Assembly (NCBI RefSeq): GCF_005405585.1
Contig: NZ_BJEQ01000017.1
Location: 1 to 64,000, forward strand
DNA: 64,000 bases
DNA from: Agarivorans sp. Toyoura001
GTDB taxonomy: Bacteria; Pseudomonadota; Gammaproteobacteria; Enterobacterales; Celerinatantimonadaceae
Direction of reading: 5' to 3'
The notes beneath the pieces are model-generated. The model had not been told where the DNA came from, searched no databases, and saw only the letters and a program-made list of their open reading frames with translations. The translations under genes were made by a program, and so were the position numbers. This document shows positions 1-64,000 of this stretch, in pieces. Every line of letters begins with the position of its first letter. Positions within the stretch are counted from its first letter, which is position 1.

Positions 1-275
1 TCTTCGGCTAACTCACGCTCAAGGCGCTTAATGGTTTCTGCTGGCGTTTCTTTTGAATTAGGCATAAGGGGATGCTGAAAAGGTTTTGACCAATCAAGCC
101 TACCATGTTTTCTGAGCCAAACCAGTAAGGTTGAACGCCCCTGAATGCCAAATCGGGCTTGTGCTTGTTTGTACGTCATTTCGCCTTTTTCGATGCGCGC
201 TACGACACCTAATTTAAAGGCCAAGGTGTAATCTCGTTGTGTGCGCTTACGGCTTGAGTTAATGGGTGTTGTCAT
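1..275 (-). CDS. IS3-family transposase OrfA (helix-turn-helix, partial)
   Basis: The frame reads leftward from an ATG at 273-275 and runs off the window after about 91 codons. It begins MTTPINSSRKRTQRDYTL and continues with a helix-turn-helix of the transposase_8/HTH_21 kind: a lysine-rich 'AFKLGVVARIEKGE' stretch, then 'ARFGIQGRSTLLVWLRKHG'. OrfA supplies the DNA-binding part of the OrfAB transposase, normally made by -1 frameshifting into OrfB. A GAGGAC-like ribosome site precedes the ATG. Family assignment is from the motif pattern only. Confidence 0.8.
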   Translation of the reverse strand, partial: MTTPINSSRKRTQRDYTLAFKLGVVARIEKGEMTYKQAQARFGIQGRSTLLVWLRKHGRLDWSKPFQHPLMPNSKETPAETIKRLERELAE

Positions 276-316
276 AAAGAAGTCCTCTTTATGTCAACCT
301 ATTTCCGGACGGGACA
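1..316 (-). mobile_element. Right end of an IS3-family insertion sequence (truncated by window)
   Basis: The first 316 bases look like one end of an IS3-family element read leftward. A transposase OrfA starts at 275. About 40 bp upstream of it the DNA ends, on the minus strand, with TGTCCCGTCCGGAAATAGG, a TG-start terminus typical of IS3-family inverted repeats. Host sequence begins near 317 with the ycgN-side terminator. The other end, OrfB and any target duplication lie outside the window, so activity cannot be judged. Confidence 0.75.
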
Positions 317-324
317 GATAAACA

Positions 325-356
325 TAAAAAAGCCCGCTTAACGCGGGCTTTTTTAT
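325..356. terminator. Bidirectional rho-independent terminator
   Basis: Seven-bp stem AGCCCGC/GCGGGCT (331-337 and 343-349) with a five-base loop, flanked by A-run and T-run on both sides. It terminates the leftward ycgLMN-type operon just after ycgN and also works rightward. Confidence 0.85.
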
Positions 357-371
357 GGCTGGCATTTAACG

Positions 372-827
372 CTATTCACACTCGTCTAAAGGCCAACGCA
401 CAATGTAATCTTGAGACGGACCCGTTAACTGCGTTTCACACACAATCTTACCTCGCACAGAAGCGCCTCGTTTGTGCATTTCCGAAGCCTTGCCCTTATT
501 TAACAAAGGATGCCACTCTGGCAGCGGTTTCCCTTCGATTAGCCGTTTATAGGCACAACTAGGCGGCAACCAATGAAATGCATCAATATCATCTAAAGTG
601 ATTTTTACGCAATCAGGGACCTTAGCAAATCGATTCGGGTAATCACTACACTGGCAGCTTTTACTGTTTAACAATACACAAGCAATATTGGTGTAATACA
701 ACTCATCGGTATCTTCATCTATCAACTTCGATAAACAACATTTACCACATCCATCACATAACGACTCCCACTCTTGGGCAGTCATTTGCGCCAAGGTTTT
801 GGTTTCCCAAAATCTTACTTCACTCAC
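372..827 (-). CDS. ycgN: YcgN/UPF0260 family cysteine-cluster protein
   Basis: A 151-residue cytoplasmic protein of the YcgN (UPF0260) group, related to YkgJ-type zinc/iron chelating proteins. The N-terminal 'CDGCGKCC' cluster and later cysteines ('KSCQCSDY', 'PDCVKI', 'PPSCAYKRL') match the family metal-binding pattern, and the length is typical. The biochemical role is unknown. It starts with GTG at 825-827, overlapping the end of the ycgM-like gene by 8 bp, so it is translationally coupled as last gene of the leftward ycgL-mltB-ycgM-ycgN unit. A strong terminator follows. Confidence 0.9.
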   Translation of the reverse strand: MSEVRFWETKTLAQMTAQEWESLCDGCGKCCLSKLIDEDTDELYYTNIACVLLNSKSCQCSDYPNRFAKVPDCVKITLDDIDAFHWLPPSCAYKRLIEGKPLPEWHPLLNKGKASEMHKRGASVRGKIVCETQLTGPSQDYIVRWPLDECE

Positions 828-1485
828 TCAATACAACCTCTGTTTCTACCGAAATATCGGCAACCTTAAATGCTAACTTATCGCCGGCCTTCAAGGGGCC
901 AACGCCAGCAGGAGTGCCAGTTAGCAAAACATCTCCTGGTTCTAGAGTAAAACAGCGTGAAGCTTCACACAGCAATGTGCTTAGATTGCGGATCATTTGC
1001 TTTGTTGTGCCCTGCTGTTTTAACTGAGTATTTTGCTCAAAACGTAGTTCAACATCAGCCAACTCACTTAACCTATTAATCGGCTTAAAGTGACTCAGTA
1101 CACAGCTCTTATCAAAGGCCTTAGCGCGCTCCCATGGGTGACCACTTTGTTTTAGCGCTAACTGCACATCGCGTAAGGTTAAATCTAATGCCGCGGCGTA
1201 TCCCCAAACGGCATCATCCAATTCCTTAGGAGAGGCATTGCGAAGCGGCTTAGCAATCAATATGGCGAGCTCAAGTTCGTAATGCACTTCACCTACATCG
1301 CTTGGAATCATTACTCCGTTTGCCAAACCAGTGATGGCGGTTTTAGGCTTAATAAATAACACTGCTTGTTTAGCAGGCGCGCCCCCCATCTCTTGCATGT
1401 GCGCCAAGTAATTTTGCCCTACACAGACTGCTTTATTCGCAGTAAATGGTAAGGCCTGGCCTTGTTCATCGAGATGCTGATACAC
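820..1485 (-). CDS. ycgM: Fumarylacetoacetate hydrolase family protein (YcgM-like acylpyruvase)
   Basis: A 221-residue protein of the fumarylacetoacetate hydrolase fold, cleaving C-C bonds of acylpyruvate or fumarylpyruvate-type substrates with a divalent metal. Visible signatures are 'VGQNYLAHMQEMG' near the N-terminus, the acidic metal site around 'VHYELELAILI', 'ALDLTLRDVQ' and the C-terminal 'LLTGTPAGVGPL'. The length fits single-domain YcgM rather than larger two-domain members. It starts with GTG one base after the transglycosylase stop. The physiological substrate cannot be read from sequence. Confidence 0.88.
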   Translation of the reverse strand: MYQHLDEQGQALPFTANKAVCVGQNYLAHMQEMGGAPAKQAVLFIKPKTAITGLANGVMIPSDVGEVHYELELAILIAKPLRNASPKELDDAVWGYAAALDLTLRDVQLALKQSGHPWERAKAFDKSCVLSHFKPINRLSELADVELRFEQNTQLKQQGTTKQMIRNLSTLLCEASRCFTLEPGDVLLTGTPAGVGPLKAGDKLAFKVADISVETEVVLSE

Positions 1486-1486
1486 C

Positions 1487-2452
1487 TTAAAACACCGGTG
1501 GGTAAGCGATGCGATCAGCCAAAGTACCTACTGCGGCCACAAAGTAATGCGAGCGATTCCATTTCATCAGTACTTGGTAGTTATCATAAGCTAAATATGC
1601 ACGCCCTTGAGCGTCGTCTGGCTGCACAATAGAGGCTTGAATATCGCGAATGGGTAAGTTAGTGCCGTCGTAACGACGAACGCCCATGGCTTGCCACTCA
1701 CTTAAGCTTTTCTTAACTTTTAAGCCTGAGTGCGTTGCATCATAATCGTTTGGAAGTTTAACTTGGCGACCCCAAGTTAAGTCATTATTCCAGCCACTTT
1801 GCGCTAAATAGTTTGCAGCAGAAGCCAAAGCATCAGCGGTATTGTTCCAAATATCTTTGTTGCCATCGCCATCAAAGTCTTGGGCGTAAGCTAAAAAGGA
1901 ACTTGGCATAAACTGCACTTGACCCATGGCACCCGCCCAAGAGCCTTTCATTTTGTTAGGTTCAATATGTCCATCTTCAAGAATACGAAGTGCATTCATT
2001 AATTCTTTCTTAAAAAACGCTTCGCGACGGCCTTCATAAGACATAGTGGCAAGCGCCGATACCACACTGTAGTTACCGGTAAACTTGCCAAAGTTGGATT
2101 CCACTCCCCACAAAGCAATAATAAAGCGCGGCTGCACCTTATATTTCTTTTCAATTTCTTTAAGTAATGGGTAGTGTTTCTTATATAACGCCCGCGCTTG
2201 CTGCACTTTCCAGTCGGGCACAGCTCGTGGCAAATAGGTATCTAGTGTTAGCTTAAATTCAGGCTGTTGCTTATCTGCTTTTACAGCGCGAGGGTAAAAC
2301 TTGGCATTGGTAAATGCGGCATCAATAGTGGCTTGTGAAATACCTTCACTAGCCGCTTCAACTTTAAGTTCTTCAACGTAGTTATCAAAGCCCGGTTCAG
2401 CGTGTAATGAGAAGGCAGCCGAGAATAGCACCGTACCGATAAATTTTTTCAC
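1487..2452 (-). CDS. Lytic murein transglycosylase, MltB family (GH103)
   Basis: A 321-residue exported enzyme that cleaves peptidoglycan between MurNAc and GlcNAc to leave 1,6-anhydro ends. The N-terminus is a signal peptide (MKKFIGTVLFSAAFSLHA, cleavage before EPGF) without a clear lipobox, so a periplasmic soluble form is likely. The catalytic glutamate sits in 'LWGVESNFGKF', followed by 'MSYEGRREAFF', 'GSWAGAMGQVQFMPSS' and 'DFDGDGNKDIW', all hallmarks of family 3 transglycosylases. No C-terminal peptidoglycan-binding domain is seen. It is the second gene of the ycgL operon. Confidence 0.92.
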   Translation of the reverse strand: MKKFIGTVLFSAAFSLHAEPGFDNYVEELKVEAASEGISQATIDAAFTNAKFYPRAVKADKQQPEFKLTLDTYLPRAVPDWKVQQARALYKKHYPLLKEIEKKYKVQPRFIIALWGVESNFGKFTGNYSVVSALATMSYEGRREAFFKKELMNALRILEDGHIEPNKMKGSWAGAMGQVQFMPSSFLAYAQDFDGDGNKDIWNNTADALASAANYLAQSGWNNDLTWGRQVKLPNDYDATHSGLKVKKSLSEWQAMGVRRYDGTNLPIRDIQASIVQPDDAQGRAYLAYDNYQVLMKWNRSHYFVAAVGTLADRIAYPPVF

Positions 2453-2464
2453 TAACTTCCCCTT

Positions 2465-2749
2465 TTAGTCATTTTTTGCCTTAGCCTGAGCGGCTAAATG
2501 CTGCTTAAGATAGTTTTCTGGAGGTGGTGGTAGTTGTAAATAATAGCCTTGCTCTTTAAACGCGGCTTCTAAGGTGTTTATTTCAACACTAGCAAAATCT
2601 TTTGTTGGTCGTTTTGGTACCAACATTACCAGCTCCTTAGCCCCCATTAACTCTAGTAAGGACGCTGGAACTGGCGAAAAATCGTCTTTCTTCTCAATAT
2701 AGAGATAAGTTTGCTGTTTTTTGAGACTTTTATAGACTGCACAGAACAT
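2465..2749 (-). CDS. ycgL: YcgL domain protein
   Basis: A 94-residue protein with the YcgL fold signature: 'MFCAVYKSLKKQQTYLYI', a central 'PASLLELMGAKELVMLV' and the proline-rich 'YYLQLPPPPENYL'. The family is conserved beside minC in gammaproteobacteria and its molecular function is not established. It is the first gene of the leftward operon and is divergent from minC, leaving about 112 bp (2750-2861) for two promoters. Confidence 0.92.
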   Translation of the reverse strand: MFCAVYKSLKKQQTYLYIEKKDDFSPVPASLLELMGAKELVMLVPKRPTKDFASVEINTLEAAFKEQGYYLQLPPPPENYLKQHLAAQAKAKND

Positions 2750-2861
2750 GAAAATGTTAGTATCCTAGTCACTGATCAGGTTATGCTAAAACGCGACTAT
2801 ATCAGAATATATAGTGAAGCGTCATTGCTCGTATACAAATGTAAAAAGGAATCAGCTGTTC

Positions 2862-3566
2862 ATGTCCGGACAGGAAATAGAGTTTAAAGGGACAAACTTT
2901 ACCCTTTCAGTGGTTTACTTAGGAAAAAATGATTTAACATCATTAAATAACAAGTTAATGGAAAAGGTGGCGCAAGCACCTCAGTTCTTTAACTGTGCTC
3001 CTATAGTAGTGAATATTAGCGAAGTAGACGCTGATTTTGATTTCAACCAACTCAAGGAAGTGGTAGAAGCTCAAGACTTTGTACTAGTAGGCGTTACCGG
3101 ATGTAGTACCTCTGAACAAAAAACCGCTGCCCGTGCTGCAGGTTTAGCCGTAATGACCAGTGGCTCACAACAAGCAACTGCCAAGCCCAGCAAACCCGCA
3201 GAAGAAAAAGCGCTAACACCTCCCCCTACCCCAGCGGCTGTGCCAAGTAAAATCGTTCGCGGACAGATTCGCTCTGGCCAACAAGTTTACGCGCAAAATA
3301 CCGACTTAGTCATTATTGGCTCGGTAGGTAATGGCGCGGAAGTGATTGCTGACGGTAATATTCATATTTATGGTGCATTAAGGGGTCGTGCTATCGCAGG
3401 CGCTAGCGGCAGAAAAGACAGCAAAATATTTTGTCAGAACTTGCAAGCAGAACTTATTTCTATTGCTGGTGTTTATATGTTGCATGAGCAAATTGGCGAA
3501 CATGCCGACGCGCCGCAATGTGTACAAATAGAAGACCAGCAAATCGTATTTGGTAATTTAAGTTAA
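2862..3566 (+). CDS. minC: Septum site-determining protein MinC
   Basis: A 234-residue inhibitor of FtsZ assembly, recruited to the membrane by MinD to block polar division. The N-terminal domain (about 1-100) binds FtsZ. A proline/alanine/lysine-rich linker follows ('[18 protein letters not shown]'). The C-terminal beta-helix domain begins at '[16 protein letters not shown]' and carries '[21 protein letters not shown]' and '[12 protein letters not shown]'. The frame is open from 2814, but the ATG at 2862 has an AAGGA site 11 bases upstream and matches the usual N-terminus, so I chose it. First gene of minCDE. Confidence 0.93.
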
Positions 3567-3596
3567 CTTCGTTAACGAATTTATAAAGGAAAGATA

Positions 3597-4409
3597 ATGG
3601 CTAAGATTATCGTTGTGACCTCAGGAAAAGGGGGTGTTGGAAAAACAACCTCCAGCGCGGCTATTGGTACTGGCCTCGCCATTAAAGGTTTTAAAACTGT
3701 AATCATCGATTTCGATATTGGTTTACGTAACCTAGATTTAATTATGGGTTGTGAACGTCGCGTAGTGTATGACTTCGTGAACGTAATCAAAGGTGAAGCC
3801 AACCTTAATCAATCATTGATTAAAGACAAACGTACCGACAACTTGTTCATTCTTCCCGCTTCTCAAACACGTGATAAAGACGCGTTAACTAAAGAAGGTG
3901 TGCAGAAGGTATTGGACGATTTAGCAGAGCAAGGTTTCGACTACATTGTGTGTGACTCTCCTGCTGGTATTGAAACAGGCGCAATCATGGCGCTTTACTT
4001 CGCCGACGAAGCGATTGTTACCACCAACCCTGAAGTATCATCAGTTCGTGACTCAGACCGTATTCTTGGCATGCTTGCCAGTAAGTCAAAGCGCGCAGAA
4101 CAAGGTAAAGAGCCGGTTAAAGAGCACCTACTATTAACGCGCTACAATCCTGAGCGTGTTAACCGCGGTGACATGTTAAGCGTAGAAGATGTGCAAGATA
4201 TTCTGGCGATACCGTTACTTGGGGTTATTCCTGAGTCACCGGCCGTGCTTAAAGCGTCTAACTCTGGTGAGCCAGTAATTTTAGACACTGAAAGTGATGC
4301 TGGTTTAGCTTACGACGACGCTGTAAGTCGATTAATTGGCGAAAGTGTGGACTTTCGTTTCTTAGAAGAACAAAAGAAAGGCCTATTTAGCCGCTTATTT
4401 GGAGGATAA
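3597..4409 (+). CDS. minD: Septum site-determining ATPase MinD
   Basis: A 270-residue ParA/MinD-class ATPase, the full family length. The deviant Walker A motif GKGGVGKTT occupies residues 10-18, followed by the switch region around '[18 protein letters not shown]' and '[11 protein letters not shown]' (Walker B). The C-terminal amphipathic membrane-targeting helix is intact ('[11 protein letters not shown]'). ATP-bound dimers bind membrane and recruit MinC; MinE triggers hydrolysis to drive pole-to-pole oscillation. It lies 30 bp after minC with an AAAGGAAAG site and 2 bp before minE. Confidence 0.98.
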
Positions 4410-4411
4410 CG

Positions 4412-4675
4412 ATGTCTCTTTTAGACTACTTTCGAACGACAAAACAGTCTAAAACGGCGCAAACCGCCAAAGAACGACTGCAAATTATTGTTGCCCACGA
4501 ACGCGGGGAGCGCAGTGGGCCAGATTACTTGCCTGCTATGAAGCAAGATATTATAGAAGTAATAAAGAAGTACGTTGCCATCAACTCAGACCAAGTTAAC
4601 GTTAGCTTGGACAACAAGAGTGAAGACATTAGCGTACTTGAGCTAAATATTACCCTTCCTGATCAACGTGATTAG
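4412..4675 (+). CDS. minE: Cell division topological specificity factor MinE
   Basis: An 87-residue MinE of normal length. The N-terminal 'MSLLDYF' helix binds membrane and the '[16 protein letters not shown]' segment is the MinD-contact region. The C-terminal half ('[13 protein letters not shown]' onward) is the dimer/topology domain. It is spaced 2 bp from minD, hence co-translated. Its last 26 bases overlap the 3' end of the convergent rnd gene, so the two transcripts would be antisense at their ends. Confidence 0.97.
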
Positions 4676-5771
4676 CGAATAATGGCTTACGCCAACCAGT
4701 AAGTAGTAGAGGCAACTCTTCTGCTTGCTGGTGCTCTTTACGTTTCCACGCAATATATTGATTAAGCACCTTCTTGCTCGCCAATACGTCTTCAGGTAAA
4801 CCCGATTCTTCTGCTACTGCAGTCACCACCAATTTAAGCTCTTGAATGGTTTTTTTGTAATCTGGGTAATCAACTATACGTTTAATGGGCTTAGGGAAAT
4901 CTGCTGTATTAACTTGCTGACCCTGTTTCACTAATTTAAGCAAACGTTGACCATGAATACGCAACTCTTGCGGTGGTAAATTAAGCCGTTGTAACTCATC
5001 CATGTTGTTTGGTTGGTAGCGAGCTAAGGCCCATAAGTTGTCACCGTGTACCACATTATTAATGGCTAAATCACGACTTGCCGCTTGCTGTATTCGCCAG
5101 CGACACAACACTTGTAACACCGCTAATTGCTGCGGGTTTAACTTCCAAGCATTTTTAATGTCTTTATAAACTTCATCTTGGTTTACCACACGTTTTTTCA
5201 AGGCTGCTAAACGAGTGCTTTCTTCTAATGCAGCTTGAAAACGCCCTTCTTCTTCTAGCTGCTGTTTAATCTTAAGGTATGCCGGTAGCAAATAGATAAC
5301 GTCTAAAGCAGCGTAATCTAATTGCGAAGCCCGCAATGGACGTGCAAGCCAATCGGTACGAGATTCACCCTTATCAAGTTCAATCTCTAGCTCCGTGGCA
5401 ATAAAACGCTGGTAACCCAAGCTAATGCCATGACCAAGAAAAGCCGCGCCAACTTGTGTATCAAACACGGTTGCGCCAAATTTGCCACTTAAACGTTGAA
5501 TGATTTCTAAGTCTTCGCTAAACGCATGCAAGACCCAGTGATGCCGGGCAAGAGCCTGCCATAACGGTTCCATTGACACTTTTAGTGGGTCCACTAGATA
5601 GCATTGCTGGCCATCGTAAATTTGTAGTAAACCCAGTTGAGCATAATAGGTTCGAGTACGAACAAACTCGGTATCAATGGCTAATACCATTGGGGTTTGT
5701 TCATTTAAAAAACGTAACAGAGGCGCAAGTTGCGCCTCTGTTTCAATCATGTCGAAGTTTACGTCTGCCAA
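4650..5771 (-). CDS. rnd: Ribonuclease D
   Basis: A 3'-5' exoribonuclease of 373 residues that trims tRNA and other stable RNA precursors. The DEDD catalytic set is visible in '[13 protein letters not shown]' (D/E), '[12 protein letters not shown]' (D) and '[11 protein letters not shown]' (Y/D). An HRDC domain follows around '[15 protein letters not shown]'. The start at 5771 is a TTG with an AGGAC-like site about 10 bases upstream; the next in-frame ATG is 5750. E. coli rnd also starts at UUG, so I keep TTG. A strong inverted repeat lies just inside the gene (5718-5740). Confidence 0.95.
5718..5740. repeat. Near-perfect 23-bp palindrome inside the start of rnd
   Basis: CAGAGGCGCAA (5718-5728) and TTGCGCCTCTG (5730-5740) are exact reverse complements around one base. 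In rnd mRNA this folds as a ten-bp GC-rich hairpin with a three-base loop. It begins about 30 nt after the TTG and 10 nt after the alternative ATG. It sits in coding sequence, so it may be chance or may affect initiation. Confidence 0.85.
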
Positions 5772-5820
5772 AATTGCGGCGTCCTAGTGGAAAGCATCTA
5801 ATGGCTAACCATTTTACGGT

Positions 5821-7482
5821 TTATGCCTCTTCGCGCAAGGCTCTACGCAAGATCTTCCCCACATTTGTTTTAGGTAGTTCGTCTCTAAACTCCACCAGCT
5901 TAGGCACTTTGTAGGCAGTTAAAAACTCGCGACAGTGCTCTATCACTTGCTTCTCGTTCAGTGAATCATCTTTTTTAACGATAAATACTTTAACCGCTTC
6001 ACCACTTACTTCGTTAGGCACACCTACTGCTGCGACTTCTAGTACTTTAGCGTTACCCGAAATAACCTCTTCAATTTCATTAGGGAATACGTTGAAACCA
6101 GATACCAAAATCATGTCTTTTTTGCGGTCAACGATATGGAAGAAACCTTGGTCATCAACTGTGGCAATATCACCTGTAGCAAACCAACCGCCAGGCATTG
6201 ATTCTTCGGTCGCTTCTGGTCGCTGCCAGTAACCCTGCATCACTTGTGGGCCTTTCACTAATATTTCGCCTGATTCACCGTCGCCGACTTCTTCGCCATC
6301 TTCGCCCACCAACTTAATATCCGTTGAAGGCGCTGGTAAGCCAATACTTCCGTTATAGGCTTCTAAATCGTAAGGGCAAACGGTAACTAGTGGAGCACAC
6401 TCTGTTAAGCCATAACCTTCTATCAGGCGCGAACCTGTGACTTCTTGCCAGCGCTCTGCAACTGCTCGTTGCACCGACATGCCCCCGCCCAGTGATAAAC
6501 GCAAACGGGCGAAATCTAACTTGGCAAAATCGTCATTATTTAGCAAGGCGTTGAATAAGGTATTTACCCCTGTGATTGCCGTAAAGGGAGTCTTGGCGAG
6601 CTCTTTAACAAAGGTAGGAATATCACGAGGATTGGTGATTAATAAATTCTGGCACCCCATGGCAAAAAACACCATGCAGTTCGCGGTTAATGCAAAGATA
6701 TGGTAAAGCGGCAATGCTGTTACTACCACTTCTTTCCCTTCGCGCAAACATGGGCCAACAATACCTAAAGCTTGCAGCAAGTTTGCCACCATATTGCTAT
6801 GTGACAACATCGCACCTTTGGCGACACCTGTGGTACCACCGGTATACTGCAAAAAGGCTAGATCTTCACTTTTGATTTCTGGGCGAACATATTGGAGATG
6901 CTGTCCTTTAGACAGAACATAACGGAGCGATTGTGCGTGAGGTAGATGGTATTTGGGCACCATTTTCTTCACGTATTTTACAACAAAGTTCACTAAGGTA
7001 CGTTTGGTTGCAGAAAGCTGGTCGCCTAAACGGGTAAGAACCACATGCTCGATACCGGTTTCTTCTACAATTTCTTCAAGAATATGCGCAAAATTAGACA
7101 CTATCACAATGGCTTTAGCACCACTGTCGTTAAGTTGATGCTTTAATTCTCGCGGCGTGTAAAGTGGGTTTACGTTAACTACCACCATCCCTGCACGCAA
7201 AGCACCAAACAAACAAATAGGATATTGCAGCAAGTTAGGCATCATTAAAGCCACGCGGTCACCTGCGTTAAGCTTCAATTCATTTTGAAGATAAGCTGCA
7301 AAGGCGCGTGATTGTTCTTCTAGGCGGCGATAGGTCATCACCTGCCCCATGTTAATAAAGGCTACCTTGTCTGCGTGTTTAGCAGCGCCTTCTTCAAAGA
7401 CATCTATCAATGTTTGATAGCGTGCTGAGTCTATCTCTGCAGGAACATCTTTAGGGTATCGATTAAGCCAAACCTTATCCAC
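5821..7482 (-). CDS. fadD: Long-chain fatty acyl-CoA synthetase
   Basis: A 553-residue AMP-forming ligase that activates imported fatty acids to acyl-CoA for beta-oxidation, at the inner membrane. Adenylation motifs are clear: P-loop '[16 protein letters not shown]', '[11 protein letters not shown]', '[23 protein letters not shown]' region and the C-terminal catalytic lysine in '[11 protein letters not shown]'. Length is within the FadD range. The start is GTG (7480-7482) with AGGAGAA upstream. Gene order with rnd and tsaB matches E. coli. I saw no convincing FadR operator in the 198 bp upstream. Confidence 0.95.
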
Positions 7483-7680
7483 GCAGTTCTCCTAAACATT
7501 TCAATTACAACAAGTATAATTTGCTCACCAAGTTTATTGTGAATTTTATTATGCACTTGGCGGCATCGTTGGCATTAGAGCTTTCGCTCCAAAATTTCAA
7601 ACGATTGTTTCATACGCCATTTTAAATAACAATATTTTAACATTGGGCGTAGCGGATAAGATCGAAAATAGTGAAGTGGT

Positions 7681-8514
7681 TCAAACAATTGTTTTAATGT
7701 AGGCCTTTATACAGCGAGCAACCTCTGCCGAATTTTGCATATGAAGATGGTGCCCACCGCTTAACAAATGGGTTTTAAGCTGCTTAAACCATGCTTGGCG
7801 ATGGCTTATATATTTCGTGGATAACAAAGGGTGTTCGCTAGCAGCTATTAGCAAACTAGGTTGTTGCACTGCCCTACAAATGTTTTCTGCTTGTGATTCG
7901 CTAAAGCGGAGAGGAGAGCTTAATTTTAACTTTTGATCGTGACGCCAATACCATAAGCCATCACGCTTAATCACTGCTCGCTCTACTAATAGTTGGCTAT
8001 TTTGCTCATTAATCCCATTAGTTTGCGCACGCAATTTTACTGCAGATTCAAGCTTTTCAAATCCCTTAGCGGGCTTTACAGCTTGCCGTTGTTTAATGGC
8101 TCTAGTTAGGTGTGTTGTGGTTTCTTCATCGGCAAGGCTTAAAGGCCCTAGTCCATCTATGCAAACTAAGCCTAGCAGTTTTTCTGGGAATGCCGCGGCA
8201 TACGTAGTAGCTACCAATGCACCTAAAGAATGTCCGATAAGAATAATAGGTTTGTTAACCTTTAGTTCACAAATAGCGCGGTAAACATCGTCAACATAAT
8301 CTACAAAATGGTAATAACCTTGGCGATGTGCCGACAACCCATGACCGGGAAAATCTAAAGCAATGCAATGTACATCGCTAATTTGTTTAAGAAGAGGCGT
8401 AAAACTGGCGGCATTGTCCATCCAACCATGCAACATCACCACACAGTAATCACTAGAGGCAGTTTGTTCGATATAGGCGATATTAGAGTGAGATAAATAC
8501 GGGAAGTCAGTCAT
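7681..8514 (-). CDS. Alpha/beta-fold hydrolase
   Basis: A 277-residue serine hydrolase of the alpha/beta fold. The oxyanion segment 'MLHGWMDNAASF', nucleophile elbow 'LIGHSLGALVAT' (GxSxG) and late catalytic histidine in 'LLSGGHHLHMQN' are visible. Substrate is not predictable; esterase or acyl-transfer roles are possible. The frame extends to 8562, but that would overlap the upstream small gene by 32 bp. The ATG at 8512-8514 gives the expected N-terminus and a 16-bp gap. It lies in a run with the small gene at 8531 and tsaB, so co-transcription is likely. Confidence 0.85.
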   Translation of the reverse strand: MTDFPYLSHSNIAYIEQTASSDYCVVMLHGWMDNAASFTPLLKQISDVHCIALDFPGHGLSAHRQGYYHFVDYVDDVYRAICELKVNKPIILIGHSLGALVATTYAAAFPEKLLGLVCIDGLGPLSLADEETTTHLTRAIKQRQAVKPAKGFEKLESAVKLRAQTNGINEQNSQLLVERAVIKRDGLWYWRHDQKLKLSSPLRFSESQAENICRAVQQPSLLIAASEHPLLSTKYISHRQAWFKQLKTHLLSGGHHLHMQNSAEVARCIKAYIKTIV

Positions 8515-8530
8515 TGCAGGGCGTTCAGCC

Positions 8531-8794
8531 TTAGGCGAATAAATCGATACCAAACATCTCATTCACTTGTTGGCGCTTGAGTTGATTAGCAACATCTTGA
8601 TATTGAGACACAGCTTCGCCGCCACTGCCAACATTTTGGTCGTAGCGGAGTTTTTCTACACTGCTCTCGTCCATTACCGCCCAGGGCACGATCCCCTTTG
8701 GCGCCTTAGTAGCAACACTTAACTCTGTGCTGCTGGTCGCCTTTTTAACGTTTGTTTGTTGCGGTATGGGCTGGCCAAGGCCCTGAATCTTCAA
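8531..8794 (-). CDS. Small protein of unknown function ending in GIDLFA
   Basis: An 87-residue protein I do not recognise. It has no signal peptide or membrane helix. The first half is Ser/Thr/Gln/Lys-rich and probably disordered; the second half is more helical ('EAVSQYQDVANQLKRQQVNEMF'). The C-terminus reads GIDLFA, resembling the tail of the other small protein at 11482. It starts 17 bp after tsaB stops, with AAAGGACAA upstream of ATG, and precedes the hydrolase by 16 bp, so it is probably expressed with tsaB. Confidence 0.7.
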   Translation of the reverse strand: MKIQGLGQPIPQQTNVKKATSSTELSVATKAPKGIVPWAVMDESSVEKLRYDQNVGSGGEAVSQYQDVANQLKRQQVNEMFGIDLFA

Positions 8795-8811
8795 GTTTTA
8801 TTGTCCTTTAA

Positions 8812-9501
8812 TTACTCTCTACCCGGTAGTTTCTTCCAGGTGACTTTATCGCGTAAATAAACAGGTTCGGCATTTTCTGCACTTACCAGCTCGCCTTTAT
8901 TATAGGCAACCTGAGCATAACTAAGCATATTTTGTGCCGTTGGATAAAGCACTGATTCCAACACTTTTGCGCCAGAAAATTGACCGCATAATAGTTCTTG
9001 GTAAGTTTGCCAGCCTGTGCCCACAGCCGCTGCCCTTTGGCTATTGCCAGTTAGCAGGTCTGGTTTAATCACAAGTTCTTCATCTACTAAACACATCAAG
9101 CCGTTTTGCAGATGGTACTCGCCCCAATACACCTCTCCCATGCGGGCATCAATAGCCGCCAAACACTGCTCGCTATTATTGCTAAGGTAAGCGGCTTGCG
9201 CCATGGCTTGTAAGGTTGAAACGGCAATCATTGGTTTATCTGCACCAAAAGCCAACCCTTGAGCGGTGGCTACACCAATCCGCACCCCGGTAAAACTTCC
9301 TGGTCCACGACCGAACGCAATCGCATCAAGCTGCTTTAAGCTAACTCCTGCTTCCGCCAAGATTTGCTCAACAAAAGGTAAGATTTTAAGTGTATGGTCG
9401 CGTGGACTGTATTCTTGCTTACTCAGCACTTCACCCTGCCAATGCAGTGCAACAGAGCAGTTTTCGGTTGATGTATCTAAAGCGAGTATGTTTGCTGTCA
9501 T
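8812..9501 (-). CDS. tsaB: tRNA threonylcarbamoyladenosine biosynthesis protein TsaB
   Basis: A 229-residue ASKHA-fold protein. TsaB pairs with TsaD and TsaE to make t6A37 on ANN-decoding tRNAs. The N-terminal phosphate-1-like motif 'LALDTSTENCSVAL', 'YSPRDHTLKILPFVEQIL' and 'AFGRGPGSFTGVRIGVATAQGLAFG' are diagnostic. Length is normal. Its ATG overlaps the yoaA stop by 4 bp, consistent with coupled translation in the yoaA-tsaB order seen in E. coli. Confidence 0.96.
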   Translation of the reverse strand: MTANILALDTSTENCSVALHWQGEVLSKQEYSPRDHTLKILPFVEQILAEAGVSLKQLDAIAFGRGPGSFTGVRIGVATAQGLAFGADKPMIAVSTLQAMAQAAYLSNNSEQCLAAIDARMGEVYWGEYHLQNGLMCLVDEELVIKPDLLTGNSQRAAAVGTGWQTYQELLCGQFSGAKVLESVLYPTAQNMLSYAQVAYNKGELVSAENAEPVYLRDKVTWKKLPGRE

Positions 9502-11429
9502 GTTTCCTCAGCGTCTTTTTTAACAAATTCTAAAACTCTTGAGAGTTCTCTAGTGCGTGGCATAGCGGGCAAACTGCTAATAAATAGCGAACCGTAATCG
9601 CGATTCACTAAACGGTTGTCACATATAATCACTACGCCATGATCATCTTGGGTTCTAATTAAGCGCCCTACGCCCTGTTTAAGGCTAATCACTGCTTGCG
9701 GCAAATATACCTGACGAAAAGGATCTCCGCCACGTAAACGGCAGTCTTCGCTTTTGGCTTTAAGTAATGGATCATCTGGCGCCGCAAAGGGTAGTTTGTC
9801 GATAATCACACATGACAGCGCCTTGCCCGGCACATCCACTCCTTCCCAAAAGGTACTGGTTGCAACTAGCACTGCGTTTCCGTCTTCTACAAATTCGTTA
9901 AGTAATTCTTGTTTACCCGCTTCACCTTGAACCAATACCAATAGCTCTGTACGTAGGCGTAACTCTGTTGCCACTTTTTGAATCATTCGGTGGCTGGTAC
10001 ATAAAAAGAAACAGCGGCCACCGTTGGCCTCAATCACAGGCGCAAGCTGATCCAGCATCACTTGTTCTGCATTTGGCTGCTTTGTTTCTGGTAAATAACG
10101 AGGCACACATAACAAGGCTTGTTTTTGATAATCAAAAGGGCTGTCGAGCAACATGCTACTGGCGTCTTTTAAACCCATTTGAGTTTGAAAATGCTGAAAG
10201 TTGCCATCTACCGCCAACGTGGCCGAAGTAAATACCCATGCGGCATTACGTTCTTCCACCTCACTATTAAAACGCTCTGCAATATTAAGGGGGGTAATAT
10301 TTAAAGTGAAATGCTGCCGAGTAGTTTCGTACCAATAACTAAAACCGGTTTTGTCTACATCCATCACTTTATCGAACAATAGGCGCATTTTAGCTAAACG
10401 TTCGAAGCAAGAATCGGCCAGTTCACTGCGCGATAGCGCCAACTTAAGCACTTGATACACAAAATCCATGTCTTCGCGCAACACTTCCATCATTTCGCCA
10501 AAACGCTTTTGTTTGGCTAATGGACGCCACTCGCCTCGGTCGCGCAGACCTTCAAACTCCAATCTACATTGGCGGATTCTACGCTCTAGCTTTTGCGAGG
10601 CTTTTTGTAATTGCGCCATATCTCTAAGCTCAGTTTTATAGCTCAGTTCAATATCATTACATAAATCGAGTATTTGTCGGCTAGAAAAGTGCTGACCAAA
10701 ATAACTCGCGGCAATATCGGGTAGTTGGTGTGCTTCGTCAAAGATATAAGCATCTGCTTCGGGAATCAGCTCCCCAAAGCCAGTCTCTTTTACCACCATG
10801 TCGGCAAAAAATAGGTGGTGATTCACCACCACTAAATCTGCTTCCATCGCCTTGTTACGGGCTTTAACTAGATAGCATTCTTTGTAAGACGGGCAATCTC
10901 TGCCGAGGCAGTTATCGTTAGTGCTGGTAATTAAGGGGAATACATCGGCTCGTTCAGCGATTGGGCCAAGCTCGCTAATGTCGCCGGTTTCTTCGCCTTG
11001 TGCCCATGCCTTAATTTTAACTAGCTCAGCTAAGGTAGTGCGGTCTTGGCCGCTACCGTAATGGGAAAAACTGTTTAGCCGTTCAATACACAGATAGTTA
11101 GAACGCCCTTTTAGCAGCGCTATCATTTGATTGTATTTGAGGGCTTTTTGCATACGCGGTAGGTCTTTGGTAAACAGCTGATCTTGTAACGCTTTACTAC
11201 CGGTGCTAATAACAATTTTTTTGCCACTGTCCATAGCTGGTACAAGGTAAGCAAAGGTTTTGCCGGTGCCAGTACCCGCTTCAACTAATAAACTGCCACT
11301 GGTCTCTATAGCTGCAGCAACCGCTGTGGCCATGTCGTGTTGTTGTGGTCGGGGAGAAAAACCATCTATGGCTTTTGATAACAATCCATCTTTGGCAAAA
11401 TACTGATGTTTCAAACTTGGTTCCGGCAA
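9498..11429 (-). CDS. yoaA: ATP-dependent DNA helicase, YoaA (DinG/XPD-like)
   Basis: A 643-residue superfamily 2 iron-sulfur helicase. Walker A is 'EAGTGTGKTFAYLVPA', the Fe-S cysteines lie in 'SNYLCIERL' and 'NCLGRDCPSYKECYL', the DEAH box is 'IFDEAHQLPD', and motif VI is 'QGVGRLIRT'. In E. coli YoaA works with HolC in replication-gap repair. The frame opens with TTG at 11429; no ATG is available before the conserved region and TTG at 11414 is another possible start. Coupled to tsaB. A second DinG-family helicase is at 49248. Confidence 0.93.
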   Translation of the reverse strand: MPEPSLKHQYFAKDGLLSKAIDGFSPRPQQHDMATAVAAAIETSGSLLVEAGTGTGKTFAYLVPAMDSGKKIVISTGSKALQDQLFTKDLPRMQKALKYNQMIALLKGRSNYLCIERLNSFSHYGSGQDRTTLAELVKIKAWAQGEETGDISELGPIAERADVFPLITSTNDNCLGRDCPSYKECYLVKARNKAMEADLVVVNHHLFFADMVVKETGFGELIPEADAYIFDEAHQLPDIAASYFGQHFSSRQILDLCNDIELSYKTELRDMAQLQKASQKLERRIRQCRLEFEGLRDRGEWRPLAKQKRFGEMMEVLREDMDFVYQVLKLALSRSELADSCFERLAKMRLLFDKVMDVDKTGFSYWYETTRQHFTLNITPLNIAERFNSEVEERNAAWVFTSATLAVDGNFQHFQTQMGLKDASSMLLDSPFDYQKQALLCVPRYLPETKQPNAEQVMLDQLAPVIEANGGRCFFLCTSHRMIQKVATELRLRTELLVLVQGEAGKQELLNEFVEDGNAVLVATSTFWEGVDVPGKALSCVIIDKLPFAAPDDPLLKAKSEDCRLRGGDPFRQVYLPQAVISLKQGVGRLIRTQDDHGVVIICDNRLVNRDYGSLFISSLPAMPRTRELSRVLEFVKKDAEET

Positions 11430-11481
11430 GCAAAAGTCGCGGCAACTATACCAGCCGACTCACGCTAGACCAAACACAAAG

Positions 11482-11703
11482 CTACACAAATAAGTCGATA
11501 TTATGTTGCTCGTCAGGGTCAGGCTTTTGAGATTTATTGTTTTGCTGTTCGCCGCTTAGCTTTGGCCGCACTTGAATGTCGTTTTGTGCAGCGGTTTTGC
11601 TTTTCTTCACCACCTTGGTGGTTTTAATCGGTGGCGCCTTACTATCGGGTTTAGCAGGTGCTCGCGGCAAAATTGGCAATATGGCATCTTGGCTCACAAT
11701 CAC
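11482..11703 (-). CDS. Small disordered protein ending in NIDLFV
   Basis: A 73-residue unrecognised protein, rich in Lys, Pro and Gln, with no membrane segment and probably disordered. It ends QHNIDLFV, close to the GIDLFA end of the protein at 8531. An AAAGGAGCTGTG site precedes its ATG, a good ribosome site. It lies upstream of yoaA in the same orientation with a 52-bp gap. Expression looks real from the ribosome site. The function is unknown. Confidence 0.65.
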   Translation of the reverse strand: MIVSQDAILPILPRAPAKPDSKAPPIKTTKVVKKSKTAAQNDIQVRPKLSGEQQNNKSQKPDPDEQHNIDLFV

Positions 11704-11867
11704 AGCTCCTTTTTATGGCTTCCTATAGTTAATTATCGGTCAATATTTAAACAACTTTAATCTTATAGTAAAAAGCAGCCAAAAAAGGTTGCAATTTAGC
11801 GCTAGATTGGTAAGTTTATGCCCACTATTGCCATGAAGGCAAAAACCACGTTGACAGGAACGTAGCA
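11704..11867. other. Divergent promoter region of the his operon and the NIDLFV gene
   Basis: A 164-bp AT-rich spacer between the leftward small gene and the rightward his leader. The his promoter must lie here; a TTGCAA at 11789-11794 with a weak TAAGTT at 11811 is the best pair I see, which is poor support. No operator-like palindrome is visible. Confidence 0.4.
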
Positions 11868-11915
11868 ATGATTTTTAACCAACTGAAGCATCATCACCAC
11901 CATCATCCAGAATAG
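11868..11915 (+). CDS. hisL: his operon leader peptide with six consecutive histidines
   Basis: A 15-codon ORF reading MIFNQLKHHHHHHPE, preceded by an AGGAA ribosome site (11856-11860). The six His codons at 11889-11906 alternate CAT and CAC. As in enteric HisL (seven His), slow translation for lack of charged His-tRNA would stall the ribosome here and change folding of the downstream leader RNA. A leader peptide this short has no expected function of its own. Confidence 0.95.
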   Translation: MIFNQLKHHHHHHPE

Positions 11916-12016
11916 GCTTCAGGCGGTTTTCTGCTGGAAGCTTGTAAGATGCTTCCGGTGGTAGAATATAAGAATATTGCAAACCCCCGGAAGGTTACCC
12001 TCCCGGGGGTTTTTTA
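11883..12016 (+). promoter_or_regulatory. his operon transcription attenuator with arms A-F
   Basis: The leader RNA has the classic alternative pairing. Arm A CTGAAGC (11883-11889) pairs with B GCTTCAG (11916-11922) around the His codons. C GGAAGC (11936-11941) pairs with D GCTTCC (11951-11956). E CCCCCGG (11984-11990) pairs with F CCGGGGG (12003-12009), followed by a T-run: the terminator. Antitermination arises from D CTTCCGG (11952-11958) pairing with E CCGGAAG (11987-11993), helped by B with C (GCTTC/GAAGC). Ribosome stalling on His codons masks A and should favour B:C and D:E, giving readthrough into hisG. Confidence 0.93.
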
Positions 12017-12039
12017 GTTTTATTATTAGGGACAAAAAC

Positions 12040-12939
12040 ATGACAGAGCAAAAACGACTACGCATCGCTATCCAAAAATCTGGACGCTTAAGCGATGATT
12101 CACAGGCACTATTAAAAAGCTGCGGAATGAAAATCAATCTCCGCCAACAACGCCTAATTGCCCACTCAGAAAACATGCCAGTAGATCTACTACGTGTACG
12201 CGATGACGATATTCCAGGCCTAGTAATGGACGGCGTGGTTGATTTCGGTATCGTTGGCGAAAACGTATTAGAAGAAGAAACCATGTTGCGCACCGCGCAA
12301 AATGAGCCAACTGATTGCGACATTCTAAAACGTTTAGATTTTGGCGATTGCCGCTTCTCATTGGCAGTAGCCGAAGAATTCGATTACACCGGCCCACAAT
12401 GCTTAGCCAACAAACGCATAGCCACCAGTTACCCTGGCATTCTTAAGCGTTACTTAGACGAGCAAGGCGTACCTTTCTCTACGTGTATGCTAGCGGGCTC
12501 GGTTGAAGTAGCCACCCGCGCAGGCTTAGCCGACGCCATTTGTGACTTAGTGTCTACCGGTGCAACTTTAGAAGCCAATGGCCTTAAAGAAGTTGAAGTG
12601 ATTTACCGCTCGCAAGCGGTATTGATTAAATCTAAGAACAAACTCAGCGACGAACACCAAGACTTGCTAGACCGCTTATTAATGCGCATGCAAGGCACCA
12701 TGGAAGCCAAAGAAAGCAAGTACATCATGCTGCACGCACCTAAAACACATCTTGATCAAATTGTAGACCTGCTACCTGGCAGCGAGCACCCAACCGTATT
12801 AGCACTTGCCGGCGACGAAGAAAAAGTAGCCCTGCATGTAGTCAGTACCGAGAATCTATTCTGGGAGACGATGGAAAAGCTTAAAACCTTAGGTGCAAGC
12901 TCTATCCTCGTTATGCCAATTGAAAAGATGTTGAGATAA
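12040..12939 (+). CDS. hisG: ATP phosphoribosyltransferase (long form)
   Basis: First enzyme of histidine synthesis, condensing ATP and PRPP, feedback-inhibited by histidine. The 299-residue product is the long hexameric form with a C-terminal regulatory domain ('[20 protein letters not shown]'). Catalytic-domain marks are '[15 protein letters not shown]', '[15 protein letters not shown]' and '[14 protein letters not shown]'. The frame is open from 11977, but ATG 12040 has AGGGA at 12028-12032 and gives the standard N-terminus. It follows the attenuator terminator by about 24 bp. Confidence 0.97.
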
Positions 12940-12944
12940 GTACC

Positions 12945-14231
12945 ATGCAAACGGTAATTTGGAAGCAACTATCAACAGAGCAACAACAACAGGTGCTGTC
13001 CCGCCCTGCTGTTAACAGCTCAACCGACATTGCCGGAATTGTTGCTGATGTAGTAAGCCAAGTACGAGAACAAGGTGACCAAGCGCTGATTGCGCTGGCC
13101 GTCAAGTTTGATAACACCGAATTGAGCGAAGTAAGAGTCAGCCAGCAAGAGATTGATGCAGCTGAACAAGGTTTAAGTGAAGAATTTAAACAGGCAGTAG
13201 CACAAGCTAAAGCCAATATTGAAGTGTTTCACCAAGCGCAAAAACCACAGCCAATTAGCCTAGAAACTCAACCTGGCGTGCGCTGCGAAATGCACTATGC
13301 CGCCATTGGCAATGTGGGTTTGTATGTACCAGGTGGAACTGCACCGCTACCTTCAACTGTATTGATGTTGGCTATTCCAGCACGTATTGCGGGTTGTAAA
13401 AAAGTAGTATTAAGCTCACCACCACCGATTGCCGCAGAAATCCTCTATACCGCTAAGCTATGTGGTGTAGACGAAGTTTACGCTGCCGGTGGCGCGCAAG
13501 CGATTGCCGCGATGGCCTACGGCACCGAAAGTGTGTCTAAATCTGATAAGATTTTCGGCCCTGGTAACGCTTTTGTGACGCAAGCTAAGCAGCAAGTTAG
13601 CGGCGACCACGCTGGTGCCGCCATTGATATGCCAGCAGGCCCATCTGAGGTGTTGGTAATTGCCGATGCTAAAGCCAACCCCGCTTTTGTTGCCGCCGAC
13701 TTATTATCACAAGCCGAGCACGGCCCAGATTCACAAGTGATTTTGGTCACCACCAGTGAGCAACAAGCCGAAGCAGTAAATCAAGAATTGGCTCGCCAAT
13801 TAGCGCTACTTAGTCGCAATAACATTGCCGACCAAGCGCTATCACACAGTACTGCCATTGTAGTAAACGACTTAGCCCAAGCGGTACAGGTGAGTAACTT
13901 GTACGGCCCGGAACACTTAATTGTACAAACCGAGCAAGCTCGCAGCTTACTGCCCGAGATAGAAAATGCTGGCAGCGTTTTCCTTGGTGAGTGGACACCC
14001 GAATCAGTAGGCGACTACGCCAGTGGTACTAACCACACCCTGCCCACTTACGGTTATACACGTGCTTATTCAAGCTTAGGTACCGCTGACTTTATGAAGC
14101 GTTTTACGGTTCAGGAATTAAGCCAACAAGGCCTAAAAGACTTAAGCCGTGCAGTAGTGCCTATAGCTAACGCAGAAGGGCTAGACGCCCACCGCAGAGC
14201 AGTTACTCTGCGCCTAGGCGAGGAGCAATAA
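12945..14231 (+). CDS. hisD: Histidinol dehydrogenase
   Basis: A 428-residue zinc enzyme making the last two oxidations from histidinol to histidine with NAD. Signatures include '[18 protein letters not shown]', '[16 protein letters not shown]', '[16 protein letters not shown]', '[12 protein letters not shown]', the zinc/catalytic histidines around 'SGTNHTLPT' and '[10 protein letters not shown]' at the end. Full length. Five bp after hisG, one base before hisC. Confidence 0.97.
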
Positions 14232-14232
14232 T

Positions 14233-15291
14233 ATGTCGGTTACATTATTAGCCCGCAAAAAAATTCAGGCGCTTGTGCCCTACCAAAGTGCTCGCCGCAT
14301 TGGCGGCAGTGGTGAAGTGTGGCTAAACGCCAACGAAAGCCCCGATGTTAGCGACTTTAGTTACGAAGGCGATGAACTAAATCGCTACCCTGAGTTTCAA
14401 CCAGCTGCGCTTATTAACGGTTATGCCGCCTACGCAGGCGTAGAACCAAACCAAGTGCTCGCCAGTCGCGGCGCAGATGAAGCCATCGAAGTATTGATTC
14501 GCGCCTTTTGCGAACCCAACGAAGATAGCATTGTTATCTGTGCGCCGACTTACGGAATGTACTCGGTAAGTGCTGAAACCATTGGCGTAGAAGTTAAAAC
14601 AGTAGAGCTAGATGCTAACTTTAATCCCGACTACACAGCACTTGCGCAAGTGAATAGCAAAATTATTTTCTTATGTGCCCCAAACAATCCCACCGGCAAT
14701 ATGCTTGATCAAGCAAAGCTGTGTGAACTGTTAAGTGCGCAAAAAGATAAAGCGCTAGTAGTGGTAGATGAAGCTTATATTGAGTTTTGTGAAGAGCAAA
14801 GCGTAGTTAAGCTACTCAGCGATTACGACAACCTAGTGATTACTCGTACTTTGTCTAAAGCCTTTGCTTTAGCCGGTTTACGTTGTGGCTTTACCGTTGC
14901 AGGTCGTGAAGTGATTGAAGTAATGAGCAAAGTGATTGCCCCATATCCGATTGCCCGTCCAGTTGCCGAAATCGCAGCAAAAGCGCTAAGCCAAAATGGC
15001 TTAAAAGTTATGCGCGAGCGTGTTGCACGCTTAAACACAATTCGTAACCAAGCAGTTGAAGATTTAAGCAAACTTAATATTGTGCAAGAGATCTTCCCCG
15101 CTACCGGTAACTACATACTGGTACGTTTCGACGATTCAGCCCGTGTATTTAAAACATTGGGTGAACAAGGCATTGTACTGCGTGATTTTGCCAATAAGCC
15201 GCGTTTAGAAAACTGCATCCGCATTAGCATTGGCAACCAGCAAGAAGTGGCCGCCACCGTATCAGCAATTCAAGGATTGGAGCGAACTTAA
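14233..15291 (+). CDS. hisC: Histidinol-phosphate aminotransferase
   Basis: A 352-residue class I/II PLP aminotransferase converting imidazole-acetol phosphate to histidinol phosphate. The substrate-side segment 'WLNANESP' near the N-terminus, 'CAPNNPTGNML', 'VVDEAYIEF' and the PLP lysine in 'TRTLSKAFALAGLRCGF' are present. Length and position between hisD and hisB are standard. The stop directly abuts the GTG start of hisB. Confidence 0.97.
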   Translation: MSVTLLARKKIQALVPYQSARRIGGSGEVWLNANESPDVSDFSYEGDELNRYPEFQPAALINGYAAYAGVEPNQVLASRGADEAIEVLIRAFCEPNEDSIVICAPTYGMYSVSAETIGVEVKTVELDANFNPDYTALAQVNSKIIFLCAPNNPTGNMLDQAKLCELLSAQKDKALVVVDEAYIEFCEEQSVVKLLSDYDNLVITRTLSKAFALAGLRCGFTVAGREVIEVMSKVIAPYPIARPVAEIAAKALSQNGLKVMRERVARLNTIRNQAVEDLSKLNIVQEIFPATGNYILVRFDDSARVFKTLGEQGIVLRDFANKPRLENCIRISIGNQQEVAATVSAIQGLERT

Positions 15292-16368
15292 GTGAGCCAA
15301 GTAAAACAAAAAATCTTATTTATCGACCGTGATGGCACCATGATCGACGAACCTATCACCGACAAACAGGTTGATAGCGTAGAAAAGGTAAAGTTAGAGC
15401 CACAGGTTATCCCGGTATTGCTTAAGCTACAGGCCAATGGCTACCGCTTAGTTATGGTAACCAACCAGGATGGTTTAGGTACCGACAGCTTCCCCGAAGC
15501 TGATTTTCACCTAGCTCAAAACTACATGATGGATATTTTCGAATCACAAGGCATTAAGTTTGACGACGTACTGGTATGCCCGCACTTCGACGAAGATAAC
15601 TGTAGCTGTCGCAAACCCAAGCTTGGCTTGGTTAAAAACTACCTAAAAAGTGGCGTGATTGATTTTGCCAACTCTTATGTGATTGGCGATCGCCACACCG
15701 ACATGCAGCTAGCGGAAAACATGGGGCTAGAAGGCTTGCAATATCAACGCGACGGCCTTAACTGGATTACCATTGAAAAGCAGCTTACTCAACAAGGCCG
15801 CAAAGCCAAGGTTGAGCGCAATACTAAAGAAACCCAAATTAGTATCGCGGTTGATTTAGACAACGCAGGCGGCAGCCAAATAGATACTGGCCTTGGCTTT
15901 TTTGACCACATGTTGGATCAAATTGCTACCCACGGCGGTTTTCAGCTCAACTGTAAAGTTGTTGGCGATTACCACATCGACGACCACCACAGCGTAGAAG
16001 ACACCGCCATTGCCCTTGGCCAAGCCCTTAAAGAAGCGCTTGGCGACAAACGTGGTATTGGCCGTTTTGGTTTTGTACTGCCGATGGACGAATGCCTAGC
16101 CCAATGTGCGCTAGATTTAAGCGGCCGCGCTCATCTAGAGTTTAAAGCCGACTTTACCCGCGACAACATTGGCGACTTTGCTACCGAAATGGTACCGCAC
16201 TTCTTCCGCTCACTAAGCGACGCGATGGCCTGTACCCTACACCTAGAAACCACCGGTAAAAATACTCACCACATGGTAGAAGCCCTGTTTAAAGTATTTG
16301 GTCGTGCACTAGGTCAAGCTATCGTAAAATCGGGCGATGCAATGCCTAGCAGTAAAGGCACATTATAA
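15292..16368 (+). CDS. hisB: Bifunctional histidinol-phosphatase / imidazoleglycerol-phosphate dehydratase
   Basis: A 358-residue fusion. The N-terminal HAD phosphatase (about 1-165) carries the nucleophile motif '[11 protein letters not shown]' and the zinc cysteines '[17 protein letters not shown]'. The C-terminal dehydratase has '[17 protein letters not shown]', '[17 protein letters not shown]' and '[15 protein letters not shown]', providing metal-binding histidines. The fused form is typical of enteric-type gammaproteobacteria. Start is GTG, immediately after the hisC stop, so translation is coupled. Confidence 0.97.
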
Positions 16369-16396
16369 GCGCCTGCTTTAAAGGATAAGAGCAAAC

Positions 16397-17005
16397 ATGA
16401 ACGTAATTATTGATACAGGATGTGCCAACTTATCTTCGGTAAAATTTGCCGTTGAGCGTTTAGGCTTTCCAGTAACAGTGAGCCGCGACCCACAGGTAAT
16501 CTTGGCGGCCGATAAACTGTTTCTACCCGGCGTAGGCACCGCCACCGAGGCGATGCAAAACCTAGCCGACCGCGAGCTTATCGACTTAGTTAAACAAGTT
16601 AAGAAGCCGCTCCTAGGTATTTGTTTAGGCATGCAAATGCTGGCCGAGTTCTCTATTGAAGGCGGCGCTAAACAAGCCGACGAGCCAGTCCCCTGCTTAG
16701 GTTTAGTGTCTGGCACCGTAAGCTTAATGCAACCGCAACAAGGGCAACGCCTGCCACACATGGGTTGGAATCAAATTCAACCTAAAGCCGGTCACCCACT
16801 GTTTAAAGGCATTGAAGCCGGCAGCTACTTCTACTTTGTACACAGCTACGCCCTGCCAGTAAACGCTGCCACAATTGCCGAATGTGATTATGGCAACGCC
16901 TTTACCGCCGCAGTAAACAAAAACAATTTTTACGGGGTGCAATTTCACCCAGAACGTAGCGGCCAAGCCGGTGCACAACTAATCAAAAACTTCTTGGAGA
17001 TGTAA
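16397..17005 (+). CDS. hisH: Imidazole glycerol phosphate synthase, glutaminase subunit
   Basis: A 202-residue class I glutamine amidotransferase that supplies ammonia to HisF. The nucleophile cysteine lies in '[15 protein letters not shown]' and the His/Glu of the triad in '[13 protein letters not shown]'. '[13 protein letters not shown]' forms the oxyanion strand region. AAAGGATAAGAG precedes the ATG. Three bp before hisA. Confidence 0.97.
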
Positions 17006-18520
<1,515 letters not shown>

Positions 18521-18524
<4 letters not shown>

Positions 18525-19138
18525 GCCAGTTTGAAGAACTAAACCAAAAGATTAACTGGGACAAAGTCGAAGGCTTAATCCCTGCCGTGGTTCAGAACGA
18601 CCACAGCGGCCAAGTGCTTATGCTGGGTTACATGAACAGTGATGCGCTAGCTAAAACCCTAGACACCGAGCAAGTAACCTTCTTTAGCCGCACTAAGCAG
18701 CGCCTATGGACCAAAGGTGAAACCTCAGGCAACGTACTAAAGCTTAAAGGCATTACGCTTGATTGCGACCAAGACACGCTACTAGTAGCGGTTGACCCTA
18801 TTGGCCCAACTTGCCACCTTGGCAACCAAAGCTGTTTTGACGGTCACCAAGAGCCTAAGCTGACCTTTATCGCCCAACTACAAGCGGTATTAGCCGAGCG
18901 TAAGTTAGCCGATCCAGAAGAAAGCTACACCGCTAGCCTGTTCGCCCGCGGCACCAAGCGCATTTGCCAAAAAGTGGGTGAAGAAGGTGTAGAAGTAGCA
19001 CTAGCTGCCATGGCTAACGACCGCGAAGAGCTAGTGAATGAAAGCTCAGACTTGTTGTATCACCTACTGGTACTGCTAGAAAAACAAGAAGTCGGCTTTG
19101 ACGAAGTAGTGGCTTGTTTACAGGCAAGGCATAAGTAA
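18521..19138 (+). CDS. hisI: Bifunctional phosphoribosyl-AMP cyclohydrolase / phosphoribosyl-ATP pyrophosphatase
   Basis: A 205-residue HisIE fusion. The cyclohydrolase half (about 1-115) has '[14 protein letters not shown]', '[18 protein letters not shown]' and zinc-binding '[10 protein letters not shown]' and '[12 protein letters not shown]'. The pyrophosphohydrolase half has '[20 protein letters not shown]' and '[13 protein letters not shown]', a MazG-like helical metal site. It ends the operon; a rho-independent terminator follows by about 20 bp. Confidence 0.97.
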
Positions 19139-19158
19139 AGCTTAAGACCTGACCCAAC

Positions 19159-19187
19159 AAAAAACCAGCTGATGCTGGTTTTTTGTT
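19159..19187 (+). terminator. Terminator of the his operon
   Basis: AAAACCAGC (19161-19169), loop TGAT, GCTGGTTTT (19174-19182) followed by further T residues. The A-run on the left makes it usable from the other side for the leftward TPR gene ending at 19233. Confidence 0.9.
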
Positions 19188-19232
19188 GCCCTTATAATCC
19201 TCACTGTTAGCTCTTTATAATTAAATCATTGT

Positions 19233-20585
19233 TCAGAGGTCGTTACTATAGGTATCAATTCTTTTATTCCAACCATTTCTCCAACGTTCTTCATCTCTAT
19301 CTGGTGGAGAGTTTTTTATTCTTCTGTCTAATACAAACTTCGCTGATCTAGAAAAATCGAGTAATGGTTGTTCAGTATCACCTTTCATATTACTTAACAC
19401 TTGCAGAAGCCCCCAACCTTGGTTGTTATATCGTTCAGCCTCTTTAACTCCCTCACCTTTAAAGTTAACATAATCCAACAATGCATAAATACCATCAGCT
19501 GAAATCACTCCGCCTTCTAAATATGATATTTTATAGAATTGATTCTTTATATTTTCCTTTTCACTTTCGTTATCTAATGAATCAAGCATTTCAGGTAGCG
19601 CATCGGCTAACCTCTGAACCATAAATTCAACTTGATAAGGAGTGTTAGCGGCTAACAAATCTTCAAGATCTTGATACCTTGGAGATTTTTCTTTTTTTGC
19701 TTTCAACATTTCACCCCTATCATTCCAAGGGCACCATTTTTCAGTTCTAAGCCAAACAGGCAATTCAATGTTGTTTTCTTCAAAATAGGACAATAAGCTA
19801 GGAAACGTTTCCTTGAAAGGTCCTTTTTTATCTTTGGGGTACCAAATAAAATGCCCTATGCCGACAGAGGCATGAGATTCTCCTGAATTCCAGTTGACCA
19901 AGCTATCCAGCTTCCCTCCGCCTTCATTTAACCAAACCTTTTGACCAATATAGTTTCCATCTTCTATTGATAGTTCAATCGTTTGCTTTGCTACTCGGTG
20001 TAGCTGCTTTTTCTTCAACTCATTAACTTCTTCCAACAAATCCTTGGAGCCATCGCTTTTATAGTCATTTACTGCAATCGACAAATATTTTTTTGCTGTT
20101 GGAAGGTCCCCTAGGACATAATATAAAGCTCCCAAGTTTGAATATAATCTTTTTAATAGCTGCTCATCATTGGAGCTAATATTCAAACCATACTTAAAAT
20201 TTTCTTCTGCTTCTTCGTATTCTAATTGTTTAAACTTGACCCATCCTAAAGCGTTATATACTTTGGCATCGTCAATATTTAAATCCCTACTGATTTTCTT
20301 TGCTTGATGAAGATACTCTTCAGCTCTAGATAACTCACCTTTACCAGCCAAAGTAACTCCAAGGTTATAGTAGGCTTTATAATAGCTTGGATTATCTGCG
20401 ATTAAATTCAAATAAATAGCGCTTGCCTCTTCAAAATCCCCTTCGTTATAAAAATAAGAAGCTCGGGACAGTTCTTCCTTTGAACCTTCATTAATCAAAG
20501 CATCTCCACCTTTAATTGACGAAAATACAGGGATGGAAAAGACTAGAGAAAAATAAACTATGTAATTACAAAAGCGAAAATTCAT
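19233..20585 (-). CDS. Exported TPR protein with lysozyme-like C-terminal half
   Basis: A 450-residue protein without a recognised name. A signal peptide covers about residues 1-22. TPR-type helices follow around 'ASYFYNEGDFEEASAIYLNL' (42-61), 'AYYNLGVTLAGKGELSRAEE' (71-90), 'VYNALGWVKFKQLEYEEAEE' (109-128) and 149-166. The second half begins 'GQKVWLNEGGGKLDSLVNW' with E221 and then GIGHFIWYP (242-250), and closes with 'KFVLDRRIKNSPPDRDEERW'. The E...GIGH arrangement recalls GH24-type lysozymes, so a periplasmic cell-wall role is possible but unproven. The ATG abuts the stop of the upstream membrane gene. Base composition is AT-richer than neighbours. Confidence 0.75.
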   Translation of the reverse strand: MNFRFCNYIVYFSLVFSIPVFSSIKGGDALINEGSKEELSRASYFYNEGDFEEASAIYLNLIADNPSYYKAYYNLGVTLAGKGELSRAEEYLHQAKKISRDLNIDDAKVYNALGWVKFKQLEYEEAEENFKYGLNISSNDEQLLKRLYSNLGALYYVLGDLPTAKKYLSIAVNDYKSDGSKDLLEEVNELKKKQLHRVAKQTIELSIEDGNYIGQKVWLNEGGGKLDSLVNWNSGESHASVGIGHFIWYPKDKKGPFKETFPSLLSYFEENNIELPVWLRTEKWCPWNDRGEMLKAKKEKSPRYQDLEDLLAANTPYQVEFMVQRLADALPEMLDSLDNESEKENIKNQFYKISYLEGGVISADGIYALLDYVNFKGEGVKEAERYNNQGWGLLQVLSNMKGDTEQPLLDFSRSAKFVLDRRIKNSPPDRDEERWRNGWNKRIDTYSNDL

Positions 20586-21104
20586 TTACAAACCCTCTAT
20601 ACCACCATCTTTATTTAGCACGCTGTTCTCATTTTTTACCAACTGGTTTGCCAACTGATCTCTTAATTGGTCAATACGATCGTGTAGAGGATAAACAAGG
20701 CATCTAATATTTGAGTTTTCCGTAACCACAACTTTTACTCCATCATGGGAATACTTTTTGTTCCCGCTAGGAGTTTTGATGTAGAAATCTCTATTTATTT
20801 TTCTAGAAGAAAATGTTCTCTCATTCCATGGTTCTATTTCTACAAGAACATTAGCTGTTGGATTTGGGACCCTAGGAACAAACATTTTGTCTCCAATTTT
20901 CACCGCACTAGAAACAATCAAAAAGATAAGTGAAAAAACCAGAAAATACTTTGCGGCTCCAATCTTGATCGGATCTGGATGCGGTTCGGAAATGGTTTTA
21001 TATATTATAAACGCCCCTAACAATGCTAAAATTGCAGACAATCCTAGAATCCCATATTCCAAGTAAGCACTAAAACTATCAACAAAATTTTCTGAACTAG
21101 CCAT
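20586..21104 (-). CDS. Two-helix membrane protein of unknown function
   Basis: An unrecognised protein of about 172 residues. Hydrophobic helices occupy roughly residues 17-37 ('GILGLSAILALLGAFIIY') and 53-68 ('YFLVFSLIFLIVSS'), with a polar C-terminal domain of about 100 residues that ends in a helical 'DRIDQLRDQLANQLVK'. The frame is open from a GTG at 21116; the ATG at 21104 is as likely and I chose it. It is directly followed by the TPR/lysozyme-like gene (stop TAA then ATG with no gap), so the pair forms a two-gene unit. Confidence 0.65.
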   Translation of the reverse strand: MASSENFVDSFSAYLEYGILGLSAILALLGAFIIYKTISEPHPDPIKIGAAKYFLVFSLIFLIVSSAVKIGDKMFVPRVPNPTANVLVEIEPWNERTFSSRKINRDFYIKTPSGNKKYSHDGVKVVVTENSNIRCLVYPLHDRIDQLRDQLANQLVKNENSVLNKDGGIEGL

Positions 21105-21116
21105 CACAAACACCAC

Positions 21117-21508
21117 TAGATATATATTTAAAGTATATCGGTACTATTTTCTGATTAGTTACTTTGACAGGCTTTTAAGATCTCAGCTTTAAACGTGGGT
21201 TTATAAGCTAGAGTCAACAGGCAGCACATTACCAACACAAAGTATTTTTTTGAGCGTTGTTATTATAGTCACACCTTTCAAGTTGAGCCAATTTTTCTAT
21301 TAGTTCTTATCTTCTTTCAGAGCAAGATTAGAAGTAAAAACATGATTGAATCAGTTCAATAGGGTGGATATGTGCTACCTATCTCTTGCCACCTTTTCGT
21401 GCTAGCGAAGAATGATGAAATTTCGCGCTGAAACGGGGAGCTGCTCCAGCGTATTATTGGCACTAATAACTTGTATTAATAAAGCAGTAGGTATATTGCC
21501 GAACCTTG
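21117..21508. other. Intergenic region, no gene seen
   Basis: About 390 bp between the leftward membrane gene and the 3' end of the leftward SulP gene. It must hold the promoter of the membrane/TPR pair and the end of the SulP transcript. I see no ORF with a ribosome site and no convincing terminator; a short GGAG/CTCC-containing inverted segment near 21429-21454 has no T-run. Confidence 0.5.
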
Positions 21509-23176
21509 CTACTCAACTTCAAACTCTGCGTTGATGTGTTGCACCACTGCTAGCCCTTTTTCTAAGGCTTCAGTGCGGCTATCTACGATATGATCTTCAT
21601 CTATCCAATCGCGGATTTGGATTTTCTCTAACTGGTGCATGGTTTGCTCGTTAGGGCTGTAGAGGAACACTTCACAGCCAGCATCTAAGGCATCACGCAT
21701 GGCGTTTTCCAGCGCTAGCGCAACAGTAACGTCAATCATCGGTACCGCGCTAAGATCAAGTACCATTACTTTGTACTGCTCAACCGCTGCGTGTTGTCTG
21801 GCAATGGCTTTTGATACTCCAAAAATCATTGGCCCAGAGAGGTAGAAAAACAATAGCTGACCTTTGGCTTGGTCTAACAACTGGCGTTCTGAGTCTTCAA
21901 GCGGCACACCGTCGTCGGCATCAGATATCGCTTTAACATTTTTCTCCTGAACCCGGCTCAGCTTTTCGATAGTAATTACGTTGGCGAGGAATACTCCAAT
22001 GCCCACCGCGTAGATTAAATCGACAAAAACGGTAAGAAACAGCACACCATACATGATGCAAGTAGGTACTAAAGATACTCGGTGGGCGCGTTTGATGAAG
22101 CTCCAATCGAGAATATTAAGGCCAACATACATGGCAATACCCGCGAGAACGGCTAATGGAATTGGCTGGGTAAGCGGCGCTAGCCAAAGCACTACTAACA
22201 GCAAGATAATCGCCCGCACAATGCCAGAGAGCGGAGAGCTTCCGCCCACCTGAACATTTACCACGGTTCCCATAGTCGCGCCTGCGCCAGGTAAGCCACC
22301 AAACAGGCCTGAAACCGTATTTGCAATGCCCTGCCCCATTAGCTCGCGGTTAGAGTCATGTTCTTTGCGGGTTAAGCTATCGGCAATTACTGCAGTTAGT
22401 AGGGTATCAATGCAACCTAGAGTACCCAGCACTAAAGCATCTACCAACATCTCGCTAAGAAGGCCCCACGAAAAGGTGGGCCAAATAATCGAAGGCAGAC
22501 CGCTTGGGATTTCACCAATACGACGAATGCCGTCATCACTAAATAGCAGCATTGACACCAAAGTAACCGCCACCAGCGCAACCAACTGCGGTGGGATTAT
22601 TTTTTTGTATTTGTTAGGCATGAACAAGAGTGCGCCTAAGGTCATCAGCCCTAACAGGAACTCGCCAAAGTGCATATTTCGAATTAAGTCGGGAATCGCC
22701 TGTAAGGTACCTAAGGCTCCACCAGCGGGAGTAGACTGGCCTAAAAAGGGCGCTAATTGGAGGATGACCAGAATGACCCCAACGCCAGACATAAAGCCAG
22801 AAATAACACTATAAGGCATCAAGGTAATGTATTTACCGAGCTTAAGTGCACCAAGGGCGATTTGGAATAGCCCGGCCATCATCACCACGGTAAATGCCAT
22901 GGCGGGCCCGTTTTCTGGGTGTTTGGCAATCATGGTGGTTAGTACCGCCGCCATTACTACGGTCATCGGGCCGGTTGGCTCTGAGATCAAGGTTCGCGAA
23001 CCGCCAAATAACGCGGCAAACAAGCCTACTAAAATGGCGCCCCAAAGGCCCGCTTGAGGTCCTGCTCCCGATGCGACACCAAACGCTAAAGCCATTGGTA
23101 GTGAGACGATAGCAGTGGTAACACCACCAAACAAATCGCCCTTAATGTTCATTGATTCAAACTTACCCTTAACCAA
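21509..23176 (-). CDS. SulP-family anion transporter with STAS domain
   Basis: A roughly 555-residue inner-membrane permease of the SulP (SLC26) family. The N-terminal transport core includes 'GGVTTAIVSLPMALAFGVASG' and 'SEPTGPMTVVMAAV', with multiple hydrophobic helices. A cytoplasmic STAS domain follows about residue 430 ('YKVMVLDLSAVPMIDVTVAL'). Substrate could be sulfate, bicarbonate or another anion; sequence alone does not decide. The frame opens at TTG 23206, but TTG 23176 has a perfect AAGGAG (23184-23189) seven bases upstream, so I start there; ATG 23152 is a further option. It is single-gene. Confidence 0.9.
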   Translation of the reverse strand: MVKGKFESMNIKGDLFGGVTTAIVSLPMALAFGVASGAGPQAGLWGAILVGLFAALFGGSRTLISEPTGPMTVVMAAVLTTMIAKHPENGPAMAFTVVMMAGLFQIALGALKLGKYITLMPYSVISGFMSGVGVILVILQLAPFLGQSTPAGGALGTLQAIPDLIRNMHFGEFLLGLMTLGALLFMPNKYKKIIPPQLVALVAVTLVSMLLFSDDGIRRIGEIPSGLPSIIWPTFSWGLLSEMLVDALVLGTLGCIDTLLTAVIADSLTRKEHDSNRELMGQGIANTVSGLFGGLPGAGATMGTVVNVQVGGSSPLSGIVRAIILLLVVLWLAPLTQPIPLAVLAGIAMYVGLNILDWSFIKRAHRVSLVPTCIMYGVLFLTVFVDLIYAVGIGVFLANVITIEKLSRVQEKNVKAISDADDGVPLEDSERQLLDQAKGQLLFFYLSGPMIFGVSKAIARQHAAVEQYKVMVLDLSAVPMIDVTVALALENAMRDALDAGCEVFLYSPNEQTMHQLEKIQIRDWIDEDHIVDSRTEALEKGLAVVQHINAEFEVE

Positions 23177-23206
23177 ACCGCTACTCCTTTTGCTTGGACG
23201 CCCCAA

Positions 23207-23635
23207 TTGTATTGAATTCTTTTGGAATTAAAACACTGAATATAGTGCGGTTATTAGATATTTTTAGTGAAGCCTTCACACGAAGGCTAGCCAAATACAA
23301 TTACAAGTAGCTTAGGCAGGCATTGGAATGGCTAATTTAACTGCATAATTAGGCTTAGCATACTGCTTGTTCGTCATTCATTGTTGGCTTAACTAGCCAA
23401 CAATATTGATGAAAGTATCTAAGTGATTTTGCCATTCACTTATTTTGACTTAATACTGAAAGTCGATCATTTAGTCAGTTAAAACCAACATCAATCTTGG
23501 TTAAGCCCTAGCTGGCAGAGTTATTCTTCCTTATAATAGCGCTACAAAAAGTAGGTGTTATGCACCTAGTGTTACTTTGGCTCAATGAACACATTTGCTG
23601 AGCCACCATAAATTGAAGATTAAAGAGAAACTATC
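23207..23635. other. Divergent intergenic region between SulP and yjdM
   Basis: About 430 bp with no ORF of note. It contains a seven-bp hairpin AGCCTTC/GAAGGCT (23271-23288) and a longer ten-bp inverted repeat (23380-23404), listed separately. Promoters for both flanking genes must lie here. Confidence 0.6.
23380..23404. repeat. Ten-bp perfect inverted repeat with five-base loop
   Basis: ATTGTTGGCT (23380-23389), TAACT, AGCCAACAAT (23395-23404). No T-run follows on either side, so it is not a standard terminator. It could be a dimeric regulator site or an RNA hairpin; it is 174 bp from the longest SulP frame and 231 bp from yjdM. Confidence 0.85.
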
Positions 23636-23977
23636 ATGAGCGATCTCCCTCCTTGTCCTAACTGTGAATCAGCCTATGTTTATGAAGACGGTTCACTACT
23701 TATTTGCCCAGAATGCGCTCATGAGTGGAATCCAAACGAAGTGGTTGTAGACCCAGATGCAATTGTATTAAAAGACGCGGTTGGCAACTTATTAGCTGAA
23801 GATGACAAAGTCACCTTGATTAAAGATTTGAAAGTGAAAGGGTCTTCTTTAGTGCTAAAAGTAGGCACCAAAGCAGTAATTAAACGCTTTGTTGATTCTG
23901 ACCACGACATTGACTGTAAAGTAGATGGCCACGGTCACATGATGCTTAAATCTAAGTTTGTTAGAAAACAAAGCTAA
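23636..23977 (+). CDS. yjdM: YjdM/PhnA family zinc-ribbon protein
   Basis: A 113-residue protein with N-terminal zinc ribbon '[20 protein letters not shown]' then CPECAHEW, and a C-terminal SH3-like PhnA domain ('[21 protein letters not shown]' region, '[11 protein letters not shown]'). Formerly called PhnA; the phosphonate link is historical and the role is unclear. AAAGAGAAAC precedes ATG. A terminator follows closely, so it is monocistronic. Confidence 0.93.
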
Positions 23978-24004
23978 TTGAACTAAGCACTATCGCTAAA
24001 ATAG

Positions 24005-24028
24005 AAACCTGCACCAGCAGGTTTTTTT
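24005..24028 (+). terminator. Terminator after yjdM
   Basis: AACCTGC (24006-24012), ACCA, then GCAGGTT (24017-24023) followed by seven or more T. Confidence 0.88.
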
Positions 24029-24081
24029 ACCCCTTTTAACCATACAACTAGCCACATAACCTTAAGGAACGCCCAATAGCG

Positions 24082-24702
24082 ATGCATAAAGTACTGTGTT
24101 TTGGTGACTCTAATACTTGGGGTTACTCTCCTACTACTGGACAACGTATGCCTGCCGACTCTCGTTGGCCACGGGTGATGGCGAGTTTGCTCGGAGAGGC
24201 TTACCAAATCATTGAAGCCGGACAACCAGGCAGAACCACCTACCCCAATTCACCAGACTTTGGTTTAAGCAGCGGTATAGAAGCACTATTGCAAGACACC
24301 GGTAAACACCAGCCAGACTGCTTGGTATTAATGCTAGGCACCAATGATTTATACCCGGCTTTTCACTTATCTACCGAGCAAATAAGTGACAACCTTGAGC
24401 GAATGGTTGTTGAGCTAGACCAACATTGTGTTAATCAGAGAATGTTAAGCCCAAAAACATTGTTACTTGCTCCACCAGCAATAGACGAAACGGGCCGCTT
24501 TGGTCAGCATTTTGCTGGCGCTAAAGATAAATCGACACAACTTGCTGAACATTACCAAACGATTGCTCACTCACTGGGTTGTGGGTACCTAGACGTAAGC
24601 CAGATAATCACCGGTAAATTGCTTGATGGTGTTCATATGAACAGCGTCCAGCACCAAGCCCTAGGCGAAGCGCTGGCGAATACATTTATCGAGTTACCTT
24701 AA
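24082..24702 (+). CDS. SGNH/GDSL-family hydrolase
   Basis: A 206-residue esterase-like hydrolase. Block I is 'VLCFGDSNTWGYSP' (catalytic Ser in GDSN), block III 'LMLGTNDLYPAF' (GTND), and block V 'LLDGVHMN' (Asp and His). It resembles small arylesterase/acyltransferase members of the SGNH group. No signal peptide is present, so it is cytoplasmic. AAGGAACG precedes ATG. Natural substrate is unknown. Confidence 0.88.
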   Translation: MHKVLCFGDSNTWGYSPTTGQRMPADSRWPRVMASLLGEAYQIIEAGQPGRTTYPNSPDFGLSSGIEALLQDTGKHQPDCLVLMLGTNDLYPAFHLSTEQISDNLERMVVELDQHCVNQRMLSPKTLLLAPPAIDETGRFGQHFAGAKDKSTQLAEHYQTIAHSLGCGYLDVSQIITGKLLDGVHMNSVQHQALGEALANTFIELP

Positions 24703-24842
24703 GATATATACAGCGCACAACTGCTGATGACCACAGTGTTTCGAGATACACTCATTAACACGCTGTTTGAGCCTAGATAAGTAGCGTGAAAAGAATTCTT
24801 GATACGCTCTTAGTTTTTACCTCTCACCGTTCAGGATACATT

Positions 24843-25388
24843 ATGTTGTTTGTATGCTCCGATATTCATGGCGATTTTAACGCTTTGCAACACACCCTCG
24901 CCGCTTTTAAGCGTAGCGGTGCCTCGCACTTTATTTGCTTAGGTGATGTGCTTAATCATGGGCCGCGTAACCCAGTACCTAAGCACTACGCACCTTTAAA
25001 AGTGGCTGAAGCGCTAAATACGATAGCCGAACGAATTATTGCCGTAAGGGGAAATTGCGACAGCGAGGTTGACCAAGCCTTATGTAAGTTTCCAATAATG
25101 GCAGAATACAATCAGTTGCTGCTCGATTCGCGGAAAGTATTCTTATGTCACGGCCATACTTTTGGGCCAAGTCATCTTCCGCCATTGGCTGCAGGTGACA
25201 TATTGGTGAGCGGCCATAGCCACATTCCTAAGGCAAATTTAGAAGGCCAGCATTATCTGCTTAACCCCGGCTCAGTGGCTATTCCTCGCCAAGATTGGCC
25301 TGCCAGCTATGCGTTGATTACCGAACAGCAACTACAAGTACTTAAATTAGGCGATCACTCCCCGTTAGTGAGCTGCAGCTTAGAATAA
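24843..25388 (+). CDS. yfcE: YfcE-type metallophosphodiesterase
   Basis: A 181-residue calcineurin-like phosphoesterase. The dimetal motifs are all present: 'CSDIHGDFNAL', 'CLGDVLNHGPRN', 'VRGNCDSEVDQ', 'LCHGHTFGP' and 'SGHSHIPK'. Length matches E. coli YfcE (about 184). The frame is open from 24786, but ATG 24843 has AGGATA upstream and begins exactly at the conserved N-terminus. The cellular substrate of YfcE enzymes is not established. Confidence 0.93.
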   Translation: MLFVCSDIHGDFNALQHTLAAFKRSGASHFICLGDVLNHGPRNPVPKHYAPLKVAEALNTIAERIIAVRGNCDSEVDQALCKFPIMAEYNQLLLDSRKVFLCHGHTFGPSHLPPLAAGDILVSGHSHIPKANLEGQHYLLNPGSVAIPRQDWPASYALITEQQLQVLKLGDHSPLVSCSLE

Positions 25389-25648
25389 CCATGACTTAGC
25401 CAGTGTTGTGTTCTGCCCTCTCCATTGTTTACTCGTAACGACGCTGTGTATTTTCGGATTTGTAATTCACCCGAGTTTATTTTGCTAAGTTTACGATAAT
25501 GGTAATTGGGGGGCGATGATTATCTATCGCTAGCGTCTGTTTCTCGTTGTTAAAGGTTTAACGAGTAAAGCATGCTAAACTCGCGCATCTTTTGCTGTAG
25601 CCATGCGTTCTGGTTTACAGCTTATCTCTACAGTATTTGGATTAAGTC

Positions 25649-25990
25649 ATGTCAGATAAGTTCTTTTTTAAAGGTCGCCAAGACGCCCGCCAAAGCCACA
25701 TAAAATATGGTTACGAGACCAAAGCCCGACCAATAGCTGGCAGCAAGAAACACCCATTAACCTTAGTGGTTACCAGTGAAGCACGTAAGCACGAAGTCGC
25801 ACTATTGGTCGCAGACGCTGAACTATTTGCCAACATTACTGTTGATACTAACGAAGGAGCTGAAGAGTCGATTGCTGAGCTAAACGCAATCATGAGCAAA
25901 ACAGCCCCCGTAACCATTGAAAAAGTGCCTGCGCGTAACGAACCTTGCCCCTGTGGCAGCACCAAAAAATACAAAAAGTGTTGTGGATAG
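25649..25990 (+). CDS. SEC-C motif protein, PBPRA1643 family
   Basis: A 113-residue protein ending in a canonical SEC-C zinc motif, '[17 protein letters not shown]' (CxCx8CC). The N-terminal part '[17 protein letters not shown]' identifies the SWIM/SEC-C PBPRA1643-type family of marine gammaproteobacteria. SEC-C motifs bind zinc and often protein or nucleic-acid partners; the role of this family is unknown. The ATG at 25649 follows a weak ribosome site. Confidence 0.88.
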
Positions 25991-26015
25991 CTACAGCTTA
26001 TAAACGTGGATACTT

Positions 26016-26043
26016 CGGTGCTGAGCTCAAGCTCATAGCACCG
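26016..26043. repeat. Strong hairpin downstream of the SEC-C gene
   Basis: CGGTGCT (26016-26022) pairs with AGCACCG (26037-26043); inside it GAGC pairs with GCTC around TCAA, with a two-base bulge. It lies 26 bp after the SEC-C stop. There is no T-run, so termination would be weak, but it probably protects or ends the transcript. Confidence 0.75.
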
Positions 26044-26664
26044 TGTTCACCAAGCTCTGCCACTCATGTCACGAACATTACCCCACTAAACACCTGACGC
26101 ACTCATTAAACTCCCGATTTATAAACCATTCTTTGGCTGTATTTTCTACTTGCACACCACTGTGTCTCAGCGAACGCTTTAGCCTAAACACCAACAAAAG
26201 TCATACAATTAATGTATTACTTACACCCATAAAGCCAGATTAAAAGGTCAAGCTCGCCCCCGACACGTCGAAAAGATGGCGCTGCAATAGTCACCCTTTA
26301 TTAACGGTTTAGCTTAGTTAGATGCTTAATTAAAACTTTTGTTAAAAACTAAAAGTCGCATTTAGATAGAGAAATTGACTCGCGCTTAAAGCCTGTTGAT
26401 TAATCCTAGTGCTCCATAGGTTCTTTCTGCTGAACTTCCTACTCCATCAATTACCTTTATTAGCTATGCGCCATGACACGTCTTAAGCAGCCACGCCTTA
26501 AAGTGTGAAATACAGCAAGGATTAAAAATGAAATAGTAAAAATCAGCCTGGTAATGTTAATAATTGCCAACACCGTCAATAAAAATAATACAATAATATA
26601 TTAACTTCCTACCTGTTCACGAAAACTCCGCCTAAGAGTTACATTTAACTAACAGGGAACTATC
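26044..26664. other. Upstream region of the PL7 alginate lyase, no gene
   Basis: About 620 bp, increasingly AT-rich toward the lyase. A 66-codon frame starting at 26043 has no ribosome site and an unconvincing product. The decamer TAAAGTGTGA occurs at 26499-26508, about 160 bp before the lyase start; it recurs upstream of the two other polysaccharide enzymes in this window. Confidence 0.55.
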
Positions 26665-27705
26665 ATGAAAAAAATTTACATCGCTGGTGCTATTGCCGCC
26701 TTATTTGCAGGTACCGCCAGCGCAGCAGTTGCGCCTACAGACTATCAATTAGAATTGATGTCTAAATTGGATGCCTCTAAAGCACCCGCGCAAAACTTTG
26801 AAATGAGAAAGTGGAAAATTAACCTACCTTACCCAGACACGAAGCCTGAGCGTGAAGGTAAAACCATGGAAGTGTATGCAGCTCAATTAGCTGATGCGGA
26901 AAACCCGTTTTCACATCCGGAATGGTTCTATACCAATGCCGACACTGGCGCAATGGTATTTAAAGTGCCTAACGAGGCAGTCACCACCCCAAATAGTAAA
27001 AATGCGCGTAGCGAATTACGGGCTATGTTAAATGTTAACCTACCTACCGGTTACAAAGACCCAAGCACCAACTTTGTAGTAGCCGCTCATGATAATGCTG
27101 CTGCATATGGTTCTATTGGTGGGCGCATGAGCGCAGCCTTAAGCGTTGACCATGTAAGTTTAAGTGGTAATGACGCCAAAATGGGTGCTCACTCGGTGGT
27201 AATTGGTCAAATTCATGGCTCCAAAAACGAGCCTTTGAAAATATTCTTCCGCAAAATGCCAAATCACGAACATGGCTCGTTATTTTGGAACTATGAAATT
27301 AACCCGAAAGATAAAAAAGACCGTTTCGATATCCCTCACAACGTCTTCGGCCAATACAATTTAACCAAAGCTGATAAAGACCCCGTTGGCGGCATTAAGC
27401 TAGGTGAATTGTTTGCGTACAATGTCGACATAGTAGATAACATAATGAACCTTAGTTTCACCAAAAACCCTGGTGAGCTCAATGAGCAAGTAGTCACGTA
27501 CAAAGTTAACCTTGCACAGCCAAATTCGGCCTCAGAACTTGATACTAGCTACGCACAAGATTGGATGTACTTTAAAGCGGGTGCTTACAACCAATGTAAC
27601 GTTAAACCTAAAACCAATACTTGGAGCTCGGGCTGCAGTAACAATGGCTTAGATGCGGGTGATTACACACAAGTCAGCTTCTACAAACTTAACCTTATTC
27701 AATAG
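26665..27705 (+). CDS. Alginate lyase, polysaccharide lyase family 7
   Basis: A 346-residue secreted endolyase that cleaves alginate by beta-elimination. A signal peptide covers about 1-20 (cleavage after ASA). The PL7 core motifs are RSELR (115-119), QIH (182-184) and YFKAGAYNQ (302-310), carrying the catalytic Arg, Gln/His and Tyr. QIH-type PL7 enzymes tend to accept guluronate-containing blocks. Single catalytic domain, no carbohydrate-binding module. AGGGAAC precedes ATG. A terminator follows, so it is monocistronic. Confidence 0.93.
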   Translation: MKKIYIAGAIAALFAGTASAAVAPTDYQLELMSKLDASKAPAQNFEMRKWKINLPYPDTKPEREGKTMEVYAAQLADAENPFSHPEWFYTNADTGAMVFKVPNEAVTTPNSKNARSELRAMLNVNLPTGYKDPSTNFVVAAHDNAAAYGSIGGRMSAALSVDHVSLSGNDAKMGAHSVVIGQIHGSKNEPLKIFFRKMPNHEHGSLFWNYEINPKDKKDRFDIPHNVFGQYNLTKADKDPVGGIKLGELFAYNVDIVDNIMNLSFTKNPGELNEQVVTYKVNLAQPNSASELDTSYAQDWMYFKAGAYNQCNVKPKTNTWSSGCSNNGLDAGDYTQVSFYKLNLIQ

Positions 27706-27739
27706 GGCTAAGTAACAGAATTATTCAATAGATAAACTG

Positions 27740-27776
27740 AAGCCCTTAGCATGAAAATGCCTAGGGCTTTTTTGAT
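27740..27776 (+). terminator. Terminator after the PL7 lyase
   Basis: AAGCCCT and AGGGCTT arms enclose a partly paired inner stem around a GAAA loop, then a T6 run. Confidence 0.88.
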
Positions 27777-27857
27777 CACAAGTAAAAGCTACAACGCTTA
27801 AATCCTCTTCAATAATCGAACTACAAAAAACTTAGTGCCGATGTCGCTTTAACAAAG

Positions 27858-27896
27858 TAATACTAATCGGACTCTCGCTACGCCCGATTAGTATTA
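27858..27896. repeat. Thirteen-bp inverted repeat downstream of uspA
   Basis: TAATACTAATCGG (27858-27870) and CCGATTAGTATTA (27884-27896) are exact reverse complements around a 13-base loop containing CTCTCGCTACG. It lies 11 bp beyond the uspA stop in that gene's direction. It may end the uspA transcript, or be a copy of a dispersed palindromic repeat; only one copy is in the window. Confidence 0.85.
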
Positions 27897-27907
27897 TGCT
27901 TAACAGC

Positions 27908-28342
27908 TCACTGATCGATGGGGATAACTAGCAGGTCTATCGATACGTTGTTTACCAGCTCATGATGTTTGGAGGCTAAGCGATGCCAGAACCCATTATC
28001 ATGACCACAAACGATTAAGTCTGCCCCTACCTCTGCCACTGTTTCATCTAAACTAGCACTTAAATCACCTTGCATAACAAACTGGTTCTCGATGGGATAA
28101 TTGGTATCCACCACCAAAGCGTTAAGCTTATTCGCAAACTCTTTTAGGCTAGGATGCATCGGTTCAATAGCGGCTAGATCAAGATCGATTAGCCCACTGA
28201 ATGCTGAATCGTTGGCGCTTTCATCAACAAAAATCAGTGACACTTTGGCATCGAGTAGTTTTGCTAGGAGGGTAACTTTGTCGATTATTCGTCTGCTGTT
28301 TTCAGAGAGGTCGACGGCGACTAAAATGTGACGATAGCTCAT
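27908..28342 (-). CDS. uspA: Universal stress protein UspA
   Basis: A 144-residue UspA of enteric type. It starts 'MSYRHILVAVDLSENSRRII', has 'AKVSLIFVDE' and ends 'LIVCGHDNGFWHRL' and 'SIDLLVIPIDQ'. The GHxxxFW pattern replaces the ATP-binding G-2x-G-9x-G loop of other Usp proteins, as in E. coli UspA. A dimeric cytoplasmic stress-survival factor of unknown biochemical action. GAGGAGCACGTC precedes ATG. Confidence 0.9.
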   Translation of the reverse strand: MSYRHILVAVDLSENSRRIIDKVTLLAKLLDAKVSLIFVDESANDSAFSGLIDLDLAAIEPMHPSLKEFANKLNALVVDTNYPIENQFVMQGDLSASLDETVAEVGADLIVCGHDNGFWHRLASKHHELVNNVSIDLLVIPIDQ

Positions 28343-28888
28343 GACGTGCTCCTCGTAATTTATTTAATCACTTTAAGTTTAGCACCAGAAATACGCCCTA
28401 AACGGACTTGGCGCACATGCCAAGGGATTATTTAAAGCTAACTTGCGCTTGGTCATTATTTGGGCTTATTAACCTTCTTAGCCGCTGATGTTAAGCCTTC
28501 TACCACCAGCCTTTTCACGACTAACCGTTCATGTAGTTAAGTTTTTCAGCCTCCATCAAAAAACAAAAAAGCCTGCGTAATGCTGGCTTTGGCTTATGTC
28601 GTTATTGAACATTTAAAGCACTGAATACAGGTTCAAAAATTGTGGCAACGTAATAAGTGTCGGTGCTAGCGAATCAAAAATCGCAATGGTTATCCCTTTT
28701 TAGGGCGCTAGCTTTGCCCCCTAAAGTGTGAACTAGCTTTAAATATCTTGATGAAAAGTCGATAGTTTCAAAGTTATTTCAGGGGTTTTCTTGAAGGCGC
28801 TTACTTACATAAAATCTGGCTTACTGTAGCATTTTCACTTTACCAGTCACTCCTCGTTTCATTGATGAATTACCAAGAGAGCTATTTT
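28343..28888. other. Divergent region between uspA and the GH5 cellulase
   Basis: About 545 bp without a supported ORF. It holds a CTTGGC-N6-GCCAAG palindrome at 28407-28424, 65-82 bp upstream of uspA, a degenerate hairpin near 28570-28592, and the decamer TAAAGTGTGA at 28722-28731 about 160 bp before the cellulase start. Confidence 0.55.
28407..28424. promoter_or_regulatory. Palindrome CTTGGC-N6-GCCAAG upstream of uspA
   Basis: Six-bp arms with a six-base spacer (28407-28412 and 28419-28424), a geometry typical of dimeric helix-turn-helix regulators. It is placed in the likely uspA promoter. The regulator is unknown. Confidence 0.45.
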
Positions 28889-30304
28889 ATGACCAAGCCA
28901 AGGACGTCTAGATTACTCGTTGCCCAACTGTTACTGGTGGCTGTTGCCACGCCTTATGCGCAAGCGTCTAACTGTGAGTACACAGTAATAAAAGAATGGA
29001 ATAATGGTTTTCAAGCTGAGGTTACAATTAGCAATACCAGCCAATCTGCTATAAATGGTTGGGTGGTGAACTGGCAATATGAGAGCTCAACAGTTAGTTC
29101 TAGCTGGAACACCAATTTAAGCGGCGCAAAACCTTACACTGCTTCTAACCTTTCTTGGAATGGCGATATTGCACCAGGGCAGTCGGTAACTTTTGGCCTT
29201 CAAGGAAGCACTAGCGGAGACAAAGCCGAACAAGCACTCATTAGCGGTGAAGTATGTAATGCCCAAGCTGGCGGCGGCACTGAACCAGCCATTACCGCAA
29301 TAGATGCCGCTGCGGCCATGGGGACCGGTTTTAATCTTGGCCAAATGTTTGATAACCAGCAACACCCCGCTACCTTCGCTGAAGCTTCGAGAAAAATTGA
29401 TGCTTACTATCAGCAAGGTTTTAGAAACGTACGCATTCCTATTAGCTGGACCATAGACATTAATGGTTCAAGCATCGCAGATAACAATGGAAACATCGAC
29501 CTCAACAACAGTCGCCTTAAAGAGATCGTTAAAACCGTAGACCACGCATTGTCATATGGTGATATGTACGTGGTGATTAATGCTCACCACGAAGCAATAA
29601 TTAAAGACAATAACAACTATCAAATGCTCGAAACGCTGTGGCAAGACATTAGTCAGCTGTTTCAAAACCGCAGCAACCGCCTGGTATTTCAAGTTCTTAA
29701 CGAACCACATTTCACCAATGGTAACCCCATGCTGCCCTCTAACCTTCGCCATATGACGGGGCTAGCTTACAATAAGATTCGCCAAACAAATCCCAATCGC
29801 ATTGTAGTGATAGGCGGTAACCAATGGTTCGCGGCCAATGAAATGGCTCGCACATGGCCAAACCTAGACCAAGTAGGCGGCGGTAACGATCCATACGTAA
29901 TGGCAGCTTTCCACCACTACAACCCGTGGTCATTTCATGGCGAAGGTAATTTAAAAACCAACTGGTCAGAAAGCGATATTAAGAGACCGATTGATACGAT
30001 GAAAAGCTGGGCAAATGGCGTTGGGCAAGGTATGCCAATTTACATTAGTGAATGGGGTACCAATTGGAACAAGTTTAAAGGCCAAATGGATTGCAACAAT
30101 ATCCGTGCTTGGTATGAGGCTCTTGATTACAAGTACGCTCGCGCTGAAGGCATTCCTACATCGGTGTGGGATGATGGCGGTTGGTTTAAAATTTATGATC
30201 ACCATACCAACAGCTACAACAACAACCTTTATCAGTGCATCATCAATGGCTCTTGCGAGTACAGCCAACAAGACAGTAGCCGCTTAAACTCGGCCTGCCA
30301 ATAA
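28889..30304 (+). CDS. Secreted endoglucanase: N-terminal CBM2 plus GH5 catalytic domain
   Basis: A 471-residue exported glycosidase. After a signal peptide ending AQA comes a CBM2-like cellulose-binding module ('VIKEWNNGFQAEVTISNTS', 'INGWVVNWQY', 'SWNGDIAPGQSVTFGLQGS'), a short Gly-rich linker 'AQAGGGTEP', then a GH5 domain. The acid/base Glu lies in 'FQVLNEPHF' and the nucleophile Glu in 'YISEWGTN', with 'NVRIPISW' and 'INAHHE'. It should hydrolyse beta-1,4-glucans. The frame opens at 28862; ATG 28889 has an AGAGAG site and gives a normal signal peptide. Confidence 0.92.
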   Translation: MTKPRTSRLLVAQLLLVAVATPYAQASNCEYTVIKEWNNGFQAEVTISNTSQSAINGWVVNWQYESSTVSSSWNTNLSGAKPYTASNLSWNGDIAPGQSVTFGLQGSTSGDKAEQALISGEVCNAQAGGGTEPAITAIDAAAAMGTGFNLGQMFDNQQHPATFAEASRKIDAYYQQGFRNVRIPISWTIDINGSSIADNNGNIDLNNSRLKEIVKTVDHALSYGDMYVVINAHHEAIIKDNNNYQMLETLWQDISQLFQNRSNRLVFQVLNEPHFTNGNPMLPSNLRHMTGLAYNKIRQTNPNRIVVIGGNQWFAANEMARTWPNLDQVGGGNDPYVMAAFHHYNPWSFHGEGNLKTNWSESDIKRPIDTMKSWANGVGQGMPIYISEWGTNWNKFKGQMDCNNIRAWYEALDYKYARAEGIPTSVWDDGGWFKIYDHHTNSYNNNLYQCIINGSCEYSQQDSSRLNSACQ

Positions 30305-30308
30305 GCCA

Positions 30309-30340
30309 TTAGCCCCAACACAAGCTTGTTTTGGGGCTAA
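30309..30340. terminator. Strong hairpin after the GH5 gene
   Basis: TTAGCCCCAA (30309-30318) and TTGGGGCTAA (30331-30340) form a ten-bp stem starting 5 bp after the stop. The T-run is lacking, so termination efficiency is uncertain. Confidence 0.65.
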
Positions 30341-30422
30341 AACCTTGCCTTATAAATCATACAAATTACCTCTTTAGCTCAATTCACAAACTACTTTAGC
30401 AAAGTACAATAAGCGTTTTGCA

Positions 30423-30716
30423 ATGGCCAGTTTGATGCACGCAAAACCAGACCGTATTACCGCGATGAAGAGTATTATTGTTCAAGTAAAAAGAGAGTTC
30501 CCTCTCTATGAAGAAGACACTTTTGAATGTGGCACCGCCAATAACTGCATTGGTTGCCCTAAAAAGCTCTTAGAGCTGGTTGACTCTGAACTCAGTTATT
30601 GGGAGCACGCCATGAAGCGCGGTGTTCAGCCAAAATTTGATGAAATCCGGCGCTTCGGCAAACTATGTAAAAATGTAAAACGTGGGTTGGTACGTAACCA
30701 AATTATCTCAGCTTAA
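30423..30716 (+). CDS. Small cysteine-motif protein of unknown function
   Basis: A 97-residue cytoplasmic protein I do not recognise. A central 'FECGTANNCIGCPKKLLELV' contains three cysteines (C-x6-C-x2-C) with a fourth later ('GKLCKNV'), which could bind zinc. The rest is Lys/Arg-rich and helical. Starts at ATG 30423 or 30435; neither has a strong ribosome site. Its last four bases overlap the stop of the convergent outer-membrane protein gene. Confidence 0.65.
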   Translation: MASLMHAKPDRITAMKSIIVQVKREFPLYEEDTFECGTANNCIGCPKKLLELVDSELSYWEHAMKRGVQPKFDEIRRFGKLCKNVKRGLVRNQIISA

Positions 30717-31273
30717 CCGCGATAGCCTATGCTGAATACCCCACCCTCAGTGGTAGAGTTATAACCTACGCCCAACACAAAGTGGCGAGTTAAGGCATAA
30801 CGAAAGCCCACTTCTCCGCCCCAGTTTTTATCGGTATCGGTATGCCACTCAGGCTCACAATCGGTGCAATATTGGGTGATACCGTCGGTGTATTCAGTGG
30901 TATTTTCTAGCAGTACCCCACCACCATATAAACTCAAATCATTAGTGAGGCTATAGCTAACACCTAAACGCAGCATGGTGAGCTCGCGGTTCCCTTCAGC
31001 GGGAGCGGCTAAACCAAGATCATCTTCTTTAGACTTAGCAACACCGAGGTAGTATCCCCAGCGAGGATATTGTTTATCGTAGTGATTTACCGACACAGTA
31101 AGGCCAATCATTGGCTGAACAGCGTCTTGATAATCTAAAAAAGCGGCCGCCCAAGGGTAATTAGTTGGGCTTTCTTGGTTATTCTCTACTGCAATCGCTG
31201 CACTAGTGGAGCAAGCCGATACTAGAGCAACAAGCTTGAGGGTTAAAGCTCTGGAGATAAGCACTACAATCAT
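30713..31273 (-). CDS. Exported beta-barrel-like outer membrane protein
   Basis: A 186-residue exported protein. The N-terminal hydrophobic stretch ends 'ALVSACSTSAAIAVEN', which can be read either as a lipobox (VSAC) or as a signal peptidase I site after AIA. The mature part has alternating strands ('RWGYYLGVA', 'LTMLRLGVSYSL', 'VGFRYALTRHFVLGVGYNST', 'GVFSIGYRG') and an aromatic C-terminal strand, as in small OmpA/OmpW-like barrels. Function unknown. Confidence 0.7.
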   Translation of the reverse strand: MIVVLISRALTLKLVALVSACSTSAAIAVENNQESPTNYPWAAAFLDYQDAVQPMIGLTVSVNHYDKQYPRWGYYLGVAKSKEDDLGLAAPAEGNRELTMLRLGVSYSLTNDLSLYGGGVLLENTTEYTDGITQYCTDCEPEWHTDTDKNWGGEVGFRYALTRHFVLGVGYNSTTEGGVFSIGYRG

Positions 31274-31555
31274 TACCTTTTAAAATCATTACCTCCATGT
31301 AAGTGTTAAATTTCAGCATATACTCTCAGGATAGCCACCATATTGGAACTGCTAAATCTATCAACTATCCATTCTTTAGATTATCTTGCTAGCAAGTTCA
31401 CCATTTAATGAGCTAATCCAATGATAAGCGTTTAAACATCAAGCAGAAAACTAAAAATTTTGAACGATTTTTTGTTAATTAGTTTTAGCATAAGCTATTG
31501 ATTAAATTGCTTACTTGACTATGCTGAGAACATAAATCTTCTCGAGGGCGTGTTT

Positions 31556-32545
31556 ATGTTCCAGCTTACTGGCCGCAAGGTTATTATTTTCTTTTTAGTC
31601 TTCTTTATTATCAATTACATCATCGCGGTTATTTGGAGCAGCGAACCTGAGCGAGTAAATGTAAAAGAATATGTGCAGGAGCAGGCCTTAGCGAATGGTG
31701 AAGAAGTAGTAACAGGTTACGCCACCACTACCGCACTAATGTTTGTAGCTGAAACCCTACTCAATAAACCTGGTGGTTATTTAAGTAACGACAAAATGCT
31801 GCCTAGTGTATTAATGGATAACATGCCAAGTTGGGAATTAGGTGCGTTAAACCAAGTACGCGATTTATCGCTAATTATGCGTAAAGACTTCAGCCGCTCT
31901 CAAGCTCAATCCGTTGAACACGCACAGCTTAAAATTGCTCAACCCAAATTTAATATTGACCATACTAGCTGGCAATTACCCAGTGCCGAGCGGGAATACC
32001 AAGATGCAATAGACGCCTTACTGGTTTATCGCACGCAGTTGGCCGACCCCACTGACCCTAATGCTCAGTTTTACGCCCGTGCCGACAACTTAGTGACGTG
32101 GTTAGGCGAAGTGCAATCTCGCCTTGGAAGTATGTCGCAAAAGCTTTCTGCATCGGTTGGTCGAGAGCGAATTAATACAAGCCTAGTGGGCTCTGAAGGT
32201 GCTTCTCAGTCTACCTTTACTCCAACAGAGTCGATGGTGAAAACGTCGTGGTGGAAAATAGATGATGTGTTTTATGAAGCACGCGGCGAAGCATGGGCGT
32301 TATTGCATTTTTTCCAAGCCGTAGAGGTAGACTTTAAAGGCGTATTAGAAAAGAAAAATGCCACGGTTGCGGTTCGCCAAATCGTTCGCGAATTGGAAGC
32401 CACTCAAGAAACCGTATGGAGTCCAATGATTCTAAACGGTACCGGTTTTGGCTTAATGGCTAATCACTCTTTGGTTATGGCAAATTATGTGTCTCGTGCC
32501 AACGCAGCGATTATTAACCTGAACAATCTACTCACCAAAGGTTAA
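31556..32545 (+). CDS. DUF2333 family membrane-anchored protein
   Basis: A 329-residue protein with one N-terminal transmembrane helix (about residues 8-27, 'IIFFLVFFIINYIIAVIW') and a large periplasmic domain. Features such as 'GYATTTALMFVAETLLNKPGG' and 'LIMRKDFSRSQAQS' match the DUF2333 family, whose role is unknown. The frame opens at GTG 31550, but ATG 31556 sits seven bases after GAGGG. It stands alone with a terminator after it. Confidence 0.85.
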   Translation: MFQLTGRKVIIFFLVFFIINYIIAVIWSSEPERVNVKEYVQEQALANGEEVVTGYATTTALMFVAETLLNKPGGYLSNDKMLPSVLMDNMPSWELGALNQVRDLSLIMRKDFSRSQAQSVEHAQLKIAQPKFNIDHTSWQLPSAEREYQDAIDALLVYRTQLADPTDPNAQFYARADNLVTWLGEVQSRLGSMSQKLSASVGRERINTSLVGSEGASQSTFTPTESMVKTSWWKIDDVFYEARGEAWALLHFFQAVEVDFKGVLEKKNATVAVRQIVRELEATQETVWSPMILNGTGFGLMANHSLVMANYVSRANAAIINLNNLLTKG

Positions 32546-32565
32546 GCCCTCCTCAATACCCACAT

Positions 32566-32592
32566 AAAAGCAGCGTTGATTCGCTGCTTTTG
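32566..32592 (+). terminator. Terminator after the DUF2333 gene
   Basis: AAAAGCAGCG and CGCTGCTTTT pair around a short loop, with flanking A and T runs. Confidence 0.85.
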
Positions 32593-32631
32593 TCCATTTA
32601 CACTAAATTCACTTTAAATAAGGAATGTAAC

Positions 32632-32928
32632 ATGGACAAGCAACAAGCAATTGAAGCAGCAACCTTTAAGCGTTTACTCGAACACTTAGACCAACACAAA
32701 GAAGTTCAAAACATTGAACTGATGAATTTGGCTGATTTTTGCCGAAACTGCCTGGCAAAATGGATGGTAAGCGCTGCCGAAGAACACGGTGAAACCTTAA
32801 GCTACGAGCAAGCACGCGAAAAAGTATACGGCATGCCTTACTCTGAATGGAAAGAGCATCACCAACTGCCAGCCACCGAAGAGCAAATGGCAGTATTTAA
32901 ATCCAAAGAAGCTGCCAAGGCCAAATAG
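32632..32928 (+). CDS. DUF1244 family protein
   Basis: A 98-residue cytoplasmic protein of the DUF1244 group, recognised by 'AATFKRLLEHL', 'VQNIELMNLADFCRNCLAKWM' and 'YEQAREKVYGMPYSEWK'. The family is small and all-helical with unknown role. The frame extends back to 32590, but the ATG at 32632 has AAGGAATGTAAC upstream and fits the family start. Confidence 0.88.
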   Translation: MDKQQAIEAATFKRLLEHLDQHKEVQNIELMNLADFCRNCLAKWMVSAAEEHGETLSYEQAREKVYGMPYSEWKEHHQLPATEEQMAVFKSKEAAKAK

Positions 32929-33029
32929 CACTAAGGTTACTGATAAGCAAAATCGCGACAGCTGTAATGAACGTTTACTGCGTCCGGTCCGTATCACTAA
33001 GTACAGCGATAATTGATTGAGGTAACATC

Positions 33030-33713
33030 ATGCCAAAGTCAGTATGGATTAAAAGCAACGCCGGCAATAACGCCAAAACCTTAATACTTGTCGGCTCTTT
33101 ACTCACCTTAGTAGGCATTAGTACCTTGTATGTACCTGCTGTACTGGTATCTATTGTGGCCTCGGTACTATTTTTCCTCGCCTATCTAGGCATACGGGTT
33201 GGAGTAGAAAAATGGATGCAGCCCGTTTACTCGGTGGTGCTTTGTTACGACCATCTGCAGTTTCACCATCGCTACGGAGGCTGGTGTTTGCCGTGGGACA
33301 AATTGCAACGCATCGACATTCCTCGCCTGCATGACGGACTAAACTGGCAAGACATGAATTACATCGGTCTACGTTTGTCTGAACCCGATTACTTGCTTGA
33401 TACCTTATCCCCTCGATTGTCTGCCCATTTGCTTACAGAACAACGAGCAGCGCTTCTCGCATCCCTGCGAAAAAGCTGTCAGCATTGTCAAGACAGCCAA
33501 GTAAGTGACCATCTTATAGAAGATGATTATTTTAAATCGAGTAGTGGGAAAATTTATACCGGGCTAACCGGTATGTTTGCCAATCGCATGAAGAAGCTAC
33601 GAGAACTAACAGGTTACGATTTATTGATCGACCAAGATATTCTTGACCGAGAGCCTGAGGATTTTGTGGCCTTAGTGCGCAACTACAAAAGTCGCGCAAT
33701 CACCAATAGTTAA
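33030..33713 (+). CDS. DUF2982-like membrane protein
   Basis: A 227-residue protein with two adjacent transmembrane helices (about 19-37 and 39-57: 'LILVGSLLTLVGISTLYV', 'VLVSIVASVLFFLAYLGI') and a cytoplasmic remainder that includes 'WCLPWDKLQRIDIPR', like a PH-fold membrane-protein domain. It resembles DUF2982 proteins of Vibrio and Shewanella, from memory of that family. GAGGTAACATC precedes ATG. It converges with the acyltransferase with only 15 bp between stops. Confidence 0.7.
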   Translation: MPKSVWIKSNAGNNAKTLILVGSLLTLVGISTLYVPAVLVSIVASVLFFLAYLGIRVGVEKWMQPVYSVVLCYDHLQFHHRYGGWCLPWDKLQRIDIPRLHDGLNWQDMNYIGLRLSEPDYLLDTLSPRLSAHLLTEQRAALLASLRKSCQHCQDSQVSDHLIEDDYFKSSSGKIYTGLTGMFANRMKKLRELTGYDLLIDQDILDREPEDFVALVRNYKSRAITNS

Positions 33714-33728
33714 TCGACAAGTCGCGGC

Positions 33729-34676
33729 TTAGTAGCGCGGCTGGTCACTTCCTTCAACGGTACGAAACAGCTTTAAGGTCCACATATACTGCTCAGGAGA
33801 GCGAGAGATCAATTTCTCTACTTCTTGGTTCATACGCAAAGTATCATGTTCAACATCTTTACTGGGAAAGCCTTCCATCGCCGGGTGAACATACAGTTTT
33901 ACTTTATGCAATTCACTATCGTAACCAGCATAAATGGGTAGCACTTTTGCTCCGCTTAACTTGGTCATTTTCCCTAACACTGGCAGCGTAGCCTTGGTCG
34001 TTTCGAACAGCGGTGTCATTAGACTGGCTTCTGGACCGAAGTCTTCATCGGGCAAATAAATACAACCATAACCAGCACGAGTAGCTTTAATCAGGGTTTT
34101 AATGCCGGCATTACGCTCAAATATCACTCCACCAAAACGGGTACGCTGTTTGGCCATCGCCCAATCAACGATAGGATCGCCTGTTTTTTTAAACATGGTG
34201 CACATGTCGTGACCACGGGTACAAAAGTAAGTGCCTAAGAAATCCACTGGGTAGGTGTGTGGTAACAAGATAATGAAGTTTTCGTTGTTATCGAGAATGT
34301 TCTTAATGTGCTCTTCACCGTCAACCACAATGCGGTTTTGTAAATAACGTTTAGAGCGAACAGACATTTCACCCGCACCCAAAATGAGCTGGGCAAATAT
34401 TTGCATATTTTTGCGCATCAATTGCTCGCGCTCGGTGGCGCTCATGTCAGGAAAACACAGCTTGAGATTAGTGTCGGCGATAGCGCGGCGTTTTTTTAAG
34501 GCTTTTAGATTAAAAATTCGGTTGGCAACGGCTACTGCCAATCGGTCGCGTAAAGTAACAGGAACAAAAGCCAGTAAAATAATTAGGCCACCCACAAGCC
34601 AGGTGCCCCAATGTTTAGGGGCTAACCAAGCTTTAGAAAAAGAAATAGAAAATGCTTGAGATTCAAACTTAGACAT
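33729..34676 (-). CDS. Lipid A secondary acyltransferase (LpxM/LpxL family)
   Basis: A 315-residue inner-membrane acyltransferase that adds a secondary acyl chain to Kdo2-lipid A. One N-terminal membrane helix ('LVGGLIILLAFVPVTL') is followed by the catalytic H-x4-D motif in 'ILLPHTYPVDFLGTYF'. Further family blocks are 'RGHDMCTMFKKTGDPIVDW' and 'CIYLPDEDFGPEASLMTPLF'. The HxxxxD and the length suggest LpxM rather than LpxL. Single gene; promoter upstream at about 34680-34760. Confidence 0.87.
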   Translation of the reverse strand: MSKFESQAFSISFSKAWLAPKHWGTWLVGGLIILLAFVPVTLRDRLAVAVANRIFNLKALKKRRAIADTNLKLCFPDMSATEREQLMRKNMQIFAQLILGAGEMSVRSKRYLQNRIVVDGEEHIKNILDNNENFIILLPHTYPVDFLGTYFCTRGHDMCTMFKKTGDPIVDWAMAKQRTRFGGVIFERNAGIKTLIKATRAGYGCIYLPDEDFGPEASLMTPLFETTKATLPVLGKMTKLSGAKVLPIYAGYDSELHKVKLYVHPAMEGFPSKDVEHDTLRMNQEVEKLISRSPEQYMWTLKLFRTVEGSDQPRY

Positions 34677-34763
34677 AGCCTAACAACACAGCCTTTTATG
34701 GTTGAAACAGCGCGTCAGTTTACCCGCCAACAGCGCTAAAGCAAGTTTACTAAGTGGCAGAGC

Positions 34764-35093
34764 CTACAAAATAGATTTAGTTGCATCTAAACTGCTGGAT
34801 ACAAAATGATCTAACTGCGGTGACATCAGCAGCGGTTCATCTTGCCAAACAATCGCTTTACGCATTTTATTTCGTGCTTCCACGACCATGGTTTCAGATT
34901 CTTTAGAGCGTAACCAGTGCTGTTTACTTGGCCATTGTGAATAGGAAATCCATGTCCCGTCAGAGGCTTTATGTAAACGCGAGCCTAAAGCAGCACACTT
35001 ATCTACGTTAAAATGGATAATCTCCGACCACCCCTCTTTGAATGACTGAATATGCTCTTCATTTAACTTCCAACGAAATAACACAACAAACAT
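34764..35093 (-). CDS. ABM-fold (antibiotic biosynthesis monooxygenase-like) protein
   Basis: A 109-residue small protein with the dimeric alpha/beta ABM fold pattern: 'MFVVLFRWKLNEEHIQSFKE', a central 'LHKASDGTWISYSQWPSKQHW' and a helical end. Such folds include quinol monooxygenases and heme-degrading enzymes, but catalytic residues cannot be inferred. It sits 64 bp downstream of the purine deaminase and may be co-transcribed with it. Confidence 0.65.
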   Translation of the reverse strand: MFVVLFRWKLNEEHIQSFKEGWSEIIHFNVDKCAALGSRLHKASDGTWISYSQWPSKQHWLRSKESETMVVEARNKMRKAIVWQDEPLLMSPQLDHFVSSSLDATKSIL

Positions 35094-35157
35094 CGATAAT
35101 CTCCTTATTGGTCAGCTGAATACTAACTATGGCGCGAGCACCCAATAAAATACAAGC

Positions 35158-36180
35158 TCACTGACTAAACTCTGCTAAACAGTTGTCAATTAGTTGACTT
35201 AACTCACTTTTTCTTACTTCACTGGCGTAACTAGCAGTGACTGCGGCGTAACTTAATGCGGCTATTTGTGCCCTGCCCCAGTTAAAGGTTTGGCTACAAG
35301 CTTGTAAGTTATCTAGCAAATAGCCGCCAAAATATGCGGGGTCATCAGAGTTAATCGTCACTGCCAAACCTTTTTCTATCATACTGGGTAATGGGTGGTC
35401 ACTTAGGTTCTCCACCACTTTTAGTTTTACGTTACTAAAAGGACAAACGGTTAAAGGCATTTGTGCACTAGCTAACTGTTTAACTAACGCTGCATCTTCT
35501 AAACAACGAACGCCGTGGTCTATTCGGCTCACATCTAACAATTCCCAAGCGCTTGCTACGTTAGAAGCTGGTCCTTCTTCTCCAGCATGTGCGACACGCC
35601 TAAGCCCCAGTTGTTTGGCCATGGAAAAAACCCTTTGAAACTTCTCGGGTGGATGCCCTTGTTCACTAGAATCTAAGCCAACGCCAATGATCTGCGCCAA
35701 AAATGGTTTTGCCGCTTCTAAGGTTTGAATCGCAGACGCTTCGGACAAATGGCGCAAAAAACACAAAATGTATTCGCAACTAATACCGTATTGTTTTTCA
35801 GCTTGCTGTTTCGCCCGGGTTAAGCCATTAATGACCGTAGCCATCGCAATGCCACGCTCAGTATGCGTTTGAGGGTCAAAAAACACTTCTGTATGAAGCA
35901 CGTTATCGCGATGACAGGTTTCAAAATAGGCCCAAGCAAGGTCATAAAAATCTTGCTCAGTTTGCAACACCTCTGCACCTTGGTAGTAAAGGTCGAGAAA
36001 TTCTTGCAGATTGTTAAATTGATAAGCTTTTTTAAGCGACTCTACCGAAGAGTAAGGCAGCTCAATCTTATTTCGAGCAGCTAGCTTAAACATAAGTTCA
36101 GGTTCTAGGCTGCCCTCTATGTGGAGGTGCAACTCAACCTTTGGTATTTTTTTAATAAACTCTTGCTGATTAATCATCAA
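35158..36180 (-). CDS. Adenine deaminase-like (adenosine deaminase family)
   Basis: A 340-residue TIM-barrel metal-dependent purine deaminase. Metal-binding 'VELHLHIEGSLEPE', substrate 'HAGEEGPA', 'RIDHGVRCLED' and 'TINSDDPAYFGGYLLDN' are present. The last motif, SDDPAYFGG, is typical of the adenine deaminase branch (fungal Aah1, Pseudomonas PA0148) rather than E. coli Add, so adenine is the likelier substrate, yielding hypoxanthine. That is family inference. It starts with ATG 36180 (or 36177). Confidence 0.85.
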   Translation of the reverse strand: MMINQQEFIKKIPKVELHLHIEGSLEPELMFKLAARNKIELPYSSVESLKKAYQFNNLQEFLDLYYQGAEVLQTEQDFYDLAWAYFETCHRDNVLHTEVFFDPQTHTERGIAMATVINGLTRAKQQAEKQYGISCEYILCFLRHLSEASAIQTLEAAKPFLAQIIGVGLDSSEQGHPPEKFQRVFSMAKQLGLRRVAHAGEEGPASNVASAWELLDVSRIDHGVRCLEDAALVKQLASAQMPLTVCPFSNVKLKVVENLSDHPLPSMIEKGLAVTINSDDPAYFGGYLLDNLQACSQTFNWGRAQIAALSYAAVTASYASEVRKSELSQLIDNCLAEFSQ

Positions 36181-36312
36181 TGCTTCCCCTTCAACTGCTT
36201 GGATAGTAAAGAATATAAGCTATTTGTTGCCCTAAGGTTATTTTTCTCTAACGCTTTTTAGCCACACTACGGTACCCTGAACTACTGATAATACTGGTTC
36301 TAAGGAAAAAGA

Positions 36313-37062
36313 ATGAGCAAAGCTGTTATTTGTGACATTGACGGTGTACTACTACACGACAACCAACTGATAGACGGAGCCAAGGCATTTATCGAGCGTT
36401 TATTGGCCAACAACACTAAGTTGGTGATTTTAACTAATTATCCCGCTCAAACACCTCAAGATTTACAAAATCGCTTTCAAACTGCTGGCGTAGATATTCC
36501 AGAGAGTTGTTTTTATACTTCTGCCATGGCCACTGCCGATTTCTTAAAGCGTCAAGAAGGTAATAAAGCCTATGTGATTGGCGAAGGTGCGCTCATTCAT
36601 GAATTATACAGTGCAGGATTTACCATTACCGATATTAACCCTGACTTTGTTGTTGTTGGCGAAACCAAGAACTACAACTGGAACATGATTCAACATGCCG
36701 CGAAGTTTGTCGCACAAGGCGCCCAATTTATTGCCACTAACCCAGATACACATGGCCCCAATATGAGCCCCGCTTGTGGCTCTTTGTGTGCGCCCATTGA
36801 ACGCATTACAGGTCGCCAACCTTTTGTTGTAGGTAAACCAAGTGCATGGATAGTAAGAGCGGCCTTAAATAAAATTGGCGCACATGCTGAAGAAACCTTA
36901 ATTATTGGCGACAATTTACGTACCGATATTCTGGCGGGTTTTCAAGCTGGCTTAGAAACGATATTGGTGTTATCTGGTGTGAGCAGTGAAGCAGACATTG
37001 AAATGGTACCCTTTAGACCTAACTATGTTTTCCCCAACGTAGCCGCTATAGACATAATATAA
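36313..37062 (+). CDS. HAD-superfamily phosphatase, NagD-like
   Basis: A 249-residue HAD subfamily IIA phosphatase. Motif I 'ICDIDGVLLHDN' (DxDGV), motif II 'LVILTNYPAQTPQDL', lysine motif 'VVGKPSAWIVRAAL' and acidic motif 'LIIGDNLRTDILAG' are complete, with a C2B cap between them. Length matches NagD (250). Likely a nucleotide or sugar phosphate phosphatase; its physiological substrate is not predictable. It is 20 bp upstream of the antiporter gene, probably one transcript. Confidence 0.92.
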   Translation: MSKAVICDIDGVLLHDNQLIDGAKAFIERLLANNTKLVILTNYPAQTPQDLQNRFQTAGVDIPESCFYTSAMATADFLKRQEGNKAYVIGEGALIHELYSAGFTITDINPDFVVVGETKNYNWNMIQHAAKFVAQGAQFIATNPDTHGPNMSPACGSLCAPIERITGRQPFVVGKPSAWIVRAALNKIGAHAEETLIIGDNLRTDILAGFQAGLETILVLSGVSSEADIEMVPFRPNYVFPNVAAIDII

Positions 37063-37082
37063 CAATAAAGATTTAACGATAA

Positions 37083-38675
37083 ATGGATATTTCTATACTT
37101 ATAACAGTGACGTTTTTGGCGGGCTTTCTCGCTCATTTGGCTCACTTACCCCCATTAATTGGTTTTTTAGCTGCAGGCTTTATTCTGCGAGAAATTGGTT
37201 TCGAACAAAACGAGCTGATTTCTACTGCAGCCGATTTAGGGGTCACCCTGCTGTTGTTTACAGTGGGTTTAAAACTTGATGTAAGAACCCTCTTCAAGCG
37301 TGAAGTATGGGGCACAGCTACCGCACATATGGCAACCAATATGCTGCTGTTTGTGGGTGCCTTATCTGCGGTTAAATGGTTTGGTATTAGTAGCATTAGC
37401 GAACTATCAAGCACAGGCATTGTGGTTTTGTCTTTCGCTCTATGCTTTTCCAGTACCGTGTTTGCGGTAAAAGTATTAGAAGATAAGAGTGAGATGAATG
37501 CACTTTATGGTCGTGTGGCCATTGGTATATTGATCATGCAAGATATCTTCGCAGTGGTATTTTTAGCCGCCACCACCGGCAAACTTCCAACCATGTATGC
37601 GCCTTTCTTATTGCTACTGTTACCACTTCGCCCAGTGCTGTATCGTTTACTTAATCGAGTGGGACACGGCGAATTACAGCTAGTACTCGGCTTTTTCCTC
37701 ACCTTTGTATTAGGCGCTCAGTTATTTGACTTAGTGGGTTTAAAAGCTGATTTAGGCGCTCTTATTATTGGTATGTTACTGGCTGGCCACCCTGCTGCTA
37801 GTGGTATGGCAAAAGCGCTGTTTAGCTTCAAAGAACTATTCCTCGTAGCCTTCTTCCTATCAATTGGCCTTTCCAGCGAATTGAGTGTGGAATCAATATA
37901 TATCGCATTATTTTTTGTAGGTATTTTGGTGATTAAATCCGGATTCTACTTACTCTATTTAATGCGGTTTAGATTGCGATCTCGCACCGCGTTTTTAGGA
38001 GCAATGAGCTTAGCCAACTACAGTGAATTTGGTTTGATTGTCACCGCGGTCGCGGTTCAGCTGCAATGGGTTGACGCCTCTTGGATGGCCACACTAGCGA
38101 TGGCGGTTAGTATTAGCTTTTTGGTATCCGCACCCATTCACAAAAATGCCGATATTATCTATCAGTTTATTCGCCCTTCTCTTAAACGTTTACAACGCTC
38201 TAAATTGCACCTGGAAGACCAACCGATAGAGCTCGGCCAAATGCAGGTAGTTATATTAGGCATGGGACGTATTGGTGAAGGTGCTTATGACATGTTACAG
38301 CAGTACTACCCAGACCTAGTGATTGGTATTGATACTGATTTAGAAAAGATTCAGCACCAAATAGAAAGTGGTCGCGCCGTCATTCAAGGCGATGCAACGG
38401 ACTCTGATTTTTGGGAAAAACTGGCCCCCTCTAAAGATTTAAAATTAGTGCTTTTAGCCATGCCTCATCACCATGGTAATCAGTACGCACTAAAACAACT
38501 TCAAAAAGGCTCGTTTAATGCAAAAATTGCAGCCATTGCTCAATTTGCCGACGACGCAGAGAAGTTAAAGCGCCTAGGGGCTGACGAAGTATTTAACTTA
38601 TACAATGAAGCCGGTGCAGGTTTTGCTGACCATGTTCACAATCAGCTCATTGAAAACAACAAACCACAGAAATAA
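37083..38675 (+). CDS. CPA2 cation:proton antiporter with RCK domain (YbaL/KefB-like)
   Basis: A 530-residue inner-membrane protein. About 12 hydrophobic helices fill the first 380 residues, including 'LIGFLAAGFILREIGF' and 'DLGVTLLLFTVGLKLDV'. A C-terminal RCK/TrkA-N domain carries the nucleotide motif 'VVILGMGRIGEGAY' and 'IQGDATDSDFWEKL'. It is likely a K+ or Na+/H+ antiporter gated through a nucleotide-binding domain. The ATG lies 20 bp after the HAD gene. A weak terminator follows. Confidence 0.9.
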   Translation: MDISILITVTFLAGFLAHLAHLPPLIGFLAAGFILREIGFEQNELISTAADLGVTLLLFTVGLKLDVRTLFKREVWGTATAHMATNMLLFVGALSAVKWFGISSISELSSTGIVVLSFALCFSSTVFAVKVLEDKSEMNALYGRVAIGILIMQDIFAVVFLAATTGKLPTMYAPFLLLLLPLRPVLYRLLNRVGHGELQLVLGFFLTFVLGAQLFDLVGLKADLGALIIGMLLAGHPAASGMAKALFSFKELFLVAFFLSIGLSSELSVESIYIALFFVGILVIKSGFYLLYLMRFRLRSRTAFLGAMSLANYSEFGLIVTAVAVQLQWVDASWMATLAMAVSISFLVSAPIHKNADIIYQFIRPSLKRLQRSKLHLEDQPIELGQMQVVILGMGRIGEGAYDMLQQYYPDLVIGIDTDLEKIQHQIESGRAVIQGDATDSDFWEKLAPSKDLKLVLLAMPHHHGNQYALKQLQKGSFNAKIAAIAQFADDAEKLKRLGADEVFNLYNEAGAGFADHVHNQLIENNKPQK

Positions 38676-38705
38676 AGCTGAATATTTGCGAAAAGACTTA
38701 TAAAA

Positions 38706-38747
38706 ATAGCCAGTTTGTTAAATTTTATTAGTTTTCTGGCTTTTTTT
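38706..38747 (+). terminator. Terminator-like hairpin after the antiporter gene
   Basis: AGCCAG (38708-38713) and CTGGCT (38736-38741) flank a 22-base loop, followed by a T-run. The long loop lowers confidence. Confidence 0.55.
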
Positions 38748-38869
38748 AGCAAAAAATCTCAATCAGGGCTTGCAATAATTTCTGATCTTGGCAAATTGAA
38801 AGCAATATTTGGACAAATGGCGAAGTACCATTTGTTCACGAGTAAACACAAAGTAGTTAAGGGAAGAGT

Positions 38870-40534
38870 ATGTGTTCCATATTTGGAGTTCTAGACATTA
38901 AATCTGACCTCAGTGTGCTGCGTAAGCAAGCACTTGAGATGTCAAAGCGTTTACGCCACCGTGGCCCGGACTGGTCAGGTATTTACACTTCAAAAAATGC
39001 CATCTTAGTGCATGAGCGTTTATCTATCGTAGACGTAAATACCGGCGCACAACCTCTTTATAATCCCGAGAAAACTCACGCTCTTGCTGTAAATGGCGAG
39101 ATCTACAACCACAAAGATCTTAAAGCTGAGCTTAATGTTGATTTTGAATTCCAGACTGAATCAGACTGTGAAATCATTTTGGCTTTGTACAAAGAAAAAG
39201 GCATTGAATTTTTAGATGACCTAAACGGCATCTTTGGCTTTTGTTTGTACGATTCAGAAGAAGATGCTTACTTAATTGGCCGTGACCACATTGGTATTAT
39301 CCCGCTGTACACCGGTTACGACGAGCACGGTAACTTTTATGTTGCCTCTGAGATGAAAGCACTAACGCCAATTTGTAAAACCGTTAGTGAATTCCCTCCA
39401 GGTCATTACTTGTGGAGTAAGGCGGGCGAGCCAGTTAAATACTACAAGCGCGATTGGATGGATTACAGCGCGGTTGAAAACAACGATGCTAGCGTAGAAG
39501 ATTTAAAATTAGCCTTAGAAGCCGCTGTTAAGCGTCAACTAATGTGTGATGTACCATACGGCGTATTACTATCTGGTGGTTTAGATTCTTCAGTTATTTC
39601 TGCGATTACTAAAATGTACGCAGACAAGCGAATTGAAGATAACGACAACTCTGAAGCTTGGTGGCCGCAACTGCACTCATTTGCCGTTGGCCTAGTGGGC
39701 TCACCAGACCTAATTGCTGCGCAAAAAGTTGCTAAGCACTTAGGCACAGTTCACCACGAAATTCACTTCACGGTTCAAGAAGGTATTGATGCGATTAAAG
39801 ACGTTATCTACTACCTAGAAACCTACGATGTAACAACTATTCGTGCTTCTACTCCAATGTACTTAATGGCGCGTAAAATTAAGGCTATGGGCATTAAAAT
39901 GGTATTGTCTGGCGAAGGCGCCGACGAAATCTTTGGCGGTTACTTATACTTCCACAAAGCGCCTAATGCCAAAGAGTTCCATGAAGAAACACTGCGTAAG
40001 CTAGAAAAACTACACATGTTCGATTGTAACCGTGCCAACAAATCACTTGCCGCTTGGGGTATTGAAGGCCGTGTTCCATTCCTAGACAAAGAGTTTATGG
40101 ATGTAGCAATGCGAATTAACCCAGAAGCTAAAATGTGTGCTGGCGACAAGATTGAAAAACACATCCTTCGTGAAGCTTTTGAAGGTTACTTACCAGCAGA
40201 AGTCGCATGGCGCCAAAAAGAGCAATTCTCTGATGGTGTAGGTTACTCGTGGATAGACAGCCTTAAAGAACTTGTAGAGCTTGAAGTATCTGATCAAGAA
40301 TTGGCAAATGCGGCATTCCGCTTCCCAATTAATACCCCAGATACTAAAGAAGCTTACTACTACCGTAGCATGTTCGAAGAGCACTTCCCGCAGGATTCTG
40401 CGGCAGAATGTGTACCACACGGTAAGTCTGTAGCTTGTTCTACACCTGAAGCAATTGCTTGGGATGCGAGCTTCGCTAACAACGCCGATCCTTCAGGTCG
40501 TGCAGTACTATCGGTACACAACGAAGCGTACTAA
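38870..40534 (+). CDS. asnB: Asparagine synthase B (glutamine-hydrolysing)
   Basis: A 554-residue enzyme, exactly the E. coli AsnB length. The catalytic Cys is residue 2 ('MCSIFGVLDIK'), exposed after Met removal. The N-terminal glutaminase has 'RLRHRGPDWSG' and 'LAVNGEIYNH'; the synthetase domain has the PP-loop 'VLLSGGLDSSVIS' and 'LSGEGADEIFGGY'. It makes asparagine from aspartate, ATP and glutamine. Single gene with its own terminator. Confidence 0.97.
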   Translation: MCSIFGVLDIKSDLSVLRKQALEMSKRLRHRGPDWSGIYTSKNAILVHERLSIVDVNTGAQPLYNPEKTHALAVNGEIYNHKDLKAELNVDFEFQTESDCEIILALYKEKGIEFLDDLNGIFGFCLYDSEEDAYLIGRDHIGIIPLYTGYDEHGNFYVASEMKALTPICKTVSEFPPGHYLWSKAGEPVKYYKRDWMDYSAVENNDASVEDLKLALEAAVKRQLMCDVPYGVLLSGGLDSSVISAITKMYADKRIEDNDNSEAWWPQLHSFAVGLVGSPDLIAAQKVAKHLGTVHHEIHFTVQEGIDAIKDVIYYLETYDVTTIRASTPMYLMARKIKAMGIKMVLSGEGADEIFGGYLYFHKAPNAKEFHEETLRKLEKLHMFDCNRANKSLAAWGIEGRVPFLDKEFMDVAMRINPEAKMCAGDKIEKHILREAFEGYLPAEVAWRQKEQFSDGVGYSWIDSLKELVELEVSDQELANAAFRFPINTPDTKEAYYYRSMFEEHFPQDSAAECVPHGKSVACSTPEAIAWDASFANNADPSGRAVLSVHNEAY

Positions 40535-40568
40535 TCACTTTTGGGCTTAGTTAACTCAGCTTAAAAGC

Positions 40569-40599
40569 AAAAACCGATGCCATGGCATCGGTTTTTTTA
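40569..40599. terminator. Terminator between asnB and the DUF3010 gene
   Basis: An almost perfect palindrome AAAACCGATGCCATGGCATC followed by GGTTTT and T-run; it can serve both the rightward asnB and the leftward DUF3010 gene. Confidence 0.9.
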
Positions 40600-40614
40600 T
40601 ATCTCAGTAAAATA

Positions 40615-41040
40615 CTACTCAGACATACAAGCTACATAAGCGGCGGTAAAAGACACCTCTTGAAAAGCTTTAAGGCCAGTGGCAGAGAATTCTACAGGCA
40701 TAGGGTTATCTTTAAGTATTTGCTTAGAATAAGGCGCTGAGATCAACTGAACATTAAGATCTGCGATCACTTCAATGGCAGCTTCAAGTTTAAAGCCCAC
40801 TGCCCCGCCCGCAAACTTACCTTTCATTGGGCGTTGTTTAATCGCCACTTTTTCAACTTTGTAGTCACTCATTAACTTAGCAAAAGCAAATTGAAAATCG
40901 CGTAAATGCTGAGTGCTATTAATATCGCTAAGGGTTAAACGACGCACGCGGCAATCGGGTATTTGAAACAAGCCATCTTCTAAACTCAATAAGCTTATTA
41001 TTACTTCATTACTTTTTATTTCTACGCCACATACTTTCAT
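40615..41040 (-). CDS. DUF3010 family protein
   Basis: A 141-residue cytoplasmic protein of the DUF3010 family. The N-terminal 'CGVEIKSNEVIISLLS' strand pair and 'KVEKVAIKQRPMKG' resemble the first strands of RuvC/RNase H-like folds, but I see no full acidic catalytic set, so nuclease activity is not claimed. Single gene, ending at the asnB terminator. Confidence 0.82.
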   Translation of the reverse strand: MKVCGVEIKSNEVIISLLSLEDGLFQIPDCRVRRLTLSDINSTQHLRDFQFAFAKLMSDYKVEKVAIKQRPMKGKFAGGAVGFKLEAAIEVIADLNVQLISAPYSKQILKDNPMPVEFSATGLKAFQEVSFTAAYVACMSE

Positions 41041-41085
41041 ATTAATACCCGTTACAAAATAAACCGTGCAATATCAGTGTTGCAC

Positions 41086-41107
41086 AAAAAAGGCCGCAAC
41101 GCGGCCT
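41086..41107 (-). terminator. Terminator of the apt-dnaX-ybaB operon
   Basis: AGGCCGC and GCGGCCT (41091-41107) pair around three bases; the leftward transcript continues into a T5-6 run. It sits 26 bp beyond ybaB, so no recR is included in this transcript. Confidence 0.88.
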
Positions 41108-41132
41108 AATCAATCAGCTAATTGAAGCCAAT

Positions 41133-41459
41133 TTAGAAAGGCATTTTCATACCAGGAGGCATTTGCATGCCGCCGGTTACGTCACCCATCTTCTCTTTAC
41201 TGGCTTCTTCTACACGACGCACTGCATCGTTAACAGCTGCTGCAAGTAAATCTTCAATCATGTCTTTGTCATCTTCCATTAAGCTTTCATCTAGCTCAAC
41301 GCGACGTACATTGTGGTTACCTAGCATAACAACTTTAACCAGGCCTGCACCTGACTCACCAGTAACTTCCATTTTGGCGATTTCTTCTTGAGCGCGCTGC
41401 ATTTTATCCTGCATCTGCTGCGCTTGCTTCATTAGGTTACCCATTCCGCCTTTAAACAT
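41133..41459 (-). CDS. ybaB: Nucleoid-associated protein YbaB/EbfC
   Basis: A 108-residue DNA-binding dimer with the family pattern '[20 protein letters not shown]' helix, '[17 protein letters not shown]' strands and the Met/Gly-rich tail '[14 protein letters not shown]'. It follows dnaX as in E. coli, but recR does not follow. Confidence 0.97.
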
Positions 41460-41530
41460 AACTATTCTCTTCTCTTCTATTAGTTATAACAGCGACATTA
41501 CATCGATATTAATGTCGAAAATCAAGTTGT

Positions 41531-43894
41531 TCAGTGGTATTTCACACTGTCGTGATCTAATTCTGCACCAAAGCGTTGTTGCAGCGCTTGAATATTGGGG
41601 TCTTCCAATAAGCGCTCGCGTGCTGCTTCGGTATTTTTTTGATGAAGTAACTGAGCAAGCTCTAGCGGCGTATTACTGTTTGAGTCTTCACCAACCGTAA
41701 TATCTAATTCCGCACTAAGCTGAAGGCAATGACTAAGCTGTTGCTTCAATTCTTCTACAGAACTGGGTTTAGGTAAGTGAGACAAATCAGGCTTAAGTAA
41801 CAATTTTACGGTGCTACCGGCAAGTTGATACAAGGAGTTAATAGCTATTTGCCGAGCAATTGGGCCTAAGTCCATATGCTTAACCATTTCAGCCCATCTC
41901 TCATCATGATCGGTCACTGATGATTGAAATGGCTCTGGTGCTGCCGGCGCTAACCCCTCTGCAAGCGGAGGCGTAAGCGCTTCATTGTTCGAGCTAATCT
42001 GCTGCCCACCATGATTGGCCATTTTTACCGCTTGAGCTGGAGCTAAAGTACTGTTTTTGCTGTTTGAGGCGCTAGCCTCTTCAGACTTTTTTTCGCTTTT
42101 TCCTCGCGCTCTTAATTGGCTTCGCAACTGCAATAATGAGGCGGTATCCTCTTTGGCCGGAGCACTACTGACCTCAGGGCTAGGACTAGAAATTGAAGGT
42201 GATGCTGACGATGCGGGAACAGCAGAATGCATATCTTGCGTTTGATAATCCGCCGCGTAATTAGGTTCTTCATCATAACCTCCACCCATCTCTGCTAAAT
42301 GCGCGTAATAGCTATCATCTACTGAGACACTAGTTTCATTGACCGGTGCGACAGGAGTCGGAGGCGTAGCTTGATCAGACCATTGCTCATTCGGCTCTAC
42401 TGGATGTGTAGCAGCAGCTTCGGATGCAGGTAATTGTTGTTCAATGGCAACCGCAGGCTCGCTTGGCTGTTGAACTAACTCAGCAGTAGGAGCTGCAGCT
42501 TGTGATTTAGCCACTGGAACCTGCTGCTCTTGACCATGAATCGATACGGCGGGTTTTACATCGTCTGCTGGCTCATTGCCACGCAGTTGATTTTTGAGCT
42601 TTGCAATACTTTGCTCACGCTGCACTACCCGCTCGTCTTTTGTTTGCGATGGCGGTGTTGATACCGGTGCAGCTGTTTTTACCGGCGCGGCATCAACTTG
42701 ATAACCTTGTTGCTGCGCTTGCTCAATTATCTCTTGCTGTTCTTTTACCAAGCTGTTGTCAGCTAATTCAGCATTAGACGGAGTGGCAGTTGTTTGCGGC
42801 TCTGGCGAGAGTTGCTCTACCTGCTCTGCAGGTTGAAACGCCAACATCCGTAACACAGTCATTTCAAAGCCGCCACGTGGGCTAGGCGCATAAGCAAAGT
42901 CACGTTTACCGGTAATCACAATCTGATAAAGCAACTGCAGTAGTTGCGCATCTAATTGCTCGGCTAACATCTGTATGGTTTCGTCATTTTGACTAGCAGG
43001 CAACACTTGCGCCATGCACACTTTATGAATAATTTCAGCCAGTTGCTGATGCAGTTGCTCGTAGTCTGGCGCCATAGTCGCTAACTCAGATATTTTGCTA
43101 AAAACCGATTCTGTTTGACCAGCTGCAACATGACACAACAATTGGCGTAATTGGTGAGGATCAAGCACGCCTAACATATCTAATACTTGTTGGTAATCAA
43201 CTTGCTGATTAGATAAGGCTAAAGCTTGGTCAGTTAAACTCAAAGCGTCTCGCATACTGCCGTCTGCAGCATGGGCAAGTGCGTTAAGCGCAGCGGGTTG
43301 ATACTGACGTTGCTCTGCATCGAGGATATACGCTAGCTGATGAGCAATTTGCTCTTCGCTTAAGGCTTTAAGCTGAAACTGTAAACAGCGAGATAACACA
43401 GTAACCGGAAGCTTTTGAGGATCGGTAGTCGCCAACAAAAACTTCACGTGTTCTGGCGGTTCTTCCAGAGTTTTAAGCAAGGCATTAAAACTGTGGCGAG
43501 ACAGCATGTGCACTTCATCAATTAGGTAGACTTTATAACGCCCCTTAGCAGGGCTATATTGCACATTGTCGAGTAACTCGCGGGTATCTTCTACTTTAGT
43601 GCGAGACGCAGCATCTATTTCCAATAAATCAACAAAGTTACCTTGATCTACTTCAATACAATTACTGCACTTTCCGCAGGGCTGAGACGATACCCCTACT
43701 TCGCAGTTTAAGCTCTTAGCAAATAAACGTGCGATGGTTGTTTTGCCAACACCGCGAGTACCGCTAAACAAATAAGCATGGTGCAGTCGTTGTTGATCAA
43801 GAGAATTAATCAAGCCTGCCAACACGTGTTGCTGGGCAACTACCTGTTGGAATGTTCTTGGTCGCCATTTTCTTGCTAGGGCTTGATAACTCAT
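41531..43894 (-). CDS. dnaX: DNA polymerase III subunits tau (full length) and gamma (frameshifted)
   Basis: The 787-residue tau is the clamp-loader ATPase and polymerase/helicase tether. Walker A GTRGVGKT is at residues 45-52, zinc cysteines begin at C64 ('LNCEVGVSSQPCGKCSNC'), Walker B is 'VYLIDEVHML' and the arginine-finger region 'LSRCLQFQLK'. The middle (about 360-640) is low-complexity and rich in Gln, Ala, Pro and Ser. A programmed -1 site at codons 601-603 should also give gamma, about 604 residues. Lies between apt (14 bp) and ybaB. Confidence 0.97.
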   Translation of the reverse strand: MSYQALARKWRPRTFQQVVAQQHVLAGLINSLDQQRLHHAYLFSGTRGVGKTTIARLFAKSLNCEVGVSSQPCGKCSNCIEVDQGNFVDLLEIDAASRTKVEDTRELLDNVQYSPAKGRYKVYLIDEVHMLSRHSFNALLKTLEEPPEHVKFLLATTDPQKLPVTVLSRCLQFQLKALSEEQIAHQLAYILDAEQRQYQPAALNALAHAADGSMRDALSLTDQALALSNQQVDYQQVLDMLGVLDPHQLRQLLCHVAAGQTESVFSKISELATMAPDYEQLHQQLAEIIHKVCMAQVLPASQNDETIQMLAEQLDAQLLQLLYQIVITGKRDFAYAPSPRGGFEMTVLRMLAFQPAEQVEQLSPEPQTTATPSNAELADNSLVKEQQEIIEQAQQQGYQVDAAPVKTAAPVSTPPSQTKDERVVQREQSIAKLKNQLRGNEPADDVKPAVSIHGQEQQVPVAKSQAAAPTAELVQQPSEPAVAIEQQLPASEAAATHPVEPNEQWSDQATPPTPVAPVNETSVSVDDSYYAHLAEMGGGYDEEPNYAADYQTQDMHSAVPASSASPSISSPSPEVSSAPAKEDTASLLQLRSQLRARGKSEKKSEEASASNSKNSTLAPAQAVKMANHGGQQISSNNEALTPPLAEGLAPAAPEPFQSSVTDHDERWAEMVKHMDLGPIARQIAINSLYQLAGSTVKLLLKPDLSHLPKPSSVEELKQQLSHCLQLSAELDITVGEDSNSNTPLELAQLLHQKNTEAARERLLEDPNIQALQQRFGAELDHDSVKYH
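42066..42105 (-). promoter_or_regulatory. Programmed -1 ribosomal frameshift cassette in dnaX
   Basis: On the minus strand, codons 601-603 are GAA AAA AAG, giving the in-frame slippery heptamer A AAA AAG (42086-42092). A Shine-Dalgarno-like GAGGA (42101-42105) lies 8 bases upstream. Six bases downstream is a hairpin, GAGGC/GCCTC with loop TAGC (42066-42079). After a -1 slip the ribosome reads GTC and then TGA (42081-42083). The arrangement matches the E. coli dnaX gamma signal. Confidence 0.88.
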
Positions 43895-43908
43895 TAAATA
43901 TGCTTGTC

Positions 43909-44454
43909 CTATTCGCCTTCAAACTCAACTAAATAGCTAGATTCGACGCCCAATGTGGTTAGCTTTTGTGCGCCTGGTAAGTCTACTAAGTTTATCACAA
44001 AGGCCGCATAATTTATCTGCCCACCAAGTTTACGAATCAGCTTAACTGAGGCTTCTGCGGTACCGCCGGTGGCAATGAGATCATCAACCAACAACACTTT
44101 ATCACCAGGCTCAATCGCATCGGTATGGATCTCAAGTGTATCCATGCCGTATTCAAGCTCGTAGCTTTCGCCGATCACTTCACGAGGCAATTTGCCAGGT
44201 TTACGCACCGGAACAAAACCCACACCCAAAGCTAAGGCTAAAGGCGCACCGAATATAAATCCGCGCGCTTCGGTACCAACAATTTTGGTAATACCTAAGT
44301 CTTCAAAACGTTGCTGCCATTCATGAATAACTAAAGCAAAAGCCTTTGGGTCTTCAATTAGGCTGGTAACATCTCTAAACAAAATGCCTTCTTTAGGATA
44401 GTTAGGGATAGTTTTGATTGCGCTTTTAATATATTCGAGGTTTGAGCTACTCAT
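43909..44454 (-). CDS. apt: Adenine phosphoribosyltransferase
   Basis: A 181-residue purine salvage enzyme converting adenine and PRPP to AMP. Motifs: '[14 protein letters not shown]', '[18 protein letters not shown]' and the PRPP loop '[18 protein letters not shown]'. The frame opens at 44466, but ATG 44454 has GGAAG five bases upstream. The upstream ATG at 44466 has only a weak site; both sit just after a rho-independent terminator in the leader. It starts the apt-dnaX-ybaB unit. Confidence 0.95.
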
Positions 44455-44471
44455 ACCGGCTTCCATTGTCC

Positions 44472-44497
44472 AAAAAAAACGCCCATAAAGGTGGGCG
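44472..44497 (-). terminator. Rho-independent terminator directly upstream of apt
   Basis: On the minus strand CGCCCA and TGGGCG (44497-44492 and 44485-44480) pair, followed by eight T (44479-44472). It ends only 5-17 bases before the candidate apt start codons. It either ends the transcript of the small ORF at 44572-44685 or attenuates apt. Confidence 0.85.
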
Positions 44498-44571
44498 CTA
44501 TTTACAATCTTTAATTATCTCAGTTTGCAGCCATAAAGCAACGTAGAGCTTCCTGAAAAACAATACAAAAT

Positions 44572-44685
44572 TTAAGCTAAAATTTTAAGTAAAGACAAAC
44601 TCAATGGTAAGGTTGGGATCAGTAGAGCCACTATAAAACCTAGTAAATATAATACGTTATAACTTTCTTTAAACTCGTGGTCCAT
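44572..44685 (-). CDS. 37-residue single-pass membrane miniprotein (candidate)
   Basis: A short ORF starting ATG at 44683-44685. It reads MDHEFKESYNVLYL, then a hydrophobic run (LGFIVALLIPTLPLSL) and ends SLLKILA, so a short acidic/aromatic N-terminus precedes one transmembrane helix. An AGGGTG site lies about 10 bases upstream. It is followed by a terminator and preceded by a perfect FNR-type box. I do not recognise it. The hydrophobic pattern, ribosome site and terminator together support a real gene, but only moderately. Confidence 0.55.
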   Translation of the reverse strand: MDHEFKESYNVLYLLGFIVALLIPTLPLSLSLLKILA

Positions 44686-44719
44686 TTCAAAAACACCCTA
44701 AAACTAATTCCAATCAACA

Positions 44720-44733
44720 TTGATCTAAATCAA
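44720..44733. promoter_or_regulatory. Perfect FNR/ANR-type box
   Basis: TTGAT-CTAA-ATCAA (44720-44733) equals the FNR consensus TTGAT-N4-ATCAA. It lies 35 bp from the miniprotein ATG on the left and 153 bp from dusC on the right. Being palindromic it gives no direction. A TACAAA at 44754-44759 could be a -10 for a rightward start near 44766. Oxygen-responsive control of one side is inferred. Confidence 0.7.
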
Positions 44734-44885
44734 TTATACGCGACTCCGTTTGCTACAAATACCCATAAAAAGAAAGGATAAAGCTATTCGAACTAAAGCG
44801 CGGGTTGCTTAGTGAGATGGTTAATTTCACTGGCTTGCTATATGCCAAACCGTTAGAATAACGCCCTTTTTTAGGTAGGTAAGTT

Positions 44886-45824
44886 ATGCGCGTAGTTTTA
44901 GCCCCAATGGAAGGTGTAGCCGATGCTTCAATGCGACAGCTCTTGTCCAGTTGTGGCGGATACGATTGGTGCGTAACCGAATTTATTCGTGTAACTAATG
45001 TTGCCCTGCCAGATAAAGTTTTTTATAAGTACTGTCCTGAGTTACATGAAGGCGGCTTCATTGATAACACCACTCCTGTGCGGGTGCAGCTACTTGGCCA
45101 ACACCCTAGCCCAATGGCAGAAAATGCGGTTCGTGCTATCGAATTAGGTTCGCATGGCCTAGATTTAAACTTTGGCTGCCCAAGTAATACGGTTACCGGC
45201 AGCTGCGGGGGTGCATCTATGTTAAAAGCCCCTCAATCTATCTTTGAGGTAATAAGCGCGGTTCGCCAAGCAGTACCAAAACAACATACTGTTTCTGCCA
45301 AAATCCGTTTAGGCTGGGAAAACAAAGAAGATTGCTTTGATATTGTACAAGCTGTTCAAGAAGCTGGAGCAAATGAACTTACCATTCATGCCCGAACCAA
45401 GTTAGATGGCTACAAAGCCCCTGCCCATTGGCATTACATTAAAAAAGTAAAAGAGCAATTTTCGATACCCATTATTGCTAATGGTGAAGTGTGGAACAGA
45501 GAAAACTACTTACAATGCCAAGAAGCGAGCGGTTGTGACGACGTAATGATTGGCCGCGGCGCACTTACCATTCCTAACTTAGCCAAAGTGGTTCGCGGAG
45601 AAGAAGCCCCATTATCTTGGGAAGCAGTTATAGAACTGCTTATTCGTTATTCGCAACATGAAATAAATAGCGAAAAATCAAAATACTATCAAAGCCGAGT
45701 AAAGCAATGGCTTAGGTACCTCTCTGGCTACTACCCTGAGGCTGATGAGTTATTTCGCTCTATCCGTATATACAAAGACACCGCAACAATTATTAATACT
45801 ATCCGCCTACAACAAGCCAGTTAG
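44886..45824 (+). CDS. dusC: tRNA-dihydrouridine(16) synthase
   Basis: A 312-residue FMN enzyme that reduces U16 in tRNA. Family blocks: 'VLAPMEGVADASMRQLL', 'TEFIRVTN', 'VRVQLLGQHPSPMAENA', 'GLDLNFGCPSNTVTGSCGGA' (catalytic Cys region), 'SAKIRLGWENKED' and 'IGRGALTIPNLA'. The N-terminus and 'VRVQLLG' follow DusC rather than DusA/B. It is monocistronic; the spacing to the FNR-type box is discussed there. Confidence 0.93.
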   Translation: MRVVLAPMEGVADASMRQLLSSCGGYDWCVTEFIRVTNVALPDKVFYKYCPELHEGGFIDNTTPVRVQLLGQHPSPMAENAVRAIELGSHGLDLNFGCPSNTVTGSCGGASMLKAPQSIFEVISAVRQAVPKQHTVSAKIRLGWENKEDCFDIVQAVQEAGANELTIHARTKLDGYKAPAHWHYIKKVKEQFSIPIIANGEVWNRENYLQCQEASGCDDVMIGRGALTIPNLAKVVRGEEAPLSWEAVIELLIRYSQHEINSEKSKYYQSRVKQWLRYLSGYYPEADELFRSIRIYKDTATIINTIRLQQAS

Positions 45825-45993
45825 CGAAAGCCAATTCATCATTTTATGTTTTGTCACAAAAATTAATCATTTTCTGCATCAGATCAACAAAACCCTAATA
45901 AATGTAGACATATAGCGCTATAGGGAGAGGCTTTTGATTCACATCATATCTCAGTGCTTATTCTGCTGTTTATACTGCATATTCACTTTTTAA

Positions 45994-46380
45994 TTGGGCT
46001 TGAATGTGGAATTTACAGATTATCAGTTGCGACTTACGCAGCAATTAGAGCAGTTAAAGTCTGAAATCATCTCATTTTTAACTGCCTCCGAAAAAGCCAG
46101 CTTGAAGCTAACTGCTGGCAAATTGCAATCACTGAGTAATGAACAACTCATTGACCAAGCGTTAAAACTACAGTATTCAGAATTAAATGCTCAACTTAAA
46201 CAGCTTAAGCGGGTTGATGCCGCGCTTTGCCAAATCGACCTAGGTTTATACGGGCTATGCAGTGACTGTGAAGAAGTTATTGAGTTAGATAGATTGGCAA
46301 GTGATCCTAGCACGCAGCGTTGCCAGCGCTGTAGTGATAAACATCGCTTATCAAAGCGCCGCGAAAGCTTTGCTCTTTAA
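45994..46380 (+). CDS. DksA/TraR-family C4 zinc-finger protein
   Basis: A 128-residue protein whose C-terminal third is a DksA/TraR zinc finger, 'YGLCSDCEEVIELDRL' followed by 'TQRCQRCSDKHR' (C-x2-C...C-x2-C). An N-terminal coiled-coil-like region ('YQLRLTQQLEQLKSEI', 'ELNAQLKQLKRVDAAL') precedes it, as in proteins that enter the RNA polymerase secondary channel. The DxxDxA tip motif of DksA is not evident. A TAA at 45991-45993 blocks extension and there is no in-frame ATG: TTG 45994, TTG 46000 or GTG 46006 must start it. Confidence 0.82.
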   Translation: MGLNVEFTDYQLRLTQQLEQLKSEIISFLTASEKASLKLTAGKLQSLSNEQLIDQALKLQYSELNAQLKQLKRVDAALCQIDLGLYGLCSDCEEVIELDRLASDPSTQRCQRCSDKHRLSKRRESFAL

Positions 46381-46400
46381 TAACAAATAGCGATTAACAA

Positions 46401-46426
46401 AAAGGCCACCTTGCGGTGGCCTTTTT
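46401..46426. terminator. Terminator between the DksA-like gene and porin 1
   Basis: AAAGGCCACC (46401-46410), TTGC, GGTGGCCTTT (46415-46424) with A-runs and T-runs on both sides; serves both convergent genes. Confidence 0.9.
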
Positions 46427-46450
46427 ACTTCTATCGACTTTTAAGCCAGA

Positions 46451-47485
46451 TTAGAAGTTGTAACGAACACCAAGCGCTAAGCGGTTGTCGTCAGTTTTGT
46501 TACCAGAAGTAGACTTAACAGTCTCGTCTTGGTACTCAGTGTACAAAAGAACGTTGTTCCAATCGTACATTGCGCCTACTAAAGCAGTTTTTAGATCAGC
46601 TTCTGAGTTTTTGTCTTCTTGGTAGTTCCAACCAGTGTAAAGTTGTAGACCCATGTCTAAGGTGTAAGCGAATACACCTTCATGGCCCATAGCTTTGTCT
46701 GAAACACCTGTAGCGCCGTCAAACTCTACGTGGTTTTTAAACTCACCGTAAGAAACAGCAGCGTAGATAGGACCTTGGTTGTAGCTAGCTGCCAATGCAG
46801 TTAGTTTAATGTCGCCATCGTTAGATACTTCAGCTTTCTTGGCATCAGTACGGTTCATTTGGTGATAAGTAGCGCCAACATTTAGACCGAAGTCGAAATC
46901 GTAAGATACAGCACCAGAGTAGCTGTCTTTGCGGCCTTCGTTTTCATCAGCAAATTGGTATTGACCGCTTAAGTTAACGCCACCGAAGCTACCGTTGTAT
47001 TGTAGAGCATCGTTTGCACGACCAGCACCAGTCTCACCGTGGTCACCATCGTAGATACCCATTGCTGATCCGCCGTATACCCAGAATACATCGGTAACGC
47101 CAGTAACAGTGTAGTAAGTAGACCATTGCTTACCGTAAGAGATTGAACCGTAGTCAGCGTGGTCAAACGCTACAAAACCTAAACGGTTAAAGAAAGGAGC
47201 GTCGCTGTCGCCATTTGGATTATCGATACCGTATTCCATGGTAGCGCGAGCAGTAACGTTTTCGCTCATTTTGCGAGAGAAATTTAAGTTAATGCGTGAA
47301 GAGTTGTTTTCTGAACGCGCTTCGCGGCCTTCGCCTTCTACGCCATTGTCTGCTGACTCAACCATAAGGTTAAGGCGACCACCGATAGAGAATGAATTTT
47401 CGCCGTCGTTGTAAATTTCTTGAGCGTTAGTTGCGCCAGCTGTGAATAATGCTGGAATTGCGATTGCTAAAATTGTCTTTTTCAA
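46451..47485 (-). CDS. Gram-negative trimeric porin (OmpU-like), copy 1
   Basis: A 344-residue outer membrane general porin. Signal peptide: 'MKKTILAIAIPALFTAGATNA'. Beta-strand pattern, 'GRLNLMVESADNG', 'FDHADYGSISYGKQW' (the porin signature), and a C-terminal strand ending in 'LALGVRYNF' (terminal Phe, typical for Bam). It starts with TTG at 47483-47485; no in-frame ATG precedes it. A close relative follows at 47859. Likely substrates are small hydrophilic solutes. Confidence 0.92.
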   Translation of the reverse strand: MKKTILAIAIPALFTAGATNAQEIYNDGENSFSIGGRLNLMVESADNGVEGEGREARSENNSSRINLNFSRKMSENVTARATMEYGIDNPNGDSDAPFFNRLGFVAFDHADYGSISYGKQWSTYYTVTGVTDVFWVYGGSAMGIYDGDHGETGAGRANDALQYNGSFGGVNLSGQYQFADENEGRKDSYSGAVSYDFDFGLNVGATYHQMNRTDAKKAEVSNDGDIKLTALAASYNQGPIYAAVSYGEFKNHVEFDGATGVSDKAMGHEGVFAYTLDMGLQLYTGWNYQEDKNSEADLKTALVGAMYDWNNVLLYTEYQDETVKSTSGNKTDDNRLALGVRYNF

Positions 47486-47858
47486 TGTTCCACTGCCTAT
47501 TTTGAGATTAATAACTTATCTCTTCCTTGACCCATTCGCTACATCCTTTGAATGGTTTCCTTGTGCAGTGAAGTCCTTCTCACGGCCGACATATTTGCTG
47601 AAAACGAGAGGGAATTCAACATTTTTTTGAAGTTTTTATGAACTTTTATAGTTTATTGAAAATGCAATAGTGAGTTTTACAAAATGTTTATCTATTCAAG
47701 AACTAGCAGATATACACAAAATGAATAATAGAGCTCAGAGTGAGGAAATGTAGGCAGAATCTAGGTGTGAAAAATAGGGAAATAACAAACAAAAAAGCTC
47801 GCCGTAGCGAGCTTTTATATAGAACAGCGCTTAACAAGCGCTTATCACAACAATCAAC
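47486..47858. other. Region between the two porin genes
   Basis: About 370 bp AT-rich promoter region of porin 1. A terminator for porin 2 lies at 47791-47816. No ORF is supported; a 62-codon frame at 47442-47630 overlaps the porin 1 start on the other strand and looks spurious. Confidence 0.6.
47791..47816 (-). terminator. Terminator of porin 2
   Basis: AAAAGCTCGC and GCGAGCTTTT (47793-47816) around CGTA, with a T6 run in the leftward direction. Confidence 0.88.
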
Positions 47859-48899
47859 TTAGAAGTTGTATTGTACTGCGATGTTCCACTTGTCGTCAGC
47901 ACCTTCTAGGCCATCGTTCAAGTACTCAGCCCATGCTTTCATGTTGCTGTTAAACTTGTATTGAGCGCCTAATTTAAATGCCTTCGCTGTATCAGCTTTA
48001 CCAGATACGCCAGCTAACTTGCCTTCGGCTTCTTGGAATGCATAACCAGTGTATAAAGAAACGGCGTTGATGTCATAAGATGCTACGATATCATAACCAG
48101 TAAGCTCTTCCGGTTCATGAACTACACCACCAGCATCAGACCATTTAATATCACTAAGGTCTGATTTAACATATACAGCTGCTAAATATAAATCGTTTAG
48201 AGAATAACTAGCTGATAAAGCCATGTTTTTCTTATCACCAACTTCGAAATCTTCAGCGTGGTAACCACCGTAAACACCCAGACCGAAATCGAAATTGTAA
48301 CCGATAGTCGCAGCGTAAGAGTTATCTAGCTTGCGGTCAGTTTTAACTGAAGGGAAACCTGCGTCCGGGTTACCAGCACCAAGTTTAAAGTTATCATCAC
48401 GGAACTGGTAAGAAGCACCTACGTAGAAACCACCAAATTCACCGTTGTATACAACTTGACCTTCTTGACGACCACTTTCGATAATATCGAAAGCTTCGTA
48501 GCCATATTTGTTGAAGATATCTGTTGCAGCAACTGCTTGATAGAATGCAGTATCAGTTTGACCAAATACTACAGTGCCGCCTTCATCAAACTCAAAACCA
48601 GCATATACGTGACGTGCAGCAAGCTGCTCATCATCACCGTCGCTGTTTTCAGCATTTACTTGCCACTCACCACGAGCTAGGGCGTTAATGCCTGATGCGA
48701 TTTCTGATTTAGCTTTGAAACCCATACGAGCAGAACCGATACCGTCTACTTTAGAGTTCTCACCACCTTCGTCTTGAATTTCAAATTGCATACGACCATA
48801 AACTTCAGCAGTTACGCCGTCGGCGTCATATACAGTTGCAGCTTGTGCAGATGCTGCGAATAGAGCTGGTATTGCTACCGCTAGAATTGTTTTTTTCAT
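47859..48899 (-). CDS. Gram-negative trimeric porin (OmpU-like), copy 2
   Basis: A 346-residue outer membrane porin paralogous to the neighbour. Signal peptide 'MKKTILAVAIPALFAASAQA'. Family features: 'YGRMQFEIQDEGGENS', 'FEFDEGGTVVFGQTD', 'AEDFEVGDKKNMALSASYSL', and C-terminal 'WNIAVQYNF'. ATG preceded by CAGGAAAA. Tandem duplication followed by divergence is likely; the two share the same signal peptide opening but differ in loops. Confidence 0.92.
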   Translation of the reverse strand: MKKTILAVAIPALFAASAQAATVYDADGVTAEVYGRMQFEIQDEGGENSKVDGIGSARMGFKAKSEIASGINALARGEWQVNAENSDGDDEQLAARHVYAGFEFDEGGTVVFGQTDTAFYQAVAATDIFNKYGYEAFDIIESGRQEGQVVYNGEFGGFYVGASYQFRDDNFKLGAGNPDAGFPSVKTDRKLDNSYAATIGYNFDFGLGVYGGYHAEDFEVGDKKNMALSASYSLNDLYLAAVYVKSDLSDIKWSDAGGVVHEPEELTGYDIVASYDINAVSLYTGYAFQEAEGKLAGVSGKADTAKAFKLGAQYKFNSNMKAWAEYLNDGLEGADDKWNIAVQYNF

Positions 48900-49247
48900 T
48901 TTTCCTGTGCCTTCTTAGCAATTAAACACTTGTTCCTTAAATTCCCTGTGCGACAGTGATTTCTCACTGTCTGGTCAATACATTATCAAGCTGAAATTTT
49001 TTTGCAATAAAAAATTGAACTTTTATAAAATCACGTAAAACCCTGTATACACGTGCTTTTACAGCGGTCAATCTGTAATCAAGCATGATAAAAGAATGTA
49101 ATAGAGACAAAAACGTGATCTACATCTAACAGTATTTAAACCAATTATTTTATTTATTTGCAGTGTTTTATGCCACAGCTCTAATCTATAATGTTCAGGT
49201 AAAGAACATAAAGGTAGTTATAAGTTGTTAACAACATTGAGGAATTC
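48900..49247. other. Divergent region between porin 2 and dinG
   Basis: About 350 bp, AT-rich, no gene. It should hold the porin 2 promoter and that of dinG. A TTGTTAACAA palindrome at 49223-49232 lies about 15 bases before the dinG ATG; I see no SOS (LexA) box. Confidence 0.5.
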
Positions 49248-51272
49248 ATGTTAACAGAAAAAAACAAGAAACGAATTCGCCATTGGTATAAGACCCTGCA
49301 GGAACAAAATCCAGAATTTGTTATTAGATCTGCACAAACTGCTTTAATCGCTCAGATTGCCAAAACAATCGCGGGAGATATAAATCGCAAACAACGGGTG
49401 CTTTTAGCAGAAGCGGGGACAGGAACGGGAAAATCTCTTGCTTATTTATTGGCCGCTATCCCTTTGGCAAGAGCCTTAAATAAGAAAGTCGTGATCTCTA
49501 CCGCTACAGTCGCGTTGCAACAACAGCTTATAGATAGTGACATTCCCTTGGTGCATTTAGCCGCGCATGGCGAGTTTCAGTTTTGCTTAGCGAAGGGGCG
49601 TCAACGCTATTGTTGCGCCCATAAACTGGTTGCGGCCATTTCTCCTGAGGTGGGTTTAACACCTAAACACGCCGATTTAGCGAAGCGAATGGCAGTAGCG
49701 CTGCAACAAGGTAAATGGGACGGAGACCGAGATACTTGGCCAGCCCAAATTCCTTGGCAAATATGGCAACACGTTGTGGTAGATGGCTTAAGTTGTTCGG
49801 TTCAGTCTGCTAGGCACCGCAGTTGCCCTTTTCATAAAGCGCGTAAAGGATTGAAAAAGGCTGATGTTATTGTTGCCAACCACAGTTTGCTACTGGCTGA
49901 CTTACATGCAGGTAGTGGCCATATATTGCCGCCAGCCGAAGATTGCATCTATATATTAGACGAAGCGCATCAATTCCCAGATATTGCCCGCGAAGCCAGC
50001 GCCAACCAACTAGGCTTACGTTATGCATTAAAAGAACTAGAAAACATTAAGGAGTTAGACAAGCATTTAGCAACGGTACTTAACCCTTCAAGCATTGCAG
50101 GTACAAGTATTAAGCTAAAAGAAGCCTGCGTTGAACTTAGCCGATGCTTTAATAAGCTCAAAGATATCGCAATTGATAACAAAGCACATTTTGAACAAAG
50201 TGGGCATTGGCGTTTTCCTTTAGCCAAAACGCCAACTGCTATTACCAATTTGGCAAGTAACTACTTTAAAGAAGCCAATAAGCTTAGTAGTTGCCTGCAA
50301 CACTTTGCTGGTGTGATTCAAGAAAGTGTGGCTGACAACCAATTAAAGTCATCACAAGCAGAAGCGTTGCTTAGCCAATTAAGCGCTATGCAACATCTCA
50401 GTGAGTCGTGGGTCGACACTTTATTTAGTTACGCCAATGAAAATAATCAAAAAAACACTGCATTTTGGTTTAGCCAAAAAGAAAAAGAACTACTGTTATG
50501 CAGCTCTCCCATTGAAATTGGTGGTGTGCTTCAGCAGTTGCTTTGGCAAGATGCATTCTCGGTCATTGCGGTGTCGGCTACCTTAAGTGCCTTAGGCAAT
50601 TTCTCCTATTACTTAAATCAAGTAGGCTTGCCTAAGTTGCCTTCTGAACAATTAGTGAAACTGCCCTCTCCTTTTAATTATCAGCAAGTAGAATTGCAAG
50701 TACCGAGTAGGTTGCCTGAGCCAGACCATCCAGATTTTGCTCGCAGTGTTGCTGATTACGTTTTAGCAGCACAGCAAAATAAAGGAGGGGTATTAGTGCT
50801 GTGTAACTCATACCGTTTAGTTGATTTGGTTGCAGAGCACTTAGAAAAACACAACATCAGCAACCTTTGGGTACAGGGTAAACTCACCAACCAGCAACTA
50901 TTAGCTAAACACCGTGATTGCAGAAAGCAGCATCAAACCAGCACTATTTTGGCAACTATCGGCTTTAGTGAGGGTATCGATTTGCCGGGTGAGCTATTAA
51001 CGGATCTCCTGATTGCTCGCTTACCGTTTGCGGTTCCCACAGAACCGGTTATGGCTAGCCACGCGGAGTTGTTAGAAAGTAGAAATCAAAATCCTTTTAT
51101 GTTGCTAACATTGCCAAGCGCGAGTAGAAAACTCATCCAGAGCTGTGGAAGGTTAATGAGAAAAGAAAGTGATTCAGGTAGAATCGTGCTGCTTGATAGT
51201 CGGCTAAGTTCGCGCCGCTACGGTAGCCAATTATTGGCTGCATTACCCCCATATAAAAGAAGTGATAGTTAA
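49248..51272 (+). CDS. dinG: DinG-family XPD-like ATP-dependent helicase
   Basis: A 674-residue helicase. Walker A 'AEAGTGTGKSLAYLLAA', Fe-S cysteines in 'FCLAKGRQRYCCAH' and 'GLSCSVQSARHRSCPFHK', DEAH box 'YILDEAHQFPD' and motif VI 'IQSCGRLMRKE' are present. E. coli DinG is slightly longer (716). It is the second member of this superfamily in the window; symbol assigned by similarity to DinG versus YoaA and not certain. It overlaps the TSUP gene by one base (TAATG). Confidence 0.88.
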   Translation: MLTEKNKKRIRHWYKTLQEQNPEFVIRSAQTALIAQIAKTIAGDINRKQRVLLAEAGTGTGKSLAYLLAAIPLARALNKKVVISTATVALQQQLIDSDIPLVHLAAHGEFQFCLAKGRQRYCCAHKLVAAISPEVGLTPKHADLAKRMAVALQQGKWDGDRDTWPAQIPWQIWQHVVVDGLSCSVQSARHRSCPFHKARKGLKKADVIVANHSLLLADLHAGSGHILPPAEDCIYILDEAHQFPDIAREASANQLGLRYALKELENIKELDKHLATVLNPSSIAGTSIKLKEACVELSRCFNKLKDIAIDNKAHFEQSGHWRFPLAKTPTAITNLASNYFKEANKLSSCLQHFAGVIQESVADNQLKSSQAEALLSQLSAMQHLSESWVDTLFSYANENNQKNTAFWFSQKEKELLLCSSPIEIGGVLQQLLWQDAFSVIAVSATLSALGNFSYYLNQVGLPKLPSEQLVKLPSPFNYQQVELQVPSRLPEPDHPDFARSVADYVLAAQQNKGGVLVLCNSYRLVDLVAEHLEKHNISNLWVQGKLTNQQLLAKHRDCRKQHQTSTILATIGFSEGIDLPGELLTDLLIARLPFAVPTEPVMASHAELLESRNQNPFMLLTLPSASRKLIQSCGRLMRKESDSGRIVLLDSRLSSRRYGSQLLAALPPYKRSDS

Positions 51273-52051
51273 TGTTGGAATTGGGACTCGACTCCTCTGT
51301 TTTGCTGCTTATTATCGGCATAGGGCTAACCGCAGGCTTTATTGATGCCATTGCAGGTGGCGGCGGCCTACTCACTATTCCCGCCTTATTAAGTATTGGT
51401 CTACCGCCACATATAGCCTTAGGCACTAATAAGTTAGCCGCTAGCTTTGGCTCTAGCACCGCCGCTTGGACTTTTTATAGAAAACAATTGTTTAATCCAG
51501 TGTTTTGGATTTGGAGCTTTGTTGCTACGGCAATTGGAGCGTTTTTCGGCACCTTTATTGTCGACTTTATAAGTACTCAATGGTTAGAAAAACTGCTGCC
51601 CTTAGTGATTATGGCCACAGCGGTTTATACCGTAGTAAATAGAAAACAAGCAGATGGCCAAGCAGTGCTACCTAAAACCAGTAAAAAACTCACTAAGCAA
51701 ATGGTGGGGCAAGGCTTAAGCCTCGGATTTTATGATGGTGTGGCCGGCCCAGGTACTGGTGCATTTTGGACAGTATCGTCTATGGCACTCTACAAAATGA
51801 ACATACTGTTATCGTCTGGTTTAGCCAAGGCGATGAACTTTACCAGTAACTTTGTTTCTTTTATTACCTTCGTCTATTTAGGTCACGTTAATTGGGCAAT
51901 TGGTTTAACCATGGGCGTAAGCATTATGCTTGGCGCAGTGGTAGGCGCCCATTCAGCCATCCATTTTGGCGCGAAATTTATTCGCCCCGTGTTCATTACT
52001 GTTGTCATGGTAATTGCCGGTAAACTGGCGTGGCAAGCATGGTTCAGCTAG
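51272..52051 (+). CDS. TSUP (TauE/SafE) family permease, YfcA-like
   Basis: A 259-residue inner-membrane protein with about eight hydrophobic helices. 'GFIDAIAGGGGLLTIPALLS' and 'LGTNKLAASFGSSTAA' are the conserved repeats of the TauE/SafE family; 'GFYDGVAGPGTGAFWTVS' is the second half repeat. Substrate (sulfur-containing or organic anions) is unknown. ATG overlaps the dinG stop; its own 3' end overlaps the priC start, so dinG-TSUP-priC are an operon. Confidence 0.9.
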   Translation: MLELGLDSSVLLLIIGIGLTAGFIDAIAGGGGLLTIPALLSIGLPPHIALGTNKLAASFGSSTAAWTFYRKQLFNPVFWIWSFVATAIGAFFGTFIVDFISTQWLEKLLPLVIMATAVYTVVNRKQADGQAVLPKTSKKLTKQMVGQGLSLGFYDGVAGPGTGAFWTVSSMALYKMNILLSSGLAKAMNFTSNFVSFITFVYLGHVNWAIGLTMGVSIMLGAVVGAHSAIHFGAKFIRPVFITVVMVIAGKLAWQAWFS

Positions 52052-52647
52052 AGCTTCAAACGCTAAGCCAAAAACTGCTGTACTTAAAGCAGCAAGCAGA
52101 ACATCGTGATCTTCAAGGCGAGCGCAGCGCTTACGCCAAAACGGCAGTATTAGATGAGCGCTTTAGTTGCCGTAGTGATCTGTTTAGCGATTACGTGACA
52201 GAACTAGAGCAAGACTTAAATCGAATCCACCTGTTAAGTGAAAAAACCCAAGACCTAGAACTACTCCAACTGTATTGCGATAGGTTTGTGGGTAAATTTG
52301 CCATGCTGCAAAGCAAAATATCTAAAGCAAATCGCCATGCAAAACAGCAAGCAATTCCTCAGCAAAAGCGTATTCAAAACTGGCAAAAGCGCTTAGATAA
52401 AGTGATGAGTTCAGGCAACCGTTCTGAGCTACACGAGAAGCTTTCTCAACAGAAACAGTTTGAGCAACAACTTGAGCAAAAAATTGCCGAAAAAAACCAA
52501 GTACTTAATCGTAGTAATCTCAAGACAGATACTGCTAGACTAAGTGCAGAGATCCTCAGTCTAAAGAGTCGCTTAGGTGAGTGTCAGAAAACCACTTGGA
52601 AACTAGAACAGAAAATTAATCAGATAGAATCACGCTTTAAGGAGTAA
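52039..52647 (+). CDS. priC: Primosomal replication protein PriC
   Basis: A 202-residue all-helical protein matching the PriC pattern: 'ERFSCRSDLFSDYVTELEQD' near the N-terminus and 'YCDRFVGKFAMLQ', then a charged region rich in Gln/Lys/Glu. PriC helps load DnaB at stalled forks. The frame opens with GTG 52030, but ATG 52039 is the better codon. Its start overlaps the TSUP gene. Close to ybaM, as in E. coli priC-ybaM. Confidence 0.78.
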   Translation: MVQLELQTLSQKLLYLKQQAEHRDLQGERSAYAKTAVLDERFSCRSDLFSDYVTELEQDLNRIHLLSEKTQDLELLQLYCDRFVGKFAMLQSKISKANRHAKQQAIPQQKRIQNWQKRLDKVMSSGNRSELHEKLSQQKQFEQQLEQKIAEKNQVLNRSNLKTDTARLSAEILSLKSRLGECQKTTWKLEQKINQIESRFKE

Positions 52648-52650
52648 TTC

Positions 52651-53418
52651 ATGCGATTCTTAGGGAAGACTGTAACATTAACATTTGCTTGTATCGCCAG
52701 CTTTAATGCATTAGCCGCAAGCTTTTCTACACCGACTCATTTCGAGATTATGTATGTAGATAAACAGTCTACTGGTACTTTTAGTTTAAGCAAAACAGAC
52801 GCCGACCTCACCACTGGTCCACATCAAATTGTCGTGCGTTACAGTGACAATGTTGGCTCTAATAGCAATTCTGAAATCATTAAATCTCAACCGATTGTTA
52901 TCAATCTAAATGTTAAAGAAAACCAAGACATCGTTTTATCAGCTAAACAACCACGTAGCATTAGTAAGGCCAAGAAGTTCGCAGACAAGCCTACGTTTAA
53001 TTTAAAAAGCAAAAATGGTGGCGCGGTTGACTCTACGCACTACGTTTTACCGTTAAAGTCAGGTATGCAATTCTCTCGTGATTACCTAGAAGAGATTGCA
53101 GCCATTGAAGCAACACAAGCAAACGCAACGGCTGCAGCAGTTGCCACTACCAGCACAGCGGTTGCGGCTAGCAATACCGTAAAGGCGGAGCCAACAACTA
53201 CAGCATCAACATCTACTACTAATACCGCCGCTGCGGCTACAGCAGTGGTAGCAACAACAGCTGCCGTTGCTAGTAACGAGCCCGCTGCTGCTCCAGAAGC
53301 TGATGTAGTAATGCCTAGTGGTGATAACACTGAATTACAAATGCTACAGTTTTGGTATCAGCGTTCAGACGCTGCAACCCGTAAAGCATTTCAAATTTGG
53401 GTAATCCAACAGCAATAA
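52651..53418 (+). CDS. DUF2057 (YccT-like) exported protein with Ala/Thr-rich linker
   Basis: A 255-residue periplasmic protein. Signal peptide 'MRFLGKTVTLTFACIASFNALA' then the DUF2057 core (about 23-150, 'THFEIMYVDKQSTGTF', 'GPHQIVVRYSDN'). From about 150 to 220 there is a low-complexity Ala/Thr/Val region, followed by an ordered C-terminal 'NTELQMLQFWYQRSDAATRK'. YccT homologues inhibit curli assembly in E. coli; the role here is unknown. It starts 3 bp after priC and ends in a strong hairpin. Confidence 0.85.
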   Translation: MRFLGKTVTLTFACIASFNALAASFSTPTHFEIMYVDKQSTGTFSLSKTDADLTTGPHQIVVRYSDNVGSNSNSEIIKSQPIVINLNVKENQDIVLSAKQPRSISKAKKFADKPTFNLKSKNGGAVDSTHYVLPLKSGMQFSRDYLEEIAAIEATQANATAAAVATTSTAVAASNTVKAEPTTTASTSTTNTAAAATAVVATTAAVASNEPAAAPEADVVMPSGDNTELQMLQFWYQRSDAATRKAFQIWVIQQQ

Positions 53419-53421
53419 TAG

Positions 53422-53455
53422 TAAGGCTTGAGTTAAATCGTTAACTCAAGCCTTA
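53422..53455. terminator. Fifteen-bp inverted repeat between the DUF2057 gene and ybaM
   Basis: TAAGGCTTGAGTTAA (53422-53436) and TTAACTCAAGCCTTA (53441-53455) pair around ATCG. It begins 4 bp after the stop. The tail AATTTCTC is only moderately T-rich. Confidence 0.75.
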
Positions 53456-53494
53456 ATTTCTCCTCTCCCCTCAATAGTCTTCCGCAGGTTAATT

Positions 53495-53656
53495 ATGTCT
53501 CTTTCTTCTGCCCCCAAACATGTTCAGCTGGCCGTTGATCTCATTCAATTACTCGAAGAAAACCAAATCGAACCAGAGGTGGTATTAAAAGCTTTAGAGA
53601 TTATTGGTAACGACTATAAACACAAGCTAGAAAAATCTAAAAACGCCAAAGAATAA
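53495..53656 (+). CDS. ybaM: YbaM (DUF2496) small protein
   Basis: A 53-residue protein: 'MSLSSAPKHVQLAVDLIQLL' then 'EENQIEPEVVLKALEIIGND' and a charged end. It closely follows E. coli YbaM (same length, same 'AVDLI.LLEENQI' core), a protein of unknown function located after priC. Here it lies 847 bp after priC because the DUF2057 gene intervenes. A CAGGTTAATT site precedes ATG. Confidence 0.9.
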   Translation: MSLSSAPKHVQLAVDLIQLLEENQIEPEVVLKALEIIGNDYKHKLEKSKNAKE

Positions 53657-53948
53657 AAATCTATATAACCCGCCACAATTTAACATTTCTTTGGACAAGC
53701 CGTCTCTTTTTAGCGGCAAAGCCCATAACTAAAACAATGTTGATTTTTATATAAAATTTTTAATATTTTATTATCAACCACCAAAAGTTATACACATATA
53801 GGGTTAATATAATTTAATTGAGCATTTACTGCGCAGTTTTTTGTGATCTATCTCTGAACTTTAGTTCCCTTCATCTATAGAATTTCCGCCGAACTCAAAA
53901 CAAAACACACTCGGTAATTCACCTAAATGTGAACAAGGAACTACCCTT
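53657..53948. promoter_or_regulatory. Promoter region of ompK with a possible CRP half-site
   Basis: About 290 bp of AT-rich DNA. TGTGATCTATCTCTGA (53842-53857) has a perfect left CRP half-site (TGTGATCTA) and a poor right half, about 92 bp before the ompK ATG. No ORF is seen. Confidence 0.4.
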
Positions 53949-54785
53949 ATGAAAAAACTTGGACTGATTAGCGCTGCACTATTTGCCGTGTCATCTTTTT
54001 CAGCAAACGCTGTTGAGCCAAAAGAAGATGTACATGCTGGCGATTACAAATGGATGCAATTCAACCTTATGCATACCATCGATCAAAAGCCGCACAATGT
54101 TGATGAAGGCTACAAAGACACCTACCTAGAAATGGAGTTTGGTGGTCGTTCTGGCTACTTCGATTTCTACGGTTACGTTGATGTTTTCGACATTACCAAT
54201 AGCAGCAGTAGCACTAAACATGAAACTGGTGGCATGTTCATGAAATTTGCCCCTCGTCTTTCATTAGATGCAGTGACAGGCAAAGACTTGTCATTTGGTC
54301 CAGTTCAAGAAGTTTACATAGCCAACTTAAACAACTTTGGTCAAGAACAACAAGAACACTTTATTGGTCTTGGCTCTGACGTAAATGTGCCATGGTTGGG
54401 CAAAATGGGTATGAACCTGTACGCTCGTTACAGTGCAAAAAACTTCGGTAACGATGACGAAAGCTCATGGAATGGTTACCAGTTTTCTACCAACTGGTTC
54501 AAACCAATTTACTTCTTCGAAAATGATAGCTTTATTTCATACCAAGGTTACTGGGATCATATGTTTGGTGCTGACGGATATTCAGACCAAGCAAACCGCA
54601 CGACCTCAGGTGGTCAAACCTACCACGGTATCTACTGGCATTCAGACCGCTTTTCAGCAGGTTACGGTCTTAAATATTTTTACGATACCTATGGCATGAA
54701 AGATGGTGCTGAGTTGTACCCTACTGGTCCACTTCAAGAAACTACTGGATTCGGTCACTACTTTGCAATCATCTACAAAATATAA
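53949..54785 (+). CDS. OmpK/Tsx-family nucleoside-specific outer membrane channel
   Basis: A 278-residue outer membrane protein. Signal peptide 'MKKLGLISAALFAVSSFSANA' is followed by the OmpK/Tsx pattern: 'YKWMQFNLMHTIDQ', 'YLEMEFGGRSGYFDFYGYVDVF', 'NLYARYSAKNFG' and C-terminal 'GFGHYFAIIYKI'. In Vibrio OmpK is a phage receptor; Tsx admits nucleosides. AAGGAACTACCCTT precedes ATG. Single gene, terminator after it. Confidence 0.93.
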   Translation: MKKLGLISAALFAVSSFSANAVEPKEDVHAGDYKWMQFNLMHTIDQKPHNVDEGYKDTYLEMEFGGRSGYFDFYGYVDVFDITNSSSSTKHETGGMFMKFAPRLSLDAVTGKDLSFGPVQEVYIANLNNFGQEQQEHFIGLGSDVNVPWLGKMGMNLYARYSAKNFGNDDESSWNGYQFSTNWFKPIYFFENDSFISYQGYWDHMFGADGYSDQANRTTSGGQTYHGIYWHSDRFSAGYGLKYFYDTYGMKDGAELYPTGPLQETTGFGHYFAIIYKI

Positions 54786-54816
54786 TTACCATGTAGCTTG
54801 AGTCAGTAGCAAAGTA

Positions 54817-54845
54817 AAAGGGTAGCGTAAGCTACCCTTTTTTTT
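54817..54845. terminator. Terminator between ompK and sbcC
   Basis: AAAGGGTAGC (54817-54826), GTAA, GCTACCCTTT (54831-54840) then T-run. Also usable by the convergent sbcC. Confidence 0.92.
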
Positions 54846-54854
54846 ATAGCGTTG

Positions 54855-57800
54855 TTAAGGCATAACAATGTGGGTTGTGCTACCGCCACTCTGTTTTAGA
54901 ACATCTATTCGGCTGGTTATTTGTTCTTTCATTTCAGCCACATGAGAAATAACGCCCACCATTCGCCCTGAGCTTTGTAAATCAATTAAGGTACGAATCG
55001 CCAAATCTAACGACTCCTGATCCAAGCTGCCAAAGCCTTCGTCGATAAACAAGGTGTCTAACTTAATACCACCGGCATAAGCTTGCACAACATCCGACAA
55101 ACCTAATGCCATGGCTAGCGCAGCCATAAAGCTTTCGCCGCCACTTAAGGTAGCTACCGAACGAACTTTAGAGGTGTAACTGTCTTCCACTTCTAGCTCT
55201 AAACCAGAGGCTTTATTGCCTTTAGCCCGTTGTTCTTTGCGAATAAGTTGGTAGCGGCCTTTACTCATTAACTGTAAGCGTTGACTTGCTTGCAGCAATA
55301 CATCATCTAGCAACACACTTAATACAAAGCGCTGCAAACTAATTTTGTTACCCGTTTGACCGTTAGCTACATCAGCCAAGGTGCCGACAACGTTATACTT
55401 TGCTTGCAAACTCTCTGCATTTTTATCTGCATTAAGTAGCTTTTGTTGAATATCCTGTAAAGTCTGTTGCCTACTATTTAGCTTATTCCATTGAACATCA
55501 TGTTGATTACGTAGCGTTAAATGCCCTACCAGTGCCTGCTTTAAGGCTTCTACATTTTGTTGTTTTTTGCCTTTGAGCTTAGCTTTGACCTGTTCAAAAA
55601 GAACCGTGGTTTTAGTAAGATTTTGATTAAATGACAGCAACAGTGCTTCTAACTCAGAGAACTCTTCATCACTTAAACTGTTAAGGGCTATGTTAAACGC
55701 TCCTTCATTATCAAAACACGAACCGGCTAACTGCTCACTAAAAGTAGTTTTAGCTTCACCTAAGGTTTGTTGAGCGAGCTTAAGGCTTTGCTTGGCAGCC
55801 GCAGCGCCCGATTGCTTTGCACTTAACGCTTCTCTTGCCGCATTATAAGCCTGATTAACAGTGATTATGTTTTGTTTCAAACTTTCAGTTTTAGCACTTT
55901 GCTGCTCAATTGCCTGTTCCAGCAATTGAGGCTCTCGGTATTGCTCAGGTAAATTTTGCTCAGCTCGCTCTTGCTGCGCTTGGTAAACACCCATTTGCTC
56001 TTTAATATTTCGGTAAGTGTCTTTAGCAAGTTCAACTTTATTTTGCAGTGCTTGCTCAGCGTGGGTAGTTTGTTCAATTTGCTGTTGCAGTTCGTCCACT
56101 TTTTTATGCGCTTGCTGGGCAATGGCTAAGGCTTGCTGCGCCTGTTCCAACTCAGCAATAAGTGCTGGTAGCGACAAACTAGCCTTGCTGGCCATTTGCT
56201 GGTGTATATTTTGTTGCTGACCCTCCCACTCAGATAATTGCGCTTTTAACACCAAGTATTGCTGGCGTGCTTCTACTAATTTGTCTTTAGCTTGTTGCTC
56301 ACTTTCTCTCGCGTGTTTTACGTCAGCCTCACTAGGCAGCTCACCATCACTAGCAGCCAAATGTGGATGCTCTTGGCTACCACAAACAGGACACGCGTCC
56401 CCCTGGTTTAACCGTTTTGCCATAATGGCCGCTTGACCTTGGTGCCAATTAAACTCGGTTTGGTTTGCAAATTGTTCCACATGTTGGTGTTGCTCTCGTA
56501 AGCGCTTGCCCTGCTCGGCTGATTGTTCCATGGCCTGTTGGCTTTCGGCCAGTTGCTTATTTAATGCAGCTAACTGCTTACCTTGTTCTACACTTTGCTC
56601 TGCAACGCCCAAAATCTTTTGCTTTGCGGCCTGAGTATCAGCTTGCTGGCGTAATTCACTTTGTTGTTGAAGCAGCTTGGCTTTTTGCTCAGTGGTATCA
56701 CTAAGCTGCTGCTTTAGCGCTTTACCTTGTTCAGCTTGCAGATCAAGCTTCTGCTGCTCAGCCTTATGTAAGCCATTAAATTTATTTAGCTCTTCTAATA
56801 AAGGCTTAAAGCTTTGTAATGATCGAAGTTGCTCCTGGGCAACATTTAGCTGCGCTTCTTTCTCAGGAACTTGCTTAAACAACCGCTCAGCATCGTCCAA
56901 GCTTTGCTTGGCTTGGCTTAATTCTGTTTCGCTTTGGGTTTGCGCTAGGCTTGCTTGCTTAGCTTCGTTAAAACGAACGCGATAATCTGTGTCAAATTTC
57001 TCTATTGCTCGAGCAGCCTTCGCTTGGTCATAGTTTAGTTGTTGCTTGTCTATACTAGGCTTTTGTTTGGTCAGTAAAGCCAAAGACGCTTTTAAGCTAG
57101 TTTGCTGCTCAAAGTCTGCGCTAAGTAACTTAGCTACTTCAAACTGCTTACTCGCTTCATCGTATGCTTTGTCTGACTGCGCTTTATCGTTGCTTGCAGT
57201 GTTAAGCGCTTCGTCCAACGTTGCAAGTTCTTCCTGTAAATCTTGCTCTTGACTTAAATCAGCACTTTGCAATATACCTTCGCGAATATTTTTCTGCTCA
57301 GCAGCGGCGTTTCGAATACTGGCGGCCTGGCTTTTTAAGCTGTCTTCTATTTTTCGGTAGATGTGCGTTTGAAAAAGCTGACTAAAAATCTTCTCTCGCT
57401 CTTTAGAGTCAGCCATTAGCAATTGCCTAAATTTGCCTTGAGGCAATACCATCACTTGGCGAAACTGGTCGGCATCTAAACCCGTTAGCGCTTCTATTTC
57501 AGTATTTGCTTCAGACACTTTAGCCGGTACCAATAAAGTTTCGCTGCCATCGTCTGCTATTTTGGACAACTGCGCTTCTGGTTTTTGCTTGGTAACTCCG
57601 TCTCCAGACTTTTTAAGCCGTTCTTGATCAGGCACGCGGCGAATACGATAACGCTGTTGGCCAAGTTCAAATTCAAAAACCACCTCGGTAAGCAGTGATT
57701 CATCGGCTAAATCACAGCGCATTTGTGCTGCTTCTCGTTCATCTCCGGTGCTTTTACCGTACAAGGCAAAACACATCGCATCTAAAATGGTGGTTTTACC

Positions 57801-57917
57801 GGCGCCAGTGGGGCCGTTAAGCAAAAACAGCGGGTTGCGTCCTAGCTGAGAGAAGTCAATAAACTCGGTGCCAGCAAACGGACCAAAAGCGCTCATGCGC
57901 AAGCTAATGGGGCGCAT
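54855..57917 (-). CDS. sbcC: Exonuclease subunit SbcC (SMC-like ATPase)
   Basis: A 1020-residue SMC-like protein. Walker A 'LNGPTGAGKTTILDAMCFAL' near residue 38, long Gln/Lys/Glu coiled coils, a central zinc hook CPVCG at 'GDACPVCGSQEHPHL', then signature 'LSGGESFMAALAMALGLSD' and Walker B 'DTLFIDEGFGSLDQES'. With SbcD it cuts hairpins and cleans DNA ends. Its ATG shares one base with the sbcD stop. Confidence 0.96.
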   Translation of the reverse strand: MRPISLRMSAFGPFAGTEFIDFSQLGRNPLFLLNGPTGAGKTTILDAMCFALYGKSTGDEREAAQMRCDLADESLLTEVVFEFELGQQRYRIRRVPDQERLKKSGDGVTKQKPEAQLSKIADDGSETLLVPAKVSEANTEIEALTGLDADQFRQVMVLPQGKFRQLLMADSKEREKIFSQLFQTHIYRKIEDSLKSQAASIRNAAAEQKNIREGILQSADLSQEQDLQEELATLDEALNTASNDKAQSDKAYDEASKQFEVAKLLSADFEQQTSLKASLALLTKQKPSIDKQQLNYDQAKAARAIEKFDTDYRVRFNEAKQASLAQTQSETELSQAKQSLDDAERLFKQVPEKEAQLNVAQEQLRSLQSFKPLLEELNKFNGLHKAEQQKLDLQAEQGKALKQQLSDTTEQKAKLLQQQSELRQQADTQAAKQKILGVAEQSVEQGKQLAALNKQLAESQQAMEQSAEQGKRLREQHQHVEQFANQTEFNWHQGQAAIMAKRLNQGDACPVCGSQEHPHLAASDGELPSEADVKHARESEQQAKDKLVEARQQYLVLKAQLSEWEGQQQNIHQQMASKASLSLPALIAELEQAQQALAIAQQAHKKVDELQQQIEQTTHAEQALQNKVELAKDTYRNIKEQMGVYQAQQERAEQNLPEQYREPQLLEQAIEQQSAKTESLKQNIITVNQAYNAAREALSAKQSGAAAAKQSLKLAQQTLGEAKTTFSEQLAGSCFDNEGAFNIALNSLSDEEFSELEALLLSFNQNLTKTTVLFEQVKAKLKGKKQQNVEALKQALVGHLTLRNQHDVQWNKLNSRQQTLQDIQQKLLNADKNAESLQAKYNVVGTLADVANGQTGNKISLQRFVLSVLLDDVLLQASQRLQLMSKGRYQLIRKEQRAKGNKASGLELEVEDSYTSKVRSVATLSGGESFMAALAMALGLSDVVQAYAGGIKLDTLFIDEGFGSLDQESLDLAIRTLIDLQSSGRMVGVISHVAEMKEQITSRIDVLKQSGGSTTHIVMP

Positions 57918-59050
57918 TATTGGTCTCCAGTGTGCAGTGATTCGATGGTGGCTTTTAGCAAGCTTTGTTGCTCGTCACTCAAGCTTTCTCCTGATGCCTG
58001 AGAAAAGAAATCGCTAAACATGTCGTATTCACCTTTTTGTACATGTTCACGATGCAAAGCCAACTGCTGATTCTCTGCCATTAAACCGGTACGTTCTAAA
58101 TGTAATACATTGGGGTATACGTTTCTTAACTTACCCATTGCATCTAATATGGCGGACTTATCGAGTAGCCTTACCATTAAATAGTCGTTGTTATTGGTGT
58201 CGGTTGCGCCTGCACTAATAACATCGTCTAGCATTCCCTCAATAATGCGTACATCACGTAAGGGGTTTAAGGGCAGTAATTCAAATTGATAATCATCACC
58301 ATTCAGTTCAACCAAAGTTATTGATTTGTTTTGGTGCTGTTCGCTAAACGAATATTTAAGTGGCGACCCAGAATAACGCACATGCGAGTCGCCTTTGTAT
58401 TGAGGCCCGTGTAAATGGCCAAGTGCAGCATAAGAAAAAGGAGTAAATAAATTCGGCGATATTTTGTCTGCGCCGCCAATACTGAGCGGCCGCTCAGATT
58501 CAGATTCATCCCCACCATCTAAAAAGCAGTGAGCTATAACAACCTTATTCGCTGTTTGGCTATTGTGTTCGCTGACTTGTTTAAGCAGCACTTGCATGGC
58601 TTGCTGGTGACTTGACACCTCACAATCAAATACCTCTCTTACCGTTGCAGGCTCTGCATAAGGTAAACCATAAAACGCCGTGTTTTCACCAGTCTTAGAC
58701 TTAATCATGATAGGTTTTATCTGATTCTTTAAGGGGCCTACGATATGTAAATTTTGCATATGCCGCGAAGCAAAAGCTAAGCGTTGAGCGCCATCGTGAT
58801 TACCAGCAATCATAATCACGCTTATCCCCAACTCATTAACTAATTGGTGTAATACTTCATCTAACAAGGCTACTGCTTGGCTGGGTGGAACAGAGCGGTC
58901 GAAGATATCTCCAGCAACAATTAATGCATCAACATCGTGCTGCTTGGCCAAGCTCACAATCTGTTCCAATACAAAGGCTTGATCCTCAAGCAAAGATTGA
59001 TTGTGCAACTGTCGGCCTAAATGCCAATCTGATGTATGGAGAAATTTCAT
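57917..59050 (-). CDS. sbcD: Exonuclease subunit SbcD
   Basis: A 377-residue Mre11-like nuclease. Metal motifs: 'SDWHLGRQLHN', 'VAGDIFDRSVPPSQAVA', 'IAGNHDGAQRLAFA', 'IAHCFLDGG' and 'YAALGHLHGPQY'. C-terminal domain contacts SbcC. First gene of sbcDC; ATG with weak ribosome site (GAGAAATTTC context). Confidence 0.96.
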   Translation of the reverse strand: MKFLHTSDWHLGRQLHNQSLLEDQAFVLEQIVSLAKQHDVDALIVAGDIFDRSVPPSQAVALLDEVLHQLVNELGISVIMIAGNHDGAQRLAFASRHMQNLHIVGPLKNQIKPIMIKSKTGENTAFYGLPYAEPATVREVFDCEVSSHQQAMQVLLKQVSEHNSQTANKVVIAHCFLDGGDESESERPLSIGGADKISPNLFTPFSYAALGHLHGPQYKGDSHVRYSGSPLKYSFSEQHQNKSITLVELNGDDYQFELLPLNPLRDVRIIEGMLDDVISAGATDTNNNDYLMVRLLDKSAILDAMGKLRNVYPNVLHLERTGLMAENQQLALHREHVQKGEYDMFSDFFSQASGESLSDEQQSLLKATIESLHTGDQ

Positions 59051-59263
59051 TCAATATCCGTGGTCTAAGTAAATGAGAAAAAAGATTTTTCTCAAAAAAG
59101 CTGATGCTTATTATCAGTGATGACAATCAATAAGCCAACGACAAAACTAAGCCTATTCGCCTCACTGGGCAGCATTACATCAAAAATGGCTAACTAAACT
59201 CGCGCCCGATTAAATACTCTGGCAACATAAGTTAAATTATTTATCTCGTTTCAAGGAAGAGCT

Positions 59264-59494
59264 GTGACTGAACAAGGTTCTACCGGCAATGTACTCGCCG
59301 CCATATGTAGTTTTTTTATCCCGGGTCTTGGTCAATTGGTACAAGGGCGGATACTGCCAGCTATACTATTCTTTATTTTTACCGCTGCAGGTTACGCACT
59401 GTGGCTCGTAGTATTTCCGGTGATTATTGCCGTTATCGTTCACATTTGGGCCATTATTGATGCTGCGCGCTTTTCTCCTGGAGGTTCACGATGA
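59264..59494 (+). CDS. Small membrane protein (TM2-like)
   Basis: A 76-residue protein with two hydrophobic helices: 'VLAAICSFFIPGLGQLVQGR' and 'ALWLVVFPVIIAVIVHIWAI', the F-x-P-G-L-G-Q pattern of TM2-type proteins. Starts with GTG (59264-59266) after AAGGAAGA. Its stop overlaps the lipoprotein start by 4 bp, so the two are co-translated. Function unknown. Confidence 0.8.
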   Translation: MTEQGSTGNVLAAICSFFIPGLGQLVQGRILPAILFFIFTAAGYALWLVVFPVIIAVIVHIWAIIDAARFSPGGSR

Positions 59495-60123
59495 AACTGC
59501 TCTCGCCCTTTTTGTTGCTCATTTTCCTTGTTGGCTGTGAATCTACTTACTACTCGGCCATGGAAAAAGTGGGTTATCACAAACGTGAAATTTTGGTCGA
59601 CCGAGTTGAAGACGCTCAAGAAAGCCAACAAGAAGCGCAGCAACAATTTACTTCTGCGTTAGAACACCTTAAAACGCTGACCAATTTTGATGGCGGTGAT
59701 TTAGAAGTTATTTACGACCAAGTAAATGATCAATATAAAGATTCCAAAGCAGCTGCTGAACTAGTGAGTGAGCGCATTGATGAAGTTAATAGCGTGGCCG
59801 AAGCCTTGTTTGATGAATGGCAAGGCGAGCTGGAACAATATCAATCAACCAGCTTAAGAGCGGAAAGCGAAGCTCAACTCGCCGACACTAAAAAGCGCTA
59901 TGCAGCAATGCTAAAAGCAATGCGCCGAGCCGAATCACAAATGGCGCCGGTGTTAAGTCGTTTAAACGACAATCAGCTTTATTTAAAACACAATCTAAAT
60001 GCGCGAGCTATTGGCTCTGTAGGCAAAGAATTCGTACGCTTAGAGCAAGAGGTTGCTGACGTGATTCAGCAAATGAGCAAAGCGATAGCTGAGTCAGATA
60101 AGTTTATTGCTACCATGAAGTAA
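59491..60123 (+). CDS. DUF2959 lipoprotein
   Basis: A 210-residue protein with a lipobox 'IFLVGCESTYYSAMEKVGYH' (Cys 16), so a lipid-anchored envelope protein. The rest is a helical coiled-coil bundle: 'KREILVDRVEDAQESQQEAQ', 'NLNARAIGSVGKEFVRLEQE' region. This is the DUF2959 family, found in marine gammaproteobacteria; function unknown. Overlaps the small membrane gene. Confidence 0.88.
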   Translation: MKLLSPFLLLIFLVGCESTYYSAMEKVGYHKREILVDRVEDAQESQQEAQQQFTSALEHLKTLTNFDGGDLEVIYDQVNDQYKDSKAAAELVSERIDEVNSVAEALFDEWQGELEQYQSTSLRAESEAQLADTKKRYAAMLKAMRRAESQMAPVLSRLNDNQLYLKHNLNARAIGSVGKEFVRLEQEVADVIQQMSKAIAESDKFIATMK

Positions 60124-60130
60124 ACCCTAG

Positions 60131-60160
60131 AGGCTACAAAAACATCAATTGTAGCCTTTT
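60131..60160 (+). terminator. Terminator after the DUF2959 gene
   Basis: AGGCTACAA (60131-60139) and TTGTAGCCT (60149-60157) around a nine-base loop, then TTTT. Confidence 0.85.
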
Positions 60161-60317
60161 ATTTACGCACTCGTTTCTCAATCTTCTTCTTAGCCCTACC
60201 CGTAACAATTCCTTCATAAAAATGCAGTAAATTTGCCACTCAAAATTATTGTCTGTTTCTAAGCGCGAGAGCATTTTCGTGCGTAATGGCAATACTCTGC
60301 ATTCAAGGTGGCAACAA

Positions 60318-61901
60318 ATGCTCAGCAAAATCAGAAGGTTTCATTTTAAACCTGCACTTTTGGCACTACTGTGTAGCCTGCTACCTATTGCGATAGCATA
60401 TGTTTGTATAATTGAAAACAACAAGCAGCAACGCCGCGAAGCCTTTATTCACGATTACCAAACCAGTTTCAATAACATTAGCCATAACTTAAATGCGATT
60501 GCTCAGCAATTTTCACTTCTAGACAGCGCTAATACTCACTGCTCTGAAGAAACCTTAGTCGCCTTACGCAAAACTCACTTTCGTATCTCTTACATTGCTG
60601 AAATGGGCATCGTCAGCCCATTTGGTAAACTCACTTGCTCCAGCTGGGGCCCGGTTAGCCCTCCCTTAGATGTACTTAAACCAGTTAACGATAGCAGCCT
60701 TCGCTACTTTGGCCCTGCCGTATTAGATTACACCGAAGAACTAGCAATGATAGTGGCCCAAACCCGCCATGATGGAAGCGAAATAAACGCCGCAATCCCT
60801 CTAGATGTTTTTCGTGCATTTTTAAAGGATTCAAATCATCACAGTGACTCCATAGCCTTAAGCGATAGTAAAACCGGATCGCCGCTATTCAAAATAGGAG
60901 ACTACAGCCTACCGTTGCATAACTCTGCCCAGTTATTCCCTCTCCAACAAAGTAAAACCTCTGGCGCTAGGCTATTTGACGATGAGGTACAGCGTTTCTA
61001 TATCGTCCAGGTGTTCCCAGCTCTACCGGGTTTATCGCTTATCTCAAGCCGATCCATTCACGAGCTATACAAAAGTGTTTATTGCTTAAGTCTGCTACAA
61101 GTAAGCTTATTTGCTTGTTTACTGTGTAGCATGACCTTTTTGGCATATCGGCATCGTAGCCGCCGCTTAAGTCAAAAATCACGCTTAAAAGTAGCCTTGA
61201 AGAATCGAGAGTTCGTAAATTTTTATCAAGCCATTTTTGATACTCGAAATAACCAATTGGTCGCTGTAGAAGCACTTGTTCGATGGATGCACCCAGTAGA
61301 CGGCCTCCGCAGCCCCGATTCCTTCTTGCCAGATGTAGAGCGTTATCAACTACAGGTGGCGCTAACAGAACAAGTTATCGAAAATCTAAAACGTGATTTA
61401 CACACCTTGTTGGCAAAATACCCAAAGATTAAAGTAAACATTAATATCACTGGGCAACATTTAAAAAGTCCCAAATTTATTAGCCAAGTGTTAGCTGCAC
61501 ATGCTGATTTCCCTAACCTTTGCCTAGAAGTAACTGAAACAGAGTTGGTCGAAATAGATTCACCGCAGGTAAAACTGTCGCTGCAAAAGCTTAAACAACA
61601 AGGTGTAACACTGGCGATTGATGATTTTGGAACGGGTTACGCGGGTCTGCAATACTTGCAACAGCTACCATTAGATACCTTAAAAATTGACCGTAGTTTT
61701 GTTATCGCCATTGGCACTGAATCTCCGCAAGCAAAAGTATTAAATGGGGTCATAGATTTAGCACTAAATTTACAGTTACAGTTGGTCGCCGAAGGCGTAG
61801 AAACAAAAGCCCAAGCTGAATACTTAATTTCAAAGGGCGTAAGTTTTCACCAAGGGTGGCTATATGGTAAACCTCAGGCCATTAGTAACTTTACGGCATA
61901 G
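60318..61901 (+). CDS. CSS-motif cyclic-di-GMP phosphodiesterase (EAL)
   Basis: A 527-residue inner-membrane enzyme that hydrolyses c-di-GMP. An N-terminal helix and a second one near residue 260 enclose a periplasmic CSS-type sensor with 'ANTHCSEETL' and the CSS motif 'GKLTCSSWG'. The cytoplasmic EAL domain has E318 (EALVRW), DD435-436 (DDFGTG), 'KIDRSFV' and E492 (VAEGVET), so catalytic residues are complete. Disulfide state of the cysteines may tune activity, as in E. coli PdeC. The frame opens at TTG 60249; ATG 60318 has AAGGTGG seven bases upstream. Confidence 0.9.
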   Translation: MLSKIRRFHFKPALLALLCSLLPIAIAYVCIIENNKQQRREAFIHDYQTSFNNISHNLNAIAQQFSLLDSANTHCSEETLVALRKTHFRISYIAEMGIVSPFGKLTCSSWGPVSPPLDVLKPVNDSSLRYFGPAVLDYTEELAMIVAQTRHDGSEINAAIPLDVFRAFLKDSNHHSDSIALSDSKTGSPLFKIGDYSLPLHNSAQLFPLQQSKTSGARLFDDEVQRFYIVQVFPALPGLSLISSRSIHELYKSVYCLSLLQVSLFACLLCSMTFLAYRHRSRRLSQKSRLKVALKNREFVNFYQAIFDTRNNQLVAVEALVRWMHPVDGLRSPDSFLPDVERYQLQVALTEQVIENLKRDLHTLLAKYPKIKVNINITGQHLKSPKFISQVLAAHADFPNLCLEVTETELVEIDSPQVKLSLQKLKQQGVTLAIDDFGTGYAGLQYLQQLPLDTLKIDRSFVIAIGTESPQAKVLNGVIDLALNLQLQLVAEGVETKAQAEYLISKGVSFHQGWLYGKPQAISNFTA

Positions 61902-62009
61902 AGACCTTAAAACTACACCTTGATTAGTTGAGAAATCATTACCTTATGATAACTTGCAAGCGCATTGGAACTTACGCACAATAGCCCCGTTAACAAAGGA
62001 GTAAGCAAT

Positions 62010-62447
62010 ATGGTTTCTAAATGGGCACAACGCTTTTTTCAAATGGCTGAACTGGTAGGTTCTTGGAGTAAAGACCCTTCTACCCAGGTAGGTGCAGTAA
62101 TCACCGAAAATAACCGAATCGTCTCTCTAGGGTTTAATGGCTACCCTCACGGTATTTCAGACAGTGCAGAAACCGACAATAGAGAAATGAAACTACTTAA
62201 AACCTTGCACGCCGAAGAAAACGCCATTCTGTTTGCAAAGCGCGATTTGTCTGGTTGCGAAATTTGGGTCACTCATTTCCCCTGTCCTAATTGCGCGGCC
62301 AAGATCATTCAAACCGGCATTAGTACTGTGCATTGCCCAGAACAAAGTGAAGATTTTTTATCTCGCTGGGGCGACAAAATCAAAGTCAGCGAAGACATGT
62401 TTAGCCAGGCCGGTGTACAAGTAGATTGGCTACCTTTAAGCCAATAG
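62010..62447 (+). CDS. Deoxycytidylate (dCMP) deaminase family protein
   Basis: A 145-residue zinc deaminase. 'STQVGAVI', 'HAEENAILFAKRDL' (HAE) and 'PCPNCAAKIIQTGI' (PCxxC) form the zinc and catalytic site. It probably makes dUMP from dCMP for thymidylate synthesis. The frame opens with TTG 61965, but ATG 62010 has AAAGGAG nine bases upstream. Single gene, terminator downstream. Confidence 0.9.
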   Translation: MVSKWAQRFFQMAELVGSWSKDPSTQVGAVITENNRIVSLGFNGYPHGISDSAETDNREMKLLKTLHAEENAILFAKRDLSGCEIWVTHFPCPNCAAKIIQTGISTVHCPEQSEDFLSRWGDKIKVSEDMFSQAGVQVDWLPLSQ

Positions 62448-62478
62448 AAACGCTTAGTTCTACCATTGCGCTCTCCTA

Positions 62479-62505
62479 AGCCTTGTTCTCATAAAAGGCT
62501 TTTTA
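62479..62505 (+). terminator. Terminator after the dCMP deaminase gene
   Basis: AGCCTT (62479-62484) and AAGGCT (62495-62500) pair across a ten-base loop, then T-rich tail. Confidence 0.7.
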
Positions 62506-63148
62506 TTTATTCTGATTCGTTTTCAGAGTGTTGGCGAAGCTTTAATCTAACGAACACTCATCAAAATAAGCTTATGTCGTACAATTAAGACAAAAATGAA
62601 CTCAAAATCAACAATTGATAATAGAGTAAAGCTTCCACTTCCCTAACTCTAATCCCTCTCACTTTGTTTAACTACTAAATGACCTTGATGTATCACTTAT
62701 CGCTTAATTAACAATGTTGACGACACTAAGCTTAACTTACGTTAAATAGCTAAGAACTTACGCAAATCAGTTATTTACTTAAGTCGATACACTTTTCTCT
62801 GCCTCACACTTTATGCTAAGTCGCCTAGATTCAATGGTTTGATCGTGATAAACACCGAAAATGAAAACTACAATCAATGCCAAATAACATTTTTCAATGA
62901 TGTAAAGCACAAAGCTTAAGGGCTTCACATGGCTGTTCAAATAAACACCACCAATTGAGTAATTGCTGCGAAAAGCTCACAGTTTTTTACAATTTTCTCT
63001 ATCAAGTCCACACTTTTTGACCTTTTCACTATTAATCATACAAGAATATTTAATAACCTGATCAGGTTCACAGATAACTATCGCAAATCGCAATAGCATA
63101 TTTGTATTACATTAATACAGTAATCGAAGTCACCTATAAGGATTGATG
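62506..63148. other. Upstream region of the terminal alginate lyase gene
   Basis: About 640 bp of AT-rich DNA with no supported ORF. It contains TCACACTTTA (62804-62813), the reverse complement of the decamer shared with the PL7 and GH5 upstream regions, and a perfect 14-bp palindrome AACCTGATCAGGTT (63055-63068). Confidence 0.55.
63055..63068. promoter_or_regulatory. Perfect 14-bp palindrome AACCTGATCAGGTT
   Basis: Self-complementary site 81-94 bp upstream of the lyase ATG, in a position suited to a LacI- or GntR-type operator. The full 14-mer occurs nowhere else that I noticed; the half TGATCAGGTT occurs at 2773-2782 in the ycgL-minC spacer. Regulator unknown. Confidence 0.5.
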
Positions 63149-64000
63149 ATGACGAATTATAAGCCTCTGGCATTTGCTATTTGTTTTGCTTTTAGCTCTT
63201 CAGCTTTAGCAGCTGAATTTGTATTTGTGAACGAAAGTGTTCTTAAAGAGAACCGAGCTTTACTTCATTCTGATGCTGCACCTGCGTCTATGAAGCTGAG
63301 TTATGAGCGCTTATTAGAAGAAGCGGGTTACGCGACAAAAGCAGGTCCCTTTTCTGTAACCGATAAGGGCATGACCCCGCCAAGTGGTGACAAAAACGAT
63401 TACTTAAGTATTAGTCCATATTGGTGGCCTGATAAAAATAAAGCCGATGGATTACCGTGGATCCGCCACGATGGCAAAGTTAACCCTGCGTCTAAGACCA
63501 GCGAAACCGACTCAAAACGTCTCGGTAAATTTACCCGTTCAGTTCGCGCCTTGGCAATTGCTTATTACTTTAGCCAAGACGAGAAATATGCTGAAACCGC
63601 TATCGACTATATTCGAACTTGGTTCTTAAATCCTGAAACACGTATGAACCCGAATATGAACTTCGCACAAGGTGTTCCTGGCCGTGCTGACGGTCGCCGT
63701 AGCGGTTTAATCGATTCACGTTCATTTGCTGACCGGATGTTAGATGCCGTTGCAATGGTATCTACCTCACCTAATTGGACAGAAGCCGATGAAAAAGGCA
63801 TCAACCAATGGTATAGCGAGTACTTAAACTGGTTGCTCACCAGCGAATTAGGTGGTGGCCCTAAAGGCGAAGCTTACGCTGAAAACAACCATGGTTCTTG
63901 GTACGACTTGCAGGTAGCTGGCATCTCCTACTTTCTAGGAAAAGAATCCGTTGCAATGAACATAGTGGAAAAAGGCAAAATGAGAATTGATACTCAGTTT
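63149..64000 (+). CDS. Alginate-lyase-superfamily protein (partial, cut by window end)
   Basis: An open frame of 284 codons with no stop before the window ends. A signal peptide (MTNYKPLAFAICFAFSSSAL region) precedes a PF05426-like domain with 'DYLSISPYWWPDKNKADGLP' and the conserved N-N-H-G-S-W-Y patch at residues 246-252. This fold includes PL5- and PL38-type lyases that cleave alginate or glucuronan by beta-elimination. ATG 63149 has AAGGA six bases upstream; ATG 63146 is also in frame. The C-terminal part is outside the window. Confidence 0.85.
   Translation, partial: MTNYKPLAFAICFAFSSSALAAEFVFVNESVLKENRALLHSDAAPASMKLSYERLLEEAGYATKAGPFSVTDKGMTPPSGDKNDYLSISPYWWPDKNKADGLPWIRHDGKVNPASKTSETDSKRLGKFTRSVRALAIAYYFSQDEKYAETAIDYIRTWFLNPETRMNPNMNFAQGVPGRADGRRSGLIDSRSFADRMLDAVAMVSTSPNWTEADEKGINQWYSEYLNWLLTSELGGGPKGEAYAENNHGSWYDLQVAGISYFLGKESVAMNIVEKGKMRIDTQF

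Follow-up and report, generated by a model that had tools for sequence, protein, structure and literature searches.

The microprotein locus

The window (the whole stretch of DNA that was analyzed, 64,000 nucleotides, or 64 kb) carries on its minus strand an ORF that, read from the sequence, begins with ATG and comprises 37 codons. In the window's genus the ORF lies between dusC and apt, accompanied by a predicted promoter, an FNR box and an intrinsic terminator (Table 1). The positions given for the ORF, its ribosome-binding site, the FNR box and the terminator in the initial annotation all stand as they were, with no coordinate corrected.

Table 1 Features of the microprotein locus, with positions counted from the first nucleotide of the window
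Feature	Position	Strand	Basis
Gene for a 37-aa single-helix membrane microprotein (MDHEFKESYNVLYLLGFIVALLIPTLPLSLSLLKILA)	44572..44685	-	Homologues, pN/pS, predicted helix
AGGG ribosome-binding site of the microprotein ORF	44696..44699	-	Sequence; 10 nt before the ATG
FNR box TTGATCTAAATCAA, overlapping −10 and +1; predicted repressor site	44720..44733	.	Rarity, conservation, spacing
−10 element TATAAT; predicted start near 44726	44733..44738	-	Invariant in seven congeneric genomes
IscR type II-like predicted activator site TTTATCCTTTCTTTTTATGGGTATTTG, in place of a −35; ends 17 nt before the −10	44756..44782	-	
−35-like TTGCTT of the apt promoter	44536..44541	-	Conserved, 16-nt spacer, genera g1, g3 and g4
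Extended −10 (TGnGATAAT) of the apt promoter	44514..44519	-	Conserved in genera g1, g3 and g4
Intrinsic terminator; predicted to end the microprotein transcript, also inside the apt 5′ leader	44470..44499	-	Folding; present in relatives without the ORF
apt (adenine phosphoribosyltransferase), downstream gene	43909..44466	-	Likely start 44451

The ORF is a conserved microprotein gene

A translated search recovered the ORF in all seven genomes of the window's genus and in other families down to ~40% identity, and its reading frame is kept across ~10 families of the order. Among the seven congeneric genomes, pN/pS was 0.21 in the ORF frame vs. 0.53 and 3.07 in the shifted frames. Purifying selection and conservation are what a translated microprotein gene is expected to show, and both were found, the former in pN/pS and the latter in the spread over those families. 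We conclude that the ORF is a genuine conserved microprotein gene, with translation predicted from this pattern. The initial annotation had made its proposal depend on homologues of the 37-residue product in related genomes, and on conservation there of the ORF frame and the FNR box; homologues were found in the genus and in other families, many of them upstream of apt, and both frame and box are conserved.

A profile built from 18 sequences and run on 394 genomes of the order gave matches in 139. Five of the 139 are weak or come from incomplete genomes: G044 and G131 are the incomplete genomes, and the matches in G117, G300 and G314 are judged spurious, having weak scores, internal stops or a position inside a longer frame. 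A broader 44-sequence profile recovered nine extra carriers (families f2 and f7) among genomes first scored negative. The named carriers are mostly Vibrio, and also include Shewanella, Ferrimonas, Salinivibrio, Veronia and Psychromonas. A class-wide search of sampled Gammaproteobacteria outside the order returned no convincing homologue.

The homologues share the core F-K-(E/D)-P-(Y/F)-N-x-x-Y-F-L-G-F...(I/L)-P-T-L-P. AlphaFold2 predicted one helix at residues 11–36 (mean pLDDT 88), in line with the single membrane helix claimed initially, and the product is modeled as a single-helix inner-membrane protein. It matched no curated model in Pfam or NCBIfam, gave no usable match in PHROGs and no match among PDB sequences, where chains so short are easily missed; a full-text literature search for its conserved peptide words found no paper. 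At three loci (L059, L066 and L068) a gene for a KCGEGKCGGDK-repeat protein and two conserved genes come before the microprotein gene; the products of these two we take to resemble DUF692 and DUF2063 proteins (a putative bufferin-like cluster).

Relation to apt and the terminator

Outside the window's genus the gene precedes apt in other families, with or without ybaN in between, and apt lies downstream on the same strand in 78 of the 80 named loci. This arrangement, together with the fact that in the window's genus the ORF comes immediately before the terminator and apt, would suit one option raised initially, that the ORF is a leader peptide controlling terminator readthrough into apt-dnaX-ybaB. 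Synteny led us to reject that option, which we regard as highly improbable: it is not supported because homologues stand beside carA, dapB or pepD instead of apt (families f2, f11 and f12) and because a separate conserved promoter of the extended −10 type serves apt from a position downstream of the ORF. Moreover, the peptide itself is conserved, not just its position, and the terminator is present in relatives without the ORF. The ORF is better read as a putatively autonomous gene with its own predicted promoter.

The conserved promoter of apt (TTGCTT-N16-GATAAT with a TG extension; predicted start near 44507) sits between the ORF and the terminator, which places the terminator within the apt 5′ leader. 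The likely apt start is the inner ATG (44449–44451), preceded by GGAAG. The terminator stem (44478–44499, with an 8-nt T-run) folds at −12.6 kcal/mol (z = −2.6); the pattern by itself is no commoner than in shuffled sequences, and we take it as more than chance because it is conserved. Across the seven congeneric genomes no intergenic blocks are better conserved than the FNR box, the −10 and the terminator. Genus g3, which has no ORF homologue and a divergent dusC, retains both the apt promoter and the terminator, and its apt leaders are longer and fold better than shuffles (z = −3.7 to −4.0). The terminator had initially been assigned to the ORF as its own. It probably does end the microprotein transcript here, but it is retained in the apt leader of relatives that have no such ORF, and it probably doubles as an attenuator-like element of apt.

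The placement of a terminator downstream of an extended −10 in the apt leader (44470–44541; also loci L147, L150 and L155) raises the possibility of transcription attenuation of apt in its own right. Rfam returned no RNA family at the microprotein and apt-leader region; elsewhere in the window it identified a histidine operon leader at 11891–12018 (RF00514, E = 1.1e-10).

An IscR-like element in place of the −35

A Gibbs search of 96 nonredundant upstream regions found de novo a conserved 27-bp element (AATAACCCTAnTTTTnnTCGGTGTTT), whose distance to the −10 is exactly 17 nt in 38 of the 41 training sites; the same register was present in 70 of 70 named loci passing the cut, a set whose species may overlap those of the training set. 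The site in the window is the best match in the 64 kb (15.4–15.6 bits, next 8.9). This is also true of a matrix built without the window's family (15.4 bits, next 8.9), with which nine of nine tested sites of that family were the best in their own upstream regions at offset 17. The full matrix also picked out the E. coli ydiU promoter, with 24 bits and identical spacing to the −10, and gave only weak matches in the sufA and hyaA promoter regions.

IscR type II sites have the consensus half-sites WWWWCCxYA and TRxGGWWWW (PMC4055776). The left half of the element corresponds to the former and the right half is a degenerate form of the latter. At the E. coli ydiU promoter, IscR acts as an activator from a type II site and offsets a poor −35, for which GTGTTT and TGTTTA are candidates (PMC8561392). 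The microprotein gene has the arrangement of such a promoter: a type II-like site whose right half contains the −35, set in the ydiU register to the −10. Within the window's genus the left half is degenerate and the right half departs from TRxGG, and homologues in f7 and f2 are mostly without the element.

An FNR box over the predicted transcription start

The FNR box is the sole perfect TTGAT-N4-ATCAA in the 64-kb window (0.09 expected); the 4.65-Mb genome holds 25 such boxes, vs. 9 for the reversed control pattern. As expected of a member of the FNR regulon, a conserved box occupies a functional promoter position. Upstream regions of 120 loci contained 41 perfect FNR boxes, four with one mismatch and 23 CRP-type sites (TGTGA-N6-TCAC), 68 of 120 in all, and the distance from −10 to site is nearly fixed within families: −1 (an overlap) in the window's genus, 4 or 8 in f11, and in the Shewanella family 11 for FNR-type and mostly 8 to 11 for CRP-type sites. 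These distances put the site on +1 or shortly past it, as would suit a repressor. In f15 the site is just upstream of the −10, still within the core promoter, in f7 (L071 and L127) its geometry is ambiguous, and in several other families the box is 21–28 nt from the start codon. The box is also found upstream of homologues at other chromosomal sites, and among the 80 named loci (mostly Vibrio) in only four. Many Shewanella-family genomes have a CRP-type site in place of the FNR box at similar spacing, an apparent FNR-to-CRP operator swap.

FNR would be expected to repress the gene because the box overlaps the −10/+1 region, and repression fits those families with a recognizable −10 upstream. 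Class II activation by FNR, for which the box center would lie ~41.5 bp upstream of the start, was rejected because it does not agree with this overlap, a misfit that the initial annotation had already pointed out for the ORF. It had left both repression and control of dusC open. Repression fits the position. A possible dusC start also lies ~41.5 bp downstream of the box center and has TACAAA (44754–44759) where its −10 would be expected, as would be needed for FNR to activate dusC from this box. We nevertheless consider activation of dusC, or of the ORF, improbable: the box accompanies the microprotein gene to loci without dusC, the candidate dusC −10 matches the consensus at just four of six positions, and activation of the ORF would set the transcription start at the ATG or within the gene.

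Co-occurrence with cbb3 oxidase

Each of the 134 carriers that the first search identified reliably also has the cbb3 oxidase gene ccoO, the other 5 of the 139 matches being the two incomplete genomes and the three spurious matches. The microprotein gene thus occurs only with cbb3 (134/134), yet it nests equally in nqrA: in a 99-genome sample all carriers are nqrA-positive too, so that nesting alone is not cbb3-specific. Within carrier groups, ccoO and the microprotein gene are both missing from G008 and G010 (f1, genus g3) and from G025 and G068 (f15), with further co-absences in G100 (f11) and G300 (Shewanella family). Distributions of aa3 CoxB and napA fit that of the carriers less well than ccoO does. 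Close to 90 genomes with cbb3 have no detectable microprotein homologue, and in the loci read the microprotein gene was not seen next to cco genes.

We regard the co-occurrence as suggestive only of a cbb3 link. A role for the microprotein as an accessory or assembly factor of cbb3 oxidase, which we propose from this co-occurrence, is therefore put forward tentatively, at somewhat less than an even chance. A different reading, whose probability we place only a little short of even, holds that the microprotein is real and under IscR/FNR control but works in the homeostasis of Fe-S clusters or iron, or in some other membrane function of aerobic cells, and that the co-occurrence reflects just an aerobic lifestyle and shared ancestry. 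The equal nesting in nqrA and the lack of cco linkage in the loci read are in keeping with it, as is IscR-type control, which is typical of Fe-S repair genes (PMC8561392). It accounts less readily for genomes in which ccoO is co-absent within genera or families while nqrA is retained (G025, G068 and G100), or for the poorer fit of aa3 CoxB and napA.

In the window's own genome a perfect FNR box also precedes ccoN, at a distance of ~240 nt (L249, 805–818; C6:74604–74617), with flanks (ATAATTGATC...GATCAATG) resembling those of the microprotein box. In Shewanella oneidensis, expression of ccoN, ccoQ and ccoP is raised in an etrA (fnr) mutant, and an EtrA site, GTTGATCTAGATCAAT, is predicted at ccoN (PMC3078092); a rise in cAMP reduces cco expression by way of Crp (PMC4830989). 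The IscR-like motif occurs at some ccoN promoters (L254, L255, L265 and L250), inconsistently, and was not used as support; in family f12 the 27-bp element scores 19 bits upstream of the cbb3 operon (L254 and L255).

Discussion

The IscR element, the FNR-to-CRP swap and the cbb3 co-occurrence, none of which figured in the initial annotation, can be joined in one model. The microprotein gene would be transcribed from a sigma-70 promoter with a good −10 and no proper −35, with the IscR type II-like site standing where IscR activates ydiU. When Fe-S clusters are lost to oxygen or to a lack of iron, IscR, presumably in its apo form, would bring RNA polymerase to the promoter. Without oxygen, the promoter would be blocked at the FNR box, which spans −7 to +7 and is replaced by a CRP-type site in many genomes of the Shewanella family. 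Apo-IscR, abundant with oxygen or Fe-S stress, would then activate, and FNR without oxygen, or cAMP-CRP, would repress, so that the microprotein would be made in aerobic, Fe-S-stressed cells, where it may serve cbb3 oxidase as an accessory or assembly factor.

We consider it probable, from sequence comparison, that the model holds as a whole, that is, an autonomous membrane microprotein turned on by IscR and off by FNR or CRP, with a suggested link to cbb3 and with binding, direction of control and translation all predicted. The regulation is a strong prediction and the function a hypothesis. An oxygen-regulated membrane microprotein with its own short transcript, the other option raised initially, thus gains support as an oxygen-linked gene with its own predicted promoter. 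A more specific reading is possible, at distinctly less than even probability: an unnamed, order-wide cbb3 accessory microprotein whose dose would be set by two opposed Fe-S oxygen sensors on one promoter, apo-IscR recruiting polymerase at the −35 and FNR (or CRP after the site swap) blocking the start.

Regulated membrane microproteins with a single helix are few, and a family without a curated model is here added to them. Its carriers include genera with laboratory models (Shewanella and Vibrio) open to deletion and testing, and its promoter yields a clear prediction, expression switched on by IscR and off by FNR or CRP. The apparent operator swap was found in the Shewanella family, where CRP takes over much of the usual role of FNR. 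If the cbb3 link is true, the microprotein would supply a part so far missing from the oxidase that many marine bacteria mainly use in air.

CydX and CydH (YnhF) are small subunits of cytochrome bd. Like the microprotein as modeled, they are very small inner-membrane proteins with one helix and a link to oxygen respiration; no sequence relation to them was detected. CcoM, a small subunit of the Pseudomonas stutzeri cbb3 oxidase (36 aa; PMC10433244), is of similar length, and the genomes carrying the microprotein are likewise linked to cbb3. However, the microprotein had no match in the PDB sequence search, in which a chain as short as CcoM could easily be missed, and its family was not found in the sampled Gammaproteobacteria outside the order. 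The E. coli ydiU/selO promoter shares with the microprotein promoter the 27-bp element (24 bits), the 17-bp register and a poor −35 (GTGTTT/TGTTT) (PMC8561392), but it drives a large cytosolic protein, whereas in the window's genus the left half of the microprotein site is degenerate. The ccoNOQP genes of S. oneidensis, repressed by EtrA (FNR), form a multi-gene oxidase operon with measured regulation, while that of the microprotein gene is predicted; their EtrA site at ccoN contains TTGATCTAGATCAA, the same box that precedes many of the microprotein homologues (PMC3078092).
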